Shown here piece by piece: positions 1 through 64,000 of a stretch of DNA of 64,000 nucleotides. The stretch is from Arthrobacter yangruifuii (GTDB taxonomy: Bacteria > Actinomycetota > Actinomycetes > Actinomycetales > Micrococcaceae). The number at the start of each line of letters is the position of its first letter. The first letter of the stretch is position 1. The DNA lies in contig NZ_VTFX01000001.1 of assembly GCF_009192775.1 (NCBI RefSeq), forward strand, positions 744,001 through 808,000. The letters are read 5' to 3'. The translations under genes and the position numbers were made by a program. The notes under the pieces are model-generated. The model was given only the letters and a program-made list of their open reading frames with translations. It searched no databases and was not told the DNA's origin.

Positions 1-30
1 CGTGATGCGGAGCATGAAAGAATCGACGTC

Positions 31-876
31 ATGGAAAGCGCATTGAATCCCCGACTGACATTCCTGGGCTGCGGCTCGATGAACGAGGCAATCCTGGGCG
101 GCATCCTCGCCGGCGGCCTGGCCGCCGGGCAGGTCACCGCCACCGTCCGCAGTGCAGGGCGGGCCGAGGAGCTTCGCACCACCCACGGCATCACGGTCCT
201 CGCCGGCAGCGAGGACCCGGACGCGAACCGGAAAGCCGTGGCCGGCGCGGACCTGGTCATCGTGGGCGTCAAGCCCGTGCAGGTCGCGGACGTCCTGCGC
301 GAAGTTGCGGCCGACCTTCCCCGCGGCGCCGTGGTGCTCAGCGTGGCGGCTGCCGTGCCCCTGGCCCTGATGGAGTCGCTGCTGCCCCAGGACCAGCCCG
401 TGATCCGCGCGATGCCCAACACCCCGTCCCGCCTCGGCCGCGGTGTCACCTCCATTTCCGCCGGCCGTTCCGCCGGACCGGAGGCCATGGACCTGGCCCG
501 CCGCGTACTGTCCGCCACGGGCACGGTGGTGGAGGTTCCCGAGGAGCAGGTGGACGCAGTGTCCGCCGTCAGCGGTTCCGGCCCTGCCTACGCGTTCTAC
601 CTGGCCGAGGCCATGGCCCGTGCCGGCGCGGAGCTGGGTCTGGATCCGGACCTGTCCGCACTGCTTGCCCGTGAAACGGTGGCCGGGGCCGGTTACATGC
701 TGGCCGAGCCCGACGCCGATGCCTCCAGCCTGCGCCGGGGCGTCACCAGCCCGAACGGCACCACCGAGGCAGCCATCCGGACCTTCGACGAGCTGAACCT
801 TCCCGGCATCATCGAGACCGGGGCCCGTGCCGCAGCGGCCCGCGCCCAGGAAATCACCAACCAGCTCACGGCCTAG
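31..876 (+). CDS. proC: Pyrroline-5-carboxylate reductase
   Basis: This enzyme makes the last step of proline synthesis, reducing 1-pyrroline-5-carboxylate to L-proline with NAD(P)H in the cytoplasm. The 281 residues match the usual family length. An N-terminal Rossmann fold carries GCGSM at about residues 13-17. The C-terminal dimerisation domain holds SGSGPAYAF and the family signature RRGVTSPNGTTEAAI near residue 235. The ATG start leaves a nine-residue lead before the first strand; no strong ribosome site is visible. It stands alone, convergent with the potassium-channel pair on the other strand. The 30 bases before it hold no recognisable gene. Confidence 0.96.
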   Translation: MESALNPRLTFLGCGSMNEAILGGILAGGLAAGQVTATVRSAGRAEELRTTHGITVLAGSEDPDANRKAVAGADLVIVGVKPVQVADVLREVAADLPRGAVVLSVAAAVPLALMESLLPQDQPVIRAMPNTPSRLGRGVTSISAGRSAGPEAMDLARRVLSATGTVVEVPEEQVDAVSAVSGSGPAYAFYLAEAMARAGAELGLDPDLSALLARETVAGAGYMLAEPDADASSLRRGVTSPNGTTEAAIRTFDELNLPGIIETGARAAAARAQEITNQLTA

Positions 877-914
877 CCGGCCGACCGGCAGGACCGTGGC
901 CGGACCGTGAAACC

Positions 915-1583
915 TTACGGCCGGGCGGCGAACCGTTCCAGCAGATCCACGTGGCCGGACACAATCAGGGTGTCCCGGCTGGAGACCTTGGTGTCAGGCT
1001 GCGCGTAGGTGAAATCCTCGCCGGGGGATTTCACGCCCACCACGGTGACGCCGTACTTGGCCCGCACATTGGACTCGCCGAGGGTGAAACCCTGCGTCTC
1101 CTTCGGCGGGTACATCTTCACGATCGCAAAACCGTCGTCGAACTCGATGAAGTCCAGCATCCGCCCGCCCACCAGGTGCGCGGCCCGGCGGCCGGCGTCG
1201 GCCTCCGGATAGATCACGTGGTTCGCGCCGATGCGGGTGAGGATCTTGCCGTGCGCAGGCGTGATGGCTTTGACCCACAGGTGCTCGATGCCCAGGTCCA
1301 CCAGGTTCACGGTGATCAGCACGCTGGACTCGATCGAGGTGCCCACGCCGACGACGGCGGCGGAGAAGTCCTCCGCGCCCAGCTGCTTGAGTGCCTCGAT
1401 GTTCGTCGCGTCGGCCTGGACGACGTGCGTCAGCAGGCCGGAGGCCTTCTGCACGAGTTCCGGATCGCGTTCCACGGCCAGGACTTCGCGGCCCTGCCGG
1501 ACCAGCTGCTCGGCAGTGGCGGCTCCGAAGCGGCCAAGACCGATAACCAGGACCGGTGCGTTGTGGGGAGGTCTGTCAGCCAA
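915..1583 (-). CDS. ktrA: Potassium uptake regulatory subunit KtrA/TrkA (RCK domains)
   Basis: Cytoplasmic nucleotide-binding ring subunit that gates the KtrB potassium channel. The RCK_N domain opens with GLGRFG (about residues 14-19), which binds NAD(H) or ATP/ADP in this family. A C-terminal RCK_C domain fills roughly residues 140-220. I chose the TTG start at 1583: it follows AAAGG at a suitable distance, overlaps the ktrB stop, and yields 222 residues, the family's usual length. The open frame runs 22 codons further upstream, but that stretch lies inside ktrB and is low in similarity to the family. Overlap with ktrB implies translational coupling. Confidence 0.93.
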   Translation of the reverse strand: MADRPPHNAPVLVIGLGRFGAATAEQLVRQGREVLAVERDPELVQKASGLLTHVVQADATNIEALKQLGAEDFSAAVVGVGTSIESSVLITVNLVDLGIEHLWVKAITPAHGKILTRIGANHVIYPEADAGRRAAHLVGGRMLDFIEFDDGFAIVKMYPPKETQGFTLGESNVRAKYGVTVVGVKSPGEDFTYAQPDTKVSSRDTLIVSGHVDLLERFAARP

Positions 1584-2985
1584 TGATCGGCCTTTCTTCG
1601 GGGTAGTGGTAAAGGGTGTTGCGGTGGCGCACGGCAAGGGCCGCGGCAAGGGTAATGGTTCCGACGCGTCCGGCGAACATCAGCATCGACAGGACGTACT
1701 TGCCCGCGGGCGGCAGCGCCTCGCTGATGCCCGTACTCAGCCCCACCGTGGCGAACGCGGAAATGACTTCGAAGACCACCGGCTCCAGGGATTCATCGGT
1801 GATGACCAGGAGTGCCGAGGTGGCCACCGCCACCAGTGTGGCACCCAGGATGGTCACCGAGATGGCCACCCGCATGGCGCCCTGGGGGATGGTGCGGCCG
1901 AAGGCTCGGACATCGGCGTCGCCGCGGGCTTCGGCCACCACGGCGAGGAACAGTACGGCGATGGTGGTGACCTTGATACCGCCGGCAGTGGAGGCCGAGC
2001 CGCCGCCCGCGAACATCAGCATGTCGGTGACGAGCAGGGTGCTGGAATCCAGATCCGTCATGGAAACCAGGTTGAAGCCGCCCGAACGGGTCATCACCGA
2101 GGCGAAGATCGAGTGGATGATTTTGTCACCCAGGGACAGATCCCCGATGGTGCGGGTGTTGAACCACTCGAACGCACCCCAGAGCACGGCACCGGAAACC
2201 AGGAGGATGGAGGACACCAGCATGGTCAGCTTGGTGTGCAGGTTCCACTTGCTGATGTGGCTGCGGGTCTGCAGCAGGACCATGATCACGGGAAAGCCGA
2301 GCGAGCCGATAAAGACGCCGACCATCAGCGGCACCAGGATCCACAGGTCCTCTTCATAGGGCACCAGGCCGTCGGAGTGGGGCGTGAAGCCGGCGTTGTT
2401 GAAGGCGGAAATGGAATAGAACACCGCGTGCCAGATGGCCTGGCCGGGGGATTCGCCCAGGATCATGAAGCGCGGTGCCATCACTACGGCAAGCGCCAGT
2501 TCAATAACGACGGCGGTGCTGAAGACAATGCGCAGCAGGTGGCCCACCTCGCCGAGCCGGCCCGTGTTCATGCCTTCCTGTGCCATCAGTTTGCCGCGGA
2601 CCCCGAGCCGTTTGTTTACGGCCAGGGCCAGCAGCGAGGCCAGGGTGAGGATGCCCAGTCCGCCCACCTGGATGGCGATCAGGATCAGCACCTGCCCGAA
2701 CGTGGACCAGTAGGTGGCGGTGGAGACCACTGTCAGACCGGTGACGCAGACCGCCGAAACGGCAGTGAAGAAGGCATCATGCAGCGGTGCTGCTTCTCCG
2801 CTGCTGGCGGCCGCCGGCAGGCTCAGCAGGGCGGTGAACAACAGGATGACCAGGCTGAAGACGATAAGCGCCAGCCGGGCAGGACGGCCGGTGACCATCC
2901 CGCCCACGAACCGCCGGATCCCGGCGACGATGGCAGGACCGTTGTGCTGCCCCTTTTCCAGCAGGGATTGCCGTGGGAATGCCAT
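1576..2985 (-). CDS. ktrB: Potassium uptake channel subunit KtrB/TrkH
   Basis: Integral membrane subunit of a Ktr-type K+ uptake system. The 469-residue product shows the fourfold M1-P-M2 arrangement of the SKT family, with filter-like segments CVTGLT, FNNAGFT, TRSGGFN and TVGLSTG in order. Each contains the conserved selectivity glycine. The ATG at 2985 (MAFPRQ) is preferred because the family begins shortly before the first hydrophobic helix; an upstream in-frame start at 3057 adds 24 polar residues. It is the first gene of a two-gene operon with ktrA, diverging from acuC. Ktr systems of this type usually depend on Na+, but this cannot be read from the sequence. Confidence 0.94.
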   Translation of the reverse strand: MAFPRQSLLEKGQHNGPAIVAGIRRFVGGMVTGRPARLALIVFSLVILLFTALLSLPAAASSGEAAPLHDAFFTAVSAVCVTGLTVVSTATYWSTFGQVLILIAIQVGGLGILTLASLLALAVNKRLGVRGKLMAQEGMNTGRLGEVGHLLRIVFSTAVVIELALAVVMAPRFMILGESPGQAIWHAVFYSISAFNNAGFTPHSDGLVPYEEDLWILVPLMVGVFIGSLGFPVIMVLLQTRSHISKWNLHTKLTMLVSSILLVSGAVLWGAFEWFNTRTIGDLSLGDKIIHSIFASVMTRSGGFNLVSMTDLDSSTLLVTDMLMFAGGGSASTAGGIKVTTIAVLFLAVVAEARGDADVRAFGRTIPQGAMRVAISVTILGATLVAVATSALLVITDESLEPVVFEVISAFATVGLSTGISEALPPAGKYVLSMLMFAGRVGTITLAAALAVRHRNTLYHYPEERPIIG

Positions 2986-3081
2986 GGTCGTCAGTTCTTT
3001 TCCGCGGTGGTTCCGCACAGTAGTGGTACTTGTCCGGCAGATGGGTGCGGACGCCAATATCAGAGTAGCGCCCGTATCACG

Positions 3082-3087
3082 TAGCCT
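3082..3087 (+). promoter_or_regulatory. Leaderless -10 box for acuC
   Basis: TAGCCT followed by six bases and the ATG at 3094. This spacing would place transcription start on the start codon. No ribosome-binding sequence is present. Confidence 0.55.
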
Positions 3088-3093
3088 GTCTGC

Positions 3094-4302
3094 ATGATCA
3101 GTTCCGGGCTAAGCCTTCCCATTATGCCGACGTGCATTGTCTGGGATGAATCCATGCTGGCTTACAACTTCGGTGCAGGCCACCCCATGAGTCCGGTGCG
3201 TCTGGACCTCACCGCACGGCTGGCCCGCGAACTGGGGCTTTTCGACCTCGAAGGCGTCCGGACGGCCGAACCCTATGTCGCCTCCGCTGCCGACCTGCTG
3301 ACGGTCCACGGGTATGACTACATCAGCGCCGTGCAGGCGGCCGGAGCCGACCCGGCGAACAGCAATACGCTGCTGGGACTGGGGACCGAGGACACCCCGG
3401 CTTTTGCCGGCATGCACGAGGCCAGCGCCCGGCTGGTCGGCGGTTCCCTGGTCGCAGCCGACGCGATTCTGTCCGGCGAGGCGACGCACGCCGTGAACTT
3501 CGCCGGCGGCATGCATCATGCCGGCTATGCAAAAGCGTCCGGTTTCTGCGTCTACAACGACGCCGCCGCCGCCGTCGCGCGCCTTCTCGCCAACGGCGTG
3601 AACCGGGTGGTGTACATCGACGTCGACGCCCACCACGGCGACGGAACCCAGAACATTTTCTGGGACGATCCGCGCGTCATGACCATCTCGCTGCATGAAA
3701 GCGGCCTGACGCTGTTTCCGGGGACGGGATTCGCGAATGAAACCGGCGGCAAGGCAGCCGAGGGAACCGCGGTCAACATTGCCGTACCGGCGCGCACCAC
3801 CGACGCCGGCTGGCTGCGTGCGTTCCACGCCGTGGTTCCCCAGCTGACGGAAGCGTTCGCTCCGGAAGTGATCGTCAGCCAGCACGGCTGCGACAGCCAC
3901 AAGGATGATCCCATGACGGGCCTGCGGATCAGCGTGGAAGCCCAGCGGCAGGTCGCCCTGACCATCAGCGATCTGGCGGGCCGGTTGTGCGAGGGCCGTT
4001 GGATCGCCACCGGCGGGGGCGGCTACAACGTGGCCTCCGTGGTTCCGCGGTCCTGGGCGCTGCTGATGTCCGTGGCTACAAACGGCCGGGTCCGTCCCTC
4101 CACTCCGCTGCCCGCGGCCTGGCGCGACTATGTGCTGGAAAAGCACGGCGTCCAGTGCGGGGAAACGCTAGGCGACGGAGCCGATCTCTGGTGGCGGTCC
4201 TGGGAAGTAGGGTATGACCCCAATGACGAGATCGACCGGACCGTCATGGCCACCCGCAAGGAACTGTTTCCGATGCACGGGCTTGACCCGTGGTTCGACT
4301 AG
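3094..4302 (+). CDS. acuC: Histone-deacetylase-like acetoin utilisation protein AcuC
   Basis: Zn-dependent deacylase of the class I/II histone deacetylase fold. In Bacillus, AcuC removes the acetyl group from acetyl-CoA synthetase and so activates it; that role is assumed here by homology. The 402-residue chain shows the HDAC core: MHHAGYAKASGFCVYND near residue 138, the metal-binding DVDAHHGDG near 176-184, and SQHGCDSHKDDP near 262. The metal and charge-relay residues all appear intact. The start at 3094 is favoured by the -10 box six bases upstream; a second in-frame ATG at 3124 (MPTCIVWDES) matches the family N terminus closely and may be used instead. No acetoin or acs genes are adjacent. 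Confidence 0.9.
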   Translation: MISSGLSLPIMPTCIVWDESMLAYNFGAGHPMSPVRLDLTARLARELGLFDLEGVRTAEPYVASAADLLTVHGYDYISAVQAAGADPANSNTLLGLGTEDTPAFAGMHEASARLVGGSLVAADAILSGEATHAVNFAGGMHHAGYAKASGFCVYNDAAAAVARLLANGVNRVVYIDVDAHHGDGTQNIFWDDPRVMTISLHESGLTLFPGTGFANETGGKAAEGTAVNIAVPARTTDAGWLRAFHAVVPQLTEAFAPEVIVSQHGCDSHKDDPMTGLRISVEAQRQVALTISDLAGRLCEGRWIATGGGGYNVASVVPRSWALLMSVATNGRVRPSTPLPAAWRDYVLEKHGVQCGETLGDGADLWWRSWEVGYDPNDEIDRTVMATRKELFPMHGLDPWFD

Positions 4303-4337
4303 CCGTAATGCGGGATGCTCCGGGTTCCATATCCCGC

Positions 4338-4343
4338 TAGGGT
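4338..4343 (+). promoter_or_regulatory. Leaderless -10 box for the ArsR gene
   Basis: TAGGGT followed by seven bases and the ATG at 4351; no ribosome-binding sequence between. It supports the internal start over the longer open frame. Confidence 0.55.
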
Positions 4344-4350
4344 AAATGGC

Positions 4351-4839
4351 ATGGTGTTTGACGATGTGTTTGCAGTAATCGCCGAAGGTACGCGGCGCGA
4401 AATCCTGGGTGCCCTGCGTACCGGCGATAAATCCGTGGGAACACTGGTGGATGAGCTCGAGGTCAGCCAGCCGACGGCCTCCAAACACCTCAAGGTGCTG
4501 CGCGAAGCGGGCCTGGTCTCCATGCGTGCCGAAGGCCAGCGCCGGTACTACTCCCTGGAGACGGCTCCGCTGGAGGAACTGGTCCTGTGGCTGCGGGCTT
4601 TTGACCTGCCGTCCCTGGCGGAAACGACGCCGCTCCTTACCTCCGTTGCAGCCGCCCCTCCGCGCGCCACGGCTGCCGCCGCTGCCGCCGGCGCACTGGT
4701 GCCCGGGGCCGCGGAGACCCGGACGCCGCTGCCCGCGGACGCCGGCGTGCCGAACCTCGGCCGTACCGTCGGCCGCGCCGCGGAACGGGCGGCAGACCTG
4801 TTCGGCCAGTTCCCCAGATTCCGCCGCCGCCGGTCCTAG
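4351..4839 (+). CDS. ArsR/SmtB-family winged-helix regulator
   Basis: Small cytoplasmic DNA-binding regulator of 162 residues. The first 90 residues form an ArsR winged helix, with the recognition segment VSQPTASKHLKVLREAGLV at about residues 40-58 and the wing GQRRYYSL. No cysteine cluster is visible, so metal sensing is not supported; it belongs with the DUF2087-like, non-metal group that often acts as a simple repressor. Residues 95-162 are an Ala/Pro/Arg-rich tail without a known domain. It sits alone between acuC and gdhA. Its target and ligand cannot be inferred. Confidence 0.85.
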   Translation: MVFDDVFAVIAEGTRREILGALRTGDKSVGTLVDELEVSQPTASKHLKVLREAGLVSMRAEGQRRYYSLETAPLEELVLWLRAFDLPSLAETTPLLTSVAAAPPRATAAAAAAGALVPGAAETRTPLPADAGVPNLGRTVGRAAERAADLFGQFPRFRRRRS

Positions 4840-4913
4840 GGACACGGCTTGCCGGGCCGTTGGGCCTGCCTGATATCGCTTCGCCACTGCCCGCGGGGCT
4901 AGCGTAGTCCTAA

Positions 4914-6284
<1,371 letters not shown>

Positions 6285-6292
6285 GCTTCGCT

Positions 6293-6314
6293 TGCGGCGG
6301 CCGGGCCCGCCGCA
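6293..6314 (+). terminator. GC-rich hairpin after gdhA
   Basis: TGCGGCGG, a six-base loop, then CCGCCGCA: a perfect 8-bp stem starting nine bases after the gdhA stop. There is no T-run, which is common for actinobacterial terminators but lowers certainty. Confidence 0.45.
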
Positions 6315-6325
6315 GCCGAAGGAAC

Positions 6326-6355
6326 TTCCACTATGGTTACTCCTGCCACTACAGT
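6326..6355 (+). promoter_or_regulatory. Candidate promoter for the BldC-like gene
   Basis: TTCCAC and TACAGT separated by 18 bases, about 125 bases before the ATG at 6480. This is the only sigma70-like pair seen in the 195-base gap, so the mRNA would carry a leader of about 120 bases. Confidence 0.35.
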
Positions 6356-6479
6356 AGGGACATACGGGGCCATCTGTGACGCACGTCGCAACCGGCCGGT
6401 GGCGCGATGTCCCTCATCCCCAGGAGCTCCCATCGGGTTGCTGCGGGAGCGGCAGCAATGAGCAAAGGAACGGGACTAA

Positions 6480-6692
6480 ATGGCAGACGAGGGAAATTTC
6501 TCGGATGTGCGGTTTCTGACGGTATCGGAAGTTGCCGAGGTCATGCGCGTCTCCAAAATGACGGTGTACCGCCTGGTGCATTCCGGCGAACTGCCGGCGG
6601 TTCGTTTCGGCCGGTCGTACCGGGTGCCGGAATCGGCTGTCCAGCAGGTGCTTCGGGACGCCGTCGTTGACCGTCGTTCCGACTCGGCGTAG
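6480..6692 (+). CDS. BldC-like MerR-type helix-turn-helix protein
   Basis: A 70-residue protein that is essentially a single excisionase/MerR-like DNA-binding domain: FLTVSEVAEVMRVSKMTVYRL (residues 12-32) is the helix-turn-helix, and VRFGRSYRVPESAV is the wing. Actinobacterial homologues include BldC, which binds direct repeats cooperatively as head-to-tail oligomers and regulates development or core metabolism. The ribosome-binding region is GGAACGGGA just before the ATG. It stands alone between gdhA and the bS22 gene. Its targets in this organism are unknown. No phage genes surround it, so an excisionase role is unlikely. Confidence 0.88.
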   Translation: MADEGNFSDVRFLTVSEVAEVMRVSKMTVYRLVHSGELPAVRFGRSYRVPESAVQQVLRDAVVDRRSDSA

Positions 6693-6715
6693 CGCTGCTG
6701 CCGGTAAATGCGCGC

Positions 6716-6746
6716 CGGGGAACAGCGGATGAAAGACTGTTCCCGG
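6716..6746 (+). terminator. Possible hairpin terminator after the BldC-like gene
   Basis: GGGAACAG and CTGTTCCC form an 8-bp stem with an 11-base loop, about 25 bases after the stop. There is no T-run. The rest of 6747-6899 holds only the presumed promoter region of the bS22 gene; I could not pick a convincing -35/-10 pair. Confidence 0.35.
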
Positions 6747-6899
6747 CGGCGGCTGCAGGCTGGCAAATTCCACAGCGTTGAAGCTGTACCCTGTTAAGGA
6801 ACGTTTTAATCGTCGCCAGTAACTACCGGCAAACAGCCTCTGCAGCCACGGCAGCAGGGGATGGAGGCCGGTGACTCCTAATAAGTTTGTGAGGACTCT

Positions 6900-6998
6900 G
6901 TGGGTTCAGTAATCAAGAAGCGCCGCAAGCGTATGGCCAAGAAGAAGCACCGCAAGCTGCTTCGCAAGACCCGTCACCAGCGTCGCAATAAGAAGTAG
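6900..6998 (+). CDS. Small ribosomal subunit protein bS22 (AURKAIP1/COX24 domain)
   Basis: A 32-residue, extremely basic protein starting MGSVIKKRRKRM and ending QRRNKK. It matches the actinobacterial protein bS22, first seen in mycobacterial 30S structures and long missed by gene finders because of its size. More than half the residues are Lys or Arg, as expected for an rRNA-binding peptide. The start is GTG at 6900, preceded by GAGGA at short spacing. A strong terminator follows 70 bases downstream, so it is a single-gene transcript. It lies next to the BldC-like gene, but no functional link is evident. Confidence 0.93.
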   Translation: MGSVIKKRRKRMAKKKHRKLLRKTRHQRRNKK

Positions 6999-7068
6999 AT
7001 AGACCCTTCGCCGCGACGGCTGTCAGTGGTTCCGCTGCTGCTTAGGCAGCCTCGGATCCGCTGCGGCA

Positions 7069-7108
7069 GAGCCCGCCAGTCCTCACGGACAGGCGGGCTC
7101 CGGTTTTT
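7069..7108 (+). terminator. Rho-independent terminator after bS22
   Basis: GAGCCCGCC-A-GTCC, loop TCAC, GGAC-A-GGCGGGCTC: a 13-bp stem with one A-A mismatch, followed by CGGTTTTT. This is one of the strongest terminators in the window. Confidence 0.85.
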
Positions 7109-7143
7109 AAGGAATGGCGCTGACGGTCAGCTGTTCCGGAGGA

Positions 7144-7956
7144 TCAGCGGTCCCGGACCCAGGAGAAGCCCCGCCAGAGACCGTAACCGGCCCCTGCCAC
7201 GGTGGCTGATTTCAGCCCCAGCGTCGCGGCCCTCCGGCCGGACCGGAAATCATAGACGGGCCAGTTGCGCTCACGGGCATGACGGCGAAGGCGTGTGTCG
7301 GGATTGATCGCCACCGGGTGCCCTACCAGGGTCAGCAGCGGTACGTCGTTGTAGGAATCGCTGTACGCCCAGCAGTTCTGCAGGTCCAGTCCTTCCTTTT
7401 CCGCCAGGGCCTGGACGCCCGCGGCCTTGGCCGGTCCGTGGAGGAATTCGCCGACCAGGCGTCCGGTGTACCTGCCGTCGGCGACTTCGCTGACGGTGCC
7501 GAGGGCTCCGGTGAGCCCGAGCCGGCTGGCAATGACGGACGCAACTTCAATCGGTGTTCCGGTCACCAGCCAGACGGGCCGGCCGGACTCCATATGCTGC
7601 CGGGTCAGTGCCCGGGTGCCGGGCCAGATCTTGGACTCGATCATCTCGTCGTAGACTTCTTCGCCGAGTGTGCGTACATCTTCCGAGGAGAGCCCCGTGG
7701 CGAAGGCCAGCGCAGCGTCCCGGACAGCATGCACGTCTTTGAGGTTTTCCCCCTGAAACGTGAATCGCAGCTGCTTGGCCGCGAACCCGGCTACTTCACG
7801 AATGGTGAAGACTTTCCGCTGGTACATTTTCCGGCCCACGTGAAACAGGCTCGCGCCGCGCATCAGCGTATTGTCGACGTCGAAAAAGGCGGCTTCGCCG
7901 GGTTTGCCCGCAGCATGCGTAGTTCCGGAGGCTCGGACTGCAGTGGCTCGGGGCAT
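7144..7956 (-). CDS. HAD-IB family phosphatase (SerB-like)
   Basis: Haloacid-dehalogenase hydrolase of 270 residues. The nucleophile motif FFDVDNTL (residues 24-31) gives DxDxT-like chemistry with Asp25 and Asp27. Motif II is LVTGTP near residue 135, and motif IV is YSDSYNDVPLL near 205. The helical cap between motifs I and II is typical of subclass IB, which includes phosphoserine phosphatase and the cell-wall enzyme CicA. The substrate is not determinable. The last 30 residues include a weak hydrophobic helix (AGAGYGLW). A -10 box six bases before the ATG suggests a leaderless mRNA. It is divergent from the glutaredoxin-rex pair. Confidence 0.85.
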   Translation of the reverse strand: MPRATAVRASGTTHAAGKPGEAAFFDVDNTLMRGASLFHVGRKMYQRKVFTIREVAGFAAKQLRFTFQGENLKDVHAVRDAALAFATGLSSEDVRTLGEEVYDEMIESKIWPGTRALTRQHMESGRPVWLVTGTPIEVASVIASRLGLTGALGTVSEVADGRYTGRLVGEFLHGPAKAAGVQALAEKEGLDLQNCWAYSDSYNDVPLLTLVGHPVAINPDTRLRRHARERNWPVYDFRSGRRAATLGLKSATVAGAGYGLWRGFSWVRDR

Positions 7957-7962
7957 AGTCCG

Positions 7963-7968
7963 AGTCTA
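7963..7968 (-). promoter_or_regulatory. Leaderless -10 box for the HAD phosphatase
   Basis: On the minus strand TAGACT is followed by six bases and the ATG at 7956. Confidence 0.55.
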
Positions 7969-8010
7969 CGCAAAACCCGGCCCGGGCGCGGAAATGGGAC
8001 GTGATGGGGC

Positions 8011-8016
8011 TACTTT
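8011..8016 (+). promoter_or_regulatory. Leaderless -10 box for the glutaredoxin-rex operon
   Basis: TACTTT followed by six bases and the ATG at 8023; no ribosome-binding sequence between them. Confidence 0.5.
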
Positions 8017-8022
8017 GGACAT

Positions 8023-8274
8023 ATGAGCGAATCCACGGTCCCCCATGTAGTCCTCCTGACCAGACCGGGCTGCCACCTGTGCGAAGATGCCCGGCTCGTG
8101 CTTCAGCGCGTGGGGAAGGATCTTGGTGTGCAGTGGCAGGAGCGCAATGCCGATGAAGACCCGGAACTGGCCGCACGCTTCGGGGAAGAGATCCCGGTGC
8201 TGTTCATCGACGGAGTCCAGCGGGACTTCTGGAAAATCGACGAAGTACGGCTGCGGCGTCTGCTGGGGGCGTAA
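8023..8274 (+). CDS. Glutaredoxin-like thioredoxin-fold protein
   Basis: An 83-residue thioredoxin-fold protein with the redox pair CHLC at residues 17-20 (TRPGCHLCEDAR) and the cis-proline segment EIPVLFIDG near residues 64-72. This resembles the DUF836/glutaredoxin-2-like family, whose members usually lack a proven partner. The stop codon overlaps the start of rex (TAATG), so the two are co-translated. The pairing of a thiol protein with an NADH/NAD+ sensor is a recurrent actinobacterial arrangement and suggests a redox role. The electron donor is unknown. Confidence 0.85.
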   Translation: MSESTVPHVVLLTRPGCHLCEDARLVLQRVGKDLGVQWQERNADEDPELAARFGEEIPVLFIDGVQRDFWKIDEVRLRRLLGA

Positions 8275-9032
8275 TGGCATCCGAGGATGCCCGGTCGAGG
8301 CGCACGGCGCTGGAACGGGATACAGGGAACGGCAGCAAGTCCGCCGGAGCACCTCCGGCAGGTGCGGCTGCCCAGCGGCACATACCCCCGGCCTCGCTGG
8401 ACCGCCTGCCGGTGTACCTGCGGGTGCTGACTGCCATGCTGGGCGACGGGATTGAGCGCGTGTCCTCGGATGAGCTGGCCGAAGCCGCCGGGGTGAATTC
8501 TCCCAAGCTGCGCAAGGACCTGTCCTACCTCGGGTCATACGGGACCAGGGGCGTGGGATATGACGTCGCGTACCTCAGTGGACAGATTTCCGCTGCGCTG
8601 GGGCTCACGCTGACTTGGCGGGTGGCCATAGTCGGCGCGGGCAACCTGGGCCGGGCGCTGGCCGGCTACCCCGGTTTCGGATCCCGGGGCTTCGAAGTAG
8701 TGGCACTCCTGGATGCCGACCCGATGGTGATCGGCCAGGAGGTGGGCTGGCTGAGGATCAGTCCGGTGGACTCACTCGAGGCTGTTCTGGCGAAGACCCG
8801 GGCAAACATGGCGGTGCTCGCGGTGCCTGCCGAGGTGGCCCAGGATCTCTGCGACCGCCTCGTGGAATCGGGGATAACCAGTATCCTCAATTTCGCTCCC
8901 GTGGTGCTTCAGGCACCGGATGACGTCCAGATCCGCAAGGTGGACATGGCAACTGAACTGCAGATCCTGGCCTACCATGCACAGCGGTCCCAGGCCTTGC
9001 GGATAGCCGAGCGTGCCCGGCTGGCGCGCTAA
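8274..9032 (+). CDS. rex: Redox-sensing transcriptional repressor Rex
   Basis: Rex binds operators when NAD+ is high and lets go when NADH rises, derepressing respiratory and fermentative genes. The 252-residue chain has an N-terminal winged helix (about residues 45-95, LRKDLSYLGSYGTRGVGYDV) and a Rossmann domain beginning VAIVGAGNLGRAL near residue 117. A C-terminal swapped helix closes it (VDMATELQILAYHA). Residues 1-40 are a variable polar leader. In many actinobacteria hemA follows rex; here the next gene is on the opposite strand and the two stop codons overlap as CTAA. No consensus Rex operator was found in the promoters of this window. Confidence 0.94.
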   Translation: MASEDARSRRTALERDTGNGSKSAGAPPAGAAAQRHIPPASLDRLPVYLRVLTAMLGDGIERVSSDELAEAAGVNSPKLRKDLSYLGSYGTRGVGYDVAYLSGQISAALGLTLTWRVAIVGAGNLGRALAGYPGFGSRGFEVVALLDADPMVIGQEVGWLRISPVDSLEAVLAKTRANMAVLAVPAEVAQDLCDRLVESGITSILNFAPVVLQAPDDVQIRKVDMATELQILAYHAQRSQALRIAERARLAR

Positions 9033-10753
9033 GGCCGATCCATCCGGAGCAACTCCGCCTGGATCTGTTCCGCGGGGATCCGCTCTGTGTCCAGTGACTC
9101 GTCCGGGACCGGCTCGGGCTCCAGGGTCCGCCGCCGGAACCAGGGAGCTGCCCCCTTTGTGAACGTGAGGCCAGATCCGACAGCGGCAAGGCCAGCTGCC
9201 GCCGCCTGGACACCCAGCCCGGCATTGACCGCGAAGAAGAGCGCCGTGACCGCCAGCATCGCCGAGACAATCCGCGCCCAGCGGCGCTTGTCCCGGAGTG
9301 CCACCGCCATGAGGCACGCAATCCCGAAGATGACCAGGGCGTAGGCGATATCCACGGCGGCAAGGGTCCTGGTGTAGAGAGTGCCGGTGATCCCGAAGCG
9401 TTCGAAGAAGGTCAGCACAGGCGGCAGCGATTCGGGAACGGCCATGCGGGAAACGGTTGAGATGGTGTTCCCCAGATTGAGCAGGCCGGCTCCTGCAACA
9501 AGGGAACACGCGGCAGCGATGATGGGGGCGGGATTGCCGGTATGCGAGGGCAGCCGGGATTGCACCGCCCGGGCACCCGACGCGGTGATGCGAAGCCCAG
9601 CGCGGGTTGTCATGGCAACGATGTGCGCAATTTTGCGCACCGCGGCCCCCACGAAGTGCGCCGTGCTGCGGGCCGCTTTGGAGAGCGCACGCGAGACCGT
9701 GCGCGCCGCCGTGGACACCGCGCCTGCTACGGCGCGGGTGCCGACGGCGGTGGCATGCGTGGTGGCTACTGCCGAAACCGAAACGGCGTGGGCCGTGCTT
9801 CGGGCGCCCACGGCGGTGGCGTGCGTGGTGACTCGGGCCGAGGTCTTTGCCGCATGGGTTACGGCGCGGGCGGCTACGGTGGCGGCGTGTGCGACGGCGT
9901 GGGCCGTTACGGTGGCGGCGTGTGCGACGGCGCGGGCCGTGCTTCGGGCACCCACGGCGGTGGCGTGTGCGACGGCGCGGGCAGCAACGGAGACTGTGTG
10001 CGCGACAGCCAGGACAAAGACCGAAACAGCACGTGCCCCGGCCCTGATCCAGTTCCCGACCGTGCGGGACACGGCGTGTGCCCCGTTGCGTACCTGTGTG
10101 GCTCCGGTGCGGGCTGCGGTTGAGGTGGTGCGGGCTCCGGCCTGGACTCCGAGGGAGACGGCGTGTGCCCCGTTGCGTACTTGTGTGGCTCCGGTGCGGG
10201 CGGCGGTTGAGGTGGTGCGGGCTCCGGCCTGGACTCCTAGGGAGACGGCGTGTGCCCCGTTGCGTACTTGTGTGGCTCCGGTGCGGGCGGCGGTCGAGGT
10301 GGTGCGGGCTCCGGCTTGGACTCCCAGGGAGACGGCGTGTGCCCCGGACCGGGCATGTTGGGACGTGCGGTGTGCAAGAGCCTTTATCCAGGCGGCGGTT
10401 CCCAGCACCCCGGCACGGACCCAGCCGAAGGTGCCGCGTGCCCCGGCGCCGAGCCAGCCGAAGGCACCGCGCACTCCGGCACTCAGCCAGCCGATGGCAC
10501 CAAGCAACCCTGCCCTAAGCCAGAGGTAAGCGGCATGGCGGCCGTCGGATCCGGCACCGGATGGGGGTGCGAGGGGTCCGGCACCGGCCTCGGGCGCGCC
10601 GTCTCCTGCAATGCTCCCGGATATTGCCGGGGGATAGTCGGGCGGTTCCGGAATCACCATGCCGCCGGGCACGGCATGCCCCGAATAATGCTGCTGGTAA
10701 CGCAGCGGAAGATGTGGTTTTTGGTGTGGCGGGTTTGGAAGCAGTGCGGCCAT
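9029..10753 (-). CDS. Hendecad-repeat membrane protein with C-terminal four-helix domain
   Basis: I do not recognise a named family. The 574-residue product has three parts. Residues 1-73 are Pro/Gly-rich. Residues about 74-400 are an unbroken run of 11-residue units, with occasional 7- or 4-residue insertions that keep helical phase. Early units carry Trp (GAIGWLSAGVR, GAFGWLGAGAR); later ones read like AVAHAATVAAR, with His or Arg at unit positions 4 and 11. Plotted at 11 residues per three turns, positions 4, 7 and 11 form one polar basic stripe, so a long membrane-lying amphipathic helix is likely. Residues 409-532 contain about four transmembrane helices resembling the neighbouring gene's product. 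The start at 10753 follows AAGGGG; an in-frame GTG lies five codons upstream. Confidence 0.75.
   Translation of the reverse strand: MAALLPNPPHQKPHLPLRYQQHYSGHAVPGGMVIPEPPDYPPAISGSIAGDGAPEAGAGPLAPPSGAGSDGRHAAYLWLRAGLLGAIGWLSAGVRGAFGWLGAGARGTFGWVRAGVLGTAAWIKALAHRTSQHARSGAHAVSLGVQAGARTTSTAARTGATQVRNGAHAVSLGVQAGARTTSTAARTGATQVRNGAHAVSLGVQAGARTTSTAARTGATQVRNGAHAVSRTVGNWIRAGARAVSVFVLAVAHTVSVAARAVAHATAVGARSTARAVAHAATVTAHAVAHAATVAARAVTHAAKTSARVTTHATAVGARSTAHAVSVSAVATTHATAVGTRAVAGAVSTAARTVSRALSKAARSTAHFVGAAVRKIAHIVAMTTRAGLRITASGARAVQSRLPSHTGNPAPIIAAACSLVAGAGLLNLGNTISTVSRMAVPESLPPVLTFFERFGITGTLYTRTLAAVDIAYALVIFGIACLMAVALRDKRRWARIVSAMLAVTALFFAVNAGLGVQAAAAGLAAVGSGLTFTKGAAPWFRRRTLEPEPVPDESLDTERIPAEQIQAELLRMDRP
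10071..10331. repeat. Three near-identical 87-bp tandem repeats
   Basis: Units begin at 10071, 10158 and 10245 (ACGGCGTGTGCCCC at each). They differ at only a few positions. Each encodes 29 residues in the minus-strand protein, which divide as 11+7+11, so gain or loss of a unit would preserve both frame and helical register. Confidence 0.92.
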
Positions 10754-10930
10754 GGTCCTCCCCTTCACGGCGGAACGGCATCCTACGGCGCGGGCTGCGG
10801 AAGCAATCCATCGCCGGAAGAAAACACAACGCTACGCGGGGGCAACCAGCCTGTGACCCCTTCCCTGCAGAACCCGCCCCGAGAGGGCCGAACTCCCGGC
10901 CGAAACCTGCCGGAGGCCCTGGAAAGGGAG

Positions 10931-11638
10931 TCAGTACGGGTACAGCGGAGCCCTGCGGAAGTACGGGGCCGACGGCTTCAGGTACAGCATCACGATGCCC
11001 GCAATTCCCAACAGACTGGACACCAGTGAGATTAGGGTTACCGGGGAAGTGAAGTAGGAGCCGAGCATGGTGAAGATGCCAACCAGTGCGAAGGCCGCAA
11101 ACACGGTGCCAAGGATGCGTGCCCAGTTCTTTCCACGCCGGACGAAGAGGGCGATCAGGAGGTAGATTCCAAAGCCGATCAGGGCTATGACAATGCCGAA
11201 GGAAACGAGGAAGGTGGTCACGTTTCCGTCATCCAGCCCGGCATCGCTGAACGCCTGTTTTTCCTGGGGAGTCAGCACGGAGGGAAGGGCGAACGAGGTG
11301 ATGATGTTGTAGATAAAGCTCAAGACGCCTGCTGCGATGATCAACCAGGAACCGGTGATGACCTCGCGCGGTGGAGATGCTTTGGCAGGGACTGCCGGGG
11401 GCGCCGGATACCCGTAGCCGGAGGGCTGGCCGGCTCCCGGAGGCTGGTCGGAGGCCTGTCCATAGCCGTAGGGGCGTGGAGCGTATTGGCCGTACTGCGG
11501 CTCCGGCCTGGTATCCGGACCAACACCTCCGCCCGGAGCGCCGGCGCCGCCTGGTGCCGGGGGACCGCCGGGGTACGGGGGATTATTCGGGTAGTTGGGG
11601 TCGCGGCCCGGCTCGGGAGTGTTCTCTGGAGTGCTCAT
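10931..11638 (-). CDS. Proline-rich N terminus, DUF4064-like four-helix membrane protein
   Basis: A 235-residue protein with two parts. Residues 1-95 are a Pro/Gly/Tyr-rich, presumably disordered cytoplasmic segment with Tyr-Gly and Pro-Gly repeats. Residues 95-235 hold four hydrophobic helices: SWLIIAAGVLSFIYNII, FLVSFGIVIALIGFGIYL, RILGTVFAAFALVGIF and LVSSLLGIAGIVMLYL. The motif KNWARIL and the ending APYFRRAPL parallel RRWARIV and APWFRRR in the adjacent hendecad protein, so the two C-terminal domains look paralogous. The function is unknown. Genes of this layout are common in Micrococcaceae. It and the hendecad gene lie in the same direction, 177 bases apart. Confidence 0.7.
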   Translation of the reverse strand: MSTPENTPEPGRDPNYPNNPPYPGGPPAPGGAGAPGGGVGPDTRPEPQYGQYAPRPYGYGQASDQPPGAGQPSGYGYPAPPAVPAKASPPREVITGSWLIIAAGVLSFIYNIITSFALPSVLTPQEKQAFSDAGLDDGNVTTFLVSFGIVIALIGFGIYLLIALFVRRGKNWARILGTVFAAFALVGIFTMLGSYFTSPVTLISLVSSLLGIAGIVMLYLKPSAPYFRRAPLYPY

Positions 11639-11781
11639 GTCCGCCTGCCTGCTGGAGGGTGTCTTGAAGCAGCTGGACGGGTGTGCCGGCGGCGGGAAAG
11701 AGCCGGGGCGCCCCCGCAGCCAAGTACCCAGCGTAGCCCTGCGGGCCCTGCATGGTCAGGGGCTCCGGAAAAGCCGGGCGC

Positions 11782-11816
11782 AAAAAAACGGCCCCGGACC
11801 GATGGGTCCGGGGCCG
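11782..11816 (-). terminator. Rho-independent terminator for the YceI gene
   Basis: On the minus strand CGGCCCCGGACC, loop CATC, GGTCCGGGGCCG form a perfect 12-bp stem followed by seven T. It lies 27 bases past the YceI stop. Confidence 0.88.
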
Positions 11817-11842
11817 CCCTGTGGGGGGGAATGGGGAAGTTG

Positions 11843-12382
11843 CTAGGCCGCTACGAAGGCAGCATCAACGGAGATGGTGACCTTGTCGCCCACCAGGACG
11901 CCGCCGGTCTCCAGTGCAGCGTTCCACGTCAGCCCGAAGTCCTTGCGGCTGATCACGGTGCTGGCGGAGAAACCGGAGCGGGTGGCGCCGAACGGGTCCA
12001 CGGCCACGCCGTTGAACTCGGTGTCCATGACTACCGGGCGGGTGATGCCCTTGATGGTCAGGTCGCCCGTGACCGTGTACGTGGAGCCCGAGGCTTCAAT
12101 ACCGGTGGCCGTGAAGGTCAGCTCCGGGAACTGCTCGGCGTCGAAGAAATCCGGACCCTTGACGTGGGCGTCACGGTTGGCATCGTTGGAGTTGAAGGAA
12201 TCGGCGGCGATGACGACGGCGACGGCGGTTTCCTCCAGCGTCTCGCCGACAGTCAGCGTCGCTTCGACCTTGTCGAAGTTGCCGCGCACCTTGCTGATGC
12301 CGGCGTGACGGACGGTGAAGCCAACTTCGCTGTGTGAGGCATCGAAATTCCAGGTTCCGGTGGTGAGGCCGCTGGGGATCAT
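11843..12382 (-). CDS. YceI-family lipocalin-like protein
   Basis: A 179-residue member of the YceI family, a beta-barrel that binds isoprenoid or other amphiphilic lipids. The N terminus GTWNFDASHSEVGFTVRHAGISKVRGNF is typical, as are the later RDAHVKGPDFFDAE and GDLTIKGITRPV segments (the first shown in two overlapping parts of the family pattern). No signal peptide is present, so this version is cytoplasmic, unlike the periplasmic proteobacterial proteins. AAGGAG six bases before the ATG at 12382 fixes the start; an upstream extension in the same frame is not supported. It is a single-gene unit ending at a strong terminator. Confidence 0.9.
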   Translation of the reverse strand: MIPSGLTTGTWNFDASHSEVGFTVRHAGISKVRGNFDKVEATLTVGETLEETAVAVVIAADSFNSNDANRDAHVKGPDFFDAEQFPELTFTATGIEASGSTYTVTGDLTIKGITRPVVMDTEFNGVAVDPFGATRSGFSASTVISRKDFGLTWNAALETGGVLVGDKVTISVDAAFVAA

Positions 12383-12541
12383 GGAGAGCTCCTTCTGGTA
12401 ACTGTGCCGGCAGGAGGTCCCCTGCGGCATTTTCATGCATTTGCATTTAGTGTTGCACGGTTTGGTTAAAGGTTCAAGTGAAATTCACGGGGAATGCCCG
12501 AAAATTTAGCAGCTGGCTCCAACTCTGCGAAACTGGGACAC

Positions 12542-13204
12542 ATGTCCCGCTCATCCATACACCTCGTGCGCCACGGTGAAGTCTTTAATCCTGACAAGGT
12601 TCTGTACGGCCGCCTCCCGGAGTTCCACCTCTCGGATCTGGGACGCCAAATGGCGGACCGGGTTGCGGAATATTTCACCGAGCAGCGCAGCCAGGGCGCC
12701 AATCTGGTCCACCTGGTCGCGTCCCCGCTGACCCGTGCCCAGGAAACGGCGGCTCCGCTGGCAGCCGCTCTCAACCTCGACATCGTCACGGATGAGCGGA
12801 TCCTTGAAGCGGAGAACCGATTCGAAGGTATGTCCCGCATCCAGAGCAAGCTGCGCAATCCGCGTTACTGGCCGCTCCTGCGCAATCCCATGCGCCCGTC
12901 CTGGGGGGAGCCGTACGCCAAGCAGGTGGCCCGCATGATGTCCGCCGTCGATGACGCACGGCTGCGCGCCGTGGAACTTGGCGGAGACAACGCGGAAGCC
13001 GTTCTGGTCAGCCATCAGCTGCCCATCTGGGTCACCCGGCTGGCAGCGGAGGGCAGGAAGCTTTGGCATGACCCCCGCCAGCGCGAGTGTACGCTGACCT
13101 CGGTCACCACCCTGCAGTTCGACGGCGCCGTGCTGACCGGCGTTCGCTACGCCGAGCCGAGCGCGGACCTTCTTCCCGGTGCAGCGAATGTCCCGGGAGC
13201 ATAA
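12542..13204 (+). CDS. Histidine phosphatase (phosphoglycerate-mutase-like)
   Basis: A 220-residue protein of the histidine phosphatase superfamily. The catalytic segment is IHLVRHGEVFN (His near residue 10), and LVSHQLPIW near residue 160 supplies the second His. Family members include phosphoglycerate mutases and small-molecule or sugar phosphatases; the substrate is unknown. I chose ATG 12542 because the motif then starts at residue 6. GAAACT seven bases upstream may be a leaderless -10 box. It precedes the cytochrome c maturation genes in the same direction with a 59-base gap, an arrangement often seen in Arthrobacter and mycobacteria. Confidence 0.88.
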   Translation: MSRSSIHLVRHGEVFNPDKVLYGRLPEFHLSDLGRQMADRVAEYFTEQRSQGANLVHLVASPLTRAQETAAPLAAALNLDIVTDERILEAENRFEGMSRIQSKLRNPRYWPLLRNPMRPSWGEPYAKQVARMMSAVDDARLRAVELGGDNAEAVLVSHQLPIWVTRLAAEGRKLWHDPRQRECTLTSVTTLQFDGAVLTGVRYAEPSADLLPGAANVPGA

Positions 13205-13263
13205 TAGAATTACTACGCGTTGTAGAAGTGGCTTCTCCGTGCCGCGATGAAAGCTGGAAATCC

Positions 13264-13899
13264 TTGAAGAACCGCCCACGCCCTGCTGAACCGGATGCCT
13301 TAGGCCGCCGCTCCTTCCTTCGGCTCGGTGCCGGACTGGCCCTGGCCGTCCCCTTTGCCGCAACCGCTGCCGGATGCTCCACCGATGATCCCCTGGCCGA
13401 ACAGGCGAACGCGGGGGACAACAAGAACTACATCGCCGGAGACGGCTCGGTGACGGAATACGATCCCGCAGAGCGCGGCGAGGCCGTCCAGTTCACGGCA
13501 ACCCTGTTCGACGGTACCGAGGTGAGCTCGGCCGACTGGGCCGGCGACGTCGTCGTGCTGAACTTCTGGTACGCGGCGTGTGCGCCGTGCCGGAAGGAAG
13601 CACCGGACCTGGTGGAGCTGCATGACAACTTTGCCGGTGAGGGCGCACGCTTCTACGGCGTCAACATCCGCGACGAGAAGGCGACCGCCGAAGCGTTTGA
13701 GCGGAACTTCAACATTCCGTACCCCAGCTTCCAGGACAAGGACGGCGGTGTGCTGCTGGCCATGACCAGTTTCGTGCCGCCGCAGGCAGTGCCCACCACC
13801 CTGGTGCTGGACCGGAACGGCCGCGTGGCCGCCCGGATCCTCGGACTGGCTGACAAGGGCACCCTGAAGGCGCTCATCACCGACGCGCTGGCAGCGTAG
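13264..13899 (+). CDS. TlpA/ResA-like thiol-disulfide lipoprotein
   Basis: Extracytoplasmic thioredoxin-fold protein that reduces apocytochrome c cysteines before heme attachment. The N terminus carries RRSFLRLG, which fits a twin-arginine export motif. A hydrophobic stretch follows, then Cys38 in a lipobox-like AAGC, so it is likely a Tat-exported lipoprotein. The active site is CAPC at about residues 106-109 within NFWYAACAPCRKEAPDL. The cis-proline region is FVPPQAVPTTLVLD. No ATG is available: I chose TTG 13264; GTG 13228 is an in-frame alternative. CcdA follows after five bases, so the pair forms the electron-transfer module. Confidence 0.87.
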   Translation: MKNRPRPAEPDALGRRSFLRLGAGLALAVPFAATAAGCSTDDPLAEQANAGDNKNYIAGDGSVTEYDPAERGEAVQFTATLFDGTEVSSADWAGDVVVLNFWYAACAPCRKEAPDLVELHDNFAGEGARFYGVNIRDEKATAEAFERNFNIPYPSFQDKDGGVLLAMTSFVPPQAVPTTLVLDRNGRVAARILGLADKGTLKALITDALAA

Positions 13900-13904
13900 G
13901 AACG

Positions 13905-14699
13905 GTGTCCTTCCTCCCCGCCCTGGCACCGGTGGCCGAGTCCACTGCCAATAGCTTTGCCGACACGGTATTGAACGGATCCGTGCTGCTGGCCATCCCG
14001 GTGGCGGCCCTCGCCGGACTGGTCTCCTTCCTTTCCCCCTGTGTGCTGCCCCTGGTTCCGGGATACCTCGGCTATGTCACCGGACTGACCGGTGTTGACC
14101 TGCAGAAACAACGGCGCGGCAGGATGTTCGCGGGTATCGGTCTGTTCGTCCTCGGATTCTCCGTGGTCTTTGTTGCCCTGGGTGCCGGCATCGGACAGCT
14201 CGGCGCCTGGCTGAAAGGCTCCGAACAGGCGTGGATTTCGCAGGCACTGGGTCTGGTGGTCATCCTGCTCGGCATTGTGTTCATGGGCGGAATGAGCTGG
14301 TTCCAGCGTGACCGCAAGATTGAAGCCAAACCACCGGCCGGTCTCTGGGGCGCCCCGGTGCTGGGCATCACCTTCGGCCTTGGCTGGGCGCCGTGCATCG
14401 GCCCGACGCTGTCCGCTGTGCAGTTGCTCTCCTTTTCCGGCAGCGACGCAAGCGCAGCAAAAGGCGCCCTCCTGACCTTCGTGTACTGCCTCGGGCTGGG
14501 GCTGCCGTTCCTGCTTATCGCCATCGGCTTCCGCCGGGGAATGGGCGCACTGGGCATTTTCCGCCGCCACCGGCTGGCGCTGCAGCGCTTCGGAGGCGGC
14601 ATGCTGATCGCCCTCGGCCTGCTGATGGTCAGCGGCGTGTGGAACCTGTGGATCAACCAGCTCCAAGGTTGGTTGGGTAACGTGTCCCTGCCGATCTGA
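13905..14699 (+). CDS. ccdA: Cytochrome c biogenesis thiol transporter CcdA
   Basis: Six-helix membrane protein of 264 residues that carries electrons from cytoplasmic thioredoxin to the external thiol protein encoded just upstream. The first redox cysteine is in SFLSPCVLPLVPGYLGYVTG near residue 46. The second is in GLGWAPCIGPTL near residue 166. The start is GTG 13905. The gene overlaps resB by one base (TGATG). The order tlpA-ccdA-resB-ccsB is the standard system II set in actinobacteria. Confidence 0.94.
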   Translation: MSFLPALAPVAESTANSFADTVLNGSVLLAIPVAALAGLVSFLSPCVLPLVPGYLGYVTGLTGVDLQKQRRGRMFAGIGLFVLGFSVVFVALGAGIGQLGAWLKGSEQAWISQALGLVVILLGIVFMGGMSWFQRDRKIEAKPPAGLWGAPVLGITFGLGWAPCIGPTLSAVQLLSFSGSDASAAKGALLTFVYCLGLGLPFLLIAIGFRRGMGALGIFRRHRLALQRFGGGMLIALGLLMVSGVWNLWINQLQGWLGNVSLPI

Positions 14700-16486
14700 T
14701 GAAAAACCCAACGAACCAGGAACAGACGAACCATGAGAACACCGTGACCCCGGGACAGGATGACGTGACAGACAAGGCAACAACGCCACGCCCCTCGAAG
14801 CCCCGCCCCTCCAAGGGACGCCGGGACGACGCTGCGCTGCCCGCTCTGGGGCTGCTGGGTACGCTGCGCTGGGCCTGGACCCAGCTGACCAGCATGAAGA
14901 CGGCACTGTTCCTGCTCCTGCTGCTGGCCGTTGCCGCGGTGCCGGGTTCACTGTTCCCGCAGCGGCCGGCCGATCCCTCGGTGGTGACGCAGTACCTCAA
15001 GGACAATCCCGAAACCGGGCCCTGGCTGGACCGCTTCCAGCTCTTCGACGTGTATTCCTCCGTCTGGTTCTCGGCCATCTACCTGCTGCTGTTTATTTCC
15101 CTGATCGGCTGCGTCATCCCGCGGGCCAAGGCACACTTCAAAGCCATGCGCTCCAAGCCTCCGCGCACACCGAGCCGGCTTTCCCGGATGCCCGAATACG
15201 GCACACTGGCGGTTCCTGCGGAGGCATCGCTGAGCCCGGCGGACGCCGTGCGGGATGCCGCGAAGATCCTGCGCCGCCGCGGTTACCGCGTGGATGTCAG
15301 GGACGTGGACGGCGACCGGCCGTCCGTCGGCGCCGAACGGGGGTTTGCCAAGGAACTCGGCAACCTGGTCTTCCACACCAGCCTTATCGGCGTCCTGGCC
15401 TGCGTGGCACTGGGCGGGTTGTTCGGTTACAGCGGGCAGAAGATCGTGGTGGAGGGCGAGTCCTTCGTCAACACCCTGGTCAGCTACGACACCTTCACCC
15501 CCGGCTCCAACTTCAGCGAAAGCCAGCTCTCCCCGTACTCCCTCACGCTGGACGAGTTCGAGATCGAATTCGACCGCGAATCCGAGACCCACTACGGCCA
15601 GCCCCTGGACTTCACCGCCAATATGACGGTGAAGGAAGGTCCGGACGCCGAGGCCGAGAAACAGGTCCTGAAGGTCAACTCGCCCCTGACCCTGGGCGGC
15701 ACCCGCGTCTATCTGGTCGGCAACGGCTACGCCCCGGTAGTGACCGTGCGCGACGGCGACGGCAACGTGGCCCTGGAAGGGCCGGTCGTGGCGGTGCCCA
15801 CCGACGCCATGTACACCTCCCTCGCCGTGATCAAGGCGCCGGATGCCAAGCCCGATCAGTTGGGCTTTGTTGGATTCTTCCTGCCGACCGCCATGATCGA
15901 CGACGCCGGGGTCAGCTACTCCGGTGATCCCGATCCCTTCAACCCCCAGTTGAACCTCAACTCCTTCTACGGCGACCTGGGGCTGGACGAAGGCGTGCCC
16001 TCCAACGTTTACGTGCTGGAGACCGAGGACCTGACGCCGCTGAACAGCCGCGACCTCGACGCCGGGGGCATTGTCCTGGGCGCCAACCAGACCTATGAAC
16101 TGCCCGACGGCAAGGGATCCATCACCTTTGACGGCCTGAAGCGGTATGCCGCCCTGGACATCCACTACGACCCGGCGAAAACCGGTGTCCTCGTGTTCGC
16201 GGTGCTCGCCCTCTCCGGCCTCGCGGCGTCGCTGTTCCTGGCACGCCGGAGGGTCTGGGTCCGGGCGGGCCAGCACCCGGACGGCCGGGTCATGATTGAA
16301 TATGGGCTCCTGGCCCGGGGCGAAGACCCCCGGCTCACTACTGAAGCCGCAGCACTGCGCGGGCTGTTTGCCGCGAAGTGGTTGGCACCCCAGGACCCGC
16401 AGCGACACAATGTTGGGCGGGTCACCGTACCTGCAAACGCATCGGCGGACAGCAGCGCCGCAGTAGAACCACCTAAGGACCGGTAA
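14699..16486 (+). CDS. resB: Cytochrome c biogenesis protein ResB
   Basis: System II heme-delivery subunit that works with CcsB to attach heme to cytochrome c outside the membrane. The 595 residues contain a polar, Thr/Pro-rich N terminus (1-55), then hydrophobic helices at about 60-85, 120-140 and 220-245. A large external domain runs from about 250 to 480, and a last helix (VLVFAVLALSGLAASLFL) lies near 500. The C-terminal tail is cytoplasmic. LGNLVFHTSLIGVLACVALGG includes the conserved His. Start and stop both overlap neighbours by one base, so the operon is translationally coupled. Confidence 0.93.
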   Translation: MKNPTNQEQTNHENTVTPGQDDVTDKATTPRPSKPRPSKGRRDDAALPALGLLGTLRWAWTQLTSMKTALFLLLLLAVAAVPGSLFPQRPADPSVVTQYLKDNPETGPWLDRFQLFDVYSSVWFSAIYLLLFISLIGCVIPRAKAHFKAMRSKPPRTPSRLSRMPEYGTLAVPAEASLSPADAVRDAAKILRRRGYRVDVRDVDGDRPSVGAERGFAKELGNLVFHTSLIGVLACVALGGLFGYSGQKIVVEGESFVNTLVSYDTFTPGSNFSESQLSPYSLTLDEFEIEFDRESETHYGQPLDFTANMTVKEGPDAEAEKQVLKVNSPLTLGGTRVYLVGNGYAPVVTVRDGDGNVALEGPVVAVPTDAMYTSLAVIKAPDAKPDQLGFVGFFLPTAMIDDAGVSYSGDPDPFNPQLNLNSFYGDLGLDEGVPSNVYVLETEDLTPLNSRDLDAGGIVLGANQTYELPDGKGSITFDGLKRYAALDIHYDPAKTGVLVFAVLALSGLAASLFLARRRVWVRAGQHPDGRVMIEYGLLARGEDPRLTTEAAALRGLFAAKWLAPQDPQRHNVGRVTVPANASADSSAAVEPPKDR

Positions 16487-17514
16487 TGCCTTCCATCGAT
16501 TACACCCTCGCCAGTTACAGCGAGCTCTTTATGCTGCTGGCGGCATTTGCCTACACGATTGCCTTCCTGGCCTTTGCGTGGGACCTCGCCAAGAGCAGCA
16601 AGACCATCCAAGCGGTGGAAAACCGGCTGGAGCAAAAGACCGCCGTGCGTGAAACCGTCCCGGCCGGGGCCGCCAACGGCTCGGCCCGGGACTGGGACGC
16701 CGACGGGAGCCGGGAAGCGCAGACCGCGGACGGAGCCATGGGTTACACCGGTCCCCGCCGCAACGCCGCCCGGGTGGGCGTGGCGCTGACGGTGCTGGCC
16801 GCTGCCATCCACGCCGCCGGCGTCATCACCCGCGGCATGGCCGCGCACCGGGTGCCGTGGGGCAACATGTATGAGTTCTGCACCACCGGAGCCCTCGTGG
16901 TTGCCGTGGTGTTCCTGCTGGTGCTGACCCGCAGGGACCTGCGCTTCCTCGGCACCGTGGTGCTGGGCCTGGTGCTGGTGATGATGATGGCAGCGACCAT
17001 CGGATTCCCGACGCCGGTGGCCCACCTCGTTCCCGCCCTCCAGAGCTACTGGCTGATCATCCACGTCTCCGTCGCAGTGATTGCCTCGGCGCTGTTCACA
17101 CTGACGTTCGCCATGTCGGTCCTGCAGCTGCTCCAGGCGGACCGGGAAAGCCGGATCCGCTCGGGCCGCGGGGAACGGCTGCCGTTCATGCGCATTGTTC
17201 CTTCTGCGCAGAGCCTGGAAAACCTGTCCTACCGCATCAATGCGGTGGCCTTCGTGCTGTGGACCTTCACCCTCATGGCAGGTTCCATTTGGGCCGAACA
17301 GGCATGGGGCCGGTACTGGGGCTGGGACACCAAGGAAGTCTGGACCTTCGTCATCTGGGTGGTCTACGCCGGTTACCTGCACGCCCGCGCCACCCGCGGC
17401 TGGACCGGAACGCGTTCCGCCTGGCTTTCGATCGTCGGCTTCCTCTGCGTGGTCTTCAACTTCACGATCGTGAACATGTTCTTCTCCGGCCTGCACAGCT
17501 ACGCGGGCGTCTAG
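16486..17514 (+). CDS. ccsB: Cytochrome c biogenesis protein CcsB (CcsA)
   Basis: Heme-handling partner of ResB, 342 residues and about eight transmembrane helices. The tryptophan-rich heme-binding signature WGRYWGWDTKEVW lies near residue 275. Conserved His residues occur in VPWGNMYEFC-adjacent helices, IIHVSVAVIA, and near the C terminus (GLHSYAGV). Residues 45-85 form a polar insert between the first two helices. The ATG overlaps the resB stop. It is the last gene of the maturation operon; a bidirectional terminator follows 40 bases later. Confidence 0.94.
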   Translation: MPSIDYTLASYSELFMLLAAFAYTIAFLAFAWDLAKSSKTIQAVENRLEQKTAVRETVPAGAANGSARDWDADGSREAQTADGAMGYTGPRRNAARVGVALTVLAAAIHAAGVITRGMAAHRVPWGNMYEFCTTGALVVAVVFLLVLTRRDLRFLGTVVLGLVLVMMMAATIGFPTPVAHLVPALQSYWLIIHVSVAVIASALFTLTFAMSVLQLLQADRESRIRSGRGERLPFMRIVPSAQSLENLSYRINAVAFVLWTFTLMAGSIWAEQAWGRYWGWDTKEVWTFVIWVVYAGYLHARATRGWTGTRSAWLSIVGFLCVVFNFTIVNMFFSGLHSYAGV

Positions 17515-17553
17515 CCGGCTGGGAGCCCGCCCGCCCGCGGTCAGCGGAAACCG

Positions 17554-17592
17554 AAAAGACCCGTTCCGGAATCTCCGGAACGGGTCTTTTCA
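17554..17592. terminator. Bidirectional terminator after ccsB
   Basis: AAAAGACCCGTTCCGGA, a three-base loop, then TCCGGAACGGGTCTTTT: a perfect stem of about 17 bp, A/T-flanked on both sides. It can stop ccsB transcription and the opposing PLDc_N gene. Bases 17593-17686 hold nothing else recognisable. Confidence 0.88.
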
Positions 17593-17686
17593 TGTGCTGG
17601 CCAGGTCATGCGCTGGTGGGGCTGCGGAACGCGGGTTCGGCGGGAGCGGAGACGCCGCCGGGGATCAGGTTCCCGGCCCGGCAGTG

Positions 17687-18067
17687 CTAAGCGCCGGGCT
17701 TGTCGTCGTCGTTCTGGGTGCCGCGGCTTTCCTTCGCCCGCAGCTCGGCCTCACGTGCCCGCAGTTCGGCTTCCTTCTGTTCCTGGCGGCGCCGGATCTC
17801 CAGGTTGCGCAGGAACTCGGGATCGTCGTCCGGTGCGGAGGGCCGCCGCGGCTCACGCGGGCCGGAACCTCCGGAGGACCCACCGGAAGGCCTGCCGAAC
17901 AGGAACCAGAGGAGCGCGCCCAGGACCGGAATCAGGATGATGGTGAACAGCCAGGACACCTTGGAGATGCTGCGCACCTCGTTGGCTCGGGACATGATGC
18001 AGTCAATGACGGCGTAAATGATCACGGCAGCGACGATGATGACGCCGAACAAGACAAGACGGGGCAT
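17687..18067 (-). CDS. PLDc_N-domain small membrane protein
   Basis: A 126-residue protein. Two hydrophobic helices (VLFGVIIVAAVIIYAVIDCI and SWLFTIILIPVLGALLWFLF) with the intervening SISKV segment match the phospholipase D N-terminal (PLDc_N) family. Members are short membrane proteins without any phospholipase domain. The rest is a Gly/Ser/Pro linker and then a charged Glu/Arg/Ala coiled-coil-like tail (residues 95-118, repeated AELRA). The function is unknown. The TACAAT box six bases before the ATG at 18067 supports this start and argues against a much longer open frame that spans menA antisense. Confidence 0.85.
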   Translation of the reverse strand: MPRLVLFGVIIVAAVIIYAVIDCIMSRANEVRSISKVSWLFTIILIPVLGALLWFLFGRPSGGSSGGSGPREPRRPSAPDDDPEFLRNLEIRRRQEQKEAELRAREAELRAKESRGTQNDDDKPGA

Positions 18068-18073
18068 ACGGAC

Positions 18074-18079
18074 ATTGTA
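18074..18079 (-). promoter_or_regulatory. Leaderless -10 box for the PLDc_N gene
   Basis: On the minus strand TACAAT is followed by six bases and the ATG at 18067; a near-consensus -10. Confidence 0.6.
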
Positions 18080-18139
18080 GTGGAGGCCGTCGTCGGCGGC
18101 GCCCAGGGAAGCGAAGGAACGGTCAGGGCGCCGAGCGCC

Positions 18140-18145
18140 TAGAAT
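18140..18145 (+). promoter_or_regulatory. Leaderless -10 box for the DUF4229 gene
   Basis: TAGAAT is followed by six bases and the GTG at 18152. Confidence 0.6.
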
Positions 18146-18151
18146 GAAGGC

Positions 18152-18457
18152 GTGGCTTTCTGGAAATTTACTGCACTCCGCCTGGGTTTGGTGGCCGTCT
18201 TCTTCGTGCTCTGCATGCTGCTGCAGCTGGGAGTCCTGCTCTCGGCGCTGGCCGCCGCAGTTCTGGCGTGGTGCGTGACCTATCTCTTTGCCCGGGATAT
18301 GCGGGACGAAGCCGCCCGCACCGTCCAGCGCCGCTTCACCGAGGAACGCGCGCCGAAGCGCGGCCGCGGCGAACTGGATGACTCCAGGGCCGAGGACACC
18401 CTGGTGGCCGAAAACCCGGACGTCCGGATCGACAATGACCGCCGCCGCGAGGCTTAG
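18152..18457 (+). CDS. DUF4229-family membrane protein
   Basis: A 101-residue protein with two closely spaced hydrophobic helices (residues 8-48: LGLVAVFFVLCMLLQLGVLL and a following Ala-rich helix). A basic and then acidic cytoplasmic tail follows. This is the layout of DUF4229, an actinobacterial family found beside menaquinone genes. The GTG start is set by the -10 box six bases upstream. It converges with menA, whose stop lies 14 bases beyond. No function has been assigned to the family. Confidence 0.85.
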   Translation: MAFWKFTALRLGLVAVFFVLCMLLQLGVLLSALAAAVLAWCVTYLFARDMRDEAARTVQRRFTEERAPKRGRGELDDSRAEDTLVAENPDVRIDNDRRREA

Positions 18458-18471
18458 CCTGCCCGTGGAAC

Positions 18472-19356
18472 CTAGGCCAGCAGGCGCGTCAGCACCAATC
18501 CGGCGGCGTACAGCACGCTGAAACCGAGGTTGATCAGGCCGGTGTGTTTCAGGACCGGGATCAGTGCGGGGCCGTTCTTGCCGGTGAGCATCAGGCCGCA
18601 GGGCAGGATGCACGCCGGAATCAGCAGCAGCACCAGCAGGATCCACGGGTAGCTGCCCGCAATGAAGAGCGGCAGCAGCACCGCCAGCGCCAGCATCATC
18701 ACGTAGCTGATCCGCGCGGGGCCATCGCCCAGGCGTACCGCCAGCGTGCGCTTGCCGGACTCGCGGTCCGTGGGGATGTCCCGGACATTGTTGGCCATGA
18801 GCAGGGCCATGGCGATCAGCCCGGTACCCACCGCGCCCAGCACAGATGCCGTGTTGATTTCCAGCGCCTGCGTGTAGGTGGTGCCCAGGGTGGCGACCAG
18901 GCCGAAGAAGATGAACACGAACACCTCGCCGAGGCCGCGGTAACCGTAGGGGTTCTTGCCGCCGGTGTACCCCCACGCGGCTGCAACGCAGCCCACGCCC
19001 ACCAGGATCAGGAACGGTGTGCCGGCCAGGACAACGAGGGCCACGCCGGCGAGCATGGCCGCACCGAAGCAGCCGAATGCCGCGTACTTGACCTGTTTCG
19101 GGGAGGCCAGGCGGGCACCGGTGAGCCGCAGCGGACCCACCCGGTTGTCGTCCGTGCCGCGGATACCGTCCGAGTAGTCATTGGCGTAGTTCACGCCTAT
19201 CTGCAGCAGCACGGCAATCAGGGCGGCAAGGACGGCCCGGACGGGGCGGAAGTCCCCGAGGTCGTAGGCGGCGGCGGATCCGATGATCACCGGCGCGATT
19301 GCCGCGGGCAGCGTCCTGGGGCGGGCGCCTTGTAACCATTGGGCGGCTGTAGCCAC
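18472..19356 (-). CDS. menA: 1,4-dihydroxy-2-naphthoate polyprenyltransferase MenA
   Basis: Membrane enzyme that attaches the polyprenyl tail to 1,4-dihydroxy-2-naphthoate, giving demethylmenaquinone. The 294 residues show the UbiA fold: the first Asp-rich motif NYANDYSDGIRGTDD near residues 60-74 and the second DIPTDRESGKRTLAVRLG near 195-212. These bind the prenyl diphosphate through Mg2+. Eight to nine hydrophobic helices follow the usual spacing. It is the last gene of a minus-strand run menB-menE-menA, 47 bases after menE. Menaquinol is the donor for the nitrate reductase encoded nearby. Confidence 0.95.
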   Translation of the reverse strand: MATAAQWLQGARPRTLPAAIAPVIIGSAAAYDLGDFRPVRAVLAALIAVLLQIGVNYANDYSDGIRGTDDNRVGPLRLTGARLASPKQVKYAAFGCFGAAMLAGVALVVLAGTPFLILVGVGCVAAAWGYTGGKNPYGYRGLGEVFVFIFFGLVATLGTTYTQALEINTASVLGAVGTGLIAMALLMANNVRDIPTDRESGKRTLAVRLGDGPARISYVMMLALAVLLPLFIAGSYPWILLVLLLIPACILPCGLMLTGKNGPALIPVLKHTGLINLGFSVLYAAGLVLTRLLA

Positions 19357-19403
19357 GGTGTTGTTCCTTAGTTTTTGAGGTGAGGCGGGTGGGGTGAGGC
19401 GGG

Positions 19404-20540
19404 TCAGTGCCGCGCGGCGGCAAGCAGCCGCAGCAGGGTCATCCGGTCCGCCTTGCCGTTGGGCAGCAGGGGCAGGGCTTCAAGCAGCAGGACCACTTTC
19501 GGAACCGCGGCGGCTCCAAGGCGGGAGCGGACGGCGTCGCGGACCAGTTCCGGATCCACGCTGCCCACGACGGCGGCGCCCACGCGGGAGCCCCACTCGG
19601 CGTCGTCCAGGCCCAGGACAAACGCCTGCTCTACGCCGCCGACCGTCTCCACGGCCTCGGCGACGGCCTGCGCGGAGATCTTGATCCCGCCGCTGACAAT
19701 GACGTCGTCCAGCCGGCCCGATACGGTGACCCGGCCGGCGTCGTCCACTGTGCCGGTGTCATCCGTGCGGAACCAGCGGCGTCCGGAGTTGAACCGGAAA
19801 CGGTCCTCGGTCAGGTCCGGCCGGCCCATGTACCCGTCCGATAGGACGTCACCGGCAATCCAGAGGCGCCCCTCCCACCGGATGACGTCGACGCCGGGCA
19901 GCGGTACGCCGTCGTAAACGCACCCTCCGCATGTTTCGCTCATTCCGTAGGTGGTCACAATGTTCAGCCCGTAGCCTCGGGCCTTTTCCAGCAGGGGAGC
20001 ACCGGCCGGTGCTCCGCCGAGCAGGATGGCGTTGAACCGGCGCAGCACGCGCAGGGTTTCCGGCGCCGGATCCTGCAGCAGGCGGTGGAGCTGCGTGGGT
20101 ACCAGCGAAGTGAAGCGGTTGCGGTCCGTCATATCCTCCGCGGCGCGGGTGAATCCCTCGGCGCTGAACGGCACGGACAGGTCCATGAAGACCGGCTGCG
20201 TCCCGGCATACAGGGAGCGGACCAGGACCTGGATGCCGGCAATGTAATTGACCGGCAGGGCGGCCAGCCACTGGCCGTCCGCCTTCAGGGCCATGGCGGT
20301 GGCCATCGAGGATGCGGCCAGCGCGTCCGTGCTGAGCATGGTCTGCTTCGGGGTGCCGGTTGAACCGGAGGTGCTGACGACCAGGGCAATGTCGTCATTG
20401 GGCAGTTCACCGGTGAAGGTCTGGGCCGGATCAGTGTGCGGTGCCACCGCGGGGCCTTCCCCGGCCAGCGCGTCGGCCAGCGGGGAGAGCAGCATGCCGG
20501 CGTCGAAGCCGGGGGTAATCAGGACTGGGAGCAGTTCCAC
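19404..20540 (-). CDS. menE: o-Succinylbenzoate-CoA ligase MenE
   Basis: Acyl-CoA synthetase activating o-succinylbenzoate for ring closure by MenB. At 378 residues it is a compact actinobacterial form. The ATP loop is STSGSTGTPKQTML near residue 57. TTYGMSETCGG and TDDTGTVDDAGRVTVSGRLDD follow in order (the second is the hinge region). The catalytic lysine is in LLPNGKADR near residue 362. The start lies eight bases after the menB stop, so they are co-transcribed. Confidence 0.93.
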   Translation of the reverse strand: MELLPVLITPGFDAGMLLSPLADALAGEGPAVAPHTDPAQTFTGELPNDDIALVVSTSGSTGTPKQTMLSTDALAASSMATAMALKADGQWLAALPVNYIAGIQVLVRSLYAGTQPVFMDLSVPFSAEGFTRAAEDMTDRNRFTSLVPTQLHRLLQDPAPETLRVLRRFNAILLGGAPAGAPLLEKARGYGLNIVTTYGMSETCGGCVYDGVPLPGVDVIRWEGRLWIAGDVLSDGYMGRPDLTEDRFRFNSGRRWFRTDDTGTVDDAGRVTVSGRLDDVIVSGGIKISAQAVAEAVETVGGVEQAFVLGLDDAEWGSRVGAAVVGSVDPELVRDAVRSRLGAAAVPKVVLLLEALPLLPNGKADRMTLLRLLAAARH

Positions 20541-20548
20541 AGCGGGTC

Positions 20549-21502
20549 CTAGAAGTAGTAGGGGAACGAGGACCAGTCCGGATCGCGTTTGGCAAGGAAC
20601 GCTTCCTTGCCCTCCACCGCCTCGTCCGTCATATAGGCCAGCCGCGTCGCTTCGCCGGCGAAGACCTGCTGCCCGGCCAGGCCGTCGTCGGGCAGGTTGA
20701 AGGCGAACTTGAGCATCCGGATGGCCTGCGGCGACTGCCGGGCAATGTCCGCTGCGTATTCCAGGGCGACCTTTTCCAGGTCTTCATGGTCCACGGCTTC
20801 GTTGACCGCGCCCATGGCAACCATGTCCTCGGCGGAGTACTCCCGGGCCAGGAAGAAGATTTCGCGGGCCTTTTTCTGGCCGATCTGCCGGGCCAGCAGC
20901 GCCGAACCGTAGCCGGCGTCGAAGCTGCCCACGGTGGCGTCGGTCTGCTTGAATTTACCGTGCTGGCGCGAGGCGATGGTCAGGTCGGAAACCACGTGCA
21001 GGCTGTGCCCGCCGCCGGCGGCCCAGCCGTTGACGACGGCGATGACCACCTTGGGCATGGTGCGCATCAGCCGCTGGACTTCCAGGATGTGCAGCCGGCC
21101 GGCGCGTGCCGGATCAATGGTTTCCTTCGTTTCTCCCTCGGCGTACCGGTAGCCGTCGCGTCCGCGGATCCGCTGGTCGCCGCCGGAGCAGAAGGAATGG
21201 CCGCCGTCCTTGGGGGAGGGGCCGTTGCCGGTGAGCAGAACGGTGGCGACGTCGGGAGACATCCGGGCATGGTCCATGGCGCGGTAGAGCTCGTCCACGG
21301 TGCCCGGCCGGAAGGCATTGCGCACCTCGGGCCGGTTGAAGGCGATCCGCACCGTGGGCAGATCGCGCAGGACGGCACCGCCGGCGTCGCGCTCCACCTG
21401 CCGGTGGTAGGTCATGTCCTGCAGGTCCTCGAACCCGGAGACAAGACGCCACTGCTGCGGGTCGAAGATATCGGACACCTGTGCTGGAAGTTCTGTGCTC
21501 AC
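20549..21502 (-). CDS. menB: 1,4-dihydroxy-2-naphthoyl-CoA synthase MenB
   Basis: Crotonase-fold enzyme that cyclises o-succinylbenzoyl-CoA. The 317-residue chain has the oxyanion-hole segments FCSGGDQRIRGRDGY and NGWAAGGGHSLHVVSDLTIA, and the catalytic aspartate region VGSFDAGYGSALLARQIG. All are characteristic of MenB rather than general enoyl-CoA hydratases. The start is GTG 21502, with TAAACT six bases upstream, so its mRNA is probably leaderless. It leads the men operon and diverges from narG across a 140-base gap. Confidence 0.95.
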   Translation of the reverse strand: MSTELPAQVSDIFDPQQWRLVSGFEDLQDMTYHRQVERDAGGAVLRDLPTVRIAFNRPEVRNAFRPGTVDELYRAMDHARMSPDVATVLLTGNGPSPKDGGHSFCSGGDQRIRGRDGYRYAEGETKETIDPARAGRLHILEVQRLMRTMPKVVIAVVNGWAAGGGHSLHVVSDLTIASRQHGKFKQTDATVGSFDAGYGSALLARQIGQKKAREIFFLAREYSAEDMVAMGAVNEAVDHEDLEKVALEYAADIARQSPQAIRMLKFAFNLPDDGLAGQQVFAGEATRLAYMTDEAVEGKEAFLAKRDPDWSSFPYYF

Positions 21503-21508
21503 AAACCG

Positions 21509-21514
21509 AGTTTA
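21509..21514 (-). promoter_or_regulatory. Leaderless -10 box for the menB operon
   Basis: On the minus strand TAAACT is followed by six bases and the GTG at 21502. The remaining bases to narG (21515-21642) show no clear narG promoter; CACGCT seven bases before the narG ATG is a weak candidate. Confidence 0.5.
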
Positions 21515-21642
21515 TCGCCCGGCGCGGTTCCTGCCGGACAGCAGCTCCCCCCGGACGCCAATCCGAACGGACCGGAACCTTTCGGCGCGGAAAACGGGCC
21601 GCCCCCTGTCTCTGCTCGATGCTGCGTCGCACGCTTGTATCT

Positions 21643-24600
21643 ATGGCAGACTCCGTCGCAGGGATTGACGGTCCCGCATCAGTTGCAATGCTCAAGCTTG
21701 GCCGGTTCTTCACCCGATGGGATGAGACCGATGACGGCCGGGCGGTTTTCCGCGAAGGGGGACGGGAAGGCGATGCCTTCTACCGGAACCGCTGGAGCCA
21801 CGACAAGGTGGTGCGGTCCACCCACGGGGTGAACTGCACCGGCTCCTGCTCGTGGAAGGTGTACGTCAAGGACGGCATCATCACGTGGGAAGCGCAGGAG
21901 ACCGACTATCCCAGCGTGGGCCCGGACCGGCCCGAATACGAGCCCCGCGGCTGTCCGCGCGGCGCGGCCTTCTCCTGGTACACCTATTCGCCCACCCGGG
22001 TCCGGTTCCCGTACATCCGCGGAGTGCTGCTGGAAATGTACCGGGAGGCGAGGCTCCGCACCGGGGATCCGGTGCTGGCCTGGGAAGAGATAGTGAATGA
22101 CCCGCAGCGGCGCCGCACCTACCAGCAGGCCCGCGGCAAGGGCGGGCTGGTGCGGTCCAGCTGGTCCGAGGCCCTGGAGATGACCGCCGCTGCGCACATC
22201 GCCACCGTCAAGAACTACGGCCCCGACCGCTGCACCGGGTTCTCACCCATCCCCGCGATGTCCATGGTGTCCCACGCTGCCGGTGCCCGGTTCATCAACC
22301 TCATCGGCGGGGTAATGAACAGTTTCTACGACTGGTACGCGGACCTCCCGGTGGCCAGCCCCCAGGTCTTCGGCGACCAGACCGATGTTCCCGAATCCGG
22401 CGACTGGTGGGACGCGACCTATCTGATGATGTGGGGATCGAATATCCCGGTCACCCGCACCCCGGATGCGCACTGGATGGTGGAGGGACGCTACCGCGGC
22501 ACCAAGGTGGTTTCCGTCAGCCCCGATTATGCGGACAACACCAAGTTCGCCGATGAGTGGCTGCCCGCCGCCGCGGGGTCCGACGCCGCGCTGGCCATGG
22601 CCATGGGGCACGTGATCCTGAAGGAGAACTTCGTGGACCGGCGGGTGCCGTTCTTCGAAAACTACGTGCTGCAGTACACGGATCTGCCGTTTCTGGTCAC
22701 GTTGGAACAACGCGGCGACGGAGCGGTGGTGCCGGGCAAGTTCCTCACTGCCGCGGATCTGGGCCGCCGCGAAGCCCGCGCCTCCGACGCGAACTTCAAG
22801 ACGGTGCTGCTGGACCGCGACGCCGGCACCCCGGTGGTGCCCAACGGTTCCGTGGGCTTCCGCTACAACGAGGAAGACGCCGGCAAATGGAACCTGGATC
22901 TCCAGGGCGTGGTGCCGGCACTGTCCATCGCCGACGCAGCCTCCGTAACGCAGGGCACCAGCCGGGTGGACCTGCCCGCGTTTACGGATGCCTCCGGCGT
23001 CGGATCGGTGGTGACCCGGGGGGTTCCGGTGACCACGGTTGCCGGCCGGATGGTCACTACGGTGTTCGACCTGATGCTCGCCCAGTACGGGGTGGGCCGT
23101 GCCGGACTCCCGGGGGAGTGGGCGGCCGGGTTTGACGACGCCGAGACTCCGTACACTCCGGCCTGGCAGGCGTCCATCACCAACGTGGGTGCGGAAGCCG
23201 TGATCCGCACCGCCCGGGATTTTGCCGCCAACGCGGAGAAGTCCAACGGCCGGTCCATGATCATCCTGGGCGCCGGCATCTGCCAGTGGTACCACGGCGA
23301 TGTGACGTACCGGGCGATCCTGGCGATGCTGATGCTCTGCGGCTGCCAGGGCCGCAACGGCGGCGGCTGGGCGCACTATGTGGGGCAGGAGAAGTGCCGG
23401 CCCATCACCGGGTGGGCCGCCATGGCTTCCGCGGGGGACTGGAACCGGCCGCCCCGGTTCATGATCGGCACGGCGTTCTGGTACATGCATACGGACCAGT
23501 TCCGTTCGGACGGCTATTCCTCGGATGCCATGCAGTCCCCGCTGGCCACCGGGCACCTGCGCGGCATGCACACCGCCGACGTCATTGCCAAGTCCACCCG
23601 GATGGGCTGGATGCCGTTCTTTCCGCAGTTCGACGCCCGCAACTCGCTGGACGTAGCCGACGACGCCGCTGCCGCCGTCGCGCGCGGCGAAGCGGACACC
23701 GAGGCGGCCTGGGTCGCGAGTCAGCTGAAGGAGGAGAAACTGCGCTTTGCCGTGGAGGATGTGGACGCCCCGGAAAACTGGCCGCGGACCCTGATCCTGT
23801 GGCGCTCGAACCTCCTGGGCTCCTCGGCCAAGGGGGAGGAGTACTTCCAGAAGCACCTGCTCGGCACCCTGAACAACGTGATGGGCAAGGACCATGCCGA
23901 AGCCCGGCCCAAGGACGTGGTGTGGCGCCAGGACGCACCGCAGGGAAAGCTGGACCTGCTGGTCTCCGCGGACTTCCGGATGACCAGTTCCACACTGCTG
24001 TCCGACGTCGTGTTCCCTGCGGCCACCTGGTATGAGAAGTACGACCTGTCCTCCACCGATATGCACCCGTATGTCCACGCCTTTACACCGGCCATCGCCC
24101 CGCCGTGGGAAGCGAAAACGGACTATGACCTGTTCCGGCTGCTGTCCGAGGAGTTTTCCCGGCAGGCGGTGAAGCATCTGGGCGTGCGGAAGGACATGGT
24201 GGCCACCGCGCTGACACACGACACTCCCGGTGAGATCGCCCAGCCGGGCGGACATGCACCGGATTGGAAGGGCACGGATATCCCTGCAGTGCCGGGCAAG
24301 AACCTGCCCTCACTCGCGGTGGTGGAACGGGACTACACCGCCATCGGGGAGAAATTCACCGCCGTCGGGCCGCTCGCGGACAAACTCGGCTTCACCACCA
24401 AGAACGTCAAATACGATGTTTCCCGGCCGCTGGCCCAACTGGCCCGCAAGCACGGAGTCTTCGACAGCGGAGCGGCGGCGGGCCGTCCCGCGGTGGACAC
24501 GGACGCCCGGATGGCCGAAGCCATCCTGCTGCTCTCCGGCACCACTAACGGGGAACTGGCCGTCCAGGGCTTCAAGACCCTGGAGAAACGGACGGGGATC

Positions 24601-25362
24601 CCGCTGGCCGACCTGGCGGAAGGGGCGGAGGACCGGCAGATCACCTTCCGCGACACCCAGGACCGGCCAACGCCGGTCATCACATCGCCGGAATGGTCCG
24701 GGTCTGAAACCGGCGGCCGGCGGTATGCGCCGTTCACCATCAATATTGAACGGCTCAAACCCTTCCACACCCTCACCGGACGGATGCACTTCTTCCTGGA
24801 CCACGACTGGATCCTGGACATGGGCGAGGCCCTGCCCATCTACCGGCCGCCGCTGGACATGCGCCGCCTGTTCGGCGAACCGCAGCTGGGTACCCGCGGC
24901 GAGCTCTCCGTCGCCGTGCGGTACCTGACCCCGCACAACAAGTGGTCCATCCACTCCGAGTACCAGGACAACCTGCTGATGCTCTCGCTTTCCCGCGGCG
25001 GCACCTCGGTGTGGATGAGCGAGCAGGACGCTTCCCTCATCGAGGTCTCCGACAATGACTGGGTGGAATGCGTGAACACCAACGGTGTCCTGGTGGGCCG
25101 GGCCATCGTGAGCAGCCGGATGCCGGCCGGTGTCCTGTACGTCTACCACGCACAGGAACGCATCATCGACGTCCCCAAGTCTGAGGCCACCGGCCGGCGC
25201 GGCGGCATCCACAACTCGGTGACCCGGATCCTGGTCAAACCCACCCACATGATCGGCGGCTACGCGCAGCTGTCCTGGGCCTTCAACTATCTGGGCCCCA
25301 CGGGCAACCAGCGCGACATTGTTTCCACAGTCCGAAAGCGTTCCCAGGAGGTGGCGTACTGA
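21643..25362 (+). CDS. narG: Respiratory nitrate reductase alpha subunit NarG
   Basis: Mo-bis-MGD catalytic subunit reducing nitrate to nitrite on the cytoplasmic face. The 1239 residues match the family. The FS0 [4Fe-4S] ligands follow the His-x3-Cys-x3-Cys-x34-Cys pattern of NarG, from THGVNCTGSCSW to PRGCPRG near residues 60-105. The Mo-ligating Asp lies in YDWYADLPVASPQ near residue 234. The open frame extends 54 codons further, but that segment overlaps menB antisense and is unlike the family, so ATG 21643 is preferred. It leads narGHJI-narK, each gene overlapping or close to the next. Molybdopterin genes are not in the window. Confidence 0.96.
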   Translation: MADSVAGIDGPASVAMLKLGRFFTRWDETDDGRAVFREGGREGDAFYRNRWSHDKVVRSTHGVNCTGSCSWKVYVKDGIITWEAQETDYPSVGPDRPEYEPRGCPRGAAFSWYTYSPTRVRFPYIRGVLLEMYREARLRTGDPVLAWEEIVNDPQRRRTYQQARGKGGLVRSSWSEALEMTAAAHIATVKNYGPDRCTGFSPIPAMSMVSHAAGARFINLIGGVMNSFYDWYADLPVASPQVFGDQTDVPESGDWWDATYLMMWGSNIPVTRTPDAHWMVEGRYRGTKVVSVSPDYADNTKFADEWLPAAAGSDAALAMAMGHVILKENFVDRRVPFFENYVLQYTDLPFLVTLEQRGDGAVVPGKFLTAADLGRREARASDANFKTVLLDRDAGTPVVPNGSVGFRYNEEDAGKWNLDLQGVVPALSIADAASVTQGTSRVDLPAFTDASGVGSVVTRGVPVTTVAGRMVTTVFDLMLAQYGVGRAGLPGEWAAGFDDAETPYTPAWQASITNVGAEAVIRTARDFAANAEKSNGRSMIILGAGICQWYHGDVTYRAILAMLMLCGCQGRNGGGWAHYVGQEKCRPITGWAAMASAGDWNRPPRFMIGTAFWYMHTDQFRSDGYSSDAMQSPLATGHLRGMHTADVIAKSTRMGWMPFFPQFDARNSLDVADDAAAAVARGEADTEAAWVASQLKEEKLRFAVEDVDAPENWPRTLILWRSNLLGSSAKGEEYFQKHLLGTLNNVMGKDHAEARPKDVVWRQDAPQGKLDLLVSADFRMTSSTLLSDVVFPAATWYEKYDLSSTDMHPYVHAFTPAIAPPWEAKTDYDLFRLLSEEFSRQAVKHLGVRKDMVATALTHDTPGEIAQPGGHAPDWKGTDIPAVPGKNLPSLAVVERDYTAIGEKFTAVGPLADKLGFTTKNVKYDVSRPLAQLARKHGVFDSGAAAGRPAVDTDARMAEAILLLSGTTNGELAVQGFKTLEKRTGIPLADLAEGAEDRQITFRDTQDRPTPVITSPEWSGSETGGRRYAPFTINIERLKPFHTLTGRMHFFLDHDWILDMGEALPIYRPPLDMRRLFGEPQLGTRGELSVAVRYLTPHNKWSIHSEYQDNLLMLSLSRGGTSVWMSEQDASLIEVSDNDWVECVNTNGVLVGRAIVSSRMPAGVLYVYHAQERIIDVPKSEATGRRGGIHNSVTRILVKPTHMIGGYAQLSWAFNYLGPTGNQRDIVSTVRKRSQEVAY

Positions 25363-27155
25363 TGCGAATCATGGCGCAGACGGCAATGGTGATGGCACTG
25401 GATAAGTGCATCGGCTGCCATACCTGTTCAGTGACCTGCAAACAGGCCTGGACCAACCGGGCCGGCACGGAATACGTGTGGTTCAACAACGTGGAAACCC
25501 GGCCCGGCCAGGGCTATCCGCGCCGGTACGAGGACCAGGAGAAGTGGAAGGGCGGCTGGGAGCTGAACGGCCGCGGGAAGCTGAAGCTCAAAGCCGGCGG
25601 CAGGCTTGCCAAACTGTTCGGCATTTTCGCCAGCCCGGTGCAGCCGGAACTGAACGACTACTACGAACCGTGGACCTATGACTACGAGAACCTGATCAAC
25701 GCCCCGGCCGGCAAGGATTTTCCCGTGGCCCGGCCCAAATCCCTGATCACCGGGGAAAACATGAACATCACCTGGTCAGCCAACTGGGATGACGACCTGG
25801 GCGGCTCCAGGCGCACCGACCAGCAGGACCCGGTGCTTCAGAAGCTGCGCAGCGAAGCGGAGGTGAAGGTCAAGGCGGACTTCGACAACACCTTTATGTT
25901 CTACCTCCCGCGGATCTGCGAGCACTGCCTCAACCCCTCCTGCATGGCCTCCTGCCCAAGCGGTGCCATCTACAAGCGCGAAGAGGACGGCATTGTGCTC
26001 GTGGACCAGGACCGCTGCCGCGGCTGGCGGCAGTGCGTCACCGGCTGCCCGTACAAAAAGATGTACTTCAACCACCGCTCCGGCAAGGCCGAAAAGTGCA
26101 CCTTCTGCTATCCGCGCATCGAGGTCGGCATCCCCACCGTCTGCGCGGAAACCTGTGTGGGCCGGCTGCGGTATATCGGGATCTTCCTGTACGACGCCGA
26201 TCGGGTCACCGAAGCTGCCTCCACCCCCAACGTGCAGGACCTCTACGAGGCACAGCTGGACCTCATGATGGACCCCAATGATCCGGACGTCATTGCCGGG
26301 GCACGGGCCGAAGGGATCCCGGAGGACTGGCTGGACGCAGCCCGGCGCTCGCCGGTCTACGCCATGGCCAAGGTCTTCCGTGTGGCGCTGCCGCTGCATC
26401 CGGAATACCGGACCATGCCCATGGTCTGGTACGTGCCGCCGCTGTCCCCGATTGTGGACGTGCTCAATGAACAGGGGCACGACGGCGAGAGCGCGGACAA
26501 CCTCTTCGGCGCCATCGAGGCGCTGCGGATTCCGGTGGAATACCTGGCCGAACTGTTTACAGCCGGGGACACGGACCTGGTCACCGGGGTGCTGCGCAAG
26601 CTCGCCGCCATGCGTGCCTACATGCGGGACATCACCCTCGGCGACGCGCCGGATGAGAAGATCGCCGCCGACGTCGGCATGACCGGCGAGCAGATTGTGG
26701 CCATGTACCGGCTGATGGCCGTGGCGAAATACGAGGAACGGTACGTGATCCCCAGCGCCCATCTGGAGGACGCCCACAACCTGGAGGAGATCGGCTGCTC
26801 CCTGGATGTGGAAGGCGGCCCGGGCATGGGCCAGACCGGCGTCTTTGGTGAAGCCTCCGGCCGGCCCACCCCTGTGGCGGTGGAGAACTTCGAGGCGCTG
26901 CAGGCCCGTCAGCGCGGCGAGGACCCCACCGGCAACGGCAACCTGGGCGGGCGGGTGAACCTGCTCAACTGGGACGGGCGCGGTTCACCCCGGGGCCTGT
27001 TCCCTGCGAACAACAACCGCGGGGCGGCGGACGCGGACGCCTCCGCGGGCAAGGGCGCGGTGTACGACCAGGCCGAAGGGAACGGGCCGGCGTCGGACGC
27101 GGGCGGGCAGGAGGGCCACGAGCCGCCCTCCTCCGGGCCGGGGGTCCGCTCGTGA
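25362..27155 (+). CDS. narH: Respiratory nitrate reductase beta subunit NarH
   Basis: Iron-sulfur subunit passing electrons from NarI to NarG. Cysteine clusters are CIGCHTCSVTC near residues 17-27, CEHCLNPSCMASCP near 188, CRGWRQCVTGCPYKK near 222 and CTFCYPR near 248. The Trp in CRGWRQC replaces a Cys and marks the [3Fe-4S] centre, as in known NarH. The chain is 597 residues against about 510 in Escherichia coli. The extra C-terminal segment (about 510-597) is Gly/Ala/Asp/Pro-rich and probably disordered. The start overlaps the narG stop (TGATG); a second ATG three codons on is possible. Confidence 0.95.
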   Translation: MRIMAQTAMVMALDKCIGCHTCSVTCKQAWTNRAGTEYVWFNNVETRPGQGYPRRYEDQEKWKGGWELNGRGKLKLKAGGRLAKLFGIFASPVQPELNDYYEPWTYDYENLINAPAGKDFPVARPKSLITGENMNITWSANWDDDLGGSRRTDQQDPVLQKLRSEAEVKVKADFDNTFMFYLPRICEHCLNPSCMASCPSGAIYKREEDGIVLVDQDRCRGWRQCVTGCPYKKMYFNHRSGKAEKCTFCYPRIEVGIPTVCAETCVGRLRYIGIFLYDADRVTEAASTPNVQDLYEAQLDLMMDPNDPDVIAGARAEGIPEDWLDAARRSPVYAMAKVFRVALPLHPEYRTMPMVWYVPPLSPIVDVLNEQGHDGESADNLFGAIEALRIPVEYLAELFTAGDTDLVTGVLRKLAAMRAYMRDITLGDAPDEKIAADVGMTGEQIVAMYRLMAVAKYEERYVIPSAHLEDAHNLEEIGCSLDVEGGPGMGQTGVFGEASGRPTPVAVENFEALQARQRGEDPTGNGNLGGRVNLLNWDGRGSPRGLFPANNNRGAADADASAGKGAVYDQAEGNGPASDAGGQEGHEPPSSGPGVRS

Positions 27156-27850
27156 GCCTGCTGGAGAAGCTACTGGGCAAACCGGGGAAAGGCACGCTGG
27201 CTCCCGAACCCTACGCCGACGCCCGTCCGGCGCGCAGCCGCGTCATCCGGCAGGCCGCTGCGCTGCTGCTGGAGTATCCGAACCAGCAGCTGCTCGATGC
27301 CCTGCCGGCGCTGCGGGCCGCGCTGGCCGAGGCCGGTGCCGACGGCGCCGAACTGGACCCGCTGTTCACCTGGCTCACGGCCGTACCCCTGAGCGAGGTG
27401 CAGGCCAGCTACGTGCAGGAATTCGACCTCTCCAAGCGGCACAGCCTGCACCTGACCTACTGGACGGACGGCGATACCCGCCGCCGCGGCGAGGCGCTTG
27501 CCGCTTTCAAGGAGGTCTACCGCTCGCATCGGGTGCTTCCTGAAGGGACCGAACTGCCGGACTACCTGCCGCTGGTGCTCGAGTTCGCGGCCAAGGTCTC
27601 CCCGGAAGACGGCTACGAGCTGCTGCAGCGCTACCGGCCCTCGGTGGAGCTGCTGCGCCTGGCCCTGCGCGATGACGGCCTGCCCTACGAAGGCGTGCTG
27701 ACCCTGCTTTGCACCACCTTGCCCGGCGTCTCCCCGGAGGACGCGGCTGCGGTAATGCGCACGGCGGGCTACGGGCCGCCCACCGAGACCGTGGGCCTGG
27801 AACCCTACAGTTCACGGCTGCTGCCGGTAAGTGAAAGGAACGGCCCATGA
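27152..27850 (+). CDS. narJ: Nitrate reductase assembly chaperone NarJ
   Basis: TorD/NarJ-family chaperone needed for inserting the molybdenum cofactor into NarG and for delivering the complex to the membrane. It is all-helical and 232 residues long. The conserved segment YVQEFDLSKRHSLHLTYW lies near residues 88-105, and PDYLPLVLEF near 132-141. The start is GTG 27152, four bases inside narH. The ATGA overlap with narI shows tight coupling. Confidence 0.93.
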   Translation: MSLLEKLLGKPGKGTLAPEPYADARPARSRVIRQAAALLLEYPNQQLLDALPALRAALAEAGADGAELDPLFTWLTAVPLSEVQASYVQEFDLSKRHSLHLTYWTDGDTRRRGEALAAFKEVYRSHRVLPEGTELPDYLPLVLEFAAKVSPEDGYELLQRYRPSVELLRLALRDDGLPYEGVLTLLCTTLPGVSPEDAAAVMRTAGYGPPTETVGLEPYSSRLLPVSERNGP

Positions 27851-28692
27851 GTGGTGTGCCGACGCGGACGGATGTAGCCGGGGAGCCGGCGGTGCCGCTG
27901 GACGTCCCGCCGCCGGGAAACGTCCAGGTGGGTGTGGATGACGTGATGCTCTGGGCCGTGGTGCCCTATCTGGTGCTCGCCATCCTCATTCTCGGCTCCA
28001 TCTGGCGCTACCGGTATGACAAGTTCGGCTGGACCACCCGGTCCTCCCAGCTGTACGAATCCCGGCTGCTGCGCATTGCCTCGCCGCTGTTCCACTTCGG
28101 CATCCTCGCGGTGATTGTGGGGCACTTCGTGGGACTGGTTATTCCCAAAGCCTGGATGGATGCCATCGGACTGAACGAGGACACCTATCATTTCTTCGCC
28201 CTGAGCGTCGGGATCCTGGCCGGCCTGGCCACCCTCGTGGGAATCGTGCTGCTGATCTACCGGCGCCGCACCACGGGTCCGGTGTTTATGGCCACCACCC
28301 GCAATGACAAACTCATGTACGTCTTCCTGCTGGCCGCGATCCTCACCGGGCTGGCCACCACCGTCTTCTCCGTCTTCGACACCAACATCGTGAATTACCG
28401 GGACACGGTGGCACCGTGGTTCCGCTCCATCTTCATTTTCTCCCCGGACATCCTGGGCATGACTGCTGCCTCCATGTCCTTCAAGATCCACACCCTGTTC
28501 GGTCTGGCGCTGTTTGCCCTCTGGCCCTTCACCCGGCTCGTGCACGCCTTCACTGCCCCGCTGCAGTACCTGTTCCGGCCCTACATTGTTTACCGCTCGA
28601 GGGGCAAGCATCCGGCTCCGGGAACGCCGCGGCGGGGCTGGGACCCGGTGGGAACCCCCGACCGGGGCCGGCCCGGCGTGCCGCGGAAATGA
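27847..28692 (+). CDS. narI: Respiratory nitrate reductase gamma subunit NarI
   Basis: Diheme cytochrome b membrane anchor that oxidises menaquinol. The 281 residues contain five hydrophobic helices: VMLWAVVPYLVLAILILGSI, then helices bearing SPLFHFGILAVIVGHFVGL, one near 110-135, one near 155-175, and one with KIHTLFGLALFALWPFTRLVH. The histidines of the second and last helices supply the heme ligands in this family. The N-terminal 30 residues are longer than in Escherichia coli. The C terminus is basic and cytoplasmic. Confidence 0.94.
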   Translation: MSGVPTRTDVAGEPAVPLDVPPPGNVQVGVDDVMLWAVVPYLVLAILILGSIWRYRYDKFGWTTRSSQLYESRLLRIASPLFHFGILAVIVGHFVGLVIPKAWMDAIGLNEDTYHFFALSVGILAGLATLVGIVLLIYRRRTTGPVFMATTRNDKLMYVFLLAAILTGLATTVFSVFDTNIVNYRDTVAPWFRSIFIFSPDILGMTAASMSFKIHTLFGLALFALWPFTRLVHAFTAPLQYLFRPYIVYRSRGKHPAPGTPRRGWDPVGTPDRGRPGVPRK

Positions 28693-28727
28693 TTCCCTGA
28701 CGGTACTTTCTAAGAAGCGAGGACACC

Positions 28728-29963
28728 ATGCCGGCAAACCCGGTTACCCCGGCACCAACACCTGACCTGTTGTCAGGCCAGCTGCGGAACCTGATCGTGG
28801 CCACCATCGCCTCCACAGTCGGCTTTTGGGCCTGGACCGTCATCGGCCCGCTGTCCAGCCGGTATGCGGCAGACATGGACCTGGGGGCCGGGCAGACCTC
28901 GGTTCTGGTGGCCATGCCCATCCTCGTGGGCTCGGTGGCCCGTATCCCGGTGGGTGCCCTGACCGACCGGTACGGCGGCAGGATCATGTTTACCGTGATC
29001 CTGGGCGTCACCGCGCCGCTGGTCCTGCTCACCGGAATTGTGGGCCGGCTGGGCAACTTCCCGTTCCTGGTGGTTATCGCCTTCTTTCTGGGCATCGCCG
29101 GTACGGTGTTCGCCATCGGTATCCCGTTCTGTTCGGCCTGGTATGACCGCAGCCGCAAGGGATTCGCCACGGGCGTCTTCGGGGCAGGGATGGTTGGTAC
29201 CGCCGTCTCGGCCTTTTTCACTCCGCGCCTGGTGAACGCCGTCGGCTACATGGGGGCACACATCACCATCGCCGTCGTCGTTGCTGCCATGGCTGTGGTG
29301 AGCTGGCTGGTGCTGCGCGAATCGCCTGCCTGGTCCAGGCCCACCGAACCGGTGCTGCCCAAGATCACCCACGCCTTTACCCTGCGCGTCACCTGGCAGC
29401 TGTGTTTCCTGTACGGCGTGGTGTTCGGTGCGTTTGTGGCGTTCTCCAACTACCTGCCCACCTATCTGGGCAACGTGTACGACTACGATGCCACCGCCGC
29501 CGGAACCCGGACAGCCGGGTTTGCGGTGGCTGCGGTCATTGCCCGCCCCATCGGAGGCACCCTGGCGGACAAAGTGGGCCCCAAGCTGGTCACCCTGCTC
29601 TCCTTCGCCGGGACGGTGGTGCTGGCCGTGATCGTGGCGCTGCGGCCTGAGGAGGAACGGGTCTACGGCACGGCATTCATCCTGATGGCGTTGTTCCTGG
29701 GGTTGGGTACCGGCGGCGTTTTCGCCTGGGTGGGACGCGCGGCACCGGCACAGGATGTCGGCACGATCGGCGGGATCATCGCCGCAGCCGGCGGCCTGGG
29801 AGGGTATTTTCCGCCCCTAGTCATGGGGGCAACCTATGATCCGGCCAACCGCAGCTACTTTGTGGGCCTGATGCTGCTTGCCGTGTTCGCCGCCATTGCC
29901 CTGCTCCTGACGTTCACCGTGCGCAACGGCGGGCGCGTCGATTCCCGAACAGGCGCTGCCTGA
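28728..29963 (+). CDS. narK: Nitrate/nitrite transporter NarK
   Basis: Major-facilitator carrier of 411 residues and 12 hydrophobic segments. It imports nitrate or exchanges it for nitrite. The MFS loop motif is GALTDRYGGR near residue 82. The glycine-rich nitrate signatures are TGVFGAGMVGTAVSAF near residue 147 and AAGGLGGYFPPLVMG near 348, both typical of the NarK/NasA group. A ribosome site (GCGAGGA) lies before the ATG. It lies 35 bases after narI and is probably in the same transcript. Its stop is seven bases from that of the opposing lipoprotein gene. Confidence 0.93.
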   Translation: MPANPVTPAPTPDLLSGQLRNLIVATIASTVGFWAWTVIGPLSSRYAADMDLGAGQTSVLVAMPILVGSVARIPVGALTDRYGGRIMFTVILGVTAPLVLLTGIVGRLGNFPFLVVIAFFLGIAGTVFAIGIPFCSAWYDRSRKGFATGVFGAGMVGTAVSAFFTPRLVNAVGYMGAHITIAVVVAAMAVVSWLVLRESPAWSRPTEPVLPKITHAFTLRVTWQLCFLYGVVFGAFVAFSNYLPTYLGNVYDYDATAAGTRTAGFAVAAVIARPIGGTLADKVGPKLVTLLSFAGTVVLAVIVALRPEEERVYGTAFILMALFLGLGTGGVFAWVGRAAPAQDVGTIGGIIAAAGGLGGYFPPLVMGATYDPANRSYFVGLMLLAVFAAIALLLTFTVRNGGRVDSRTGAA

Positions 29964-29970
29964 ACCGGCG

Positions 29971-30603
29971 TTACTGCTGCGCATCCTCCTGGAGGGTGAC
30001 TAGGAGCCAGTACGGACTGTTGCCGGTGGTGCTGACCCGGATGGCGGAATCTACGGTGGAGTCCCCGGCCGGCGGGCTGAGGTAGGTCGAGGTAGCCGGA
30101 TTGCCGCAGATCAGGTCCGTCCACAGCAGACCGGCGTCGCTTTCGATGATGACGCGCTCACCTGCCGGACACGACGCAGTGACCAAGACCCGCTGTCCCG
30201 GCGCGAGGGCAGTTCCCAGCGGATAACTTTTGGTGCCGGATCCCTGTTCGGAAAGAAGCACCGTTTCGGTACCCGCCGGACTGCGGTGGTTGGTCAGCGG
30301 ATCCAGCAGGGCATGTGGATCCGCTGTGCCGGCCTGCCCGCTTCCCTGCCCGCCGGACGTCGCTTCGGATCCGCCGGCGGAGGACGGCGACGCAGCTGGG
30401 GAGCCGGAAGCGCTGTCGGAAGCCGCACTGCCCGATGCCTGCGGATCGGGATCCGGGGCGGGCTGCGCGCAGGACGCAACGGCCAGACCGCAGGCCACGG
30501 TGGCCAGGCCTGCGGCGGAAATCGGGCCCCGGGCTTTCGGGCCGCCCGGGAAAGGCCGTGCGGTACGGTGCGGATAGGACGGCTTTTCCTTAGTAATCCT
30601 CAT
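29971..30603 (-). CDS. Putative secreted lipoprotein of unknown function
   Basis: A 210-residue protein with an unusually long, basic and proline-containing N region (residues 1-27), a hydrophobic stretch and a lipobox AVASC with Cys45. It is probably exported and lipid-anchored. A Ser/Gly/Ala/Pro linker (about 46-95) leads to a compact C-terminal domain of about 110 residues with two cysteines (TASCPAGERVII and LICGNPATSTYL) that could pair. No family is recognised. The start at 30603 is supported by a TAGGGT box five bases upstream; the open frame continues 52 codons upstream without support. Confidence 0.7.
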   Translation of the reverse strand: MRITKEKPSYPHRTARPFPGGPKARGPISAAGLATVACGLAVASCAQPAPDPDPQASGSAASDSASGSPAASPSSAGGSEATSGGQGSGQAGTADPHALLDPLTNHRSPAGTETVLLSEQGSGTKSYPLGTALAPGQRVLVTASCPAGERVIIESDAGLLWTDLICGNPATSTYLSPPAGDSTVDSAIRVSTTGNSPYWLLVTLQEDAQQ

Positions 30604-30608
30604 AAGGC

Positions 30609-30614
30609 ACCCTA
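30609..30614 (-). promoter_or_regulatory. Leaderless -10 box for the lipoprotein gene
   Basis: On the minus strand TAGGGT is followed by five bases and the ATG at 30603. Confidence 0.45.
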
Positions 30615-30697
30615 GGCACAGTTGTCCCATGGGTTTCAAGGCCTGCGGAGAACTTGTGGGGACACCGGGCCTCCCTTGGCGTCCAGCCAGCGACGAG

Positions 30698-30703
30698 TAG
30701 AGT
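30698..30703 (+). promoter_or_regulatory. Leaderless -10 box for the histidine phosphatase-nnrD pair
   Basis: TAGAGT is followed by six bases and the ATG at 30710. Confidence 0.55.
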
Positions 30704-30709
30704 CGGGGC

Positions 30710-31450
30710 ATGGGTGCAACTGAACTGATTCTGGTCCGCCATGGCGAATCCGCCGGCAATGTGGCAGCTACCCGCGCCGGCCGTGAAGGCGCTGAACGGA
30801 TTGAGCTTCCGTGGCGGGATCCGGATGTTCCGCTGAGCGAAGACGGTGAGGCACAGGCCGCAGCCCTGGGCCGCTGGTTAGCGGGGCTTCCCGCCGAGGA
30901 ACTTCCCGACTCCGTCTGGTGCTCGCCCTACCTGCGGGCCCGGCAGACTGCGGAACTGGCGGGGCTGGCCGATATCGCCGGCGGCATGCGGACCGACGAG
31001 CGGCTGCGGGACCGGGAACTGGGCATCCTGGACCTGCTGACCTCCGCCGGCGTTGCGGCACGCTATCCCGAGGAAGCCGAACGCCGGTCCTGGCTGGGTA
31101 AGTTCGCGTACCGGCCTCCCGGCGGCGAGTCATGGGCCGACGTCGCACTGCGGCTGCGCTCCGTGTTCCGGGACCTCGACGACGAAGAAGACGGCAAGCG
31201 GGTAGCCGTGGTCTGCCACGATGCCGTGATTCTGCTGATCCGCTACGTCTGCGAACGGATGACCGAGCAGGAACTGCTGGACACCGCAGCCGCCAACAGC
31301 GTGCGCAACGGCTCCGTGACCCGACTGGTCCGTCCGGACGGCACCGGACCCTGGAAACTCCACACCTTTAACAGCGTGCTCCACCTGCAGGACGGCGGAG
31401 CACCCGTGACCGAACATGCAGGAGAAACTGATGACATCCACCCCCGCTGA
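30710..31450 (+). CDS. Histidine phosphatase family protein
   Basis: A 246-residue phosphoglycerate-mutase-like phosphatase. The catalytic motif LILVRHGESAGN lies at residues 6-17, and the second His in VAVVCHDAVILLI near residue 167. It lacks the features that mark glycolytic mutases, so a phosphatase role is more likely; the substrate is unknown. Its last 20 bases overlap the start of nnrD, so the two are co-transcribed. The pairing suggests a repair or metabolite-clearing role, but this is only inferred from position. It is distinct from the histidine phosphatase at 12542. Confidence 0.87.
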   Translation: MGATELILVRHGESAGNVAATRAGREGAERIELPWRDPDVPLSEDGEAQAAALGRWLAGLPAEELPDSVWCSPYLRARQTAELAGLADIAGGMRTDERLRDRELGILDLLTSAGVAARYPEEAERRSWLGKFAYRPPGGESWADVALRLRSVFRDLDDEEDGKRVAVVCHDAVILLIRYVCERMTEQELLDTAAANSVRNGSVTRLVRPDGTGPWKLHTFNSVLHLQDGGAPVTEHAGETDDIHPR

Positions 31451-32312
31451 GCTCGTGACCCCCGCATTGCTGCGCGGCTGGCGGCTTTCCACCGAAGCCT
31501 CCGGCAAGAAGGACCGCGGTACGGTCATGGTCATCGGCGGAGCCCGCCGCACACCGGGTGCCGTGATGCTGACCGGGCTTGCCGGGCTGCGCGTCGGCGC
31601 AGGCCGCCTGACCATGGCCGTGGCCGATTCGGCGGCCATCGCCGTCGCCGTCGCCATTCCCGAATCCGGGGTGGTGGGGCTGCCGGAGGAGGACGGCGGA
31701 ATTGACGGCGGTGCGGCCGGCCCGCTGCTCGAAGCCGACCTTTCGACGGCGGCCGCAGTGGTGATCGGCCCGGGGCTCGACGACGCCGGGCAGGCTGCAG
31801 CGCTGCTGCAGTCGGTGGTGCCGCTGCTCGGGGACAAGACCCAGGTGGTGCTGGACGCGTTTGCCCTTGGTGTGCTGCCAGGACTGCCGGAGGTATACGA
31901 CGCTCTCGCGGGGCGGCTGGTCCTGACTCCCAACGGCGCCGAAATCCTGCGTCTCCTTGAGGACGCGGACGCAGACGAAGACTCGCTGGATATACCGAAG
32001 GCCTCCGCGGAGGTGGCACGGAAATATCAGGCTGTGGTCACCCCGCACAACGTTATTTCGGCTCCGGACGGGAGGAGCTGGGAGGTGCCCGCCGGGAATT
32101 CCGGTCTGGGCACTTCCGGGTCGGGGGATGTTCTCGCCGGTGCGGTAGGCGGGTTCCTGGCCCGTGGGGCGACGCCGGAACAGGCCGCCTGCTGGGGCAC
32201 CTACCTGCACGCCGTGAGCGGGGACCGGCTCTCCGCCTCTCGGGGTCCGCTGAGCTTCCTGGCGAGGGAACTGCTCGAAGCGATGCCGCCGGTGATCGCG
32301 GAACTGAACTAG
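31431..32312 (+). CDS. nnrD: ADP-dependent NAD(P)H-hydrate dehydratase
   Basis: Metabolite-repair enzyme that dehydrates the damaged S-form of NAD(P)H hydrate at the expense of ADP. It is the YjeF C-terminal (ribokinase-like) domain alone, 293 residues. The phosphate-binding, catalytic-Asp segment SGSGDVLAGAVGGFLARG lies near residues 229-246; GPGLDD and VLTPNGAEILRL are also present. The epimerase domain (NnrE) is absent from this protein and from the window. ATG 31431 follows AGGAG at good spacing and is preferred over an ATG five codons upstream. Confidence 0.92.
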   Translation: MTSTPAELVTPALLRGWRLSTEASGKKDRGTVMVIGGARRTPGAVMLTGLAGLRVGAGRLTMAVADSAAIAVAVAIPESGVVGLPEEDGGIDGGAAGPLLEADLSTAAAVVIGPGLDDAGQAAALLQSVVPLLGDKTQVVLDAFALGVLPGLPEVYDALAGRLVLTPNGAEILRLLEDADADEDSLDIPKASAEVARKYQAVVTPHNVISAPDGRSWEVPAGNSGLGTSGSGDVLAGAVGGFLARGATPEQAACWGTYLHAVSGDRLSASRGPLSFLARELLEAMPPVIAELN

Positions 32313-32341
32313 CGGGCACTGCATCCCGGCGGAACGGCCCA

Positions 32342-32347
32342 TATCCT
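32342..32347 (+). promoter_or_regulatory. Leaderless -10 box for the CPBP gene
   Basis: TATCCT is followed by six bases and the ATG at 32354. Confidence 0.5.
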
Positions 32348-32353
32348 GAGGTA

Positions 32354-33118
32354 ATGACAGCGAACGAGTACCGGACCGGTCCGTCGGGGCGCCCCGCGGC
32401 TCACATCCCGTGGCTTTCCTACCGTTTCACCCGGCGTGATGCCGTGGCGGCCGGTTTCTACGTGGTGTTCCTGCTGGTGCTGAGCTTCGTTCCGGGGTTG
32501 GTTATGCCCGTCCTGGTGATGCTGGTTCCGGATCCGGTGACGGCTGCCTACGTACTGAACCTGGGGTTCTACGGGGTAGCCGGCCTGCTGGCATTCCTGG
32601 CGGCCCGCCCGTACATGGTGCGGGAAACCAAGATCTTGGCCACCAGACCGGTGCTGTCCCTGTCCCTGATTCCGGCCGGCGTGATCGCCATGCTCATTGT
32701 CACCATGATCGGGGCGTTGCTGACCGGGCAGGTGGAAACGGCCGTCAACCAGGAGGCGGTGGAGGGATTCGTGGGGTCCGTTTCACCCTGGTTGATCGTG
32801 CCGCTGCTGGTGGTGCTGGCCCCTTTCGTGGAGGAGTACATTTTCCGGCACCTGCTGATTGGCAAACTCAGCCGCTACTGGAATATCTGGGGCTGCTGCA
32901 TCCTGTCGGTCCTGTTGTTCGCCTCCATCCACATCGTGGGCAAGGAATCCCTGTCCCTGCCGGTGCTGATGCCCTACCTGGCGATGGGTGCCACTCTCGT
33001 GGGCATCTACGTCTGGGCCGGCAACAACTTCATGCTGTCCTACGGCGTGCACGCCGCGAAGAACCTGTTGGGCGTCATCCTGCTCTACGCCGTGCCGCCG
33101 GGGCTGCTGCAGCAGTAG
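32354..33118 (+). CDS. CPBP-family intramembrane metalloprotease
   Basis: A 254-residue membrane protein of the CAAX-protease/bacteriocin-processing (Abi, CPBP) family, related to eukaryotic Rce1. The first catalytic motif VEEYIFRHLLIG near residue 160 supplies the paired Glu and the Arg. FASIHIVG near 193 supplies a metal-ligand His. YGVHAAKNLLG near 237 is the third motif. Seven or eight hydrophobic helices surround them. The substrate is unknown; some relatives confer self-immunity to bacteriocins, but no bacteriocin gene is adjacent. Confidence 0.9.
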   Translation: MTANEYRTGPSGRPAAHIPWLSYRFTRRDAVAAGFYVVFLLVLSFVPGLVMPVLVMLVPDPVTAAYVLNLGFYGVAGLLAFLAARPYMVRETKILATRPVLSLSLIPAGVIAMLIVTMIGALLTGQVETAVNQEAVEGFVGSVSPWLIVPLLVVLAPFVEEYIFRHLLIGKLSRYWNIWGCCILSVLLFASIHIVGKESLSLPVLMPYLAMGATLVGIYVWAGNNFMLSYGVHAAKNLLGVILLYAVPPGLLQQ

Positions 33119-33149
33119 GCTCCGCGGTTCCGGCCGCTGCCCGGCGTCG

Positions 33150-33587
33150 TCAACCGATGCAGAATTCGTTCCCCTCGGGGTCAGCCATGGTGTACCAGGA
33201 TTGCGGCCCCTGGCTGGCTTCATAGAGGAAGGTGGCGCCCCGCTGTTCCAACCTGGTGCGTGCTTCCTCCTTGGCCATGTCACCCAGAGTCACGTCGAGG
33301 TGGATTCGGTCCTTCACCGTTTTGGGTTCGGGCACCGGCTGGAACAGGATGCGCAGCCGGTCCTTTTGTCCCACCTGGTCCGGCGGGCAGATGGCAGCTC
33401 CGTCCCGCCAGACCCGGACGCCTTGGTGTTCCACTACGTCCGTCGGTGAGGCAATCCCCTGGTCCAGGGCGGATTGGAGGACCTCATGATCGGAGGGTTC
33501 CCTGGCCCATTTGAGGGTTTCGGCCCACCAGTCCGCTTGGTTAAGGGCATTGTTGCAATCCACGCAGATTTGAACGTTGTATGGCAT
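33150..33587 (-). CDS. VOC (glyoxalase-like) superfamily protein
   Basis: A 145-residue vicinal-oxygen-chelate protein. Two beta-alpha-beta-beta-beta modules are apparent: VQICVDCNNALNQADWW near the start and DRIHLDVTLGDMAKEEARTR near residue 92. The terminal FCIG after MADPEGNE is the usual VOC ending with a metal-ligand acidic residue. Members include glyoxalases, dioxygenases and antibiotic-binding proteins; none is indicated here. TACGCT seven bases upstream supports a leaderless start at 33587. Confidence 0.82.
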   Translation of the reverse strand: MPYNVQICVDCNNALNQADWWAETLKWAREPSDHEVLQSALDQGIASPTDVVEHQGVRVWRDGAAICPPDQVGQKDRLRILFQPVPEPKTVKDRIHLDVTLGDMAKEEARTRLEQRGATFLYEASQGPQSWYTMADPEGNEFCIG

Positions 33588-33594
33588 GGCGCCC

Positions 33595-33600
33595 AGCGTA
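33595..33600 (-). promoter_or_regulatory. Leaderless -10 box for the VOC gene
   Basis: On the minus strand TACGCT is followed by seven bases and the ATG at 33587. Confidence 0.45.
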
Positions 33601-33709
33601 GGTTCGCGGCCGCTCCGGGATCACGGGTATTTGAACGCCTCGAGACTGCTCAGGTCAGCGTGCCTGCCCTGCCCCGGTATTCATAGGAATCCCGGAGCCG
33701 GGCAAAACG

Positions 33710-34114
33710 CTAGGAATCGGCCTTTTCGATCCGCTCAGTTTCCGGGGCCCGAACCAGGGAGCCGTTGCATGGAACCACCCGCTCCGGCCGGGCCAAGTAG
33801 AAAAAAGAACTCCGGGCATCGGAATCGAACCCGCCCGGCACCATCAGCGTGGAATAGCGCTGGCACCACTGCGGGGTGTCGACGGCGGCCTCGAGCGCAG
33901 TGGCGACGGCCCGAACATTGTGGAACCACATCAGGTGCTGGGTGCCTTCGGACACCAGGTAGATGAGGTCCAGCTGCGGATCGGCCGTGACTTCGACGTC
34001 CGACCACTGCTCCCAGCCCTCGAGACGGCGGCCATGGATCCAATGGATGTTGTGCCCGGGGGCGAAGCCGCTGCAGTTGCTGAGACCGGATTTGCTGACA
34101 CTGGAGATGCTCAC
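33710..34114 (-). CDS. Hypothetical protein
   Basis: A 134-residue protein that I do not recognise. It starts at GTG 34114, with AAAGGA seven bases before. It has no signal peptide or membrane segment. It is rich in Trp and aromatic residues: IHWIHGRRLEGWEQWSDVEV near residues 23-42 and LIYLVSEGTQHLMWFHNVRA near 50-69. The composition and codon bias resemble a real, soluble protein. It has no operon partner. The upstream 535 bases contain no convincing gene. Confidence 0.6.
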   Translation of the reverse strand: MSISSVSKSGLSNCSGFAPGHNIHWIHGRRLEGWEQWSDVEVTADPQLDLIYLVSEGTQHLMWFHNVRAVATALEAAVDTPQWCQRYSTLMVPGGFDSDARSSFFYLARPERVVPCNGSLVRAPETERIEKADS

Positions 34115-34649
34115 AGTGGGTTCCTTTGCAGGTTGTCCTTGCCTGCGACGAATGACGCAGGCCGCTTCGTCATCCGAACCACCCGCCGAACAATGGGGTT
34201 GGTGTGGGGCCAGTCGGAGCTTTTATGCCCGGCAAACCGGACGGAGGCCACATCTCGTGAAGCTGAAAACTACTCTAGCGGAGGCCACTGACATTTCGAC
34301 AGAGGTGTCCTTTTCCGTCTTCGGCGACGGCACCCAGACCTTGCCCAGCCACTGGGCACAGTCACCAGTTCAGCAGGTAGTTCAGCCTACGGGTCGTGGA
34401 AATACCTCGTGGCGGGGTCAACGGACGAGAGGAAATCGCGAATCGCGGCCACGTGCTGTTCAGGGACGGGTTCACAGTTGCCAGGGTGTTGTCGAGTAAT
34501 CCGTCCCGCCGCATCGTACCCCCCCCGTCAGGTGTCTGCGGCCTGCACGGCGGATTATCCGGTCAACTATGGTCCACATGGGGGGAGTCGCAGCCGATCG
34601 GCGCGCAGCTGAGACAGTGGGCCCGGGGCCGGAGGGAACAGCGGAAGAG
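34115..34649. other. Gene-poor interval
   Basis: No convincing intact gene on either strand. It contains a start-less minus-strand open segment (34387-34527) with gene-like composition, and a run of eight C near 34519-34526. This stretch separates the general chromosomal block from the sugar locus and may mark an old recombination junction. Confidence 0.6.
34387..34527 (-). pseudogene. Possible C-terminal gene remnant
   Basis: A 46-codon open segment bounded by TGA and TAG, with no usable start except an internal GTG. It reads EPVPEQHVAAIRDFLSSVDP and then ATRYFHDP before the stop, which looks like protein rather than chance sequence. The family is not recognised. It may be the leftover end of a deleted gene. 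Confidence 0.3.
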
Positions 34650-35504
34650 TCATCCCATTGCCCGAGGAGCCTGGGCAGACCGCGGCAGGGGTGCAATGTG
34701 CACCTTGACGCCCGCCGCTTCAATCCGGGCTATTTCCTCCCTGTCCGCCGATTCGTCCGTCACGAGCTCATTGATTTCGCCGATATCGGCGACCTTGGCA
34801 AGTGTGAGCTTGCCGATTTTCGAACCGTCGGCGACGACGATGACGCACTGTGCATGCGTGACCATCGCATAGTTGGTGCGGGCCTCGGTTTCGTCATGGG
34901 TGGTGGCACCGGCCGCTGCGCTGATGCCGTCGGTGCCGAGGATGGCAACACCCACATTGATGGCTCCGAAGGTGTTCTCGGCCAGCGACCCGACCAGCTC
35001 AAACGAGCTTGAACGTACGATGCCGCCGGTCATGATCACCCTCACGTTCTGGCGTGACGCGATCTCGGTGGCGGTGGTCAGGGAATTGGTCACGATCGTC
35101 AGGTCGCTCCGGTTGGTCAGGATACGGGCGACCTCAGCCGTGGTTGATCCGCCGCTGATGCCGATGGCCAGCGGCCCCTCAGGCAGCAGCCGGGCGACCT
35201 GCCGTGCAATGGCCATCTTGGCATCGCGGAACTGGTTATTCCTCAGCCGCACGGGAAGTTCCGCCGCCGCCGTGAACGCCTTCGCTCCGCCATGTGTGCG
35301 GGTGAGCAGCCCCTGGACCTCCAAATCGCCCAGGTCCCGGCGGACCGTGGCGGCGGAGATGCCGAGCTCCTCCTCGAATTCGCGCAGTGAGACCGATTCC
35401 CGCTCGTTGAGCAGGGTCAGGATGCGCACCATGCGGTCAGCGCGTTTGGTGGATGTCGCCCGCGGTCGGGAAGAGGAAAAGGGTGAGCCGGTGGTAAAGG
35501 TCAT
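34650..35504 (-). CDS. DeoR/GlpR-family transcriptional regulator
   Basis: Sugar-phosphate-responsive repressor of 284 residues, probably controlling the adjacent melA locus. The N-terminal DeoR helix-turn-helix spans about residues 22-75 (LREFEEELGISAATVRRDLG). The C-terminal sugar-phosphate domain shows AIGISGGSTTAEVARIL near 112, TMTGG-like VIMTGGIVRSSSFELVG near 155, and ATTHDETEARTNYAMV near 198. A ribosome site (GAGGAG) lies before the ATG. It is divergent from melA across a 120-base AT-rich gap with two inverted repeats. The inducer is likely a phosphorylated product of the imported sugar. Confidence 0.92.
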   Translation of the reverse strand: MTFTTGSPFSSSRPRATSTKRADRMVRILTLLNERESVSLREFEEELGISAATVRRDLGDLEVQGLLTRTHGGAKAFTAAAELPVRLRNNQFRDAKMAIARQVARLLPEGPLAIGISGGSTTAEVARILTNRSDLTIVTNSLTTATEIASRQNVRVIMTGGIVRSSSFELVGSLAENTFGAINVGVAILGTDGISAAAGATTHDETEARTNYAMVTHAQCVIVVADGSKIGKLTLAKVADIGEINELVTDESADREEIARIEAAGVKVHIAPLPRSAQAPRAMG

Positions 35505-35556
35505 AATGGCTCCTCAAAAGGTCCATGGAAAGGGCCGGAAGAGACCGCGCAACAAT

Positions 35557-35586
35557 ATTGATCACTTAATCTCTAAAACGATCAAT
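35557..35586. promoter_or_regulatory. Inverted repeat between the DeoR gene and melA
   Basis: ATTGATC and GATCAAT, separated by 16 bases. The arms are perfect. It lies between the two divergent genes, just upstream of the melA -35, and may bind the DeoR regulator. Confidence 0.4.
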
Positions 35587-35589
35587 TCC

Positions 35590-35618
35590 TTGCACGATTC
35601 GTGCACAAACTTCATGAT
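35590..35618 (+). promoter_or_regulatory. Promoter of melA
   Basis: TTGCAC, 17 bases, CATGAT, then six bases to the ATG at 35625. The spacing is ideal for sigma70 and implies a leaderless mRNA. Confidence 0.6.
35591..35605. promoter_or_regulatory. Operator candidate over the melA -35 box
   Basis: TGCACGA-T-TCGTGCA is a perfect 7-bp inverted repeat that covers the -35 element, an arrangement suited to repression. Its right half, with flank ATTCGTGCA, recurs at 38553 in the second promoter region of the locus. Confidence 0.55.
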
Positions 35619-35624
35619 ACATGC

Positions 35625-36941
35625 ATGACCCGAATTACTTTTATCGGAGCCGGAAGCGTGGTTTTTACCCGCCAGCTGCTCGCCGACCTCTACCGTTATC
35701 CTGACCTCCGCGGCCTCGACATTGTTCTGCATGACATTGACCGCGACCGGCTCGCTGTCGCCGAGGGCATTGCCCGGCAGCTCAACGAGCGGTTCGGTGC
35801 CGGTTCGGCCATCCGCGCCACTACGGATCGGCGCGAGGCGCTGACGGGCACGGATTTCGCCATCAACATGATCCAGGTGGGCGGAATCGAGGCTACGCAG
35901 AAGGACCTCCTGATCCCGGCGCGGTACGGCCTAAGGCAAACCATCGGAGACACAACCGGCATCGGCGGGGTGTTCCGCGGCCTTCGGACCTTCCCGGTGC
36001 TTAGCGGCATCCTCGAAGATATCCGCCAGGTGAGCCCGGACGCCGTGTTCTTGAACTACACCAACCCGATGGCCATGAACATCACATGGGCGCAGACCGT
36101 CGCCCCCGACATCCGCAGCTTTGGGTTGTGCCACAGCGTCTATTGGACTGCCCACGACCTCGCCGATCTGGTGGGAGTACCGCTCGAGGAGACCACCTAC
36201 CGTGCTGCCGGTCTGAACCACCAGGCATGGCTGCTTGACTGGAAGCACGACGGGGAGGATCTCTACCCCCGGCTGCGCGAGCGCATTGCTGCCGATCCCG
36301 AGCTGCAGCGGCGGGTTCGGGTTGAAATGTTCCGGCGGCTGGGTGCCTACCCGACCGAAACGAGCGAGCATTCCTCGGAATACCTGCCGTGGTTCCTGCG
36401 CAGTGATGAGCAGATCCGGAAGTACCGGCTCCAGCCCCTCGAGTACCTGGGCATCAGTGAAGCAAACGTGGCGGAATTCAAGTCGGTACAGGCAGCGTTG
36501 CTGGAGGGCCGCGAAGTCGAGATCGAAGACGGTGCCTCGGAGTACGCTCCGCAAATTATCCATTCGATTGTGACCGGCACCCCGCGCGAAGTGCACGTCA
36601 ATGTTGCCAACGACGGCCTGCTTGACCAGTACCCCGCGGGACTGGCTGTCGAGGTGCCCGCCAGAGTTGATGCGTCAGGTGTGCACCCCGTCCCGATGAA
36701 GTCCGTTCCCCTTCACCTGGCCGCATTGAACCGACCCTATGCCTCCGTGGTACAGCTGACCGTGGAGGCCGCCGCCACCGGCAACCCGGATCTGGTGCGC
36801 CAGGCCGTGCTGATGGACCCGAACGCGTCTTCAACGCTGACGCCGGCCGAAATCTGGGCACTCTGCAATGAAATGGTCCAGGCGCACGGGGACCTCTTGC
36901 CTGAGGCACTTCGCATCCAGCTGCCGGCAGATGAACTGTGA
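35625..36941 (+). CDS. melA: GH4-family alpha-galactosidase (MelA-like)
   Basis: NAD+- and Mn2+-dependent glycosidase of family 4, which cleaves by oxidation and elimination at C3. The 438 residues show the Rossmann start ITFIGAGSVVFTRQLL at residues 4-19, and NYTNPMAMN near 145-153. The metal ligands are Cys169 in GLCHSV and His199 in GLNHQAW. QIGG-like IQVGGIEATQKDLLIPARYG supports the alpha-galactosidase branch rather than phospho-glycosidases, though substrate specificity in GH4 needs assay. ATG 35625 is set by the promoter and family N terminus. A degenerate aldolase starts inside its stop codon. Confidence 0.88.
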   Translation: MTRITFIGAGSVVFTRQLLADLYRYPDLRGLDIVLHDIDRDRLAVAEGIARQLNERFGAGSAIRATTDRREALTGTDFAINMIQVGGIEATQKDLLIPARYGLRQTIGDTTGIGGVFRGLRTFPVLSGILEDIRQVSPDAVFLNYTNPMAMNITWAQTVAPDIRSFGLCHSVYWTAHDLADLVGVPLEETTYRAAGLNHQAWLLDWKHDGEDLYPRLRERIAADPELQRRVRVEMFRRLGAYPTETSEHSSEYLPWFLRSDEQIRKYRLQPLEYLGISEANVAEFKSVQAALLEGREVEIEDGASEYAPQIIHSIVTGTPREVHVNVANDGLLDQYPAGLAVEVPARVDASGVHPVPMKSVPLHLAALNRPYASVVQLTVEAAATGNPDLVRQAVLMDPNASSTLTPAEIWALCNEMVQAHGDLLPEALRIQLPADEL

Positions 36942-37294
36942 CCCTGGTGGGCCGACACCCTTGTCCAGTGTGCCGTCCACCGGCGCGGTGCCGTTCCGGC
37001 CTTCAACGTAATTGCCCTTGAGCATGCCGTTGCGGAGGCTGGCCGCCCCCGTCCCTGCGCCGCTTGTCCTGCATGGTCCCTCCGGGGTGGCCGGCGCAGT
37101 GATCGAGGAAGCTATTGCGGCAGCCATGCGCAAGATCAACGTGGCTACCGCCCTCAACACCAGTTACACGATGGAGGGGCGGGCCTTCCTCGCGGAACAC
37201 GGCACCGCTATGGATCCCGGCGAGTTTTGTCGAACCCGCCCGCGCGGCTATGAGTGACATGGTCGCCAAAATGCCGGCGACCATGTTTTCCTGA
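36938..37294 (+). pseudogene. Class II (tagatose/fructose-bisphosphate) aldolase, deleted and frameshifted
   Basis: Remains of a KbaY/GatY/FbaA-type aldolase. A GTG overlapping the melA stop (GTGA) begins a MTLV-like start. One extra base near 36950 shifts to a frame reading ADTLVQ...GAVPAFNVIALEHAVA, the family N terminus. About 150-180 residues are then missing. The sequence resumes in another frame as PLVLHGPSGVAGAVIEEAI and KINVATALNTSYT, the family C-terminal region. A second extra T near 37226-37229 moves the end (VEPARAAMSDMVAKM) to a third frame. The central catalytic Zn ligands are lost, so it cannot be functional. Confidence 0.85.
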
Positions 37295-37366
37295 TGGTCG
37301 CATTTCCGTGGCCGGGGCGGTGGGCATTACGCCCCCGGCCCGGCCACGCCTTCCGTGCGGTGCTGC

Positions 37367-38491
37367 CTATGTGTTAAGGCCGAGCACGCGGCGGGCGTTG
37401 CCCCGGTAGAGAGGCTCAAGCAGGCGTGCCTGGAGGGCCAGGGCCGAGACGTTCCAGCGACCCTGTCCCGGTATCAGGGAATCCGGATCATATTCGAAGG
37501 ACTCATCGTCGCTTTCGAGGAACCGGTAGTGCAGTGCGTACTGCTCCGCCGTTGCAGGATAAATGTCGGTGCCGAACAGCACCCTGTCGGGGTGTTTTTC
37601 GATCAGCCGCTTTACCCGCCGTGGCTGCCTTCCGAGTTCGGCCATCCGTCCGGCAATGTCGATCGTGAAATTCGGATGCTGCGCCAGCATCCGGTCCACC
37701 CGGTCGAGGTCTTCGGCAGCACAGCCGGCATGCGCTCCGATAAAGGTTGTGCCGGGAGCGCTTTCAAGCAGTGCCGAGAGGGCATCCACCAGCCGGTCGA
37801 AAGAGGGATGTACCGACCGGTCGCCGAACCACCATTCCGGCGCCTGCCCCAGCTCGTCGAGGCGTTCATTGTGCCGGTCAAGCGGTTCAAAGAATGCGAT
37901 GGGGTCGGCAACATGGATGAGCACGGGCAGACCCAGCTGCCCGGCCTCCGCCAGCACCTCGGCTACGCGGGCGTCGTCGGGCAGGATCAACGTTCCGTCG
38001 GAGTCTCGAATAGTGAGGCCGAGGGATTTCCAGACCTTGAGGCCGACGGCTCCCTGTCCCGCGCTCCGGGCAAGGGAGCGTTTCAACCGGGCGACACCGT
38101 CCGGTTCGGCCAGCTGTTCCCAGTCAAGCTGACAGAAGGTATGGATCCGGCCCGGGAAGGCCCGGTCATAGCGCCCGAGGTTGGCATCGAGCTCGGCTCC
38201 CCACATTCCGTCGAGGTTCACCACCGCTTCCACCCCGGACTCGTCGAGTAGATCGATGAACCGGTGCACGTCGTCGATCAGCCAGGGAGCCGTTCCTGTC
38301 CTCCAGTTGCCGCCGGACAGCCATCTGCCCAGATGGTTGTGGATGTCGATTGCCGGATAGCGCGGTTGCGGGACCGGCGTCGTCCGGACGCGCAGCTGTG
38401 GGCGCGGTGCCCACTCTGCCAGTGGCAGCGTGGCGGCATTGAGGCGTTTATCGGGGGAAACGGCATGCCCTCCGGGCCTGGGCAAAGACAT
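37367..38491 (-). CDS. Amidohydrolase-superfamily (amidohydrolase_2) TIM-barrel protein
   Basis: A 374-residue metal-dependent hydrolase or decarboxylase of the PF04909 type. The metal motif IDIHNHLG lies near residue 48. HVADP near 195 and GAHAG near 250 supply further His residues, and FGTDIYP near 318 the Asp. The N-terminal 40 residues are polar. The known reactions of this family include lactone hydrolysis and decarboxylation; a sugar-lactonase role would fit the context but is not shown. AGGAG nine bases before the ATG fixes the start. It is divergent from the SIS gene and convergent with the aldolase remnant. Confidence 0.82.
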   Translation of the reverse strand: MSLPRPGGHAVSPDKRLNAATLPLAEWAPRPQLRVRTTPVPQPRYPAIDIHNHLGRWLSGGNWRTGTAPWLIDDVHRFIDLLDESGVEAVVNLDGMWGAELDANLGRYDRAFPGRIHTFCQLDWEQLAEPDGVARLKRSLARSAGQGAVGLKVWKSLGLTIRDSDGTLILPDDARVAEVLAEAGQLGLPVLIHVADPIAFFEPLDRHNERLDELGQAPEWWFGDRSVHPSFDRLVDALSALLESAPGTTFIGAHAGCAAEDLDRVDRMLAQHPNFTIDIAGRMAELGRQPRRVKRLIEKHPDRVLFGTDIYPATAEQYALHYRFLESDDESFEYDPDSLIPGQGRWNVSALALQARLLEPLYRGNARRVLGLNT

Positions 38492-38549
38492 GAATTAATT
38501 CTCCTGGAACAATTGAGCATTAATAGTGAGCGCTTTATTCGTTTTTATT

Positions 38550-38573
38550 GTCATTCGTGCATTTTTGAATGAC
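38550..38573. promoter_or_regulatory. Operator candidate between the amidohydrolase and SIS genes
   Basis: GTCATTC, ten bases, GAATGAC: a perfect 7-bp inverted repeat in an AT-rich divergent promoter region (38492-38626). It contains ATTCGTGCA at 38553-38561, the same 9-mer as in the melA operator. Confidence 0.5.
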
Positions 38574-38626
38574 TATTGCACACACGTCCAGCACTTAGCG
38601 AGTGTCCACCTTTCAGGAAGACGAAT

Positions 38627-39517
38627 ATGAGTCTCACGAGCGAAGAGATAGCCAGCCAGCCCGCTGTCTGGGCCGAGGCGGCCAAAACCCAGGAGGCCGG
38701 GGCCTTCTTTGGGCGTCCCGGGGAAAGTGTCCTTTTTCTTGGCTGTGGAACGTCGGCGTTCGTAGCCGAATCCATCGCCGTGCTCCGCGAGGAAGCCGGG
38801 CAGGGGATTACCGATGCCGCTTATGCTTCGGAATGGACGCCCGGCCGCCGTTATGACCGTATTGTCGCCATCACCCGTTCCGGTACGACCAGTGAAGTCC
38901 TCCAGGCGCTCCGCGTTGCTGCCTCTTCGGATGCAGGTGCTGCGGGCGCGAGCCTTGTAGCTATCTCGGCTGTAGCCGGCGAAGCGGTGGACGCGCTGGT
39001 GGAAGAGACCCTGGTACTTGATTTCGCAGACGAGCACTCCGTCGTGCAGACGCGGTTCCCCACCACGGTGCTGACGATGGCACGGGTAGCCTACGGACTC
39101 ACGTCTTCGGCCGCAGTCGATGCCTCCGACGTACTCCGGAAACCGCTGCCCGTGGACGTCACCGACTTCGAGCACTTCGTCTACCTTGGGGCGGGCTGGA
39201 CGCGCGGACTTGCGCAGGAGGCCGCCCTGAAGATCCGCGAGGCTGCGCAGGCCTGGTCCGAGTCTTATCCACTGCTCGATTACCGGCACGGGCCCATCGC
39301 CGTTGCCGGCCCGCGAAGCCTGGTCTTTGTTTTCGGAGCCGTTGGAGAGGACCTGGTCGCCGATATCGAGGCGACCGGCGCGACTGTCCAGACCAGCGGC
39401 CTCGATCCGCTGGCGCAACTGGTCCAGGCTCAGCGGATTGCCGTGGAGTTGGCGGAGAGCCGCGGCCTGAACCCCGATACCCCGCGCCATCTCACCCGTT
39501 CAGTCATCCTGGCCTGA
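38627..39517 (+). CDS. SIS-domain sugar isomerase (AgaS-like)
   Basis: A 296-residue protein with two sugar-isomerase domains. The first has FLGCGTSAFVAESIAVL near residue 37 and AITRSGTTSEVLQAL near 80. The second has YLGAGWTRGLAQEAALKIRE near 188, and WSESYPLLDYRHGPIAVAG near 210. This resembles the isomerase half of GlmS and AgaS, which isomerise or deaminate amino-sugar phosphates. A phosphorylated substrate is therefore expected, yet no sugar kinase is in the window. AGGAAG before ATG 38627 sets the start. It begins an operon with the ABC importer. Confidence 0.87.
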   Translation: MSLTSEEIASQPAVWAEAAKTQEAGAFFGRPGESVLFLGCGTSAFVAESIAVLREEAGQGITDAAYASEWTPGRRYDRIVAITRSGTTSEVLQALRVAASSDAGAAGASLVAISAVAGEAVDALVEETLVLDFADEHSVVQTRFPTTVLTMARVAYGLTSSAAVDASDVLRKPLPVDVTDFEHFVYLGAGWTRGLAQEAALKIREAAQAWSESYPLLDYRHGPIAVAGPRSLVFVFGAVGEDLVADIEATGATVQTSGLDPLAQLVQAQRIAVELAESRGLNPDTPRHLTRSVILA

Positions 39518-39586
39518 ACGGTTCCCGCCACAAAAACAGCCCTGCCCCTTACCGATACCGTTCACAGCACAGAGGAATGGAGCACC

Positions 39587-40915
39587 ATGTTCAGCACACC
39601 GGGTACCCGATCACGACGAACCCGTGGAATTCTTGCCACGGCCGCCGCTACCGCAGCACTTCTCGCCCTCAGCGCCTGCGGGTCCTCCTCGGGAGTCGAG
39701 ACTCTCGACGAATCAGCGGACGTCACCATCACCATGTGGACGGGGCAGGAGGACTCAGCGCAGAAGTACCTCGAAGCCCTCGCCGACGAGTTCGAGCAGG
39801 AGCATCCGAACGTCAAGATTGACCTGTCACCCGGTGCATCTTCTACCGAGGACCTGCTGCAGAAACTTTCCGCGGGTTTTGCGGGTAACAACTATCCCGA
39901 CATCTCCTATGCCTTCGGTTCCTGGGCCGGCCAGCTCGAGGCGTCCAACCGTACCCTCGACATCACCGACCAGGTTGCCGATCCTGCCGTGAAGTGGGAT
40001 GAGTTCTCACCCGCTGCCCGTGATACTGCCCGGCCCAGCGGCAACAAGACCATCGGTTTCCCAGCCGTGGTGGACAACATTTCCCTCCTGTACAACAAGA
40101 AACTGTTCGACGCTGCCGGCGTCGCCTACCCCACTGACGAATGGACCTGGGACGATTTCCGTGCCGCAGCCAAGCAGGTGTCAGACCCGGGCCAGAACAT
40201 TTACGGCTACGCGTATTCGGTCTCGGGCAGCGAGGAAACAACCTGGCAGTTCTGGCCAAAGTTCTGGCAGAACGGCGGGGAAATCCTCAACGGGGACCAG
40301 ACAGAAGCAACCTTCAACTCGAAGGCCGGGGTGGACGCCCTGGCCATGCTGCAGGGCATGGCCATTGATGACAAGAGCGTCTACCTCGACCAGACGGACA
40401 CCAAGTTCGGCCAGTTGTTCGCCAGCGACCGGATCGGCATGATTACCTCGGGTCCGTGGCAGCTCTATGACCTGGGTGTGGCCGGCACCGAATACGGTGT
40501 AACGCAGCTTCCCGGCACGGACGGAGACCACAAGACCGTTTCCGGCGCCGACATTTGGGCCCTGTTCGACCACAAGGACGCCAACAAGGCGCACTGGGCG
40601 TTCGAATTCACGAACTGGCTGACCCAGGCGGAACAGGATGAGCAGTGGAACGTTGCCTACGGCAACCTGCCGCTGCGCGCCAGCGAAATCGATTCGCCGG
40701 CCTTCCAGGAACAGGCGGCCAAACTACCCGGGCTGACTGTCATGGCCGCCAATGCGGTAAACGCCGAAATCGCCCGTCCCACTCTTCCCGGTTATGTAGG
40801 TCTTTCGGAGGCGGTCGGGCAGGCTATCTCCGAAGTCCTGCAGGGCAAGGGCGAACCCGACGCGGCGCTGGATGCAGCGGTGGAAAAGGCGAATAAAGCG
40901 CTGGCGGAGGACTAA
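39587..40915 (+). CDS. ABC sugar transporter substrate-binding lipoprotein
   Basis: Extracellular solute-binding protein of family 1, 442 residues, anchored by lipid at Cys31 (lipobox LSAC) after a Tat-compatible or Sec signal with paired arginines. The mature part opens with VTITMWTGQEDSAQKYLEAL, the usual start of an oligosaccharide binder. It continues through AGNNYPDISYAFGSWAG and WQLYDLGVAGTEYGV. The ligand is probably a galactoside, inferred from melA. The ribosome site is GAGGAA. Its stop overlaps the first permease start. Confidence 0.93.
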   Translation: MFSTPGTRSRRTRGILATAAATAALLALSACGSSSGVETLDESADVTITMWTGQEDSAQKYLEALADEFEQEHPNVKIDLSPGASSTEDLLQKLSAGFAGNNYPDISYAFGSWAGQLEASNRTLDITDQVADPAVKWDEFSPAARDTARPSGNKTIGFPAVVDNISLLYNKKLFDAAGVAYPTDEWTWDDFRAAAKQVSDPGQNIYGYAYSVSGSEETTWQFWPKFWQNGGEILNGDQTEATFNSKAGVDALAMLQGMAIDDKSVYLDQTDTKFGQLFASDRIGMITSGPWQLYDLGVAGTEYGVTQLPGTDGDHKTVSGADIWALFDHKDANKAHWAFEFTNWLTQAEQDEQWNVAYGNLPLRASEIDSPAFQEQAAKLPGLTVMAANAVNAEIARPTLPGYVGLSEAVGQAISEVLQGKGEPDAALDAAVEKANKALAED

Positions 40916-41928
40916 TGAGTGTTCCGAAAGCGGTGTTCAGCGGTCGCCCGGCGACGTTCGCGGCGTCGTCGGCCGTCGGCGGCAGCGCTCCGGCGAAAAC
41001 AGCCGGGCCCCCGCCCGCCGGAGGCCCGGCGGGCGGGGGTCCAAGGCGCCGGCGCCGTCGTCTCCTGCAGTCGCTGGAGGGATGGGGATTTGTCGGCCCC
41101 GCGCTGGTGATTGTCCTCGGGCTGAGCATTTTCCCTGCCGTCTGGGCGTTCTTCCTCTCACTGCAGAAGTGGGACGGGTTCAGCGACCCCAAGTTCCTCG
41201 GCGCCGGGAACTACCGGGAGATGCTCGCCGACGGTGAGCTTGGCGGCGCCGTCCTGCACACCGTTGTGTATACGGTCCTGTTTGTGCCCTCCTCAGTGCT
41301 TCTCGGTCTTTTCCTGGCCGTTGCCCTCAACCGGCGCATTCGGTTCATCGGGCTCTACCGCACGGCGATCTTTGTTCCCTTCGTCGCGTCCGCTGCCGCG
41401 ACCGGCATCCTGACCACTTACCTCTTCAGCCCGCAGTTCGGCCTCTTTAACAACATCCTGCGCGTACTGAACATGCCGCAGCAGGGATGGCTCGAAGACC
41501 CGGGGCAGGCGATGATTGTCATCACCATCATGTCCCTCTGGGGCCAGGCTGCCTTTACTACGGTGATCTACCTTGCCGCCTTGCAGGATGTGCCCGGTGA
41601 TCTCCTCGAAGCCGCGCGGATCGACGGCGCTTCGTCTTGGCAGACCTTCTGGCGGGTGGTCTTTCCGCAGCTGGCGCCGGTCACGGTCTTCGTTGCCATC
41701 TGGCAGACCATCCAGGCCATCCAGCTCTTCGACTTGGTGTACACAACTACGCGTGGCGGCCCCCTGAACGCCACCGAAACAATCGTCTATTTCCTGTGGC
41801 AGGCAGCGTTCAAGAACCTGCAGTTCGGCTACGGATCAGCTGTCGCCTACGGTCTTTTCGGCGCCACCCTGCTCATCACCATCGGTGTGGTCCTGTATTC
41901 GCGCCGGACCAAGATGGAGGCCTTCTAA
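40915..41928 (+). CDS. ABC sugar transporter permease (MalF-like)
   Basis: Inner-membrane permease of 337 residues with six core helices. The EAA loop, which contacts the ATPase, is EAARIDGASSWQTFWRVVFPQL near residue 230 (core EAARIDGASSW). The first 55 residues are a Pro/Gly/Arg-rich cytoplasmic extension, partly encoded by a perfect DNA hairpin. ATG overlaps the binding-protein stop, and the stop overlaps the next permease start. No ATP-binding gene is present; actinobacterial importers of this type commonly share one MsiK-like ATPase encoded elsewhere. Confidence 0.93.
   Translation: MSVPKAVFSGRPATFAASSAVGGSAPAKTAGPPPAGGPAGGGPRRRRRRLLQSLEGWGFVGPALVIVLGLSIFPAVWAFFLSLQKWDGFSDPKFLGAGNYREMLADGELGGAVLHTVVYTVLFVPSSVLLGLFLAVALNRRIRFIGLYRTAIFVPFVASAAATGILTTYLFSPQFGLFNNILRVLNMPQQGWLEDPGQAMIVITIMSLWGQAAFTTVIYLAALQDVPGDLLEAARIDGASSWQTFWRVVFPQLAPVTVFVAIWQTIQAIQLFDLVYTTTRGGPLNATETIVYFLWQAAFKNLQFGYGSAVAYGLFGATLLITIGVVLYSRRTKMEAF
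41008..41039. repeat. Perfect 14-bp inverted repeat inside the permease gene
   Basis: CCCCCGCCCGCCGG, loop AGGC, CCGGCGGGCGGGGG. The stem is entirely G-C and begins 94 bases into the first permease gene. It encodes part of a dispensable-looking Pro/Gly extension. It could slow ribosomes or RNA polymerase and lower permease output relative to the binding protein. Confidence 0.9.
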
Positions 41929-42839
41929 TGAGTGCACCCCGCGCACTTCCCGTTTCCACTCCGGCGGCCGGCAGCGACGGGTCCGTACCGGCCCCAACCG
42001 CGAAGCCGGGCCGCGGGCGTAAACGCAGGCTTCCGTTCAGCGCCGCGCACCTGCTGCTGCTGCCTGTGTCACTGCTGTTTGTGCTTCCGTTCGTGCAGAT
42101 GTTCCTTACCTCGGTCACGCCGGAGGCGGAAATCAACCGGTTCCCTCCCGCGTTCATTCCGTCGCACATCACATTCGCTGGGTTTGAGAAGCTGTTTGCC
42201 GAATCCGACATCCTTCGCTGGACGGGCAATACGGTCCTGGTCTCGGCCGTGGCCATCATCTCCAACATTGTGCTCTGCTCGCTCGCCGGCTACGGGTTCG
42301 CCCGGCTGAAGTTTGCGGGCCGCGATATCGGTTTCCTGGCCATCCTTGCCACCATTATGATTCCAACCCAGCTGCTCATGATTCCCACGTACATCATGTT
42401 CTCCAAACTGGGCCTGATCGATACGCTCGGTGCAGCTATGGTGCCGTGGCTCGCGAGCACTTTCGGGATCTTCCTGATGCGTCAGTTCTTCCTTTCCCTT
42501 CCGGCGGAGCTGGAGGAAGCGGCGATGATCGACGGCGCCACCCGCTGGCAGGTGTTCTTCCGGATCATCATGCCGTTGGCCAAGCCGGCAATCGCCACCC
42601 TGGCCATCTTCACCCTGCTGGGATCGTGGAATGACCTCGTGTGGCCGCTGATCGCCATTAACAACGCCGACGCGTTTACGCTGCAGCTGGGGCTGAGCAA
42701 TTTCCAGGGCACCCGCCGGACCGAATGGTCCCTGCTGATGGCAGGCAACGTGGTGGCTACCTTGCCGCTGATCCTCTTTTTCCTGTTCGCGCAGAAACAG
42801 TTCATCGCCACCATGACGTTCTCCGGTTTGAAAGGCTGA
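41928..42839 (+). CDS. ABC sugar transporter permease (MalG-like)
   Basis: Second permease, 303 residues and six helices. The EAA loop is EEAAMIDGATRWQVFFRIIMP near residue 205 (core EAAMIDGATRW), and the terminal FSGLKG matches the family ending. ATG 41928 overlaps the preceding stop; a longer open frame that reaches back into the first permease is not used. The N-terminal 35 residues are Pro/Ala/Arg-rich like those of its partner. It is the last gene of the importer operon and is followed by a 79-base inverted repeat. Confidence 0.93.
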   Translation: MSAPRALPVSTPAAGSDGSVPAPTAKPGRGRKRRLPFSAAHLLLLPVSLLFVLPFVQMFLTSVTPEAEINRFPPAFIPSHITFAGFEKLFAESDILRWTGNTVLVSAVAIISNIVLCSLAGYGFARLKFAGRDIGFLAILATIMIPTQLLMIPTYIMFSKLGLIDTLGAAMVPWLASTFGIFLMRQFFLSLPAELEEAAMIDGATRWQVFFRIIMPLAKPAIATLAIFTLLGSWNDLVWPLIAINNADAFTLQLGLSNFQGTRRTEWSLLMAGNVVATLPLILFFLFAQKQFIATMTFSGLKG

Positions 42840-42939
42840 CGCTCTCCCCTACATTCGGAGGCCTCGGGCATGGCCGCGGCAAATGCGGGCGTGCCCACAT
42901 CAGCTGCATCTCACGCAGTAGGTGAGGGGACAAAGCGAA

Positions 42940-43018
42940 GGGGCCTGGAGGAGGCGGCTTTAATATTCCCTGCGAGCTCTGCGAGCGGGGAATTTCGTTG
43001 CCGCCGGATCCAGGCCCC
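42940..43018. repeat. 79-nt nested inverted repeat after the ABC operon
   Basis: Outer arms GGGGCCTGGA and TCCAGGCCCC pair perfectly. GGCGGC and GCCGCC extend the stem after unequal short bulges. An inner ATTCCC/GGGAAT stem then encloses a near-duplicate GCGAGC-TCT-GCGAGC. There is no T-run. It lies in the 240-base gap (42840-43079) between convergent genes and may be a terminator, a small RNA, or an immobile hairpin element. Nothing else is seen in the gap. Confidence 0.75.
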
Positions 43019-43079
43019 GTAGCTGCCACGGCTCACCGGAAAGGTGCCGGCTTGCCAGCGTCCGTTGCTGCCGGAGGAG

Positions 43080-44099
43080 TTATCTCCAGCCGGCCCCCGG
43101 CGCCACCAGCTTCACGATGCTTTCCAGCAGATGCGCGTTGTACTCCACGCCCAGCTGGTTCGGCACGGTCACCAGGACGGTATCGGCAGCCTGCACGGCG
43201 GCGTCAGCGGCCAGCTCGGCCGCAATGACATCGGGTTCACCGATGTAGCTCTTGCCGAACCGGGCAAGGCCGCCGTCGAGGTGGCCCACCTGGTCCCGTC
43301 CCTCGGCCTGCGCGCGCAGCCCGAAGTAGTGCCGGTCCTCACCGGTAACCAGCGGAATGATGCTGCGGCTGACGGAGACCCGCGGCGTACCCGGGTGCCC
43401 GGCGTCGGCCCAGGCCTTGCGGTACACCTCGATCTGCTCGGCCTGCAGCTGATCGAACGGCACACCGGTGTCCTCGGTCAGCAGGGTGGAGCTCATCAGG
43501 TTCATGCCCTGCTCGCCGGTCCATTTGGCCGTGGCGCGCGTGCCCGAACCCCACCAGATGCGCTGGGGCAGCCCGGGGGAGAGGGGATCGATGGCCATGG
43601 GCGCGGTGGTGCCGGTCATCGCGGGATCGGACTGAGCCACCCCGGCACCTGCAATGGCGGCACGGAACACTTCGGTGTGCTGCCGCGCCATGTCGGCGTC
43701 GGAGAAATCCGGCCCCGGCACGTAGCCGAAGGACTCGTATCCGCGCAGGGCCGGCTCGGGGGATCCCCGGCTGATGCCCAGCTGCAGCCGTCCGCCGCTG
43801 ATCAGGTCCGCAACGGCGGCATCTTCTGCCATCGAGAGCGGATTCATATAGCGCATGTCGATCACACCGGTGCCCAGCTCAATGCGGCTGGTCCGGGCGG
43901 CCATGGCTGCGAGCATGGGGAACGGGGCGGAGAACTGCGGGGCGAAATGGTGCACCCGCATATACGCGCCGTCGACGCCGATTTCCTCCGCCGCGACCGC
44001 CAGCTCGATCTGTTGCAATATTGCGTCCTGTGCACTGGGCGTCCGGGACCCCAAAGCATTCCGGTAATGTCCGAAGGACAGGAACCCTATTCGTTTCAT
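43080..44099 (-). CDS. LLM-class flavin-dependent oxidoreductase
   Basis: A luciferase-like TIM-barrel monooxygenase of 339 residues. IGFLSFGHYRNALG at the start, AYMRVHHFAPQFSAPFPMLAAMA near residue 45 (core VHHFAPQFSAPFPML), GTGVIDMRYMNPLSMAEDAA near 75 and GRLQLGISRGSPEPALRGYE near 104 are typical of the FMN/F420 branch with unknown substrates. The flavin reductase partner is not adjacent. GAGG before the ATG sets the start. It diverges from the RBBP9-type hydrolase. Confidence 0.88.
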   Translation of the reverse strand: MKRIGFLSFGHYRNALGSRTPSAQDAILQQIELAVAAEEIGVDGAYMRVHHFAPQFSAPFPMLAAMAARTSRIELGTGVIDMRYMNPLSMAEDAAVADLISGGRLQLGISRGSPEPALRGYESFGYVPGPDFSDADMARQHTEVFRAAIAGAGVAQSDPAMTGTTAPMAIDPLSPGLPQRIWWGSGTRATAKWTGEQGMNLMSSTLLTEDTGVPFDQLQAEQIEVYRKAWADAGHPGTPRVSVSRSIIPLVTGEDRHYFGLRAQAEGRDQVGHLDGGLARFGKSYIGEPDVIAAELAADAAVQAADTVLVTVPNQLGVEYNAHLLESIVKLVAPGAGWR

Positions 44100-44178
44100 A
44101 TCAGCCTCAGCGCCGGAAGGCTCGGCGGTATTCCCGTCTCCGCCGGGGCCGGATAAACGGCGTCAGAAAGCAGGCACA

Positions 44179-44730
44179 GTGCACATCACCATGGTCCCGG
44201 GCTACCAAGGCTCACCGCCCGAGCAGTGGCAGAGCCGCTGGGAGGCGGAGCTGCCGAACGTCACCCGCATCGCGCCGTCGTCGTGGGATGAACCCGAGCT
44301 GGAGGACTGGATGACGGCGCTGGACCGGGCAGCCGGAGACCAGCACGGAGACACCGTTCTCGTAGCGCACAGCCTGGGCTGCCTGGCCGCGGCGGAATGG
44401 CTGCTGCGCAACCCTCATGGTGCCCGCGGAGCGTTCCTGGTCAGCCCGCCGGACCCGGTGGCCGCCTCGTTTCCGCAGCCGGCGGGAAGCTTCCGGAATC
44501 CGCGGCTGCAGCAGCTGCCCGTCCCGGGACTGCTGATCGCCAGTGAGAGCGATCCGTACTGTGCGCTGCCGGCAGCGGAAGCCATCGCCGCCGCCTGGAA
44601 ACTGCCCGTGGTCAATGCGGGCGAACTGGCCCATATCAATGAAAAGAGCGGTGTCGGCTACTGGGAACAGGGCCGGGATTTACTCACGGCCTTCACCGCA
44701 GGGCTGGGGGAACGGGCTCCGCTCGGATAA
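44179..44730 (+). CDS. RBBP9/YdeN-family serine hydrolase
   Basis: Small alpha/beta hydrolase of 183 residues. The nucleophile elbow is VAHSLGCLA near residue 56-64 (Ser in HSLG). ASESDPYC near 117 supplies the Asp, and AGELAHINEKSGVG near 145 the His. This order and size fit the DUF1234/RBBP9 group, which are serine hydrolases of unknown substrate. The start is GTG 44179. The ligase gene follows ten bases after the stop. Confidence 0.88.
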   Translation: MHITMVPGYQGSPPEQWQSRWEAELPNVTRIAPSSWDEPELEDWMTALDRAAGDQHGDTVLVAHSLGCLAAAEWLLRNPHGARGAFLVSPPDPVAASFPQPAGSFRNPRLQQLPVPGLLIASESDPYCALPAAEAIAAAWKLPVVNAGELAHINEKSGVGYWEQGRDLLTAFTAGLGERAPLG

Positions 44731-44734
44731 GAAT
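44728..44734 (+). promoter_or_regulatory. Possible leaderless -10 box for the DNA ligase gene
   Basis: TAAGAAT is followed by six bases and the ATG at 44741. The match to TANNNT is weaker than in other genes here, and it overlaps the stop of the upstream gene. Confidence 0.3.
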
Positions 44735-44740
44735 GGGCAC

Positions 44741-45808
44741 ATGCAACTTCCGGTGATGCCTCCCATTGCGCCCATGCTGGCCAAAGCGGTTACTTCCCTG
44801 CCCGAAGGGAACTACCTCTACGAGCCCAAATGGGACGGGTTCCGGTCCATCATTTTCCGGGACGGCGACGACGTTGAGATTGGCTCGCGGAACGGGAAGC
44901 CGATGACGCGCTACTTTCCCGAACTCGTCGAAGCCTTTAAGCAGAACCTGCCCGAACGCTGCGTGGTGGACGGGGAGATTGTGATGGTTGGCGCCGACGG
45001 CAAACGGCTGGACTTCGAGCTGCTGCAGCAGCGCATCCATCCGGCCGCCAGCCGGGTGAAACTGCTTGCCGAGCAGACTCCGGCCCGGTTCGTGGCCTTC
45101 GACCTGCTGGCGCTGGGGGACACCGACTACACGCAGAAACCGTTTGCCGAACGGCGGGAGGCACTGGTCCGGGCCCTGAAACCCGCCCAGCCACCCGTGT
45201 CCGTCACCGCAGCCACGGATGATCCGGAGCTGGCGCGGGACTGGTTCGAGCGCTTCGAAGGCGCCGGTCTGGACGGAGTAGTGGGCAAACCCCTGGACGC
45301 TCCGTATGCACCGAACAAGCGCACCATGGCCAAGCTCAAGCACGAGCGCACGGCGGACTGCGTGCTGGCCGGCTACCGGGTGCACAAGTCCGGCCCCGAT
45401 CTGATCGGCTCGCTGCTGCTGGGCATCTACAACGACGACGGCGTCCTCACCAATGTGGGCGTGGCCGGAGCCTTCTCCATGGACCGGCGCCGGGAGCTCT
45501 TCGAGGAACTGCAGCCGCTGGTCGCGGGGGAGGACGGCCATCCCTGGGCTGCGGAGGAGCAGGACGGCGGCACCCGCACACCGCGGAACTCCGAGGGCAG
45601 CCGCTGGAGCGGGAAGAAGGACCTGTCTTTTGTGCCGCTGCGCCCGGAACGGGTGGTGGAGGTGAAGTACGACCACATGGAGGGTGAACGGTTCCGCCAC
45701 GTGGCCCGGTTTGTCCGCTGGCGGCCCGACCGCACCCCGGAGTCCTGTACATACGATCAGCTGGAGGAGCCGGTGAAATTCGATCTGGCGGAGGTACTCG
45801 GGGCCTGA
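44741..45808 (+). CDS. ligC: ATP-dependent DNA ligase (LigC-type)
   Basis: A 355-residue stand-alone ATP ligase. The adenylated lysine is in EPKWDGFRS (Lys30, motif I). RNGKPMTRYFPEL is motif Ia-III territory, GEIVMVG motif III, and GLDGVVGKPLDAPY motif IV. KLKHERTADCVLAGYR is motif V. The C-terminal OB domain ends near residue 355. It lacks the nuclease and primase domains of LigD, so it resembles mycobacterial LigC, a back-up ligase active in gap or single-strand repair. No Ku gene is nearby. ATG 44741 is chosen over a longer frame that runs into the upstream gene. Confidence 0.9.
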   Translation: MQLPVMPPIAPMLAKAVTSLPEGNYLYEPKWDGFRSIIFRDGDDVEIGSRNGKPMTRYFPELVEAFKQNLPERCVVDGEIVMVGADGKRLDFELLQQRIHPAASRVKLLAEQTPARFVAFDLLALGDTDYTQKPFAERREALVRALKPAQPPVSVTAATDDPELARDWFERFEGAGLDGVVGKPLDAPYAPNKRTMAKLKHERTADCVLAGYRVHKSGPDLIGSLLLGIYNDDGVLTNVGVAGAFSMDRRRELFEELQPLVAGEDGHPWAAEEQDGGTRTPRNSEGSRWSGKKDLSFVPLRPERVVEVKYDHMEGERFRHVARFVRWRPDRTPESCTYDQLEEPVKFDLAEVLGA

Positions 45809-45926
45809 CGGAGAGGGGGATTTTCGGTGGGGTCTATGCCTGCCTGAACGGGTGTGGCTAGCATTTTCCAGACAGATGTTTCCCGAACCGGGGACCGGGA
45901 ACTCCCGCCAACCCAGGGAACAACCC

Positions 45927-47297
45927 ATGATCCTCAACCCAGAATTGGAAACCCTCCGCTCCCGTGTCCACGGCCCGGTGAGCGGCCCCGGAGACCCGGG
46001 CTACGCCGTCGACACCTTCAACCCCTCAATGATCCAGCGGCCGGATGCCGTGCTGGCCGCCGCCGATGCGCAGGATGTGCAGAACGCCGTGCGCTGGGCC
46101 GCCGAAACCGGGATTCCCGTGGGTGTGCAGGCCACCGGGCACGGAGCAGCGGCGGCCATGGATGAGGGCCTGCTGATCAGCACATCCGCGCTGCAGGATC
46201 TTCGGCTGGATCCTGAGGCCGGGACGGTGACCCTGGGCGCCGGCGTCCGCTGGAAGACGGTGCTGGAGCAGACGGTTCCGCACGGACTGACCGCCCCGAA
46301 CGGGTCATCGGGCACCGTAGGGGTTGCCGGGTACGCCACCGGCGGCGGCCTGCCGGTCATGGGCCGGGCCTTGGGATTCTGCAGCGACCATGTGAAGGCG
46401 ATGGACGTGGTCACTCCCGACGGCGCCTTGCACCACACGTCAGCGGAGGTTGACGCCGAGCTCTTCGCGGTCCTGCGTGGAGGCAAGGGCAATTTCGGGG
46501 TGGTCACCTCGCTGACCCTGGAGCTGAACGCCTTCAGCGGGTTCTACGGCGGCGGACTTCTGTATCCGGAGGAAACCGGGCCGCAGGTCCTGGAGGCGTT
46601 CCGCGGATGGACGGAGCAGCTGCCGTCGGACGCCTCCGCATCCATGGCGTTTCTGCACCTGCCGGATGCGCCGTTCCTGCCCGGGGAGCTGCGCGGAACG
46701 GCGCCCGTGCACGTACGGTTTGCCTGCTTCGGCAGTGCGGAAGAGGGGGATACCCTCCTCGAGCCGATGCGGCGGGCAGCGGCACCCCTGATGGATACCG
46801 CCGGGACGATGGACTACCGCGCGGTGGGCAGTATCCACATGGACCCGGAAGGCCCCATTCCCAGCCTGGACACCGGCGCCCTGCTGACCGGACTGCCGGA
46901 CGGGCTTGCCGCCGCACTGCTGGAAGAAGTCGGTCCCGGATCCGGGACACCGCTGATGATGACGGAGATCCGGCTGATGGGAGGTGCCCTTGCCGTGGAC
47001 CCTTCGGCACCGGACGCGGTCTCCGGGCGAAGTGCCGGCTTCAACGTGTATGCCGTCGGGTTGAACATGCCGCCCGCGGCGGAGGCCACTGCAGCGGCCT
47101 TGGAGCGGCTGGACACAGCCGTGGCGCCGTACACCGAGGGGGCTCTGGTCAACCTCGCCGGGCGGGTCCGGCCCGGATCCGGCGGCCAGCCGTTCTGGAG
47201 TTCCGAGGTGCTGCTGCGGCTGCAGGCTGCCAAAGCGGCCTATGATCCCGACAACCTGTTCCGTTTCGGGCATGCCGTGCCGCAGCCGGTTCCCTGA
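45927..47297 (+). CDS. FAD-linked oxidase (BBE-like oxidoreductase)
   Basis: A 456-residue flavoenzyme of the berberine-bridge/6-hydroxynicotine oxidase type. The FAD-binding part includes GVQATGHGAAAAMDEGLLIST near residue 72-92 (His in ATGHGA is the likely 8-alpha flavin attachment site) and GYATGGGLPVMGRALGFCSDH near 140. The C-terminal BBE segment AYDPDNLFRFGHAV closes the chain. The Cys used for double covalent linkage in berberine-bridge enzymes appears replaced (GTVGVAG), so single attachment is likely. The substrate is unknown; alcohols, sugars or alkaloids are possible. ATG 45927 follows AGGGA. Confidence 0.87.
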   Translation: MILNPELETLRSRVHGPVSGPGDPGYAVDTFNPSMIQRPDAVLAAADAQDVQNAVRWAAETGIPVGVQATGHGAAAAMDEGLLISTSALQDLRLDPEAGTVTLGAGVRWKTVLEQTVPHGLTAPNGSSGTVGVAGYATGGGLPVMGRALGFCSDHVKAMDVVTPDGALHHTSAEVDAELFAVLRGGKGNFGVVTSLTLELNAFSGFYGGGLLYPEETGPQVLEAFRGWTEQLPSDASASMAFLHLPDAPFLPGELRGTAPVHVRFACFGSAEEGDTLLEPMRRAAAPLMDTAGTMDYRAVGSIHMDPEGPIPSLDTGALLTGLPDGLAAALLEEVGPGSGTPLMMTEIRLMGGALAVDPSAPDAVSGRSAGFNVYAVGLNMPPAAEATAAALERLDTAVAPYTEGALVNLAGRVRPGSGGQPFWSSEVLLRLQAAKAAYDPDNLFRFGHAVPQPVP

Positions 47298-47321
47298 GCC
47301 ACACCCGGGCCGCCGCGGAAG

Positions 47322-48347
47322 TCAGCGACGGCCGCGGCAACCTCCGGCCTGGAACTCACCGCCGGCATCGGCCAGGACGGCCGCGGTGTAACCGTCCCGG
47401 TAGCCGGTCTCCGTGGGGTGCAGGTTGAAGGGGTTGCCCTGCTCGAAAATGATCCAGGAATCAGGGGAGCCCACTCCGTGTCCGGCAAATTCATCCACCA
47501 CGTCCACAAACTCCCCGTTCTCGGGAACCTGTCCGGCAATGACGGCATTCAGGGCATCGGTTCCCTGGTTGAACAGGGCCACCGCCTCGGCGCTGAGCGG
47601 TCCCGCCGCGACGGTTTCAAACAGGTGCGGGTAACCGGTGACCACCAGGGTGGCCCGCGGGGCGGCCGCCGTGATCCGGGCGAACTCCGCCGCGAGTTGC
47701 GGCGCCAGGACGGTTTGGGCGTAGGCACTGGCCTGCTCGATGGCCGGTGCGCAGGTGGCCGGAAGCTGCGCACCAGCGCAGGCGGCCACCACGGTGACGA
47801 ACTGGACATCGTTGCCGCCGATCGTCACGGTCACGACGTCGGTCCGGGAGGTGAGCTTGCCCTGGGCCACGGCGCCGGTGATCTGCTCCGGCAGATCCAC
47901 CGGTGTGTCGGCCGGAGTGGTCAGTGCGGTGGCACCGGCGCAGGTGGCATCGGTGTCCAGATCCACCCGGTTCAGGGCGTCCAGCAGGGCAGGGTAACCC
48001 TGCGCCGTCCGGCCGCAGGCATCCAGCAGCGGCCCGCCGCCGAAGCCGGAGGCGTAGGAGTCTCCGAAGGCTACGTAGTCGACGTCGCGGCCGCTGCCGT
48101 GCCCCGCGCCGTGCCCCGCGCCGTGTCCTCCGCCGTGTCCGCTGCTGTGCCCCGCGCCGTGTCCGCCGCCGTGTCCCGTCCCTTGTCCGTTCCCGTGCCC
48201 TCCGCCGTGCCCGCCGCGGTGCTGTACGGAGTCTCCACCGGAGCTTCCGGCTACGGCAGGGGTGGTTCCGCCGGCCAGGAGAGCGGCTCCGGCAAGGACC
48301 ACAACGGCGGACTTCGCACGGAAGGACAGGTGTTGGGTGGGGCTCAT
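47322..48347 (-). CDS. Secreted SGNH/GDSL hydrolase with Gly-His repeat domain
   Basis: A 341-residue exported esterase or lipase. Residues 1-33 are a Sec signal peptide ending AVA. Residues 43-86 are a tetrapeptide repeat HGxG, with His every fourth residue and one Gln substitution. The SGNH domain follows: block I YVAFGDSYASGFGGG (Ser near 97), the Gly/Asn block TVTIGGNDVQF near 175, and HPTETGYRDGY near 322 with the Asp-His-like end. Six cysteines in the domain suggest disulfides, as in Streptomyces lipases. AAGGAG seven bases before ATG 48347 sets the start. The repeat may bind metal. Confidence 0.9.
   Translation of the reverse strand: MSPTQHLSFRAKSAVVVLAGAALLAGGTTPAVAGSSGGDSVQHRGGHGGGHGNGQGTGHGGGHGAGHSSGHGGGHGAGHGAGHGSGRDVDYVAFGDSYASGFGGGPLLDACGRTAQGYPALLDALNRVDLDTDATCAGATALTTPADTPVDLPEQITGAVAQGKLTSRTDVVTVTIGGNDVQFVTVVAACAGAQLPATCAPAIEQASAYAQTVLAPQLAAEFARITAAAPRATLVVTGYPHLFETVAAGPLSAEAVALFNQGTDALNAVIAGQVPENGEFVDVVDEFAGHGVGSPDSWIIFEQGNPFNLHPTETGYRDGYTAAVLADAGGEFQAGGCRGRR
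48090..48221. repeat. 12-bp-period repeat encoding HGxG units
   Basis: About eleven units of a 12-base repeat (minus strand, glycine-histidine codons) inside the SGNH hydrolase gene. The units are imperfect. Such DNA can change unit number by slippage without breaking the frame. Confidence 0.85.
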
Positions 48348-48548
48348 CTTTGCGCTCCTTAGGGCAGCGGACACAACAACATCAAGGCCGACAGTCTGAC
48401 GCAGCATCAGTGCGGCGGCAATCGTGACGCTCTTTATCCGCTGTCCCGGTGCCCGGATCACCGCCGGACGCCGCGGCACGGCGTTCCCCGCCGCCGACGG
48501 TCAGGCAGCGGGGTGTGACCGCGGACACTCTGCGCTACGCTGGCGATA

Positions 48549-48568
48549 TACCGACCGTCTGTTCAGTA
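48549..48568. promoter_or_regulatory. PaaR operator candidate upstream of paaZ
   Basis: TACCGACCGTCTGTTCAGTA. It is nearly the same as the site at paaA (opposite orientation) and similar to that at paaI. It lies about 85 bases before the paaZ ATG, just after a possible -10 TACGCT at 48536. The rest of 48348-48651 holds no gene. Confidence 0.7.
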
Positions 48569-48651
48569 ATCATGGGTCGGCAATAATCCGGTATCTCCGG
48601 CAGCCGGGCAATGGTGCCCTGCCGGCCGCGTCCCGCGTGAAAGGTTTCCCC

Positions 48652-50724
48652 ATGACGGCAACAGCTCTCGACGTCGACTACGTGCCCAGCTATGTACGCG
48701 GCGCCTGGTGGTCGCCCGGCGCCGGAAGGCAGGGAACCGAGGTGCGCGATGCCAGCACCGGAGAGCTGCTGGCCCGGGTGAGCACCGACGGCCTGGACAC
48801 CGCCGCCGCCGTCGAATATGCCCGCGTGACCGGTCAGTCCGAGCTGGGGAAGTACACCTTCCATCAGCGGGCGCTGATGCTCAAGAAACTCGCCATGCAC
48901 CTCAATGCACAGCGCGAGGAGCTGTATGCCGTCTCCGCCCGCACTGGCGCCACCCGGGGGGATTCCCTGGTGGACATTGACGGCGGAATCGGCGTCCTGT
49001 TCGCCTACGCTTCCAAGGGCCGGCGCGAACTGCCCAACTCCACGGTCCTTGTCGACGGCGCCGTGGAGCAGCTCGCCAAGGACGGCTCCTTCCTCGGCGA
49101 GCACATCTACACCCGCATTCCCGGTGTTGCCGTGCAGATCAACGCCTTCAACTTTCCGGTCTGGGGCATGCTGGAGAAACTGGCTCCGGCGTTCCTCGCC
49201 GGCGTGCCAAGCATCGTGAAACCTGCCACCCCCACCGGGTACGTCACGGCAGCGGCCGTCCGGATGATCGTGGAGTCCGGGGCCCTTCCCTCCGGTTCGC
49301 TGCAGCTTATTTCCGGTCCGGCCAGGGACCTGCCGGACCACCTGGACTACCGTGACCTGGTCGCCTTCACCGGTTCCGCCTCCACTGCCGAAAAACTGCG
49401 TGCCCATCCTCGGATCGCGGTCGGTGGTGTCCGCTTCACTGCCGAGACAGATTCGCTCAACGCCGCCATCCTGGGTCCCGATGCGGTCCCCGGCACTCCG
49501 GAGTTCGACGCCTATATCAAGTCGCTGGTTACCGAGGTGACCGTCAAGGCCGGACAGAAGTGCACCAGCATTCGGAGGGCCCTGGTGCCGCGGGACCTGG
49601 TGGACGACGTCGTCTCCGCCGCCGCTGCGCGTCTCCGGCAGCGGGTGGTGCTGGGTGATCCGCGCGCCGCGGACGTGACCATGGGTGCCCTGGCGTCCCG
49701 GGAACAGCTCGACGGCGTCCGGGAATCGGTGCAGCAGATGCTCGCGGCCGGCGCCGAGCTGGCGTGGGGATCATTGGAGGCGCCCGACGTCGTACGCGCC
49801 GACGGAAGCACGGGAACCTCGCCGGACGGCGCCTTTATGGAGCCGCTGCTGCTGACCTGGCCGGACAGTGACGCGGATGCCCTGCACAGCGTCGAAGCGT
49901 TCGGGCCGGTGGCCTCGGTGGTGGGCTACACCGACGTGGCCGACGCCGTCCGGCTGGCTGCCCGCGGCGGAGGGTCGCTGGTGGCAACCGTCTGCACCAA
50001 TGATCCGGATACCGCCCGGGAGATCCTCACCGGCATCGCCGGACACCACGGGCGGGTATTGTTCCTGAACCGCGAAGACGCCCGCAGTTCCACGGGGCAT
50101 GGGTCACCGGTGCCGCACCTGGTGCACGGCGGTCCGGGCCGCGCCGGCGACGGCGAGGAGCTGGGCGGCATCCGTGCGGTGCGGCACTACATGCAGCGGA
50201 CCGCGGTGCAGGGTTCACCGAATATGCTCACCAGCCTCACCGGTATCTGGCATGCCGGGGCCGACCGCCGGTTCGACGCGGGGCACCCGTTCCGCAAGCC
50301 GCTCAGTGAGTTGCGGGTCGGCGACGCCGTGCGCTCGGACCTGCGGAAAGTCACGCTTGAGGACATCTCCGCCTTTGCGGAAACCACCGGGGATACCTTC
50401 TACGCGCACACGGACCAGGAGGCCGCGGCGGTGAACCCGTTCTTTCCCGGCATCGTGGCGCACGGCTATCTGCTGCTGTCCTGGGGAGCGGGACTGTTTG
50501 TCGATCCGGCGCCGGGTCCGGTGCTGGCGAACTACGGGCTGGAGAACCTGCGGTTCCTGACCCCGGTCGCCGCCGGGGACTCCATCCGCGTCACCCTGAC
50601 CGCCAAGAAGATCACGCCGCGCGAAACGGAGAACTACGGGGAGGTGGCCTGGGATGCCGTACTCACCAACCAGGACGACGAACTCGTGGCGACCTATGAC
50701 GTGCTGACTTTGGTGGAGAAGTAA
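48652..50724 (+). CDS. paaZ: Bifunctional oxepin-CoA hydrolase / semialdehyde dehydrogenase PaaZ
   Basis: Opens the oxepin ring in aerobic phenylacetate degradation and oxidises the resulting semialdehyde with NADP+. The 690-residue chain fuses an aldehyde dehydrogenase (about 1-525; Glu265 in FTAETDS, catalytic Cys304 in GQKCTS) to a MaoC-like enoyl-hydratase domain (about 540-690; TGDTFYAHTD and GIVAHGYLLLSW). Both active sites look intact. GAAAGG lies before ATG 48652; the longer open frame is rejected. It stands apart from the other paa genes by 3-12 kb, under its own operator. It is convergent with the CGNR gene. Confidence 0.95.
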   Translation: MTATALDVDYVPSYVRGAWWSPGAGRQGTEVRDASTGELLARVSTDGLDTAAAVEYARVTGQSELGKYTFHQRALMLKKLAMHLNAQREELYAVSARTGATRGDSLVDIDGGIGVLFAYASKGRRELPNSTVLVDGAVEQLAKDGSFLGEHIYTRIPGVAVQINAFNFPVWGMLEKLAPAFLAGVPSIVKPATPTGYVTAAAVRMIVESGALPSGSLQLISGPARDLPDHLDYRDLVAFTGSASTAEKLRAHPRIAVGGVRFTAETDSLNAAILGPDAVPGTPEFDAYIKSLVTEVTVKAGQKCTSIRRALVPRDLVDDVVSAAAARLRQRVVLGDPRAADVTMGALASREQLDGVRESVQQMLAAGAELAWGSLEAPDVVRADGSTGTSPDGAFMEPLLLTWPDSDADALHSVEAFGPVASVVGYTDVADAVRLAARGGGSLVATVCTNDPDTAREILTGIAGHHGRVLFLNREDARSSTGHGSPVPHLVHGGPGRAGDGEELGGIRAVRHYMQRTAVQGSPNMLTSLTGIWHAGADRRFDAGHPFRKPLSELRVGDAVRSDLRKVTLEDISAFAETTGDTFYAHTDQEAAAVNPFFPGIVAHGYLLLSWGAGLFVDPAPGPVLANYGLENLRFLTPVAAGDSIRVTLTAKKITPRETENYGEVAWDAVLTNQDDELVATYDVLTLVEK

Positions 50725-50755
50725 GTCCCGGAGGCGGCAGGGCTAGGAGGGCGGG

Positions 50756-51376
50756 CTAAACCTTCCGCTTCCGGTAGGCCTGCATCTTGGTGCGGGCGCC
50801 GCAGATCTCCATGGCGCACCAGGTTCCGCCCCGATTGCGGGAAGTATCGAAGAAGACCCAGCGGCAGACGTCCCGCCGACACGCTTTCAAGCGCTGAAGC
50901 TGGGCCGGATCGGCATGAACCAGGACGGCGCCGATGCGGGCGAGTGCCTCGCGCACAGGGGGCTGGGGGACCGGTTCGACGCGGGACTCTCCTCCTGGGA
51001 CCACGACCCGAACGGGAAGCTGCTCCAGTGCACGGTCCAGGCGCTGCAGGCCGACGACGGTGTCGGGTGCCGGCGTGCCGTGCAGATGCCCGCCGTCGTG
51101 GTGCGTGAGGAAGAGGGAGCGCAGCCCCTCCCGAAGTTCGATCGCTAGGGCAAGATCCCCATCAGTAGCCTGCGTGCCTGCCCCAACGAGCCCGTAGCTG
51201 GCCAGCCACGCCGTCAAGCTGTCGGGGTTGTCCAGAGCGTCTTGCCCGGCTTCCCGGTCAGCCGTATTGGCGAACACCTGGAGGAGTCGCAAGGGAGCAG
51301 GGGCCGGTGCGCGACCGCCCGGCTCAGGGTATCCGCTGTCCGCGGGAACATTTTGTTCCGAAGTGTTACCGCTCAT
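50756..51376 (-). CDS. CGNR zinc-finger (ABATE) regulator-like protein
   Basis: A 206-residue protein of the ABATE/CGNR family common in actinobacteria. The C terminus bears the zinc-finger pattern CRRDVCRWVFFDTSRN followed by WCAMEICGARTKM, here CGAR in place of CGNR. The N-terminal domain (about 30-155) is the stress-induced ABATE-like region. Members are presumed transcription regulators. It is divergent from an MFS exporter gene across 206 bases, so control of that gene is plausible. No -10 box matching the leaderless pattern was found. Confidence 0.85.
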   Translation of the reverse strand: MSGNTSEQNVPADSGYPEPGGRAPAPAPLRLLQVFANTADREAGQDALDNPDSLTAWLASYGLVGAGTQATDGDLALAIELREGLRSLFLTHHDGGHLHGTPAPDTVVGLQRLDRALEQLPVRVVVPGGESRVEPVPQPPVREALARIGAVLVHADPAQLQRLKACRRDVCRWVFFDTSRNRGGTWCAMEICGARTKMQAYRKRKV

Positions 51377-51582
51377 AGCTGATTGCCGGTAACGTGTGCC
51401 GGAGCAGCGGAAACGGACAAGCCGTCAGGGGACCCAGCTATGCACGCATCAGCTCGATCGAGGATGGCTCGTCGTCCCGACAGCCTGGCTCGATTCCACG
51501 TCGCAGCGGGTCTCCATATCCGGCACATGCCTTCATTATTGCCCGTCATGCACACAGCCGCCTTACAGTCGAGGGCCGCGGC

Positions 51583-52884
51583 ATGAAGGACCCAAGCTGG
51601 GTGCTGCTGCGCACCGACCGCAGTTTCCGCCGCTACTGGCTGGGGCAGGGTGCTGCCAGCGCCGGGGCCCAGGTCACGGGCATCGCTCTTCCGTTGGTCA
51701 CAGCCATTGCCCTCGATGCCGGACCGGCGGCGGTCAGCCTTGTCGCCGCGGCCGGCACCCTGCCGTACCTGCTGTTCGCATTGGTGGCCGGGCATCTCCT
51801 GCAGGGACGGGACCAGCGGTGCTCCATGGTGGCGGCCGATCTTGCCCAATGCGTGCTTCTGGCACAGATTCCGCTGGCCTGGGCCGGAGGATGGCTCAGC
51901 GTCCCCCTGCTGGCAGCAGTCACCTTCCTGAGCGGCTGCTGCGCCTTGGTCTTCGGGTTATCGGCCTTCGCCTTTGTGCCCGCTCTCGTTGCGGACCAGG
52001 ACCTCGCGCCGGCCAACCGCGCCGTCCAAGCCAGTCGAACCGTCGCGGAGATCAGCGGCCCGGGGCTGGCCGGTCTTCTCGTCTCGGCGCTGGGTGCTCC
52101 CGGCGCCTTGATTGCCACCATGCTTGGGCACCTGGCTTCCGCTGCGGGAGTGGCCTCGAGCCGCCCGCGGGAACAACGTTCCGGTGCGGCGGCTCCGGCG
52201 TCGGGGGCCTCGATCGCTGCGGGGAAGGAGAACCGGAACCCGGTTCCGGAGAAGCGGCCCACCCTCCTCACCGGACTGCGGATCCTGTTCGGTGACCGCC
52301 ACCTGCGCGCCTTGACCGTCCATGCGGCGACCTATAACGCGGCAGAACAGATCCTGATGCTGAACCTGATTCTCTGGGCGGTGCAACAGCAGGACGTTGG
52401 TGTTGGCGCCTATGGTCTGGCGCTGGCCGGAGCCGGAGTCGGCGGTCTGCTCGGGACACTGACTGCACTCCGCCTGGCCGACAAAGCAGGCCTGGGTCCG
52501 GCCTTCGCCGTTTCACTGCTGCTTTCCTGTGCGGTTCCGCTGCTGCTGCCGGTCTGGCCGGTCACCGGGTGGACTCTGGCAGCTGTCATTGCTGCGGTCA
52601 TGCTGCTGCGGGGCATAGGGGAAGGTAACGCCAATATCTACTCACTGACGATGCGCCAGCAGCTTATTCCTCGGGAGGAGCTCACGCGCTCCGCAGGTGC
52701 CTATACCCAGGTGATGTACGGCTCCATTCCGCTGGGCGCCCTGCTGGCCGGCGTCGTCGGTGAAACACTGGGGGTCCGCGTCGGGGTCCTGATTGGGGCC
52801 GGAGGACTGGTGCTTTCTGCCCTGCCGATGCTCACCCCGGCGTTCCTGCGGCTCCGCACCATCCCTGTCCCGGCCGCCGCCTAA
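51583..52884 (+). CDS. MFS_3-type major facilitator transporter
   Basis: A 433-residue, 12-helix transporter resembling EntS-type exporters. The first helix begins FRRYWLGQGAASAGAQVTGI near residue 16 (core YWLGQGAASAG). The repeated half begins near 235 after a polar loop (PREQRSGAAAPASG). RTVAEISGPGLAGLLVSALG near 150 is the motif-C-like antiporter segment (core EISGPGLAGLL). The substrate is unknown. The long frame upstream to 51394 is not used: ATG 51583 matches the family start. It is divergent from the CGNR regulator gene. Confidence 0.87.
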   Translation: MKDPSWVLLRTDRSFRRYWLGQGAASAGAQVTGIALPLVTAIALDAGPAAVSLVAAAGTLPYLLFALVAGHLLQGRDQRCSMVAADLAQCVLLAQIPLAWAGGWLSVPLLAAVTFLSGCCALVFGLSAFAFVPALVADQDLAPANRAVQASRTVAEISGPGLAGLLVSALGAPGALIATMLGHLASAAGVASSRPREQRSGAAAPASGASIAAGKENRNPVPEKRPTLLTGLRILFGDRHLRALTVHAATYNAAEQILMLNLILWAVQQQDVGVGAYGLALAGAGVGGLLGTLTALRLADKAGLGPAFAVSLLLSCAVPLLLPVWPVTGWTLAAVIAAVMLLRGIGEGNANIYSLTMRQQLIPREELTRSAGAYTQVMYGSIPLGALLAGVVGETLGVRVGVLIGAGGLVLSALPMLTPAFLRLRTIPVPAAA

Positions 52885-52914
52885 CCTTCCGGCCATCGGG
52901 GGCCGGGCGTAGGG

Positions 52915-53955
52915 TCAGGCGACACGGATCCAGGTGTCCTCTGACCGGCGCCAGACCTGCCGCGGCCCGTTGACCTCACGGGCACGGTCGGTCAACCAAA
53001 GAGTGCTGTCCGGGTCCCAGCCGGCAATCACCGAGGCGGTCCCGGCGTCGACGTCGAGCGCCCGCCCCGCGCTGCGAAGGTAGCCCAGGACCGTCAGGTG
53101 CACGGCGTCCCATTGCCCGGCGGCGCGTTCCCAGTCCGGGATCACCCAGCGGCCAATGCGTCCCGTGGTTTGGAACCAGTTATGCCTGCGGGACGCTGTG
53201 ACCTCCAGCGGATAGGCCCGGCACAGCGTCATCCAGTCTGCGGGGGAGCGGATGTCGAGGATCCGGCCGATGCCGCTGACCGGAATGACGGTCGCTTCGT
53301 CCAGGCCGGCCGAGTCCTCAACGAGGCTCAGCCCCGCGGGAATCTGCCCGGCGGTGCGGACCAGCCCGAGCGGGGCGGACCACCAGGTTCCACTGAATGC
53401 CGCCCGCGGATCCTGCGGACGGTCCCGTTCGGCCTGCGCTTCCTCGGCCCGGACAGCCTCGCCCCACTTCTGCAGGATGCCACGGGGGTTTCGGGGAAGG
53501 GGTGCCGGGTCCTCCGCCGGCCGCCAGTCGATGGACCACTGTTCCGGTGTCCCGGGGGAATCCCACGCCTGCGCCGCGCGTGTGTCGAGCACCCGTTCAG
53601 CCAGGGGTTGAAGGGCCCTGCGGATGACCGGAAGCGCGGCCAGCGCGTCTTCACCCTCCGGTGCCTGCCAGTACCGGGCCGAGTCAACGGACCGTTGGAG
53701 GGCAGCGCAGATCTGCTCATCATCCATGCGGCGGAGGTCGAGGGACAGAATCGTGCCTGCCAGGTGTTCGGGCGAGGGCCGCTCAGCGGGGTCGGCGGAA
53801 CCGAACAGTACCCTTGACGTTCCTTTCCCCGGGTCGAGTTCGTAACCCAGCCAGAACACGGCCGAGCCGATGTCCTCGTCCAGCGCGGCCGCAAGCTCGA
53901 GGCACAGGCGCCGTCCCCTTGGTCCTTCCAGGAGCAATTCCGCCGGTTCCGTCAT
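52915..53955 (-). CDS. Conserved-looking hypothetical protein
   Basis: A 346-residue soluble protein that I cannot place in a family. It has no signal peptide and no membrane helix. The C-terminal third is Trp-rich and looks compact: SPADWMTLCRAYPLEVTASR, HNWFQTTGRIGRWVIPDWER, GQWDAVHLTVLGYLRSAGRA and VIAGWDPDSTLWL. Residues 1-110 are acidic and helical. AAGGA before ATG 53955 sets the start and rejects a 74-codon extension. Codon bias is normal, so it is a real gene. The combination of the DWxxLC and WD...HLT...YL motifs could help find relatives. Confidence 0.7.
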   Translation of the reverse strand: MTEPAELLLEGPRGRRLCLELAAALDEDIGSAVFWLGYELDPGKGTSRVLFGSADPAERPSPEHLAGTILSLDLRRMDDEQICAALQRSVDSARYWQAPEGEDALAALPVIRRALQPLAERVLDTRAAQAWDSPGTPEQWSIDWRPAEDPAPLPRNPRGILQKWGEAVRAEEAQAERDRPQDPRAAFSGTWWSAPLGLVRTAGQIPAGLSLVEDSAGLDEATVIPVSGIGRILDIRSPADWMTLCRAYPLEVTASRRHNWFQTTGRIGRWVIPDWERAAGQWDAVHLTVLGYLRSAGRALDVDAGTASVIAGWDPDSTLWLTDRAREVNGPRQVWRRSEDTWIRVA

Positions 53956-54083
53956 GGGCACATCCTTGCACGGGGGTCCGGCTGCGGCGCGGATAGGCAG
54001 GACGCTGATTTCCCCGGCCACGGCCGGAGACGCCTTCCGTAGAAGGATCTGGAGCCCGGAGCCGCTTTCCGCAGACGGATCCG

Positions 54084-54836
54084 CTAGGCCCGGCGGGTGT
54101 GCAGCCCGTCGAACACCATGGTCATGACGTTGTCCGCCAGCTTCTGCGCCGGGAGCGGCCCGCCGGGCCGGTACCACTCCACAATCGAGTTGATGGTGCC
54201 GAACAGCAGCCGCGTGGTGGTGCGTGGATCAATATCGCTGCGTACCGAGCCTTCGCGCCTAGCAGCGTCCACCAGGTCAGCCACCCGGTGGTCGAACTCC
54301 CGGCGCCGGGCCAGGGCACTGCGTTCAATCTCCGTGTTGCCGCGCAGGCGCAGCAGCAGCGTCACGAACGGGAGCCGCTCGGTCAGCACTTCGATGGTGC
54401 CGCGCAGCACGAACTCCAGCCGGGCATCGGCGGCACCGGACGAGGCCCGCGGATCATCCAGCACCGCCTCGAGCCCGTCCAGTGCATGGTCCAGTGCCAG
54501 CCGCAGCAGGTCCCCCTTGGACGGCACGTGGTGGTAGATCGCGGACTTCGTGATGCCCAGGTTCTCGGCCAGGATGCCCATGGAGGTGGCTTCATAGCCG
54601 TGCCGGTTGAACACGTCCACGGCCACGTTCAGCACCGTCTGCTGGTCATATCCCGGCCGTCCCCGGCGCGGCCCGGACGCGGGACCGGACACGGGACCGG
54701 ACACCGGCCCGACGGCGGCCGCGGGCTCAGGGGCGGCTGCGGGCACGGCGGCCCCGGCCTCAGCAGCGGGCACGGGGGCAGGGTCGGCGGGCGACCCGGA
54801 AGAGACAGCAGGCATGGCGCCATTTTCCCATGTCAA
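54084..54836 (-). CDS. paaR: TetR-family regulator of phenylacetate genes (PaaR-like)
   Basis: A 250-residue repressor. The TetR helix-turn-helix is GILAENLGITKSAIYHHVPS at about residues 87-106, after RRGRPGYD. The C-terminal ligand domain contains the TetR_C pattern DIDPRTTTRLLFGTINSIVEWY. Residues 1-55 are an unusual Ala/Pro/Gly low-complexity leader with SGPVSGP repeats. The TTG at 54836 overlaps the paaK stop (TTGA); ATG 54815 is an alternative start. It is the last gene of paaI-paaK-paaR. In actinobacteria the inducer is phenylacetyl-CoA; that is assumed here. Confidence 0.88.
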   Translation of the reverse strand: MTWENGAMPAVSSGSPADPAPVPAAEAGAAVPAAAPEPAAAVGPVSGPVSGPASGPRRGRPGYDQQTVLNVAVDVFNRHGYEATSMGILAENLGITKSAIYHHVPSKGDLLRLALDHALDGLEAVLDDPRASSGAADARLEFVLRGTIEVLTERLPFVTLLLRLRGNTEIERSALARRREFDHRVADLVDAARREGSVRSDIDPRTTTRLLFGTINSIVEWYRPGGPLPAQKLADNVMTMVFDGLHTRRA

Positions 54837-56197
54837 CGGGCGCTTCCCTGCGCCGGGGCAGGATCGGTGTCGCGGCGCAGATCGTAGATCCGGCGCAGCT
54901 TGCCGCTGGAGCGTGCCAGCGTTCCGGGCTCGACTATCTGAACGGTGCAGGTGGAGCCGATATGGATCTTGATCTGCGCGGCAAGATCCAGCGCTGCCGC
55001 GGCGGAGTCCGGCGTCGAGGAGTCTTCCCGCCGCTCAATCCGCACCGTGAGTTCGTCCAGGCGCCCGGGGCGGCTGATTTCGAGCTGGAAGTGCGGGCTG
55101 AGGGCCGGGATGCGGAGGGCGATTTCCTCAATCTGGGTGGGAAAGAGGTTCACTCCGCGCAGGATGATCATGTCGTCGCTGCGGCCGGTGATGCGTCCCA
55201 TCCGGCGCATGGACGGACGGGCGGTGCCGGGCAGCAGGCGGGTGAGGTCATGCGTGCGGTAGCGGATGATCGGCAGGGCCTCCTTGGTCAGGGAGGTGAA
55301 GACCAGCTCGCCGGGTTCGCCGTCGTCAAGGACCCGGGTGTCGTCAAAGGGATCGATGATCTCCGGCCGGAAATGGTCCTCCCAGATATGGGCGCCGTCC
55401 TTGGTTTCCACGCACTCGCCGGCCACTCCCGGTCCCATCACTTCGGACAGGCCGTAAATGTCGCAGGCATCCAGGTCCATGACGGTTTCGAGTTCGTGCC
55501 GCATTTCCTCGGTCCACGGCTCGGCCCCCAGAACTGCGTTTTTCAGCGAGGTGGAGCGGGGGTCGATACCGGCGGCCGCCATGGCGTCCGCGATGGCCAG
55601 CAGATAGGTGGGTGTGCAGAGAATGGTGTCAGGTTCGAAGTCCTGGATCAGCTGAACCTGCCGTTCCGTCTGCCCGCCGGAGACTGGAATCACCGTGCAG
55701 CCGAGCTTCTCGGCGCCGAAGTGCGCTCCGAGGCCACCGGTGAAGAGCCCGTAGCCATAGGCGTTGTGGACCTTGTATCCGGGCTGCACTCCCGAGGCGC
55801 GCAGCGACCGTGCCACCAGCGCACTCCAGCGCGCCAGATCCCCGGAGGTGTAGCCGACGACGGTGGGACGCCCGGTGGTTCCGGAGGAGGCATGGATGCG
55901 GGCCACCTGCTGCTGCGGAACGGCGAACATGCCAAACGGATAGGTCGAGCGCAGGTCCTCCTTCGTGGTGTACGGGAACCGTGCCAGATCCGCCAGCTCC
56001 CGCAGGTCCGAGGGATGGACGCCGGCGTCGTCGAACTTGCGCCGGTACAGGGAAACCCGTGCGTAGGCGTAGGCGACGGTTTCCTGGAGACGCTTGAGCT
56101 GGAGGGCCTCCAGTTCGTCCCGGCTCATGCGCTCCTCCGGGTCCCAGGCGGACAGATCGGCGGCAGCGGATTTGATCGGAAGGGGAGTGGTTTTCAT
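54833..56197 (-). CDS. paaK: Phenylacetate-CoA ligase PaaK
   Basis: Activates phenylacetate to phenylacetyl-CoA with ATP, the first committed step. The 454 residues contain the phosphate loop ARIHASSGTTGRPTVVGYT near residue 105 (core SSGTTGRPT). ACDIYGLSEVMGPGVAGEC near 245, RTHDLTRLLPG near 315 and RITGRSDDMIILRGVNLFPT near 335 (core GRSDDMIILRGVN) follow. The C-terminal lid ends with KLRRIYDLR, holding the catalytic Lys. It overlaps paaI upstream and paaR downstream, so all three are coupled. Confidence 0.95.
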   Translation of the reverse strand: MKTTPLPIKSAAADLSAWDPEERMSRDELEALQLKRLQETVAYAYARVSLYRRKFDDAGVHPSDLRELADLARFPYTTKEDLRSTYPFGMFAVPQQQVARIHASSGTTGRPTVVGYTSGDLARWSALVARSLRASGVQPGYKVHNAYGYGLFTGGLGAHFGAEKLGCTVIPVSGGQTERQVQLIQDFEPDTILCTPTYLLAIADAMAAAGIDPRSTSLKNAVLGAEPWTEEMRHELETVMDLDACDIYGLSEVMGPGVAGECVETKDGAHIWEDHFRPEIIDPFDDTRVLDDGEPGELVFTSLTKEALPIIRYRTHDLTRLLPGTARPSMRRMGRITGRSDDMIILRGVNLFPTQIEEIALRIPALSPHFQLEISRPGRLDELTVRIERREDSSTPDSAAAALDLAAQIKIHIGSTCTVQIVEPGTLARSSGKLRRIYDLRRDTDPAPAQGSAR

Positions 56198-56724
56198 GCC
56201 CGGCTTTCGGTCGGGACCGGAGGGGGAATCCGGGCGGGGTTGCGGATGGTGCGGGAACGTCCGCGGAAGAGCGCGACGACGGCGGCGGTGCCGTCGGGGT
56301 GCTCGGACCGGACCTCGATGTCGTAGACCCCGCTGCGGCCGTTGCCGGCGCGGTGCTCGGCGGATGCGGTCAGCAGGTCACCGGCCATGGCGGGCGCCAG
56401 GAAGGTGATGTCGGCGCCGGCGGCCACCGTGATGGTTTCGCGTTCCCTGGCCGGGCCGCCGCCTTCCGGGTTGCAGGCCAGGGCGAAGGCGGTGTCGGCA
56501 AAAGCGAAAACCATCCCGCCGTGGCCGATGCCGAAGCCGTTGACCATCTCCGGGCGCAGACGCATGGCAATGCGCGCCGTCCCCCTGCCGATCTCCAGGA
56601 CTTCGATCCCCAGCCAGGCCGAGGCTGCATCGTCCGCGAGGAGGGGATGCCCGGGAACAAGAAGGGGATGCCCGGGAGCCGTACCCCCGAGAGCCGTACC
56701 CCCGGAGACGTCACCGTTAGCCAT
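56194..56724 (-). CDS. paaI: Phenylacetyl-CoA pathway thioesterase PaaI
   Basis: Hot-dog-fold thioesterase that hydrolyses CoA esters trapped off the phenylacetate pathway. The 176-residue chain has the motif NGFGIGHGGMVFAFADTAFA near residues 60-79 (Asp in FADTAF catalytic), and SGVYDIEVRSEHPDG. Residues 5-30 contain short duplications (GGTAL/GGTAP and GHPLLVP/GHPLLAD) absent from typical PaaI. ATG 56724 follows AAGAGG; a 20-codon extension is not supported. It leads the paaI-paaK-paaR operon behind an operator candidate. Confidence 0.9.
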   Translation of the reverse strand: MANGDVSGGTALGGTAPGHPLLVPGHPLLADDAASAWLGIEVLEIGRGTARIAMRLRPEMVNGFGIGHGGMVFAFADTAFALACNPEGGGPARERETITVAAGADITFLAPAMAGDLLTASAEHRAGNGRSGVYDIEVRSEHPDGTAAVVALFRGRSRTIRNPARIPPPVPTESRA

Positions 56725-56739
56725 GGGACCTCTTTTCTT

Positions 56740-56759
56740 TACCGAATGTTCATTAGGTA
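56740..56759. promoter_or_regulatory. PaaR operator candidate upstream of paaI
   Basis: TACCGAATGTTCATTAGGTA, 16 bases before the paaI ATG on the opposite strand. It begins TACCGA and ends GTA like the two other sites, but the middle differs. TTACC/GGTAA also make a short palindrome. Autoregulation of paaR through this operon is likely. Confidence 0.55.
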
Positions 56760-56865
56760 ATCCCGGCGACCAGCAGGCTGTCAAGGATCACGCATCGGGG
56801 TCCGTATCGGCTGCCGGCGATGGGCCGGAGTTGCGGAGCGCCGCGGCTGGCCGGAGGGCATGGCG

Positions 56866-56871
56866 TACCCT
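56866..56871 (+). promoter_or_regulatory. Leaderless -10 box for the DedA gene
   Basis: TACCCT is followed by six bases and the GTG at 56878. It overlaps the alternative upstream ATG at 56860, which would be untranscribed. Confidence 0.5.
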
Positions 56872-56877
56872 AATGAG

Positions 56878-57894
56878 GTGACTCTCTCCGCGGCCACTGC
56901 CGTTTCCGGTCCTGTCCGGCCTCCAACATCTTCCCTTTTGCCTGAGTGGCTGGACCCCCAGGTGTTCCTTGCAGACCCTGCTCTTGGGCCGTGGGTCGTC
57001 CTCATGGTGTGCGGCATTGTCTTCGCCGAAACAGGACTGCTTATCGGTTTCTTCCTGCCGGGGGATTCCCTGCTGTTCACTGCCGGCCTGCTGGTGGCCA
57101 CAGGCACCATTGACATCAACGTGTGGCTGCTTGCGGTCCTGGTCTTCATCTGCGCCTTCGCGGGGGACCAGACCGGTTATTACATCGGCAGGAAGGCAGG
57201 GCCGGCCGTTTTCAACCGGCCGGACAGCAGGCTCTTCAAACGGGAGAACGTTCGGCGTGCCCAGGTGTTCTTTGACCGTCACGGCGGCAAAGCCGTGATC
57301 CTGGCCCGGTTTGTGCCCGTGGTCCGGACCTTCACCCCGGTGGTGGCCGGCGTGGCTGAGATGAACTACAAGGCGTTTGTCTCCTTCAATGCCGTGGGCG
57401 CCTTCCTCTGGGGTGTGGGGGTCACCCTGCTGGGCTACGTGCTTGGCGACCGGGTGCCCTTTGTCCGGGAAAACCTGGATCTGATTTTTGTGGGCGTGGT
57501 GCTGCTCTCCGTGATCCCGATTGTTATTGAGGTTCTGCGCCAGTCCCACAAGGCCGTGAGCAAGGATGATGCTGAGGGTGCCAAGGGTGCCAAGGGTGCC
57601 AAAGACACGGGCGCCGAGGATGCGGGTGCCGAGGATACAACTGCCCGCGCAGCCGATGCCGGGCACGGAGCCAGCAGGGCCGACATCGACCGTCCGTCCG
57701 ATGCCGGCCGCACAGGCGACGCCGGCCGCGCAGGCGACACCGGCCGTGCAGCCGATGACGGTGACGGCGCTGACGGTTCCACGCCGCTGACGGAGAGCCG
57801 CCGCGCTGCTCCCACGGAGGGCCGCCGCACCGCTCCCGCGGACGGACGCCGCTTCATCACACCGGAGCCGAAGGCCGACCGCGCAGCCGAATAG
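56878..57894 (+). CDS. DedA-family membrane protein with long disordered tail
   Basis: DedA/SNARE-associated (VTT) proteins flip undecaprenyl phosphate or phospholipids. The 338-residue chain (GTG start) has the DedA core at about residues 30-225: FAETGLLIGFFLPGDSLLF near 42, GDQTGYYIGRKAGPAVF near 92, FFDRHGGKAVILARFVPVVR near 125 with the key Gly, Arg and Pro, and ending in VIEVLRQSHKA. Residues 226-338 are a hydrophilic tail of Gly-Ala-Lys, Asp-Ala-Gly-Arg-Thr-Gly-like and Arg-Arg-Ala-Pro repeats, presumably disordered. An ATG six codons upstream is possible. Confidence 0.88.
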   Translation: MTLSAATAVSGPVRPPTSSLLPEWLDPQVFLADPALGPWVVLMVCGIVFAETGLLIGFFLPGDSLLFTAGLLVATGTIDINVWLLAVLVFICAFAGDQTGYYIGRKAGPAVFNRPDSRLFKRENVRRAQVFFDRHGGKAVILARFVPVVRTFTPVVAGVAEMNYKAFVSFNAVGAFLWGVGVTLLGYVLGDRVPFVRENLDLIFVGVVLLSVIPIVIEVLRQSHKAVSKDDAEGAKGAKGAKDTGAEDAGAEDTTARAADAGHGASRADIDRPSDAGRTGDAGRAGDTGRAADDGDGADGSTPLTESRRAAPTEGRRTAPADGRRFITPEPKADRAAE

Positions 57895-57933
57895 CCTGCC
57901 CCGCGTGCATGCTCGGCCAGACGATTGCCAAGC

Positions 57934-57974
57934 CAAAACAGGTCCGAACCCCCTGAGGGTCCGGACCTGTTTTG
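57934..57974. terminator. Bidirectional terminator between DedA and the S9 peptidase
   Basis: CAAAACAGGTCCGAACC, loop CCCTGAG, GGTCCGGACCTGTTTTG: a 17-bp stem with one mismatch, with A and T runs on both sides. A second short hairpin (GCACCC/GGGTGC) lies at 58008-58022. Nothing else is seen between 57895 and 58043. Confidence 0.88.
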
Positions 57975-58043
57975 CTTTGGTGTGCTGCCCCGCAGCCCCG
58001 CCCCTGCACCCTGAGGGTGCCTTGCCGGGGCGACTGCCGCAGG

Positions 58044-60221
58044 CTAGGCGGCGTCCTGTCGGCTGGGTGCAGGAAGCAGGTCGCGGGCACCGAGGGCGGA
58101 CAGGATAAACGCGTAATCCCAGGCCCGGTCCTTCCAGGCCTCGTACCGTCCGGATGCTCCGCCGTGGCCGCCGTCCATCTCGATCTTCAGCACGATCGGC
58201 TCGCTGCCGGTGGTGGTTTCCCGCAGCTGCGCCACCCACTTGGCCGGTTCCACATAGAACACCCGGGTGTCGTTGAAGCTGGTGACCGCGGCGATCTTCG
58301 GATAGTCCACGGCCCGGATGTTTTCGTACGGGCTGTATTCCTTCATGTACCGGTAGACCTCGGGATCGGTGATGGGATTGCCCCATTCCTCCCATTCCAG
58401 GGCCGAGAGCGGCAGGTCCGGATCCAGGATGGTGGTGAGGGCATCCACGAAGGGCACCTGCGCCACGATGGCCCGGTATTTCTCCGGGGCAAGGTTCGCG
58501 ACGGCGCCCATCAGCAGACCTCCGGCGGAGCCGCCCATGGCCGCGATCCGGTCCGGATCCGCCCACCCGGAGGCGGCTACCCAGTCCGTGGCGTCCACGA
58601 AGTCGGTGAAGGTGTTCTTCTTGTTCAGCTTCTTCCCGTCGTCGTACCAGGCGCGGCCCATCTCGCCGCCGCCGCGGATGTGCGCCACCACGTAGATGAC
58701 TCCCCGGTCCAGCAGGGACAGCCGGGCGACGTTGAATCCCGGGTCCATGCTGATTTCATAACTGCCGTAGGCATAGACCAGTGCCGGATTGCTCCCGTCC
58801 TTGGACAGGTCCGCCCGGCGAATGACCGAAAGCGGAATGCGCGTGCCGTCCGCCGCCGTCGCCCATTCGCGTTCTGCCACGTAATCCTCGGACCGGTAAC
58901 CGCCCTTCACGGGGGTTTCCTTGCGCAGCTCCAGCTCCCCGGTGGCCAGCACGTAGTCGTAAACCCGCGGAGGAGTGAGGAAGGACGTGTAACTGAGCCG
59001 GATGATCGGGGAATCGAACTCGGCATTGGCCAGGTTGGCGGTATAGAGCTCTTCGTCGAAGGCCGGTTCCACCGGTGCACCCTGTGCCGGGGTGCCGAGA
59101 CCGTTCACGGGAAGGATCTGCACCCGTTCGGTGGTGTCCTTGCGGACCGAGACGAGGACGTGGGAGCGGGTGACCGCAGCTCCGTTGACGCGCACGGTGT
59201 CGTCATGGGCAATAACGGTCTGCCAGTGCTGTTCCTCCAGCGGCTTGGCGAACTCCTCCTCCGCCACCAGGGACAGCATGGAGTTCAGGGCACCGCGGTT
59301 GTGGGTGAGCAGGTACTGCCGGCGTCCGTCGAGCGTCAGCGGCTCGGCTTCGTAGAGGATGCCTTCGCTGCGGGGGATCAGGGTCCGCACCGTGCCGGCG
59401 GGATCGTCGAAGTCCAGGACGCGGTACTCGCTGTACTCGGAGCTGCTGATGCCGATCAGCAGCTGCCGGCGGTCAGCCGAGAGATCGAAACCGGTCCACA
59501 TGGCAATGTCGTCCTCCTGGTAGATGACGACGTCGTCCTCCACCTCGGTGCCGAGCGTGTGGGCCTTGACCTGGTAGGGGCGCCAGGAATCGTCCACCAC
59601 TGTGTAGAAGACCCGGCGGCCGTCCGGGGAGAACGCCAGGGAGTAGAAGACGTTGGAAATGACATCCGGAAGCAGCTCCCCGGTGCGCAGGTCCTTGATC
59701 CGGAGGGTGAAGCGCTCGTCTCCTGCGTTGTCCTCCGAGTAGGCCAGCAGGTTGCCGTCTTCGGTGACTGCCAGTCCGCCAAGCGAGAAGAACGGCTTGC
59801 CTTCGGCTTCGGCGTTGCCGTCCACCAGGATCTGTTCGCCCGGAACAGGAACACCGGGGACGACGGCGGGCGGCGTCCAGTCGGCGTCGAGGTTCCCGGT
59901 ATCGGCGGCGGCCGTGCGGCAGTGGATGGCGTACTGCTTGCCTTCCTCGGTGCGGGTGTAATACCACCAGCCCTTTTTGCGTGCCGGAACGGACAGGTCC
60001 GTTTCCTCGGTCCGGTTCTTGATTTCGTTGAAGATCTGCCCGCGCAGCTCTTCCTGATCTGCGGTCATGGCCGCGGCATAAGCGTTCTCCGCCTTGAGGT
60101 GTTCAACCACCTCCGGGTTTTCCTTCTCCCGAAGCCACTCGTAATTGTCAATAAACGTGTCGCCGTGGCGGGTTCGTTCGGTGGGGACTTTCTTGGCAAC
60201 CGGGGGCTGAGGAGTAGTCAT
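58044..60221 (-). CDS. ptrB: Oligopeptidase B (S9A prolyl-oligopeptidase family)
   Basis: Cytoplasmic serine peptidase of 725 residues that cuts short peptides, usually after Lys or Arg. The N-terminal part (about 70-430) is the beta-propeller gate. The hydrolase domain holds the nucleophile MGGSAGGLLMGAV (Ser near residue 563), the Asp in FNDTRVFYVEP near 650 and the His in DGGHGGASGRYE near 684. PQPPVAKKVPTERTRHGDTF is the standard N terminus. The near-consensus TATATT box six bases before ATG 60221 suggests a leaderless mRNA. It ends at a strong terminator. Confidence 0.94.
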   Translation of the reverse strand: MTTPQPPVAKKVPTERTRHGDTFIDNYEWLREKENPEVVEHLKAENAYAAAMTADQEELRGQIFNEIKNRTEETDLSVPARKKGWWYYTRTEEGKQYAIHCRTAAADTGNLDADWTPPAVVPGVPVPGEQILVDGNAEAEGKPFFSLGGLAVTEDGNLLAYSEDNAGDERFTLRIKDLRTGELLPDVISNVFYSLAFSPDGRRVFYTVVDDSWRPYQVKAHTLGTEVEDDVVIYQEDDIAMWTGFDLSADRRQLLIGISSSEYSEYRVLDFDDPAGTVRTLIPRSEGILYEAEPLTLDGRRQYLLTHNRGALNSMLSLVAEEEFAKPLEEQHWQTVIAHDDTVRVNGAAVTRSHVLVSVRKDTTERVQILPVNGLGTPAQGAPVEPAFDEELYTANLANAEFDSPIIRLSYTSFLTPPRVYDYVLATGELELRKETPVKGGYRSEDYVAEREWATAADGTRIPLSVIRRADLSKDGSNPALVYAYGSYEISMDPGFNVARLSLLDRGVIYVVAHIRGGGEMGRAWYDDGKKLNKKNTFTDFVDATDWVAASGWADPDRIAAMGGSAGGLLMGAVANLAPEKYRAIVAQVPFVDALTTILDPDLPLSALEWEEWGNPITDPEVYRYMKEYSPYENIRAVDYPKIAAVTSFNDTRVFYVEPAKWVAQLRETTTGSEPIVLKIEMDGGHGGASGRYEAWKDRAWDYAFILSALGARDLLPAPSRQDAA

Positions 60222-60227
60222 CTTTCG

Positions 60228-60233
60228 AATATA
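60228..60233 (-). promoter_or_regulatory. Leaderless -10 box for the S9 peptidase gene
   Basis: On the minus strand TATATT is followed by six bases and the ATG at 60221. Confidence 0.6.
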
Positions 60234-60290
60234 TCCATCCGGGCGGCGCCGTCGAAGGAAGCCGCCAGGCGTTATGCTCGCGGCTTAGCC

Positions 60291-61061
60291 CTAGTCTCCA
60301 AGCAGCAGCCAGGCACAGAATGCTCCGGCAGCGAGGAAGAGCGCCCAATTCACGGCCACCACCAGCAGGGTGGAAGCGAAGGGCCGTGCCGCCGCCTCGC
60401 GGCGGGGGAGGATCACCGGCTCGGGGATGGGGCCCTTGCGGAACTGGCCCCACAGGCTGGTGGCCAGCAGGACCACTCCTCCGCCCAGTGCCAGGGGCAG
60501 CGCGGGCACTGAGACCAGGACCAGCTGGGGGGCGAACAGCAGTAGTCCCGTTTCCGCCAGCAGGCAGATGGCCAGCAGGAAGGCCGGCCGCCGCAGGGAT
60601 GCCCAGGTGGGATGTACTGCGTAGAGCGGGCTGACGCCGGCCGCCACCAGTGCGGTGAGGGCCAGGAGCAGCCCGGGGACGGTGACGTTAACCGTGGCAG
60701 CGTCAGCAGTCACGGCGGCGGCCACGGCGAAGAACCCCAGCAGACCCAGCAGCGTGGGGACAACAACGGCAGCCATCGGCGGCCTTCCTGCCGGGCCGGC
60801 CTCGGCATGTCCTGCCTTTGCCTGTCCCGCCTCGGCATGTCCCGCCTTTGCCGGGCGGACCTCTGCCTGTACCGCCTCTGCCTGGCCATCCGGGGACAGC
60901 CACCCCGTTCCGTCCGGCGTCGGGGGACCGCTGCTGCCGGAAGCGCCGCCGGCTGCACCGGACGCAGTGCTGGCGGCACCGGAAGCAGTGCCGGATGCCG
61001 TCCCGGAAGCCATGCCGGAGGAGGAAGACCGGCTGTCGGCGTCGGGTTCGGGGATTCCCAT
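60291..61061 (-). CDS. Membrane protein with low-complexity repeat N terminus
   Basis: A 256-residue protein of unknown function. Residues 1-85 are low complexity: SGTASG-type repeats (about 15-45), then a ten-residue repeat of the pattern KAGHAEAGQA (about 65-85). Residues 90-256 hold about six hydrophobic helices, such as TLLGLLGFFAVAAAVTADAA, LLLALTALVAAGVSPLY and LLVVAVNWALFLAAGAFC (the last near the C terminus). The membrane part is probably a real domain; the N terminus is variable. AAAGGA before ATG 61061 supports the start; an ATG two codons upstream is possible. It is divergent from paaA. Confidence 0.7.
   Translation of the reverse strand: MGIPEPDADSRSSSSGMASGTASGTASGAASTASGAAGGASGSSGPPTPDGTGWLSPDGQAEAVQAEVRPAKAGHAEAGQAKAGHAEAGPAGRPPMAAVVVPTLLGLLGFFAVAAAVTADAATVNVTVPGLLLALTALVAAGVSPLYAVHPTWASLRRPAFLLAICLLAETGLLLFAPQLVLVSVPALPLALGGGVVLLATSLWGQFRKGPIPEPVILPRREAAARPFASTLLVVAVNWALFLAAGAFCAWLLLGD
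60801..60860. repeat. 30-bp tandem repeat, two copies
   Basis: CTCGGCATGTCC starts at 60801 and 60831, giving a 30-bp unit in two near-identical copies. Partial copies follow downstream. It lies inside the membrane-protein gene and encodes ten residues per unit. Confidence 0.8.
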
Positions 61062-61111
61062 GACCATCCTTTCGCACGGTTTCTTCTCCCCACCAGTGTT
61101 CCACAGCGGCC

Positions 61112-61140
61112 TTGACCTGCACGCCCCGGCTTCCTATCCT
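61112..61140 (+). promoter_or_regulatory. Promoter of paaABCDE
   Basis: TTGACC, 17 bases, TATCCT: a close match to the sigma70 consensus with ideal spacing. It lies about 60 bases before the paaA ATG. The operator candidate overlaps the end of the -10 box. Confidence 0.75.
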
Positions 61141-61156
61141 GAACGAACGGTCGGTA
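61137..61156. promoter_or_regulatory. PaaR operator candidate at the paaA promoter
   Basis: Read on the minus strand it is TACCGACCGTTCGTTCAGGA, identical to the paaZ site at 16 of 20 positions. It covers the -10 box and start point, so binding would block transcription. Confidence 0.75.
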
Positions 61157-61200
61157 AATAAATGGGCGGGCCGGTAAACCAGCGATGAGGCAGGTCACCG

Positions 61201-62163
61201 ATGAGTGCAGGAACCGTAACCGGGCAGGAGCAGTTTGACGCGCTCATAGCGGCGGATGCACGCGTGGAGCCCCGTGACTGGATGCCGGAGGGATACCGTA
61301 AGACCCTGGTCCGGCAGATCTCGCAGCATGCCCACTCGGAAATCATCGGGATGCAGCCGGAGGCAAACTGGATCACCCGGGCCCCCTCCCTCAAGCGCAA
61401 AGCCATCCTGATGGCCAAGGTGCAGGACGAGGCCGGCCATGGACTGTATCTGTACTCCGCTGCCGAGACGCTGGGCACTCCCCGGGACCGGATGACCGCC
61501 GATCTCATTGCCGGCAAGGCCCGGTACTCAAGCATCTTCAATTACCCCACGCTCACCTGGGCGGACATGGGTGCCATCGGCTGGCTGGTGGACGGTGCCG
61601 CGATCTGCAACCAGGTCCCCCTCTGCCGTGCCTCCTACGGACCGTACGGGCGGGCGATGGTGCGGGTCTGCAAGGAGGAATCCTTCCATCAGCGGCAGGG
61701 TTTCGAGATCCTGCTGGAGCTGGCCCGCGGCACCGAGGCGCAGCGGACCATGGCACAGGATGCGGTCAACCGCTGGTATGCCCCCTCCCTGATGATGTTC
61801 GGCCCTCCCGATGACGATTCCCCCAATTCCCGGCAGTCCATGGAATGGAACATCAAGCGATTCTCCAATGATGAGCTGCGTTCGCGTTTTGTCGGCATGA
61901 TCGTGGAACAGGTCAAGGTCCTCGGCCTGACCCTGCCGGATCCGGACATCCGCTTCAACGAGGAGACCGGCCGGTGGGAGCACGGAGAGCTGGACTGGAA
62001 CGAGTTCCGCGAGGTCCTCGCCGGCCGCGGACCCTGCAACTCCCAGCGACTGGCCCGGAGGCGGGAAGCCCACGAAGACGGCGCCTGGGTGCGCGACGCC
62101 GCGGCGGCCTACGCCGCACGGTTGGCGGCCCGCGGGAATGCCGCTGCAGGGGCGGTGGCGTAG
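61201..62163 (+). CDS. paaA: Phenylacetyl-CoA epoxidase catalytic subunit PaaA
   Basis: Diiron subunit of the multicomponent epoxidase that converts phenylacetyl-CoA to its 1,2-epoxide with O2. The 320 residues are ferritin-like. Iron ligands are in [13 protein letters not shown] near residue 45, [13 protein letters not shown] near 77 (ExxH) and [15 protein letters not shown] near 157 (ExxxH-type). GAGGCAGG lies before the ATG. It leads paaABCDE and is separated from paaB by two bases. Confidence 0.96.
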
Positions 62164-62165
62164 CC

Positions 62166-62522
62166 ATGACCGGTGGATCAACAACGGGCGACGACGGTTC
62201 CCGACCCGTAGCTGCGGCCCCTGCGGTCCCCTCAGCCCCCGCCGCAGCCTGGCCGCTGTGGGAAGTATTCGTCCGCTCCTCCCGGGGCCTTTCCCATGTC
62301 CATGCCGGATCCCTGCACGCCCCGGATGCCGACATGGCGGTCCGTAACGCCCGCGACCTTTACACCCGGCGCAACGAAGGCGTATCGCTCTGGGTGGTGC
62401 CGGCGTCGGCCATCATCGCCAGCGACCCGGACTCCAAGGGGCGGTTCTTCGAATCCCCGCAGGGCAAGGACTACCGGCACGCGACCTACTACACGGCGTC
62501 TGAAGGGGTGAAGCACCTGTGA
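62166..62522 (+). CDS. paaB: Phenylacetyl-CoA epoxidase subunit PaaB
   Basis: Small structural subunit that helps hold the PaaAC complex; 118 residues. WPLWEVFVRSSRGLSHVHAG near residue 30, ADMAVRNARDLYTRRNEG near 56 and SLWVVPASAI near 75 are the conserved PaaB core. The first 28 residues are an Ala/Pro/Ser-rich extension not seen in shorter homologues. The longer open frame upstream lies within paaA and is rejected. Its stop overlaps the paaC GTG (GTGA). Confidence 0.93.
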   Translation: MTGGSTTGDDGSRPVAAAPAVPSAPAAAWPLWEVFVRSSRGLSHVHAGSLHAPDADMAVRNARDLYTRRNEGVSLWVVPASAIIASDPDSKGRFFESPQGKDYRHATYYTASEGVKHL

Positions 62523-63337
62523 ATTCGGACAGCGCCACGCGTATTACCCCCGGCAATGCGCTGCGGCCCGAGGACATTGCCGCCGCCGGCACCCGGGCAG
62601 ACCCGGACGTTGCCGCCTATGCCCTGCGCCTGGGGGATGACGCGCTGATCCTGGCGCAGCGGCTCGGCTGGTGGATTTCGCGGGCCCCCGAGCTGGAAGA
62701 GGACGTGGCGCTGGGCAACATCGCCCTGGACCTGATGGGCCATGCCCGCTCCTTCCTCACCTACGCGGGCAGCGCGGACGGACGCAGCGAGGATGACCTC
62801 GCGTACTGGCGGAAGGAAACCGAGTTCCGTTCCGCCCACCTGGTGGAACAGCCCAACGGCGACTTTGCCCGGACCATTGCCAGGCAGCTGGCGGTCTCGT
62901 ACTACTCCTTCGAGCTGTACAGCGCCCTGCAGCGCTCTGCCGACCCCACCCTCGCCGCCATCGCGGCGAAGGCAGTGAAGGAAGTGGACTACCACCGGGA
63001 CCACAGCGCCCAGTGGGTGCTCCGGCTGGGCCTGGGCACCGACGAGTCGCGGCGCCGCATGATCCGTGCGCTCGACCTGACCTGGCCGTACGTAGGGGAG
63101 CTGTTCGACGACGACGAACTGGTGGTCTCGCTCGACGGTTCCGCCGTCCTGCCCTCGTCCCTGAAGCCTGCCTTCGACAGCGGTATCGCGGCCGTGCTGC
63201 GGGACGCCGAGCTGGAGCTGCCAGCGGTGCAGCCGGCTCCCGGGGGAGGCCGGCAGGGGAGGCACAGCGAGCACCTGGGCTACCTGCTGGCCGAAATGCA
63301 GGTCCTGGCCCGCGAACATCCCGGTGCGTCGTGGTGA
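62519..63337 (+). CDS. paaC: Phenylacetyl-CoA epoxidase subunit PaaC
   Basis: Ferritin-like structural partner of PaaA, 272 residues. The core includes PELEEDVALGNIALDLMGHA near residue 58, ARSFLTYAG after it, and the segment KAVKEVDYHRDHSAQWVLRL near 155. These recall ExxH sites, though the iron centre is usually lost in PaaC. The GTG start overlaps the paaB stop. The stop overlaps the paaD GTG. Confidence 0.94.
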   Translation: MNSDSATRITPGNALRPEDIAAAGTRADPDVAAYALRLGDDALILAQRLGWWISRAPELEEDVALGNIALDLMGHARSFLTYAGSADGRSEDDLAYWRKETEFRSAHLVEQPNGDFARTIARQLAVSYYSFELYSALQRSADPTLAAIAAKAVKEVDYHRDHSAQWVLRLGLGTDESRRRMIRALDLTWPYVGELFDDDELVVSLDGSAVLPSSLKPAFDSGIAAVLRDAELELPAVQPAPGGGRQGRHSEHLGYLLAEMQVLAREHPGASW

Positions 63338-63846
63338 GTGTCATGGAAATCCCGCTGCGCCCCGCAGACCCGGCCGCTGCCGCAGCCTGGGACGTTGCCG
63401 CCACGGTGTGCGATCCGGAGATTCCCGTGCTGACCATCGAGGACCTCGGGGTGCTGCGGCGGGTGGAGCTAACCGAGGCCGGCGTGCAGGTGGCCATCAC
63501 CCCCACGTATTCGGGCTGCCCGGCCATGGATGCCATCCGGCAGGACGTCACGGCCGCCTTGGGGGCAGCAGGTTACACCGGCATCCAGGTATCCCTGGAA
63601 CTGGCACCGGCCTGGACCACGGACTGGATGACGGGCGCCGGGAAGGAAAAGCTGGATGCCTACGGGATCGCGCCGCCGTCGGGCCGTGCCGCTGCGGGCC
63701 CGGTGCGGGTGGGGCTGAGCGTGAAATGCCCGCAGTGCTCGTCACTGAACACCCGCGAGCTGACCCGGTTCGGCTCGACCTCCTGCAAGGCGCTCTGGGT
63801 GTGCGGCGACTGCCGGGAACCGTTCGACTACTTCAAGGTGCTCTGA
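63334..63846 (+). CDS. paaD: Phenylacetyl-CoA epoxidase maturation protein PaaD
   Basis: Member of the MIP18 (DUF59) family thought to mature the iron-sulfur centre of PaaE. The 170 residues have DPEIPVLTIEDLGVLRRVEL near 27-46 (the DPE motif) and TYSGCPAMDAI near 63. A C-terminal zinc ribbon follows: CPQCSSLNT, then SCKALWVCGDCREPFDYFK. The start GTG 63334 overlaps the paaC stop; ATG 63343 is an alternative. The longer open frame upstream lies within paaC. Confidence 0.92.
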   Translation: MSVMEIPLRPADPAAAAAWDVAATVCDPEIPVLTIEDLGVLRRVELTEAGVQVAITPTYSGCPAMDAIRQDVTAALGAAGYTGIQVSLELAPAWTTDWMTGAGKEKLDAYGIAPPSGRAAAGPVRVGLSVKCPQCSSLNTRELTRFGSTSCKALWVCGDCREPFDYFKVL

Positions 63847-63850
63847 AGCC

Positions 63851-64000
63851 ATGACTGCACTTCCCCAGGCCCCGCCCCGCCGCGGAGCCTTCCATTCCCT
63901 GACCGTGACGGCCGTGCGCCGGCTGACGGACGACGCCGTGGAGGTCACCTTCGCGGTGCCGTCCGGCCTGATGGAGGCCTATTCCTATCTCCCGGGACAG
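63851..64000 (+). CDS. paaE: Phenylacetyl-CoA epoxidase reductase PaaE (5' part)
   Basis: The first 50 codons only; the gene runs off the window. FHSLTVTAVRRLTDDAVEVT followed by FAVP and YSYLPGQ is the start of the ferredoxin-reductase-type FAD domain of PaaE, which passes electrons from NADPH through a C-terminal [2Fe-2S] centre to PaaA. It lies four bases after paaD, as in other paa operons. Confidence 0.88.
   Translation, partial: MTALPQAPPRRGAFHSLTVTAVRRLTDDAVEVTFAVPSGLMEAYSYLPGQ

Follow-up and report, generated by a model that had tools for sequence, protein, structure and literature searches.

Comparison of sequences indicates that, in one clade of Arthrobacter, an array of 11-residue units was inserted into a small membrane protein, amplified, and held under selection for helix, phase and helical face, with proline and acidic residues excluded. 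The array gene lies in a 64,000-nucleotide window of the Arthrobacter yangruifuii genome. Judged with its orthologues, the gene spans 9029..10753 on the minus strand including the stop (9032-10753 without it) and encodes 574 residues, consisting of an N-terminal tail, the 11-residue array and a four-helix membrane domain. The tail (residues 1-75; 10529..10753, minus) contains a conserved start motif, MAALLPNP..K, and a proline-rich linker carrying the motif IPEPPxYPP. A register parse that penalised every jump equally placed the array at residues 76-397 (322 residues; 9563..10528, minus), in good agreement with the original prediction of about 325 residues of unbroken units between residues 74 and 400. 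The C-terminal domain that follows (residues 405-545; 9119..9541, minus) is predicted to form four membrane helices with a cytoplasmic loop, RDKRRWAR, bearing out the proposed join of repeats to a membrane domain. An open reading frame on the opposite strand (9381-10529, plus) was ruled out as coding sequence by features of the minus frame: its orthologues, its dN/dS of less than 1 and its conserved membrane domain. Scans for promoters and terminators returned 0 and 3 sites respectively, the level found in shuffled sequence.

The array of the window protein contains no proline, aspartate or glutamate. Residue identity at a lag of 11 was 0.38; in 500 shuffles no lag between 1 and 40 gave more than 0.21. 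Its five register breaks are three units of 7 and two of 4 residues, matching the phase-keeping interruptions foreseen from the single sequence. The same holds for all 32 breaks in the 12 arrays found in the genus (29 of 7 residues, 3 of 4 and none of any other length), many of which represent one inherited heptad. Arg, Lys, His and Gln recur over the whole array with a period of 98.3 degrees per residue (power 0.122, shuffle maximum 0.049, n=200). A basic stripe thus exists, with His/Arg at position 4 and Arg/Gln at position 11; position 7, originally counted as part of it, is Ser/Ala. In two of the 12 arrays (L037 and L041) the strongest period of these residues is non-helical, and the helical peak of L041 barely exceeds shuffles.

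While the array itself is real, it is less uniform than first described, falling into a Trp/Leu/Gly zone, a zone of 87-bp copies and an Ala/Thr/His/Arg zone. Zone I (residues 76-124; 10382..10528, minus) has Trp at unit position 9 and Gly at positions 2 and 5; the tryptophan ascribed to the first five units is found in four full units and in a leading part-unit. Next come 3.2 near-perfect copies of an 87-bp tandem unit (29 residues, 11+11+7; 96% matches; 10066..10346, minus), which represent recent phase-preserving growth. The later zone, with units of the type TTAHATAVGAR (9563..10042, minus), reaches the membrane domain. Outside zone I, position 3 is Ala in 89% of units (Val 5%, Leu 1%), position 6 is Thr/Val, position 7 Ser/Ala and position 10 Ala/Val, and Thr is common at positions 1, 2 and 6.

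Homologues were sought in other Arthrobacter, as the original prediction had proposed. Arrays of 244-395 residues occur at one syntenic place in 12 of 29 genomes of the genus, and the remaining 17 have the same gene with the array absent. The 12 carriers form one group in a midpoint-rooted 4-gene tree of 26 taxa, with a support of 0.998 for the branch to the rest; L100, L101 and L102 were left out because the sequence retrieved for them lacked one of the genes. A single insertion followed by amplification is the most likely origin of the array. A 33-residue repeat profile matched 12 of the 29 genus genomes, always in this gene among the matches listed, and across a class sample of 296 genomes its only match was the genome of origin. 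A plasmid search found nothing, and scanning contigs with the whole protein alone gave 80 stretches fitting a pattern, none of them a relative. L044, whose called reading frame lacks the start motif, was omitted from orthologue sets A2 and A3, and L049 from A3; near-duplicates were also removed (L034, L036 and L038 from A3, several from A2). By eye, we noticed a short basic stretch in array-less tails that might have seeded the array; this idea was set aside, and at E 0.001 the repeat profile found no match in the genomes of these tails.

The array gene is flanked by a tandem paralogue (10931..11638, minus), which combines a Pro/Gly/Tyr-rich tail with a related four-helix domain and has no array. 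A convergent gene adjoining the array gene (8274..9032, plus), which we take to encode a Rex-like redox repressor, and an upstream gene in the same orientation (11843..12436, minus), presumably YceI-like, are also neighbours in the 28 other loci examined. Relatives of the four-helix domain were present in 149 of 245 family genomes. The set of relatives (A6) kept 12 + 55 rows after leaving out hits with E >1e-8, shorter than 121 residues or identical. The DUF7144 profile (PF23636) matched 17 of 67 members (best E 4.7e-6); the window protein had no match to it, and the paralogue scored 18.4 bits against a Pfam gathering cut-off of 27. DUF7144-like four-helix proteins of Micrococcaceae share the C-terminal domain and gene place, with Pro-rich tails in the paralogues, but unlike the window protein they have no array. 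Searching the four-helix domain with Foldseek yielded nothing at E 0.001 or below, and the likeness detected by VIA-align went no further than a common four-helix arrangement.

The array protein is not covered by any family of the libraries searched; Pfam, NCBIfam and PHROGs gave no useful match to the window protein at E up to 1. A PDB sequence profile had one match, a designed protein (E 0.27). No literature linking hendecads to Arthrobacter was found, and a wider search gave nothing on the topic by title among the matches listed. Hendecad families have been surveyed (Martinez-Goikoetxea and Lupas, 2023, as cited in PMC11676326); this kind of helix is known, and the variant described here is unusual.

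Composition and substitution pattern point to selection on the protein. The 12 arrays together (4051 residues) contain no proline, no cysteine and 14 Asp/Glu; among all single non-silent steps that array codons can take, 9.1% lead to proline and 8.9% to aspartate or glutamate. Each array has about 25-37 Arg+Lys, 15-28 His and 0-4 Asp/Glu, with Lys accounting for 11 of the 4051 residues and Arg occurring about once per 11. Array dN/dS was 0.19-0.50 (nine pairs out of 66 possible). In the three closest pairs, dS was higher in the array than in the C-terminal part by factors of 2.0, 2.8 and 1.5, indicating that non-orthologous units are being compared there. An explanation of the array as a DNA-level repeat without protein meaning is countered by the dN/dS values, the exclusion of proline and acidic residues, and a constraint that depends on helical face.

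This face dependence was assessed in three, five and three pairs taken from 66 possible, with phase agreement at 1470/1470 in the per-position rate table. In three independent close pairs, non-silent change varied with helical face (p=0.002, no face being fixed beforehand), and silent change was not slowest on the constrained face. The slowest face between close species lies at about 187-204 degrees and is composed of Ala/Ser/Arg. At positions 3, 7, 10 and 11, which were picked post hoc, non-silent changes numbered 7 in 307 sites versus 36 in 537 elsewhere, and silent changes 26 in 307 versus 29 in 537. Three remote pairs, from which 72 sites were omitted for phase mismatch, differed little (74 of 218 at the same positions, 138 of 375 in the rest); their alignments are doubtful, since silent change was also uneven (p=0.014) and the face effect pointed elsewhere, with the fastest face at 316 degrees. 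Thr often exchanges with Ala, Val and Ile between arrays. The array has apparently been kept helical through natural selection.

The continuous helix that had been anticipated was recovered in part by AlphaFold 2. With moderate confidence, residues 299-400 form one unbroken helix that covers the last 99 residues of the array (pLDDT 79-86 over its first 40 residues and 50-61 for residues 348-397). The full-length model is of low confidence (mean pLDDT 40.7), and in it the array helix is interrupted by breaks of 7 and 9 residues. Loop charges follow the positive-inside pattern in the four proteins examined, so that the array is likely to be on the cytoplasmic side.

Our tentative preference is for a cytoplasmic, Ala-rich hendecad rod that packs helix to helix, presents its basic stripe to anionic lipid and is anchored by the four-helix domain. 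According to PMC9858780, hendecads place hydrophobic residues at a, d and h and require either a small residue in the core, above all Ala, or a higher oligomer. In the array, positions 3, 6, 7 and 10 correspond to a, d, e and h and hold small or hydrophobic residues, the period is 11 (3+4+4) with interspersed heptads, and the proline-free helix at residues 299-400 is accompanied by helix elsewhere in the low-confidence model. Because the most constrained face is not the hydrophobic-moment face, the substitution data speak for a packing core. Scy, FilP and other hendecad coiled coils likewise combine 11-residue units with heptads and an Ala-rich core with small or hydrophobic a, d, e and h positions. 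The array differs from these in being nearly acid-free, with hardly any Lys, and in its fusion to a four-helix membrane domain, and for it an oligomer is only proposed. The rods formed by Scy and FilP have abundant residues of both charges. The NCBIfam Scy profile gave a single match in 13 members (E 0.086). LEA group 3 proteins (LEA_4), including bacterial DosH, also have 11-residue helical units; the LEA_4 profile matched 0 of 12 members at E up to 1, a level at which four other families gave matches. LEA group 3 units are rich in Ala and Thr, as is the array, and LEA_4 units carry Lys and Glu.

On this reading, the gene is the second of two tandem copies encoding small four-helix membrane proteins, a type found in Micrococcaceae. 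The 11-residue units arose in the ancestor of one Arthrobacter clade, at the junction of the N-terminal tail with the first membrane helix, and later multiplied through in-frame duplications of 11, 22, 29, 40 or 44 residues. The product would most probably be a cytoplasmic Ala-rich hendecad helix, 37-59 nm long if straight, held by the four-helix domain. Its Ala/Ser/Val stripe (core a, d, e, h) would pack on a second such helix to give a rod that either follows the inner membrane or projects from it. The nearly acid-free Arg/His stripe beside the core would meet a polyanion, most likely anionic phospholipid of the inner leaflet. The Trp-rich first units would form a more strongly amphipathic end and may sit in the membrane interface. 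We infer the cytoplasmic side, the helix-helix packing, the lipid partner and any cellular role. Several observations argue against the rod: chains with about 25-37 Arg/Lys and 0-4 acidic residues each would resist self-association unless their charge is neutralised; the slow positions are 3, 7 and 10 of the core plus 11, which lies outside it, and core position 6 (d) is not slow; and the full-length AlphaFold 2 model is low-confidence and broken.

A somewhat less probable reading, and a live rival, is that the array forms a giant 3-11 amphipathic helix resting flat against the inner leaflet, similar to alpha-synuclein or Plin4 on their surfaces, each unit binding weakly through Ala/Val/Thr and the Arg/His stripe and the four-helix domain acting just as an anchor. 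The 3-11 periodicity spans the whole array, basic residues favour anionic bilayers, the predicted side is cytoplasmic and the Trp zone is at one end. The 33-mer moments are 0.12-0.21 outside zone I and 0.26-0.43 within it, compared with 0.257 tabulated for Plin4 in PMC5889406; Plin4 is likewise nearly without aromatics, rich in Thr/Gly/Val and with one-sided charge. Outside zone I the moment, though weak, was above every one of 2000 shuffles in 11 of the 12 arrays (L032 being the exception), with directions of 100-148 degrees in 11 of 12. The predicted likeness to 11-mer lipid helices is fair as regards Plin4: perilipin, alpha-synuclein and apolipoprotein repeats share the amphipathic 3-11 wheel, weak moment, Thr/Val/Gly/Ala richness and one-sided charge. 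They differ in that the array is bacterial and membrane-anchored and uses Arg/His rather than Lys, and its polar face is nearly free of acid (14 D/E in 4051) instead of mixing acidic and basic residues as in Plin4. Moreover, the constrained face lies roughly 40-100 degrees off the moment, and the Ala fixed at position 3 (89%) is not demanded of a lipid face. Apolipoprotein (PF01442) and ApoLp-III (PF07464) profiles, searched at E up to 1, each gave non-significant matches to 3 of 12 members (best E 0.074 and 0.058, respectively). As the slow face agrees better with a hendecad core than with the most hydrophobic face, we slightly favour the rod. That this lineage has evolved, on an identifiable branch and within a membrane protein it already had, its own giant all-basic 3-11 helix, a functional synuclein/Plin4 counterpart whose many weak contacts coat or stiffen the inner membrane while a membrane domain anchors it, seems to us rather unlikely.

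It is improbable that the array, tethered to the membrane, serves to bind nucleic acid or polyphosphate, with the Arg/His stripe keeping DNA close by: the excess of basic over acidic residues and the predicted cytoplasmic side would suit this role, but Lys is nearly missing, charge density is low, position 11 is the sole basic-stripe position among the slow ones, and Pfam and NCBIfam scans matched no DNA-binding family. We give equally little credence to a passive spacer or slowly growing expansion for which length alone, or nothing, counts. The variable array length and growth by tandem duplication agree with it, as does the array-less relative L046, whose linker has expanded into a Pro/Ala/Thr/Glu tract of opposite chemistry; however, the low dN/dS, the Pro/acid exclusion and the face-dependent constraint are unexpected of filler. 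A coat for lipid droplets, as in the original prediction, or for PHA granules, suggested by the likeness to perilipin 11-mers, is very improbable given the four-helix anchor and the genus genomes, where WS/DGAT was found in 0 of 29 (a search in which no control genome matched), against 81 of 118 in a class sample, and PhaC in 0 of 29 (one control genome matched). Type I antifreeze proteins have Thr at 11-residue spacing, and the Thr frequent at positions 1, 2 and 6 in this helix, itself rich in Ala, resembles their pattern, but an ice-binding role is scarcely credible for an array that is basic, probably cytoplasmic and often exchanges Thr for Ala, Val or Ile.

If the array forms a rod, it would be an unusual, nearly acid-free hendecad whose charge problem calls for a partner; binding to the inner membrane would instead make it a membrane-anchored, bacterial analogue of the 11-mer surface helices. 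Long 11-residue helices are thought to grow through unit duplication; here twelve genomes have arrays of 244-395 residues, and 17 of the same genus have the gene without one. In our judgement, few cases are likely to show array-less sisters at the same locus, the insertion branch, a range of lengths and the direction of selection all at once.

The gene at 9029-10753 on the minus strand, with its ATG start at 10753 and its end at 9029, encodes a product of 574 residues in three parts: a Pro-rich tail (residues 1-75), an array of 11-residue units (residues 76-397) and a four-helix membrane domain (residues ~405-545) followed by a short tail. The 574-residue protein matched nothing at E up to 1 in Pfam, NCBIfam or PHROGs. 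The four-helix membrane domain of the original prediction was recovered when residues 298-545 were modelled with AlphaFold2 (67 rows, mean pLDDT 73.4), together with a single helix spanning residues 299-400; pLDDT along this helix was 79-86 over its first 40 residues and 50-61 for residues 348-397, and the model had no clear counterpart among solved structures. The continuous helix expected of the array is predicted for this stretch; in the whole-protein model (12 rows, mean pLDDT 40.7) the array was helical save for breaks of 7 and 9 residues. In each of the four proteins examined for loop charge, a basic loop (RDKRRWAR-like) joins membrane helices 2 and 3 and the domain's C-terminal end is basic too, whereas the long first loop is almost neutral; under the positive-inside rule, both domain ends and the array would be cytoplasmic.

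At a lag of 11, residue identity in the array was 0.38, while the highest value at lags 1-40 in 500 shuffles was at most 0.21, in keeping with the continuous 11-residue units proposed. The register was parsed in 12 arrays (4051 residues in all) at equal cost for every jump type, giving 32 breaks: 29 units of 7 residues, 3 of 4 residues and none of any other length, the two lengths first noted in this protein. Their independent weight is less than 32, because many are a single inherited heptad (GAxxRVR-like) copied together with neighbouring units, leaving roughly six to nine kinds when counted by eye. For R/K/H/Q residues the best helical-band period was 98.3-98.9 degrees per residue in 12/12 arrays and was the global maximum in ten, the exceptions being the relatives L037 and L041; in L041 the helical peak hardly rose above shuffles (0.039 versus 0.038). 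In the two deepest-branching arrays, L040 and L041, self-identity peaks at a 40-residue lag (33+7), although their unit sequences differ.

Pro and Cys are absent from the 4051 array residues, among which there are 372 Arg and 247 His, 11 Lys and 14 Asp/Glu; of the non-silent single-base changes open to the actual codons, 9.1% would yield Pro and 8.9% Asp or Glu. Array dN/dS was 0.19-0.50 across nine pairs, figures that are rough because in the three closest pairs the ratio of dS in the array to dS in the C-terminal part was 2.0, 2.8 and 1.5, so that some compared units must be non-orthologous. Close species differ in array length by 11, 22 and 44 residues. Outside zone I (the Trp-rich first units, residues 76-124 of this protein), amino-acid differences varied by helical face, with no face set in advance. 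Three close pairs independent of each other gave p 0.002, with the slowest face at ~187 degrees; five pairs that partly overlap gave p 0.001, with the slowest face at ~204 degrees. Silent differences showed no face dependence in either set (p 0.09 and 0.33). Unit positions 3, 7, 10 and 11, picked post hoc once the per-position rates were known, differed in amino acid at 7/307 sites versus 36/537 elsewhere in the three close pairs, and at 41/535 versus 134/935 in the five overlapping pairs. Alignments of three remote pairs are trusted less than those of close pairs, because the contrast at these positions was weak (74/218 versus 138/375), the slowest face moved to ~136 degrees (p 0.0008), and the silent differences were themselves uneven (p 0.014).

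The best structural likeness to the array is found in the hendecad families, reportedly surveyed by Martinez-Goikoetxea and Lupas in 2023, as cited in PMC11676326. Outside zone I, the units carry Ala at positions 3 (89%) and 5 (73%), His (69%) or Arg (21%) at position 4, Arg (53%) or Gln (31%) at position 11, Thr/Val at 6, Ser/Ala at 7 and Ala/Val at 10. According to the sections of PMC9858780 used here, hendecads place hydrophobics at a, d and h and require a core residue that is small, Ala above all, unless the oligomer is of higher order. The array agrees with this rule, because positions 3, 6, 7 and 10, equivalent to a, d, e and h, are Ala, Thr/Val, Ser/Ala and Ala/Val. A tidy core is harder to reconcile with the rates, as position 6, a core position, is absent from the slow positions, and position 11 is slow yet lies outside the core. 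A test for LEA_4 membership was negative.

The array could instead lie flat on a membrane surface, and the best functional likeness, judging from parts of PMC5889406, is Plin4, described there as Thr/Gly/Val-rich, with a moment of 0.257, few aromatics and one-sided charges. Outside zone I the hydrophobic moment of the arrays is weak (0.10-0.20), exceeds all 2000 shuffles in 11/12 (all except L032) and points to 100-148 degrees in 11/12, and to 180 degrees in L041. Zone I always has Trp at position 9, alongside Tyr/Phe at 7, Leu at 10 and Gly at 2 and 5. Its moment is higher (0.24-0.38) and, as the zone is short, beats all its shuffles in 2/12 only; 33-mer moments were 0.12-0.21 outside zone I and 0.26-0.43 within it. 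Plin4 targeting draws on residues of both signs in the same parts of that source, whereas the array is nearly acid-free. Weighing the two, we somewhat favour a hendecad rod over a flat surface helix. The perilipin-like droplet role first envisaged, or a granule coat, is unlikely, because of the two synthases searched for, WS/DGAT (PF03007) was found in 0/29 genus genomes (no control genome was positive within this search; the same search of a class sample, as control, was positive in 81/118) and PhaC (PF07167) likewise in 0/29, with one control genome positive.

A survey of 59 genomes, 29 from the genus and 30 from its family and order, matched the protein in 28, every one within the genus, and the 29th genus genome (G005) yielded a relative only with the domain profile. 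The search for homologues in other Arthrobacter thus placed the gene in 29/29 genus genomes, with the array in 12 and without it in 17. Array-less members begin with a motif that is MSSLPASPNPQK-like or more divergent, and a Pro-rich linker then leads to the same membrane domain. In one of them (L046, 5231-6646) this linker reaches ~308 residues with a net charge of -23, and 220 residues examined contain Pro, Ala, Thr and Glu at 19, 18, 17 and 17%, an expansion of opposite chemistry to the array.

Gene neighbours are kept in 28 loci from other genomes, as far as each stretch extends: on one side are what we take to be HAD, glutaredoxin-like and Rex-like genes, and on the other, beyond the adjoining tandem paralogue, presumably YceI-like, phosphatase and cytochrome-biogenesis genes. 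The paralogue (10931-11638, minus) has a tail rich in Pro/Gly/Tyr, and PQYGQ-type repeats are present in similar tails of several Micrococcaceae relatives. Elsewhere, the window's only Rfam match at gathering score is a SAM-IV riboswitch aptamer (34130-34262, minus), and an extremely basic 32-residue ORF (6900-6998, plus) presumably resembles bS22, a small actinobacterial ribosomal protein. Repeats also occur in what we assume to be an SGNH-hydrolase-like protein (47322-48479, minus; Gly/His-rich GHGGGHGAGH tract near the N-terminus) and in a protein with hydrophobic stretches (60291-61067, minus; short AEAGQAKAGH-type repeats in the N-terminal tail).

The membrane domain is widespread in the family (149/245 genomes). 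A 33-residue array profile matched 12/29 genus genomes, all listed matches lying within this gene, and in a class sample of 296 genomes (E 1e-6 or better) found its own genome only. In a four-gene tree (26 taxa, midpoint rooting) the 12 array carriers grouped together, with support of 0.998 on the branch to the rest. Taken together, the helical array is real, selected and clade-specific; because its carriers group on the tree and its profile is restricted to them, it is most simply read, from sequence, as a one-time addition to the gene in this clade.
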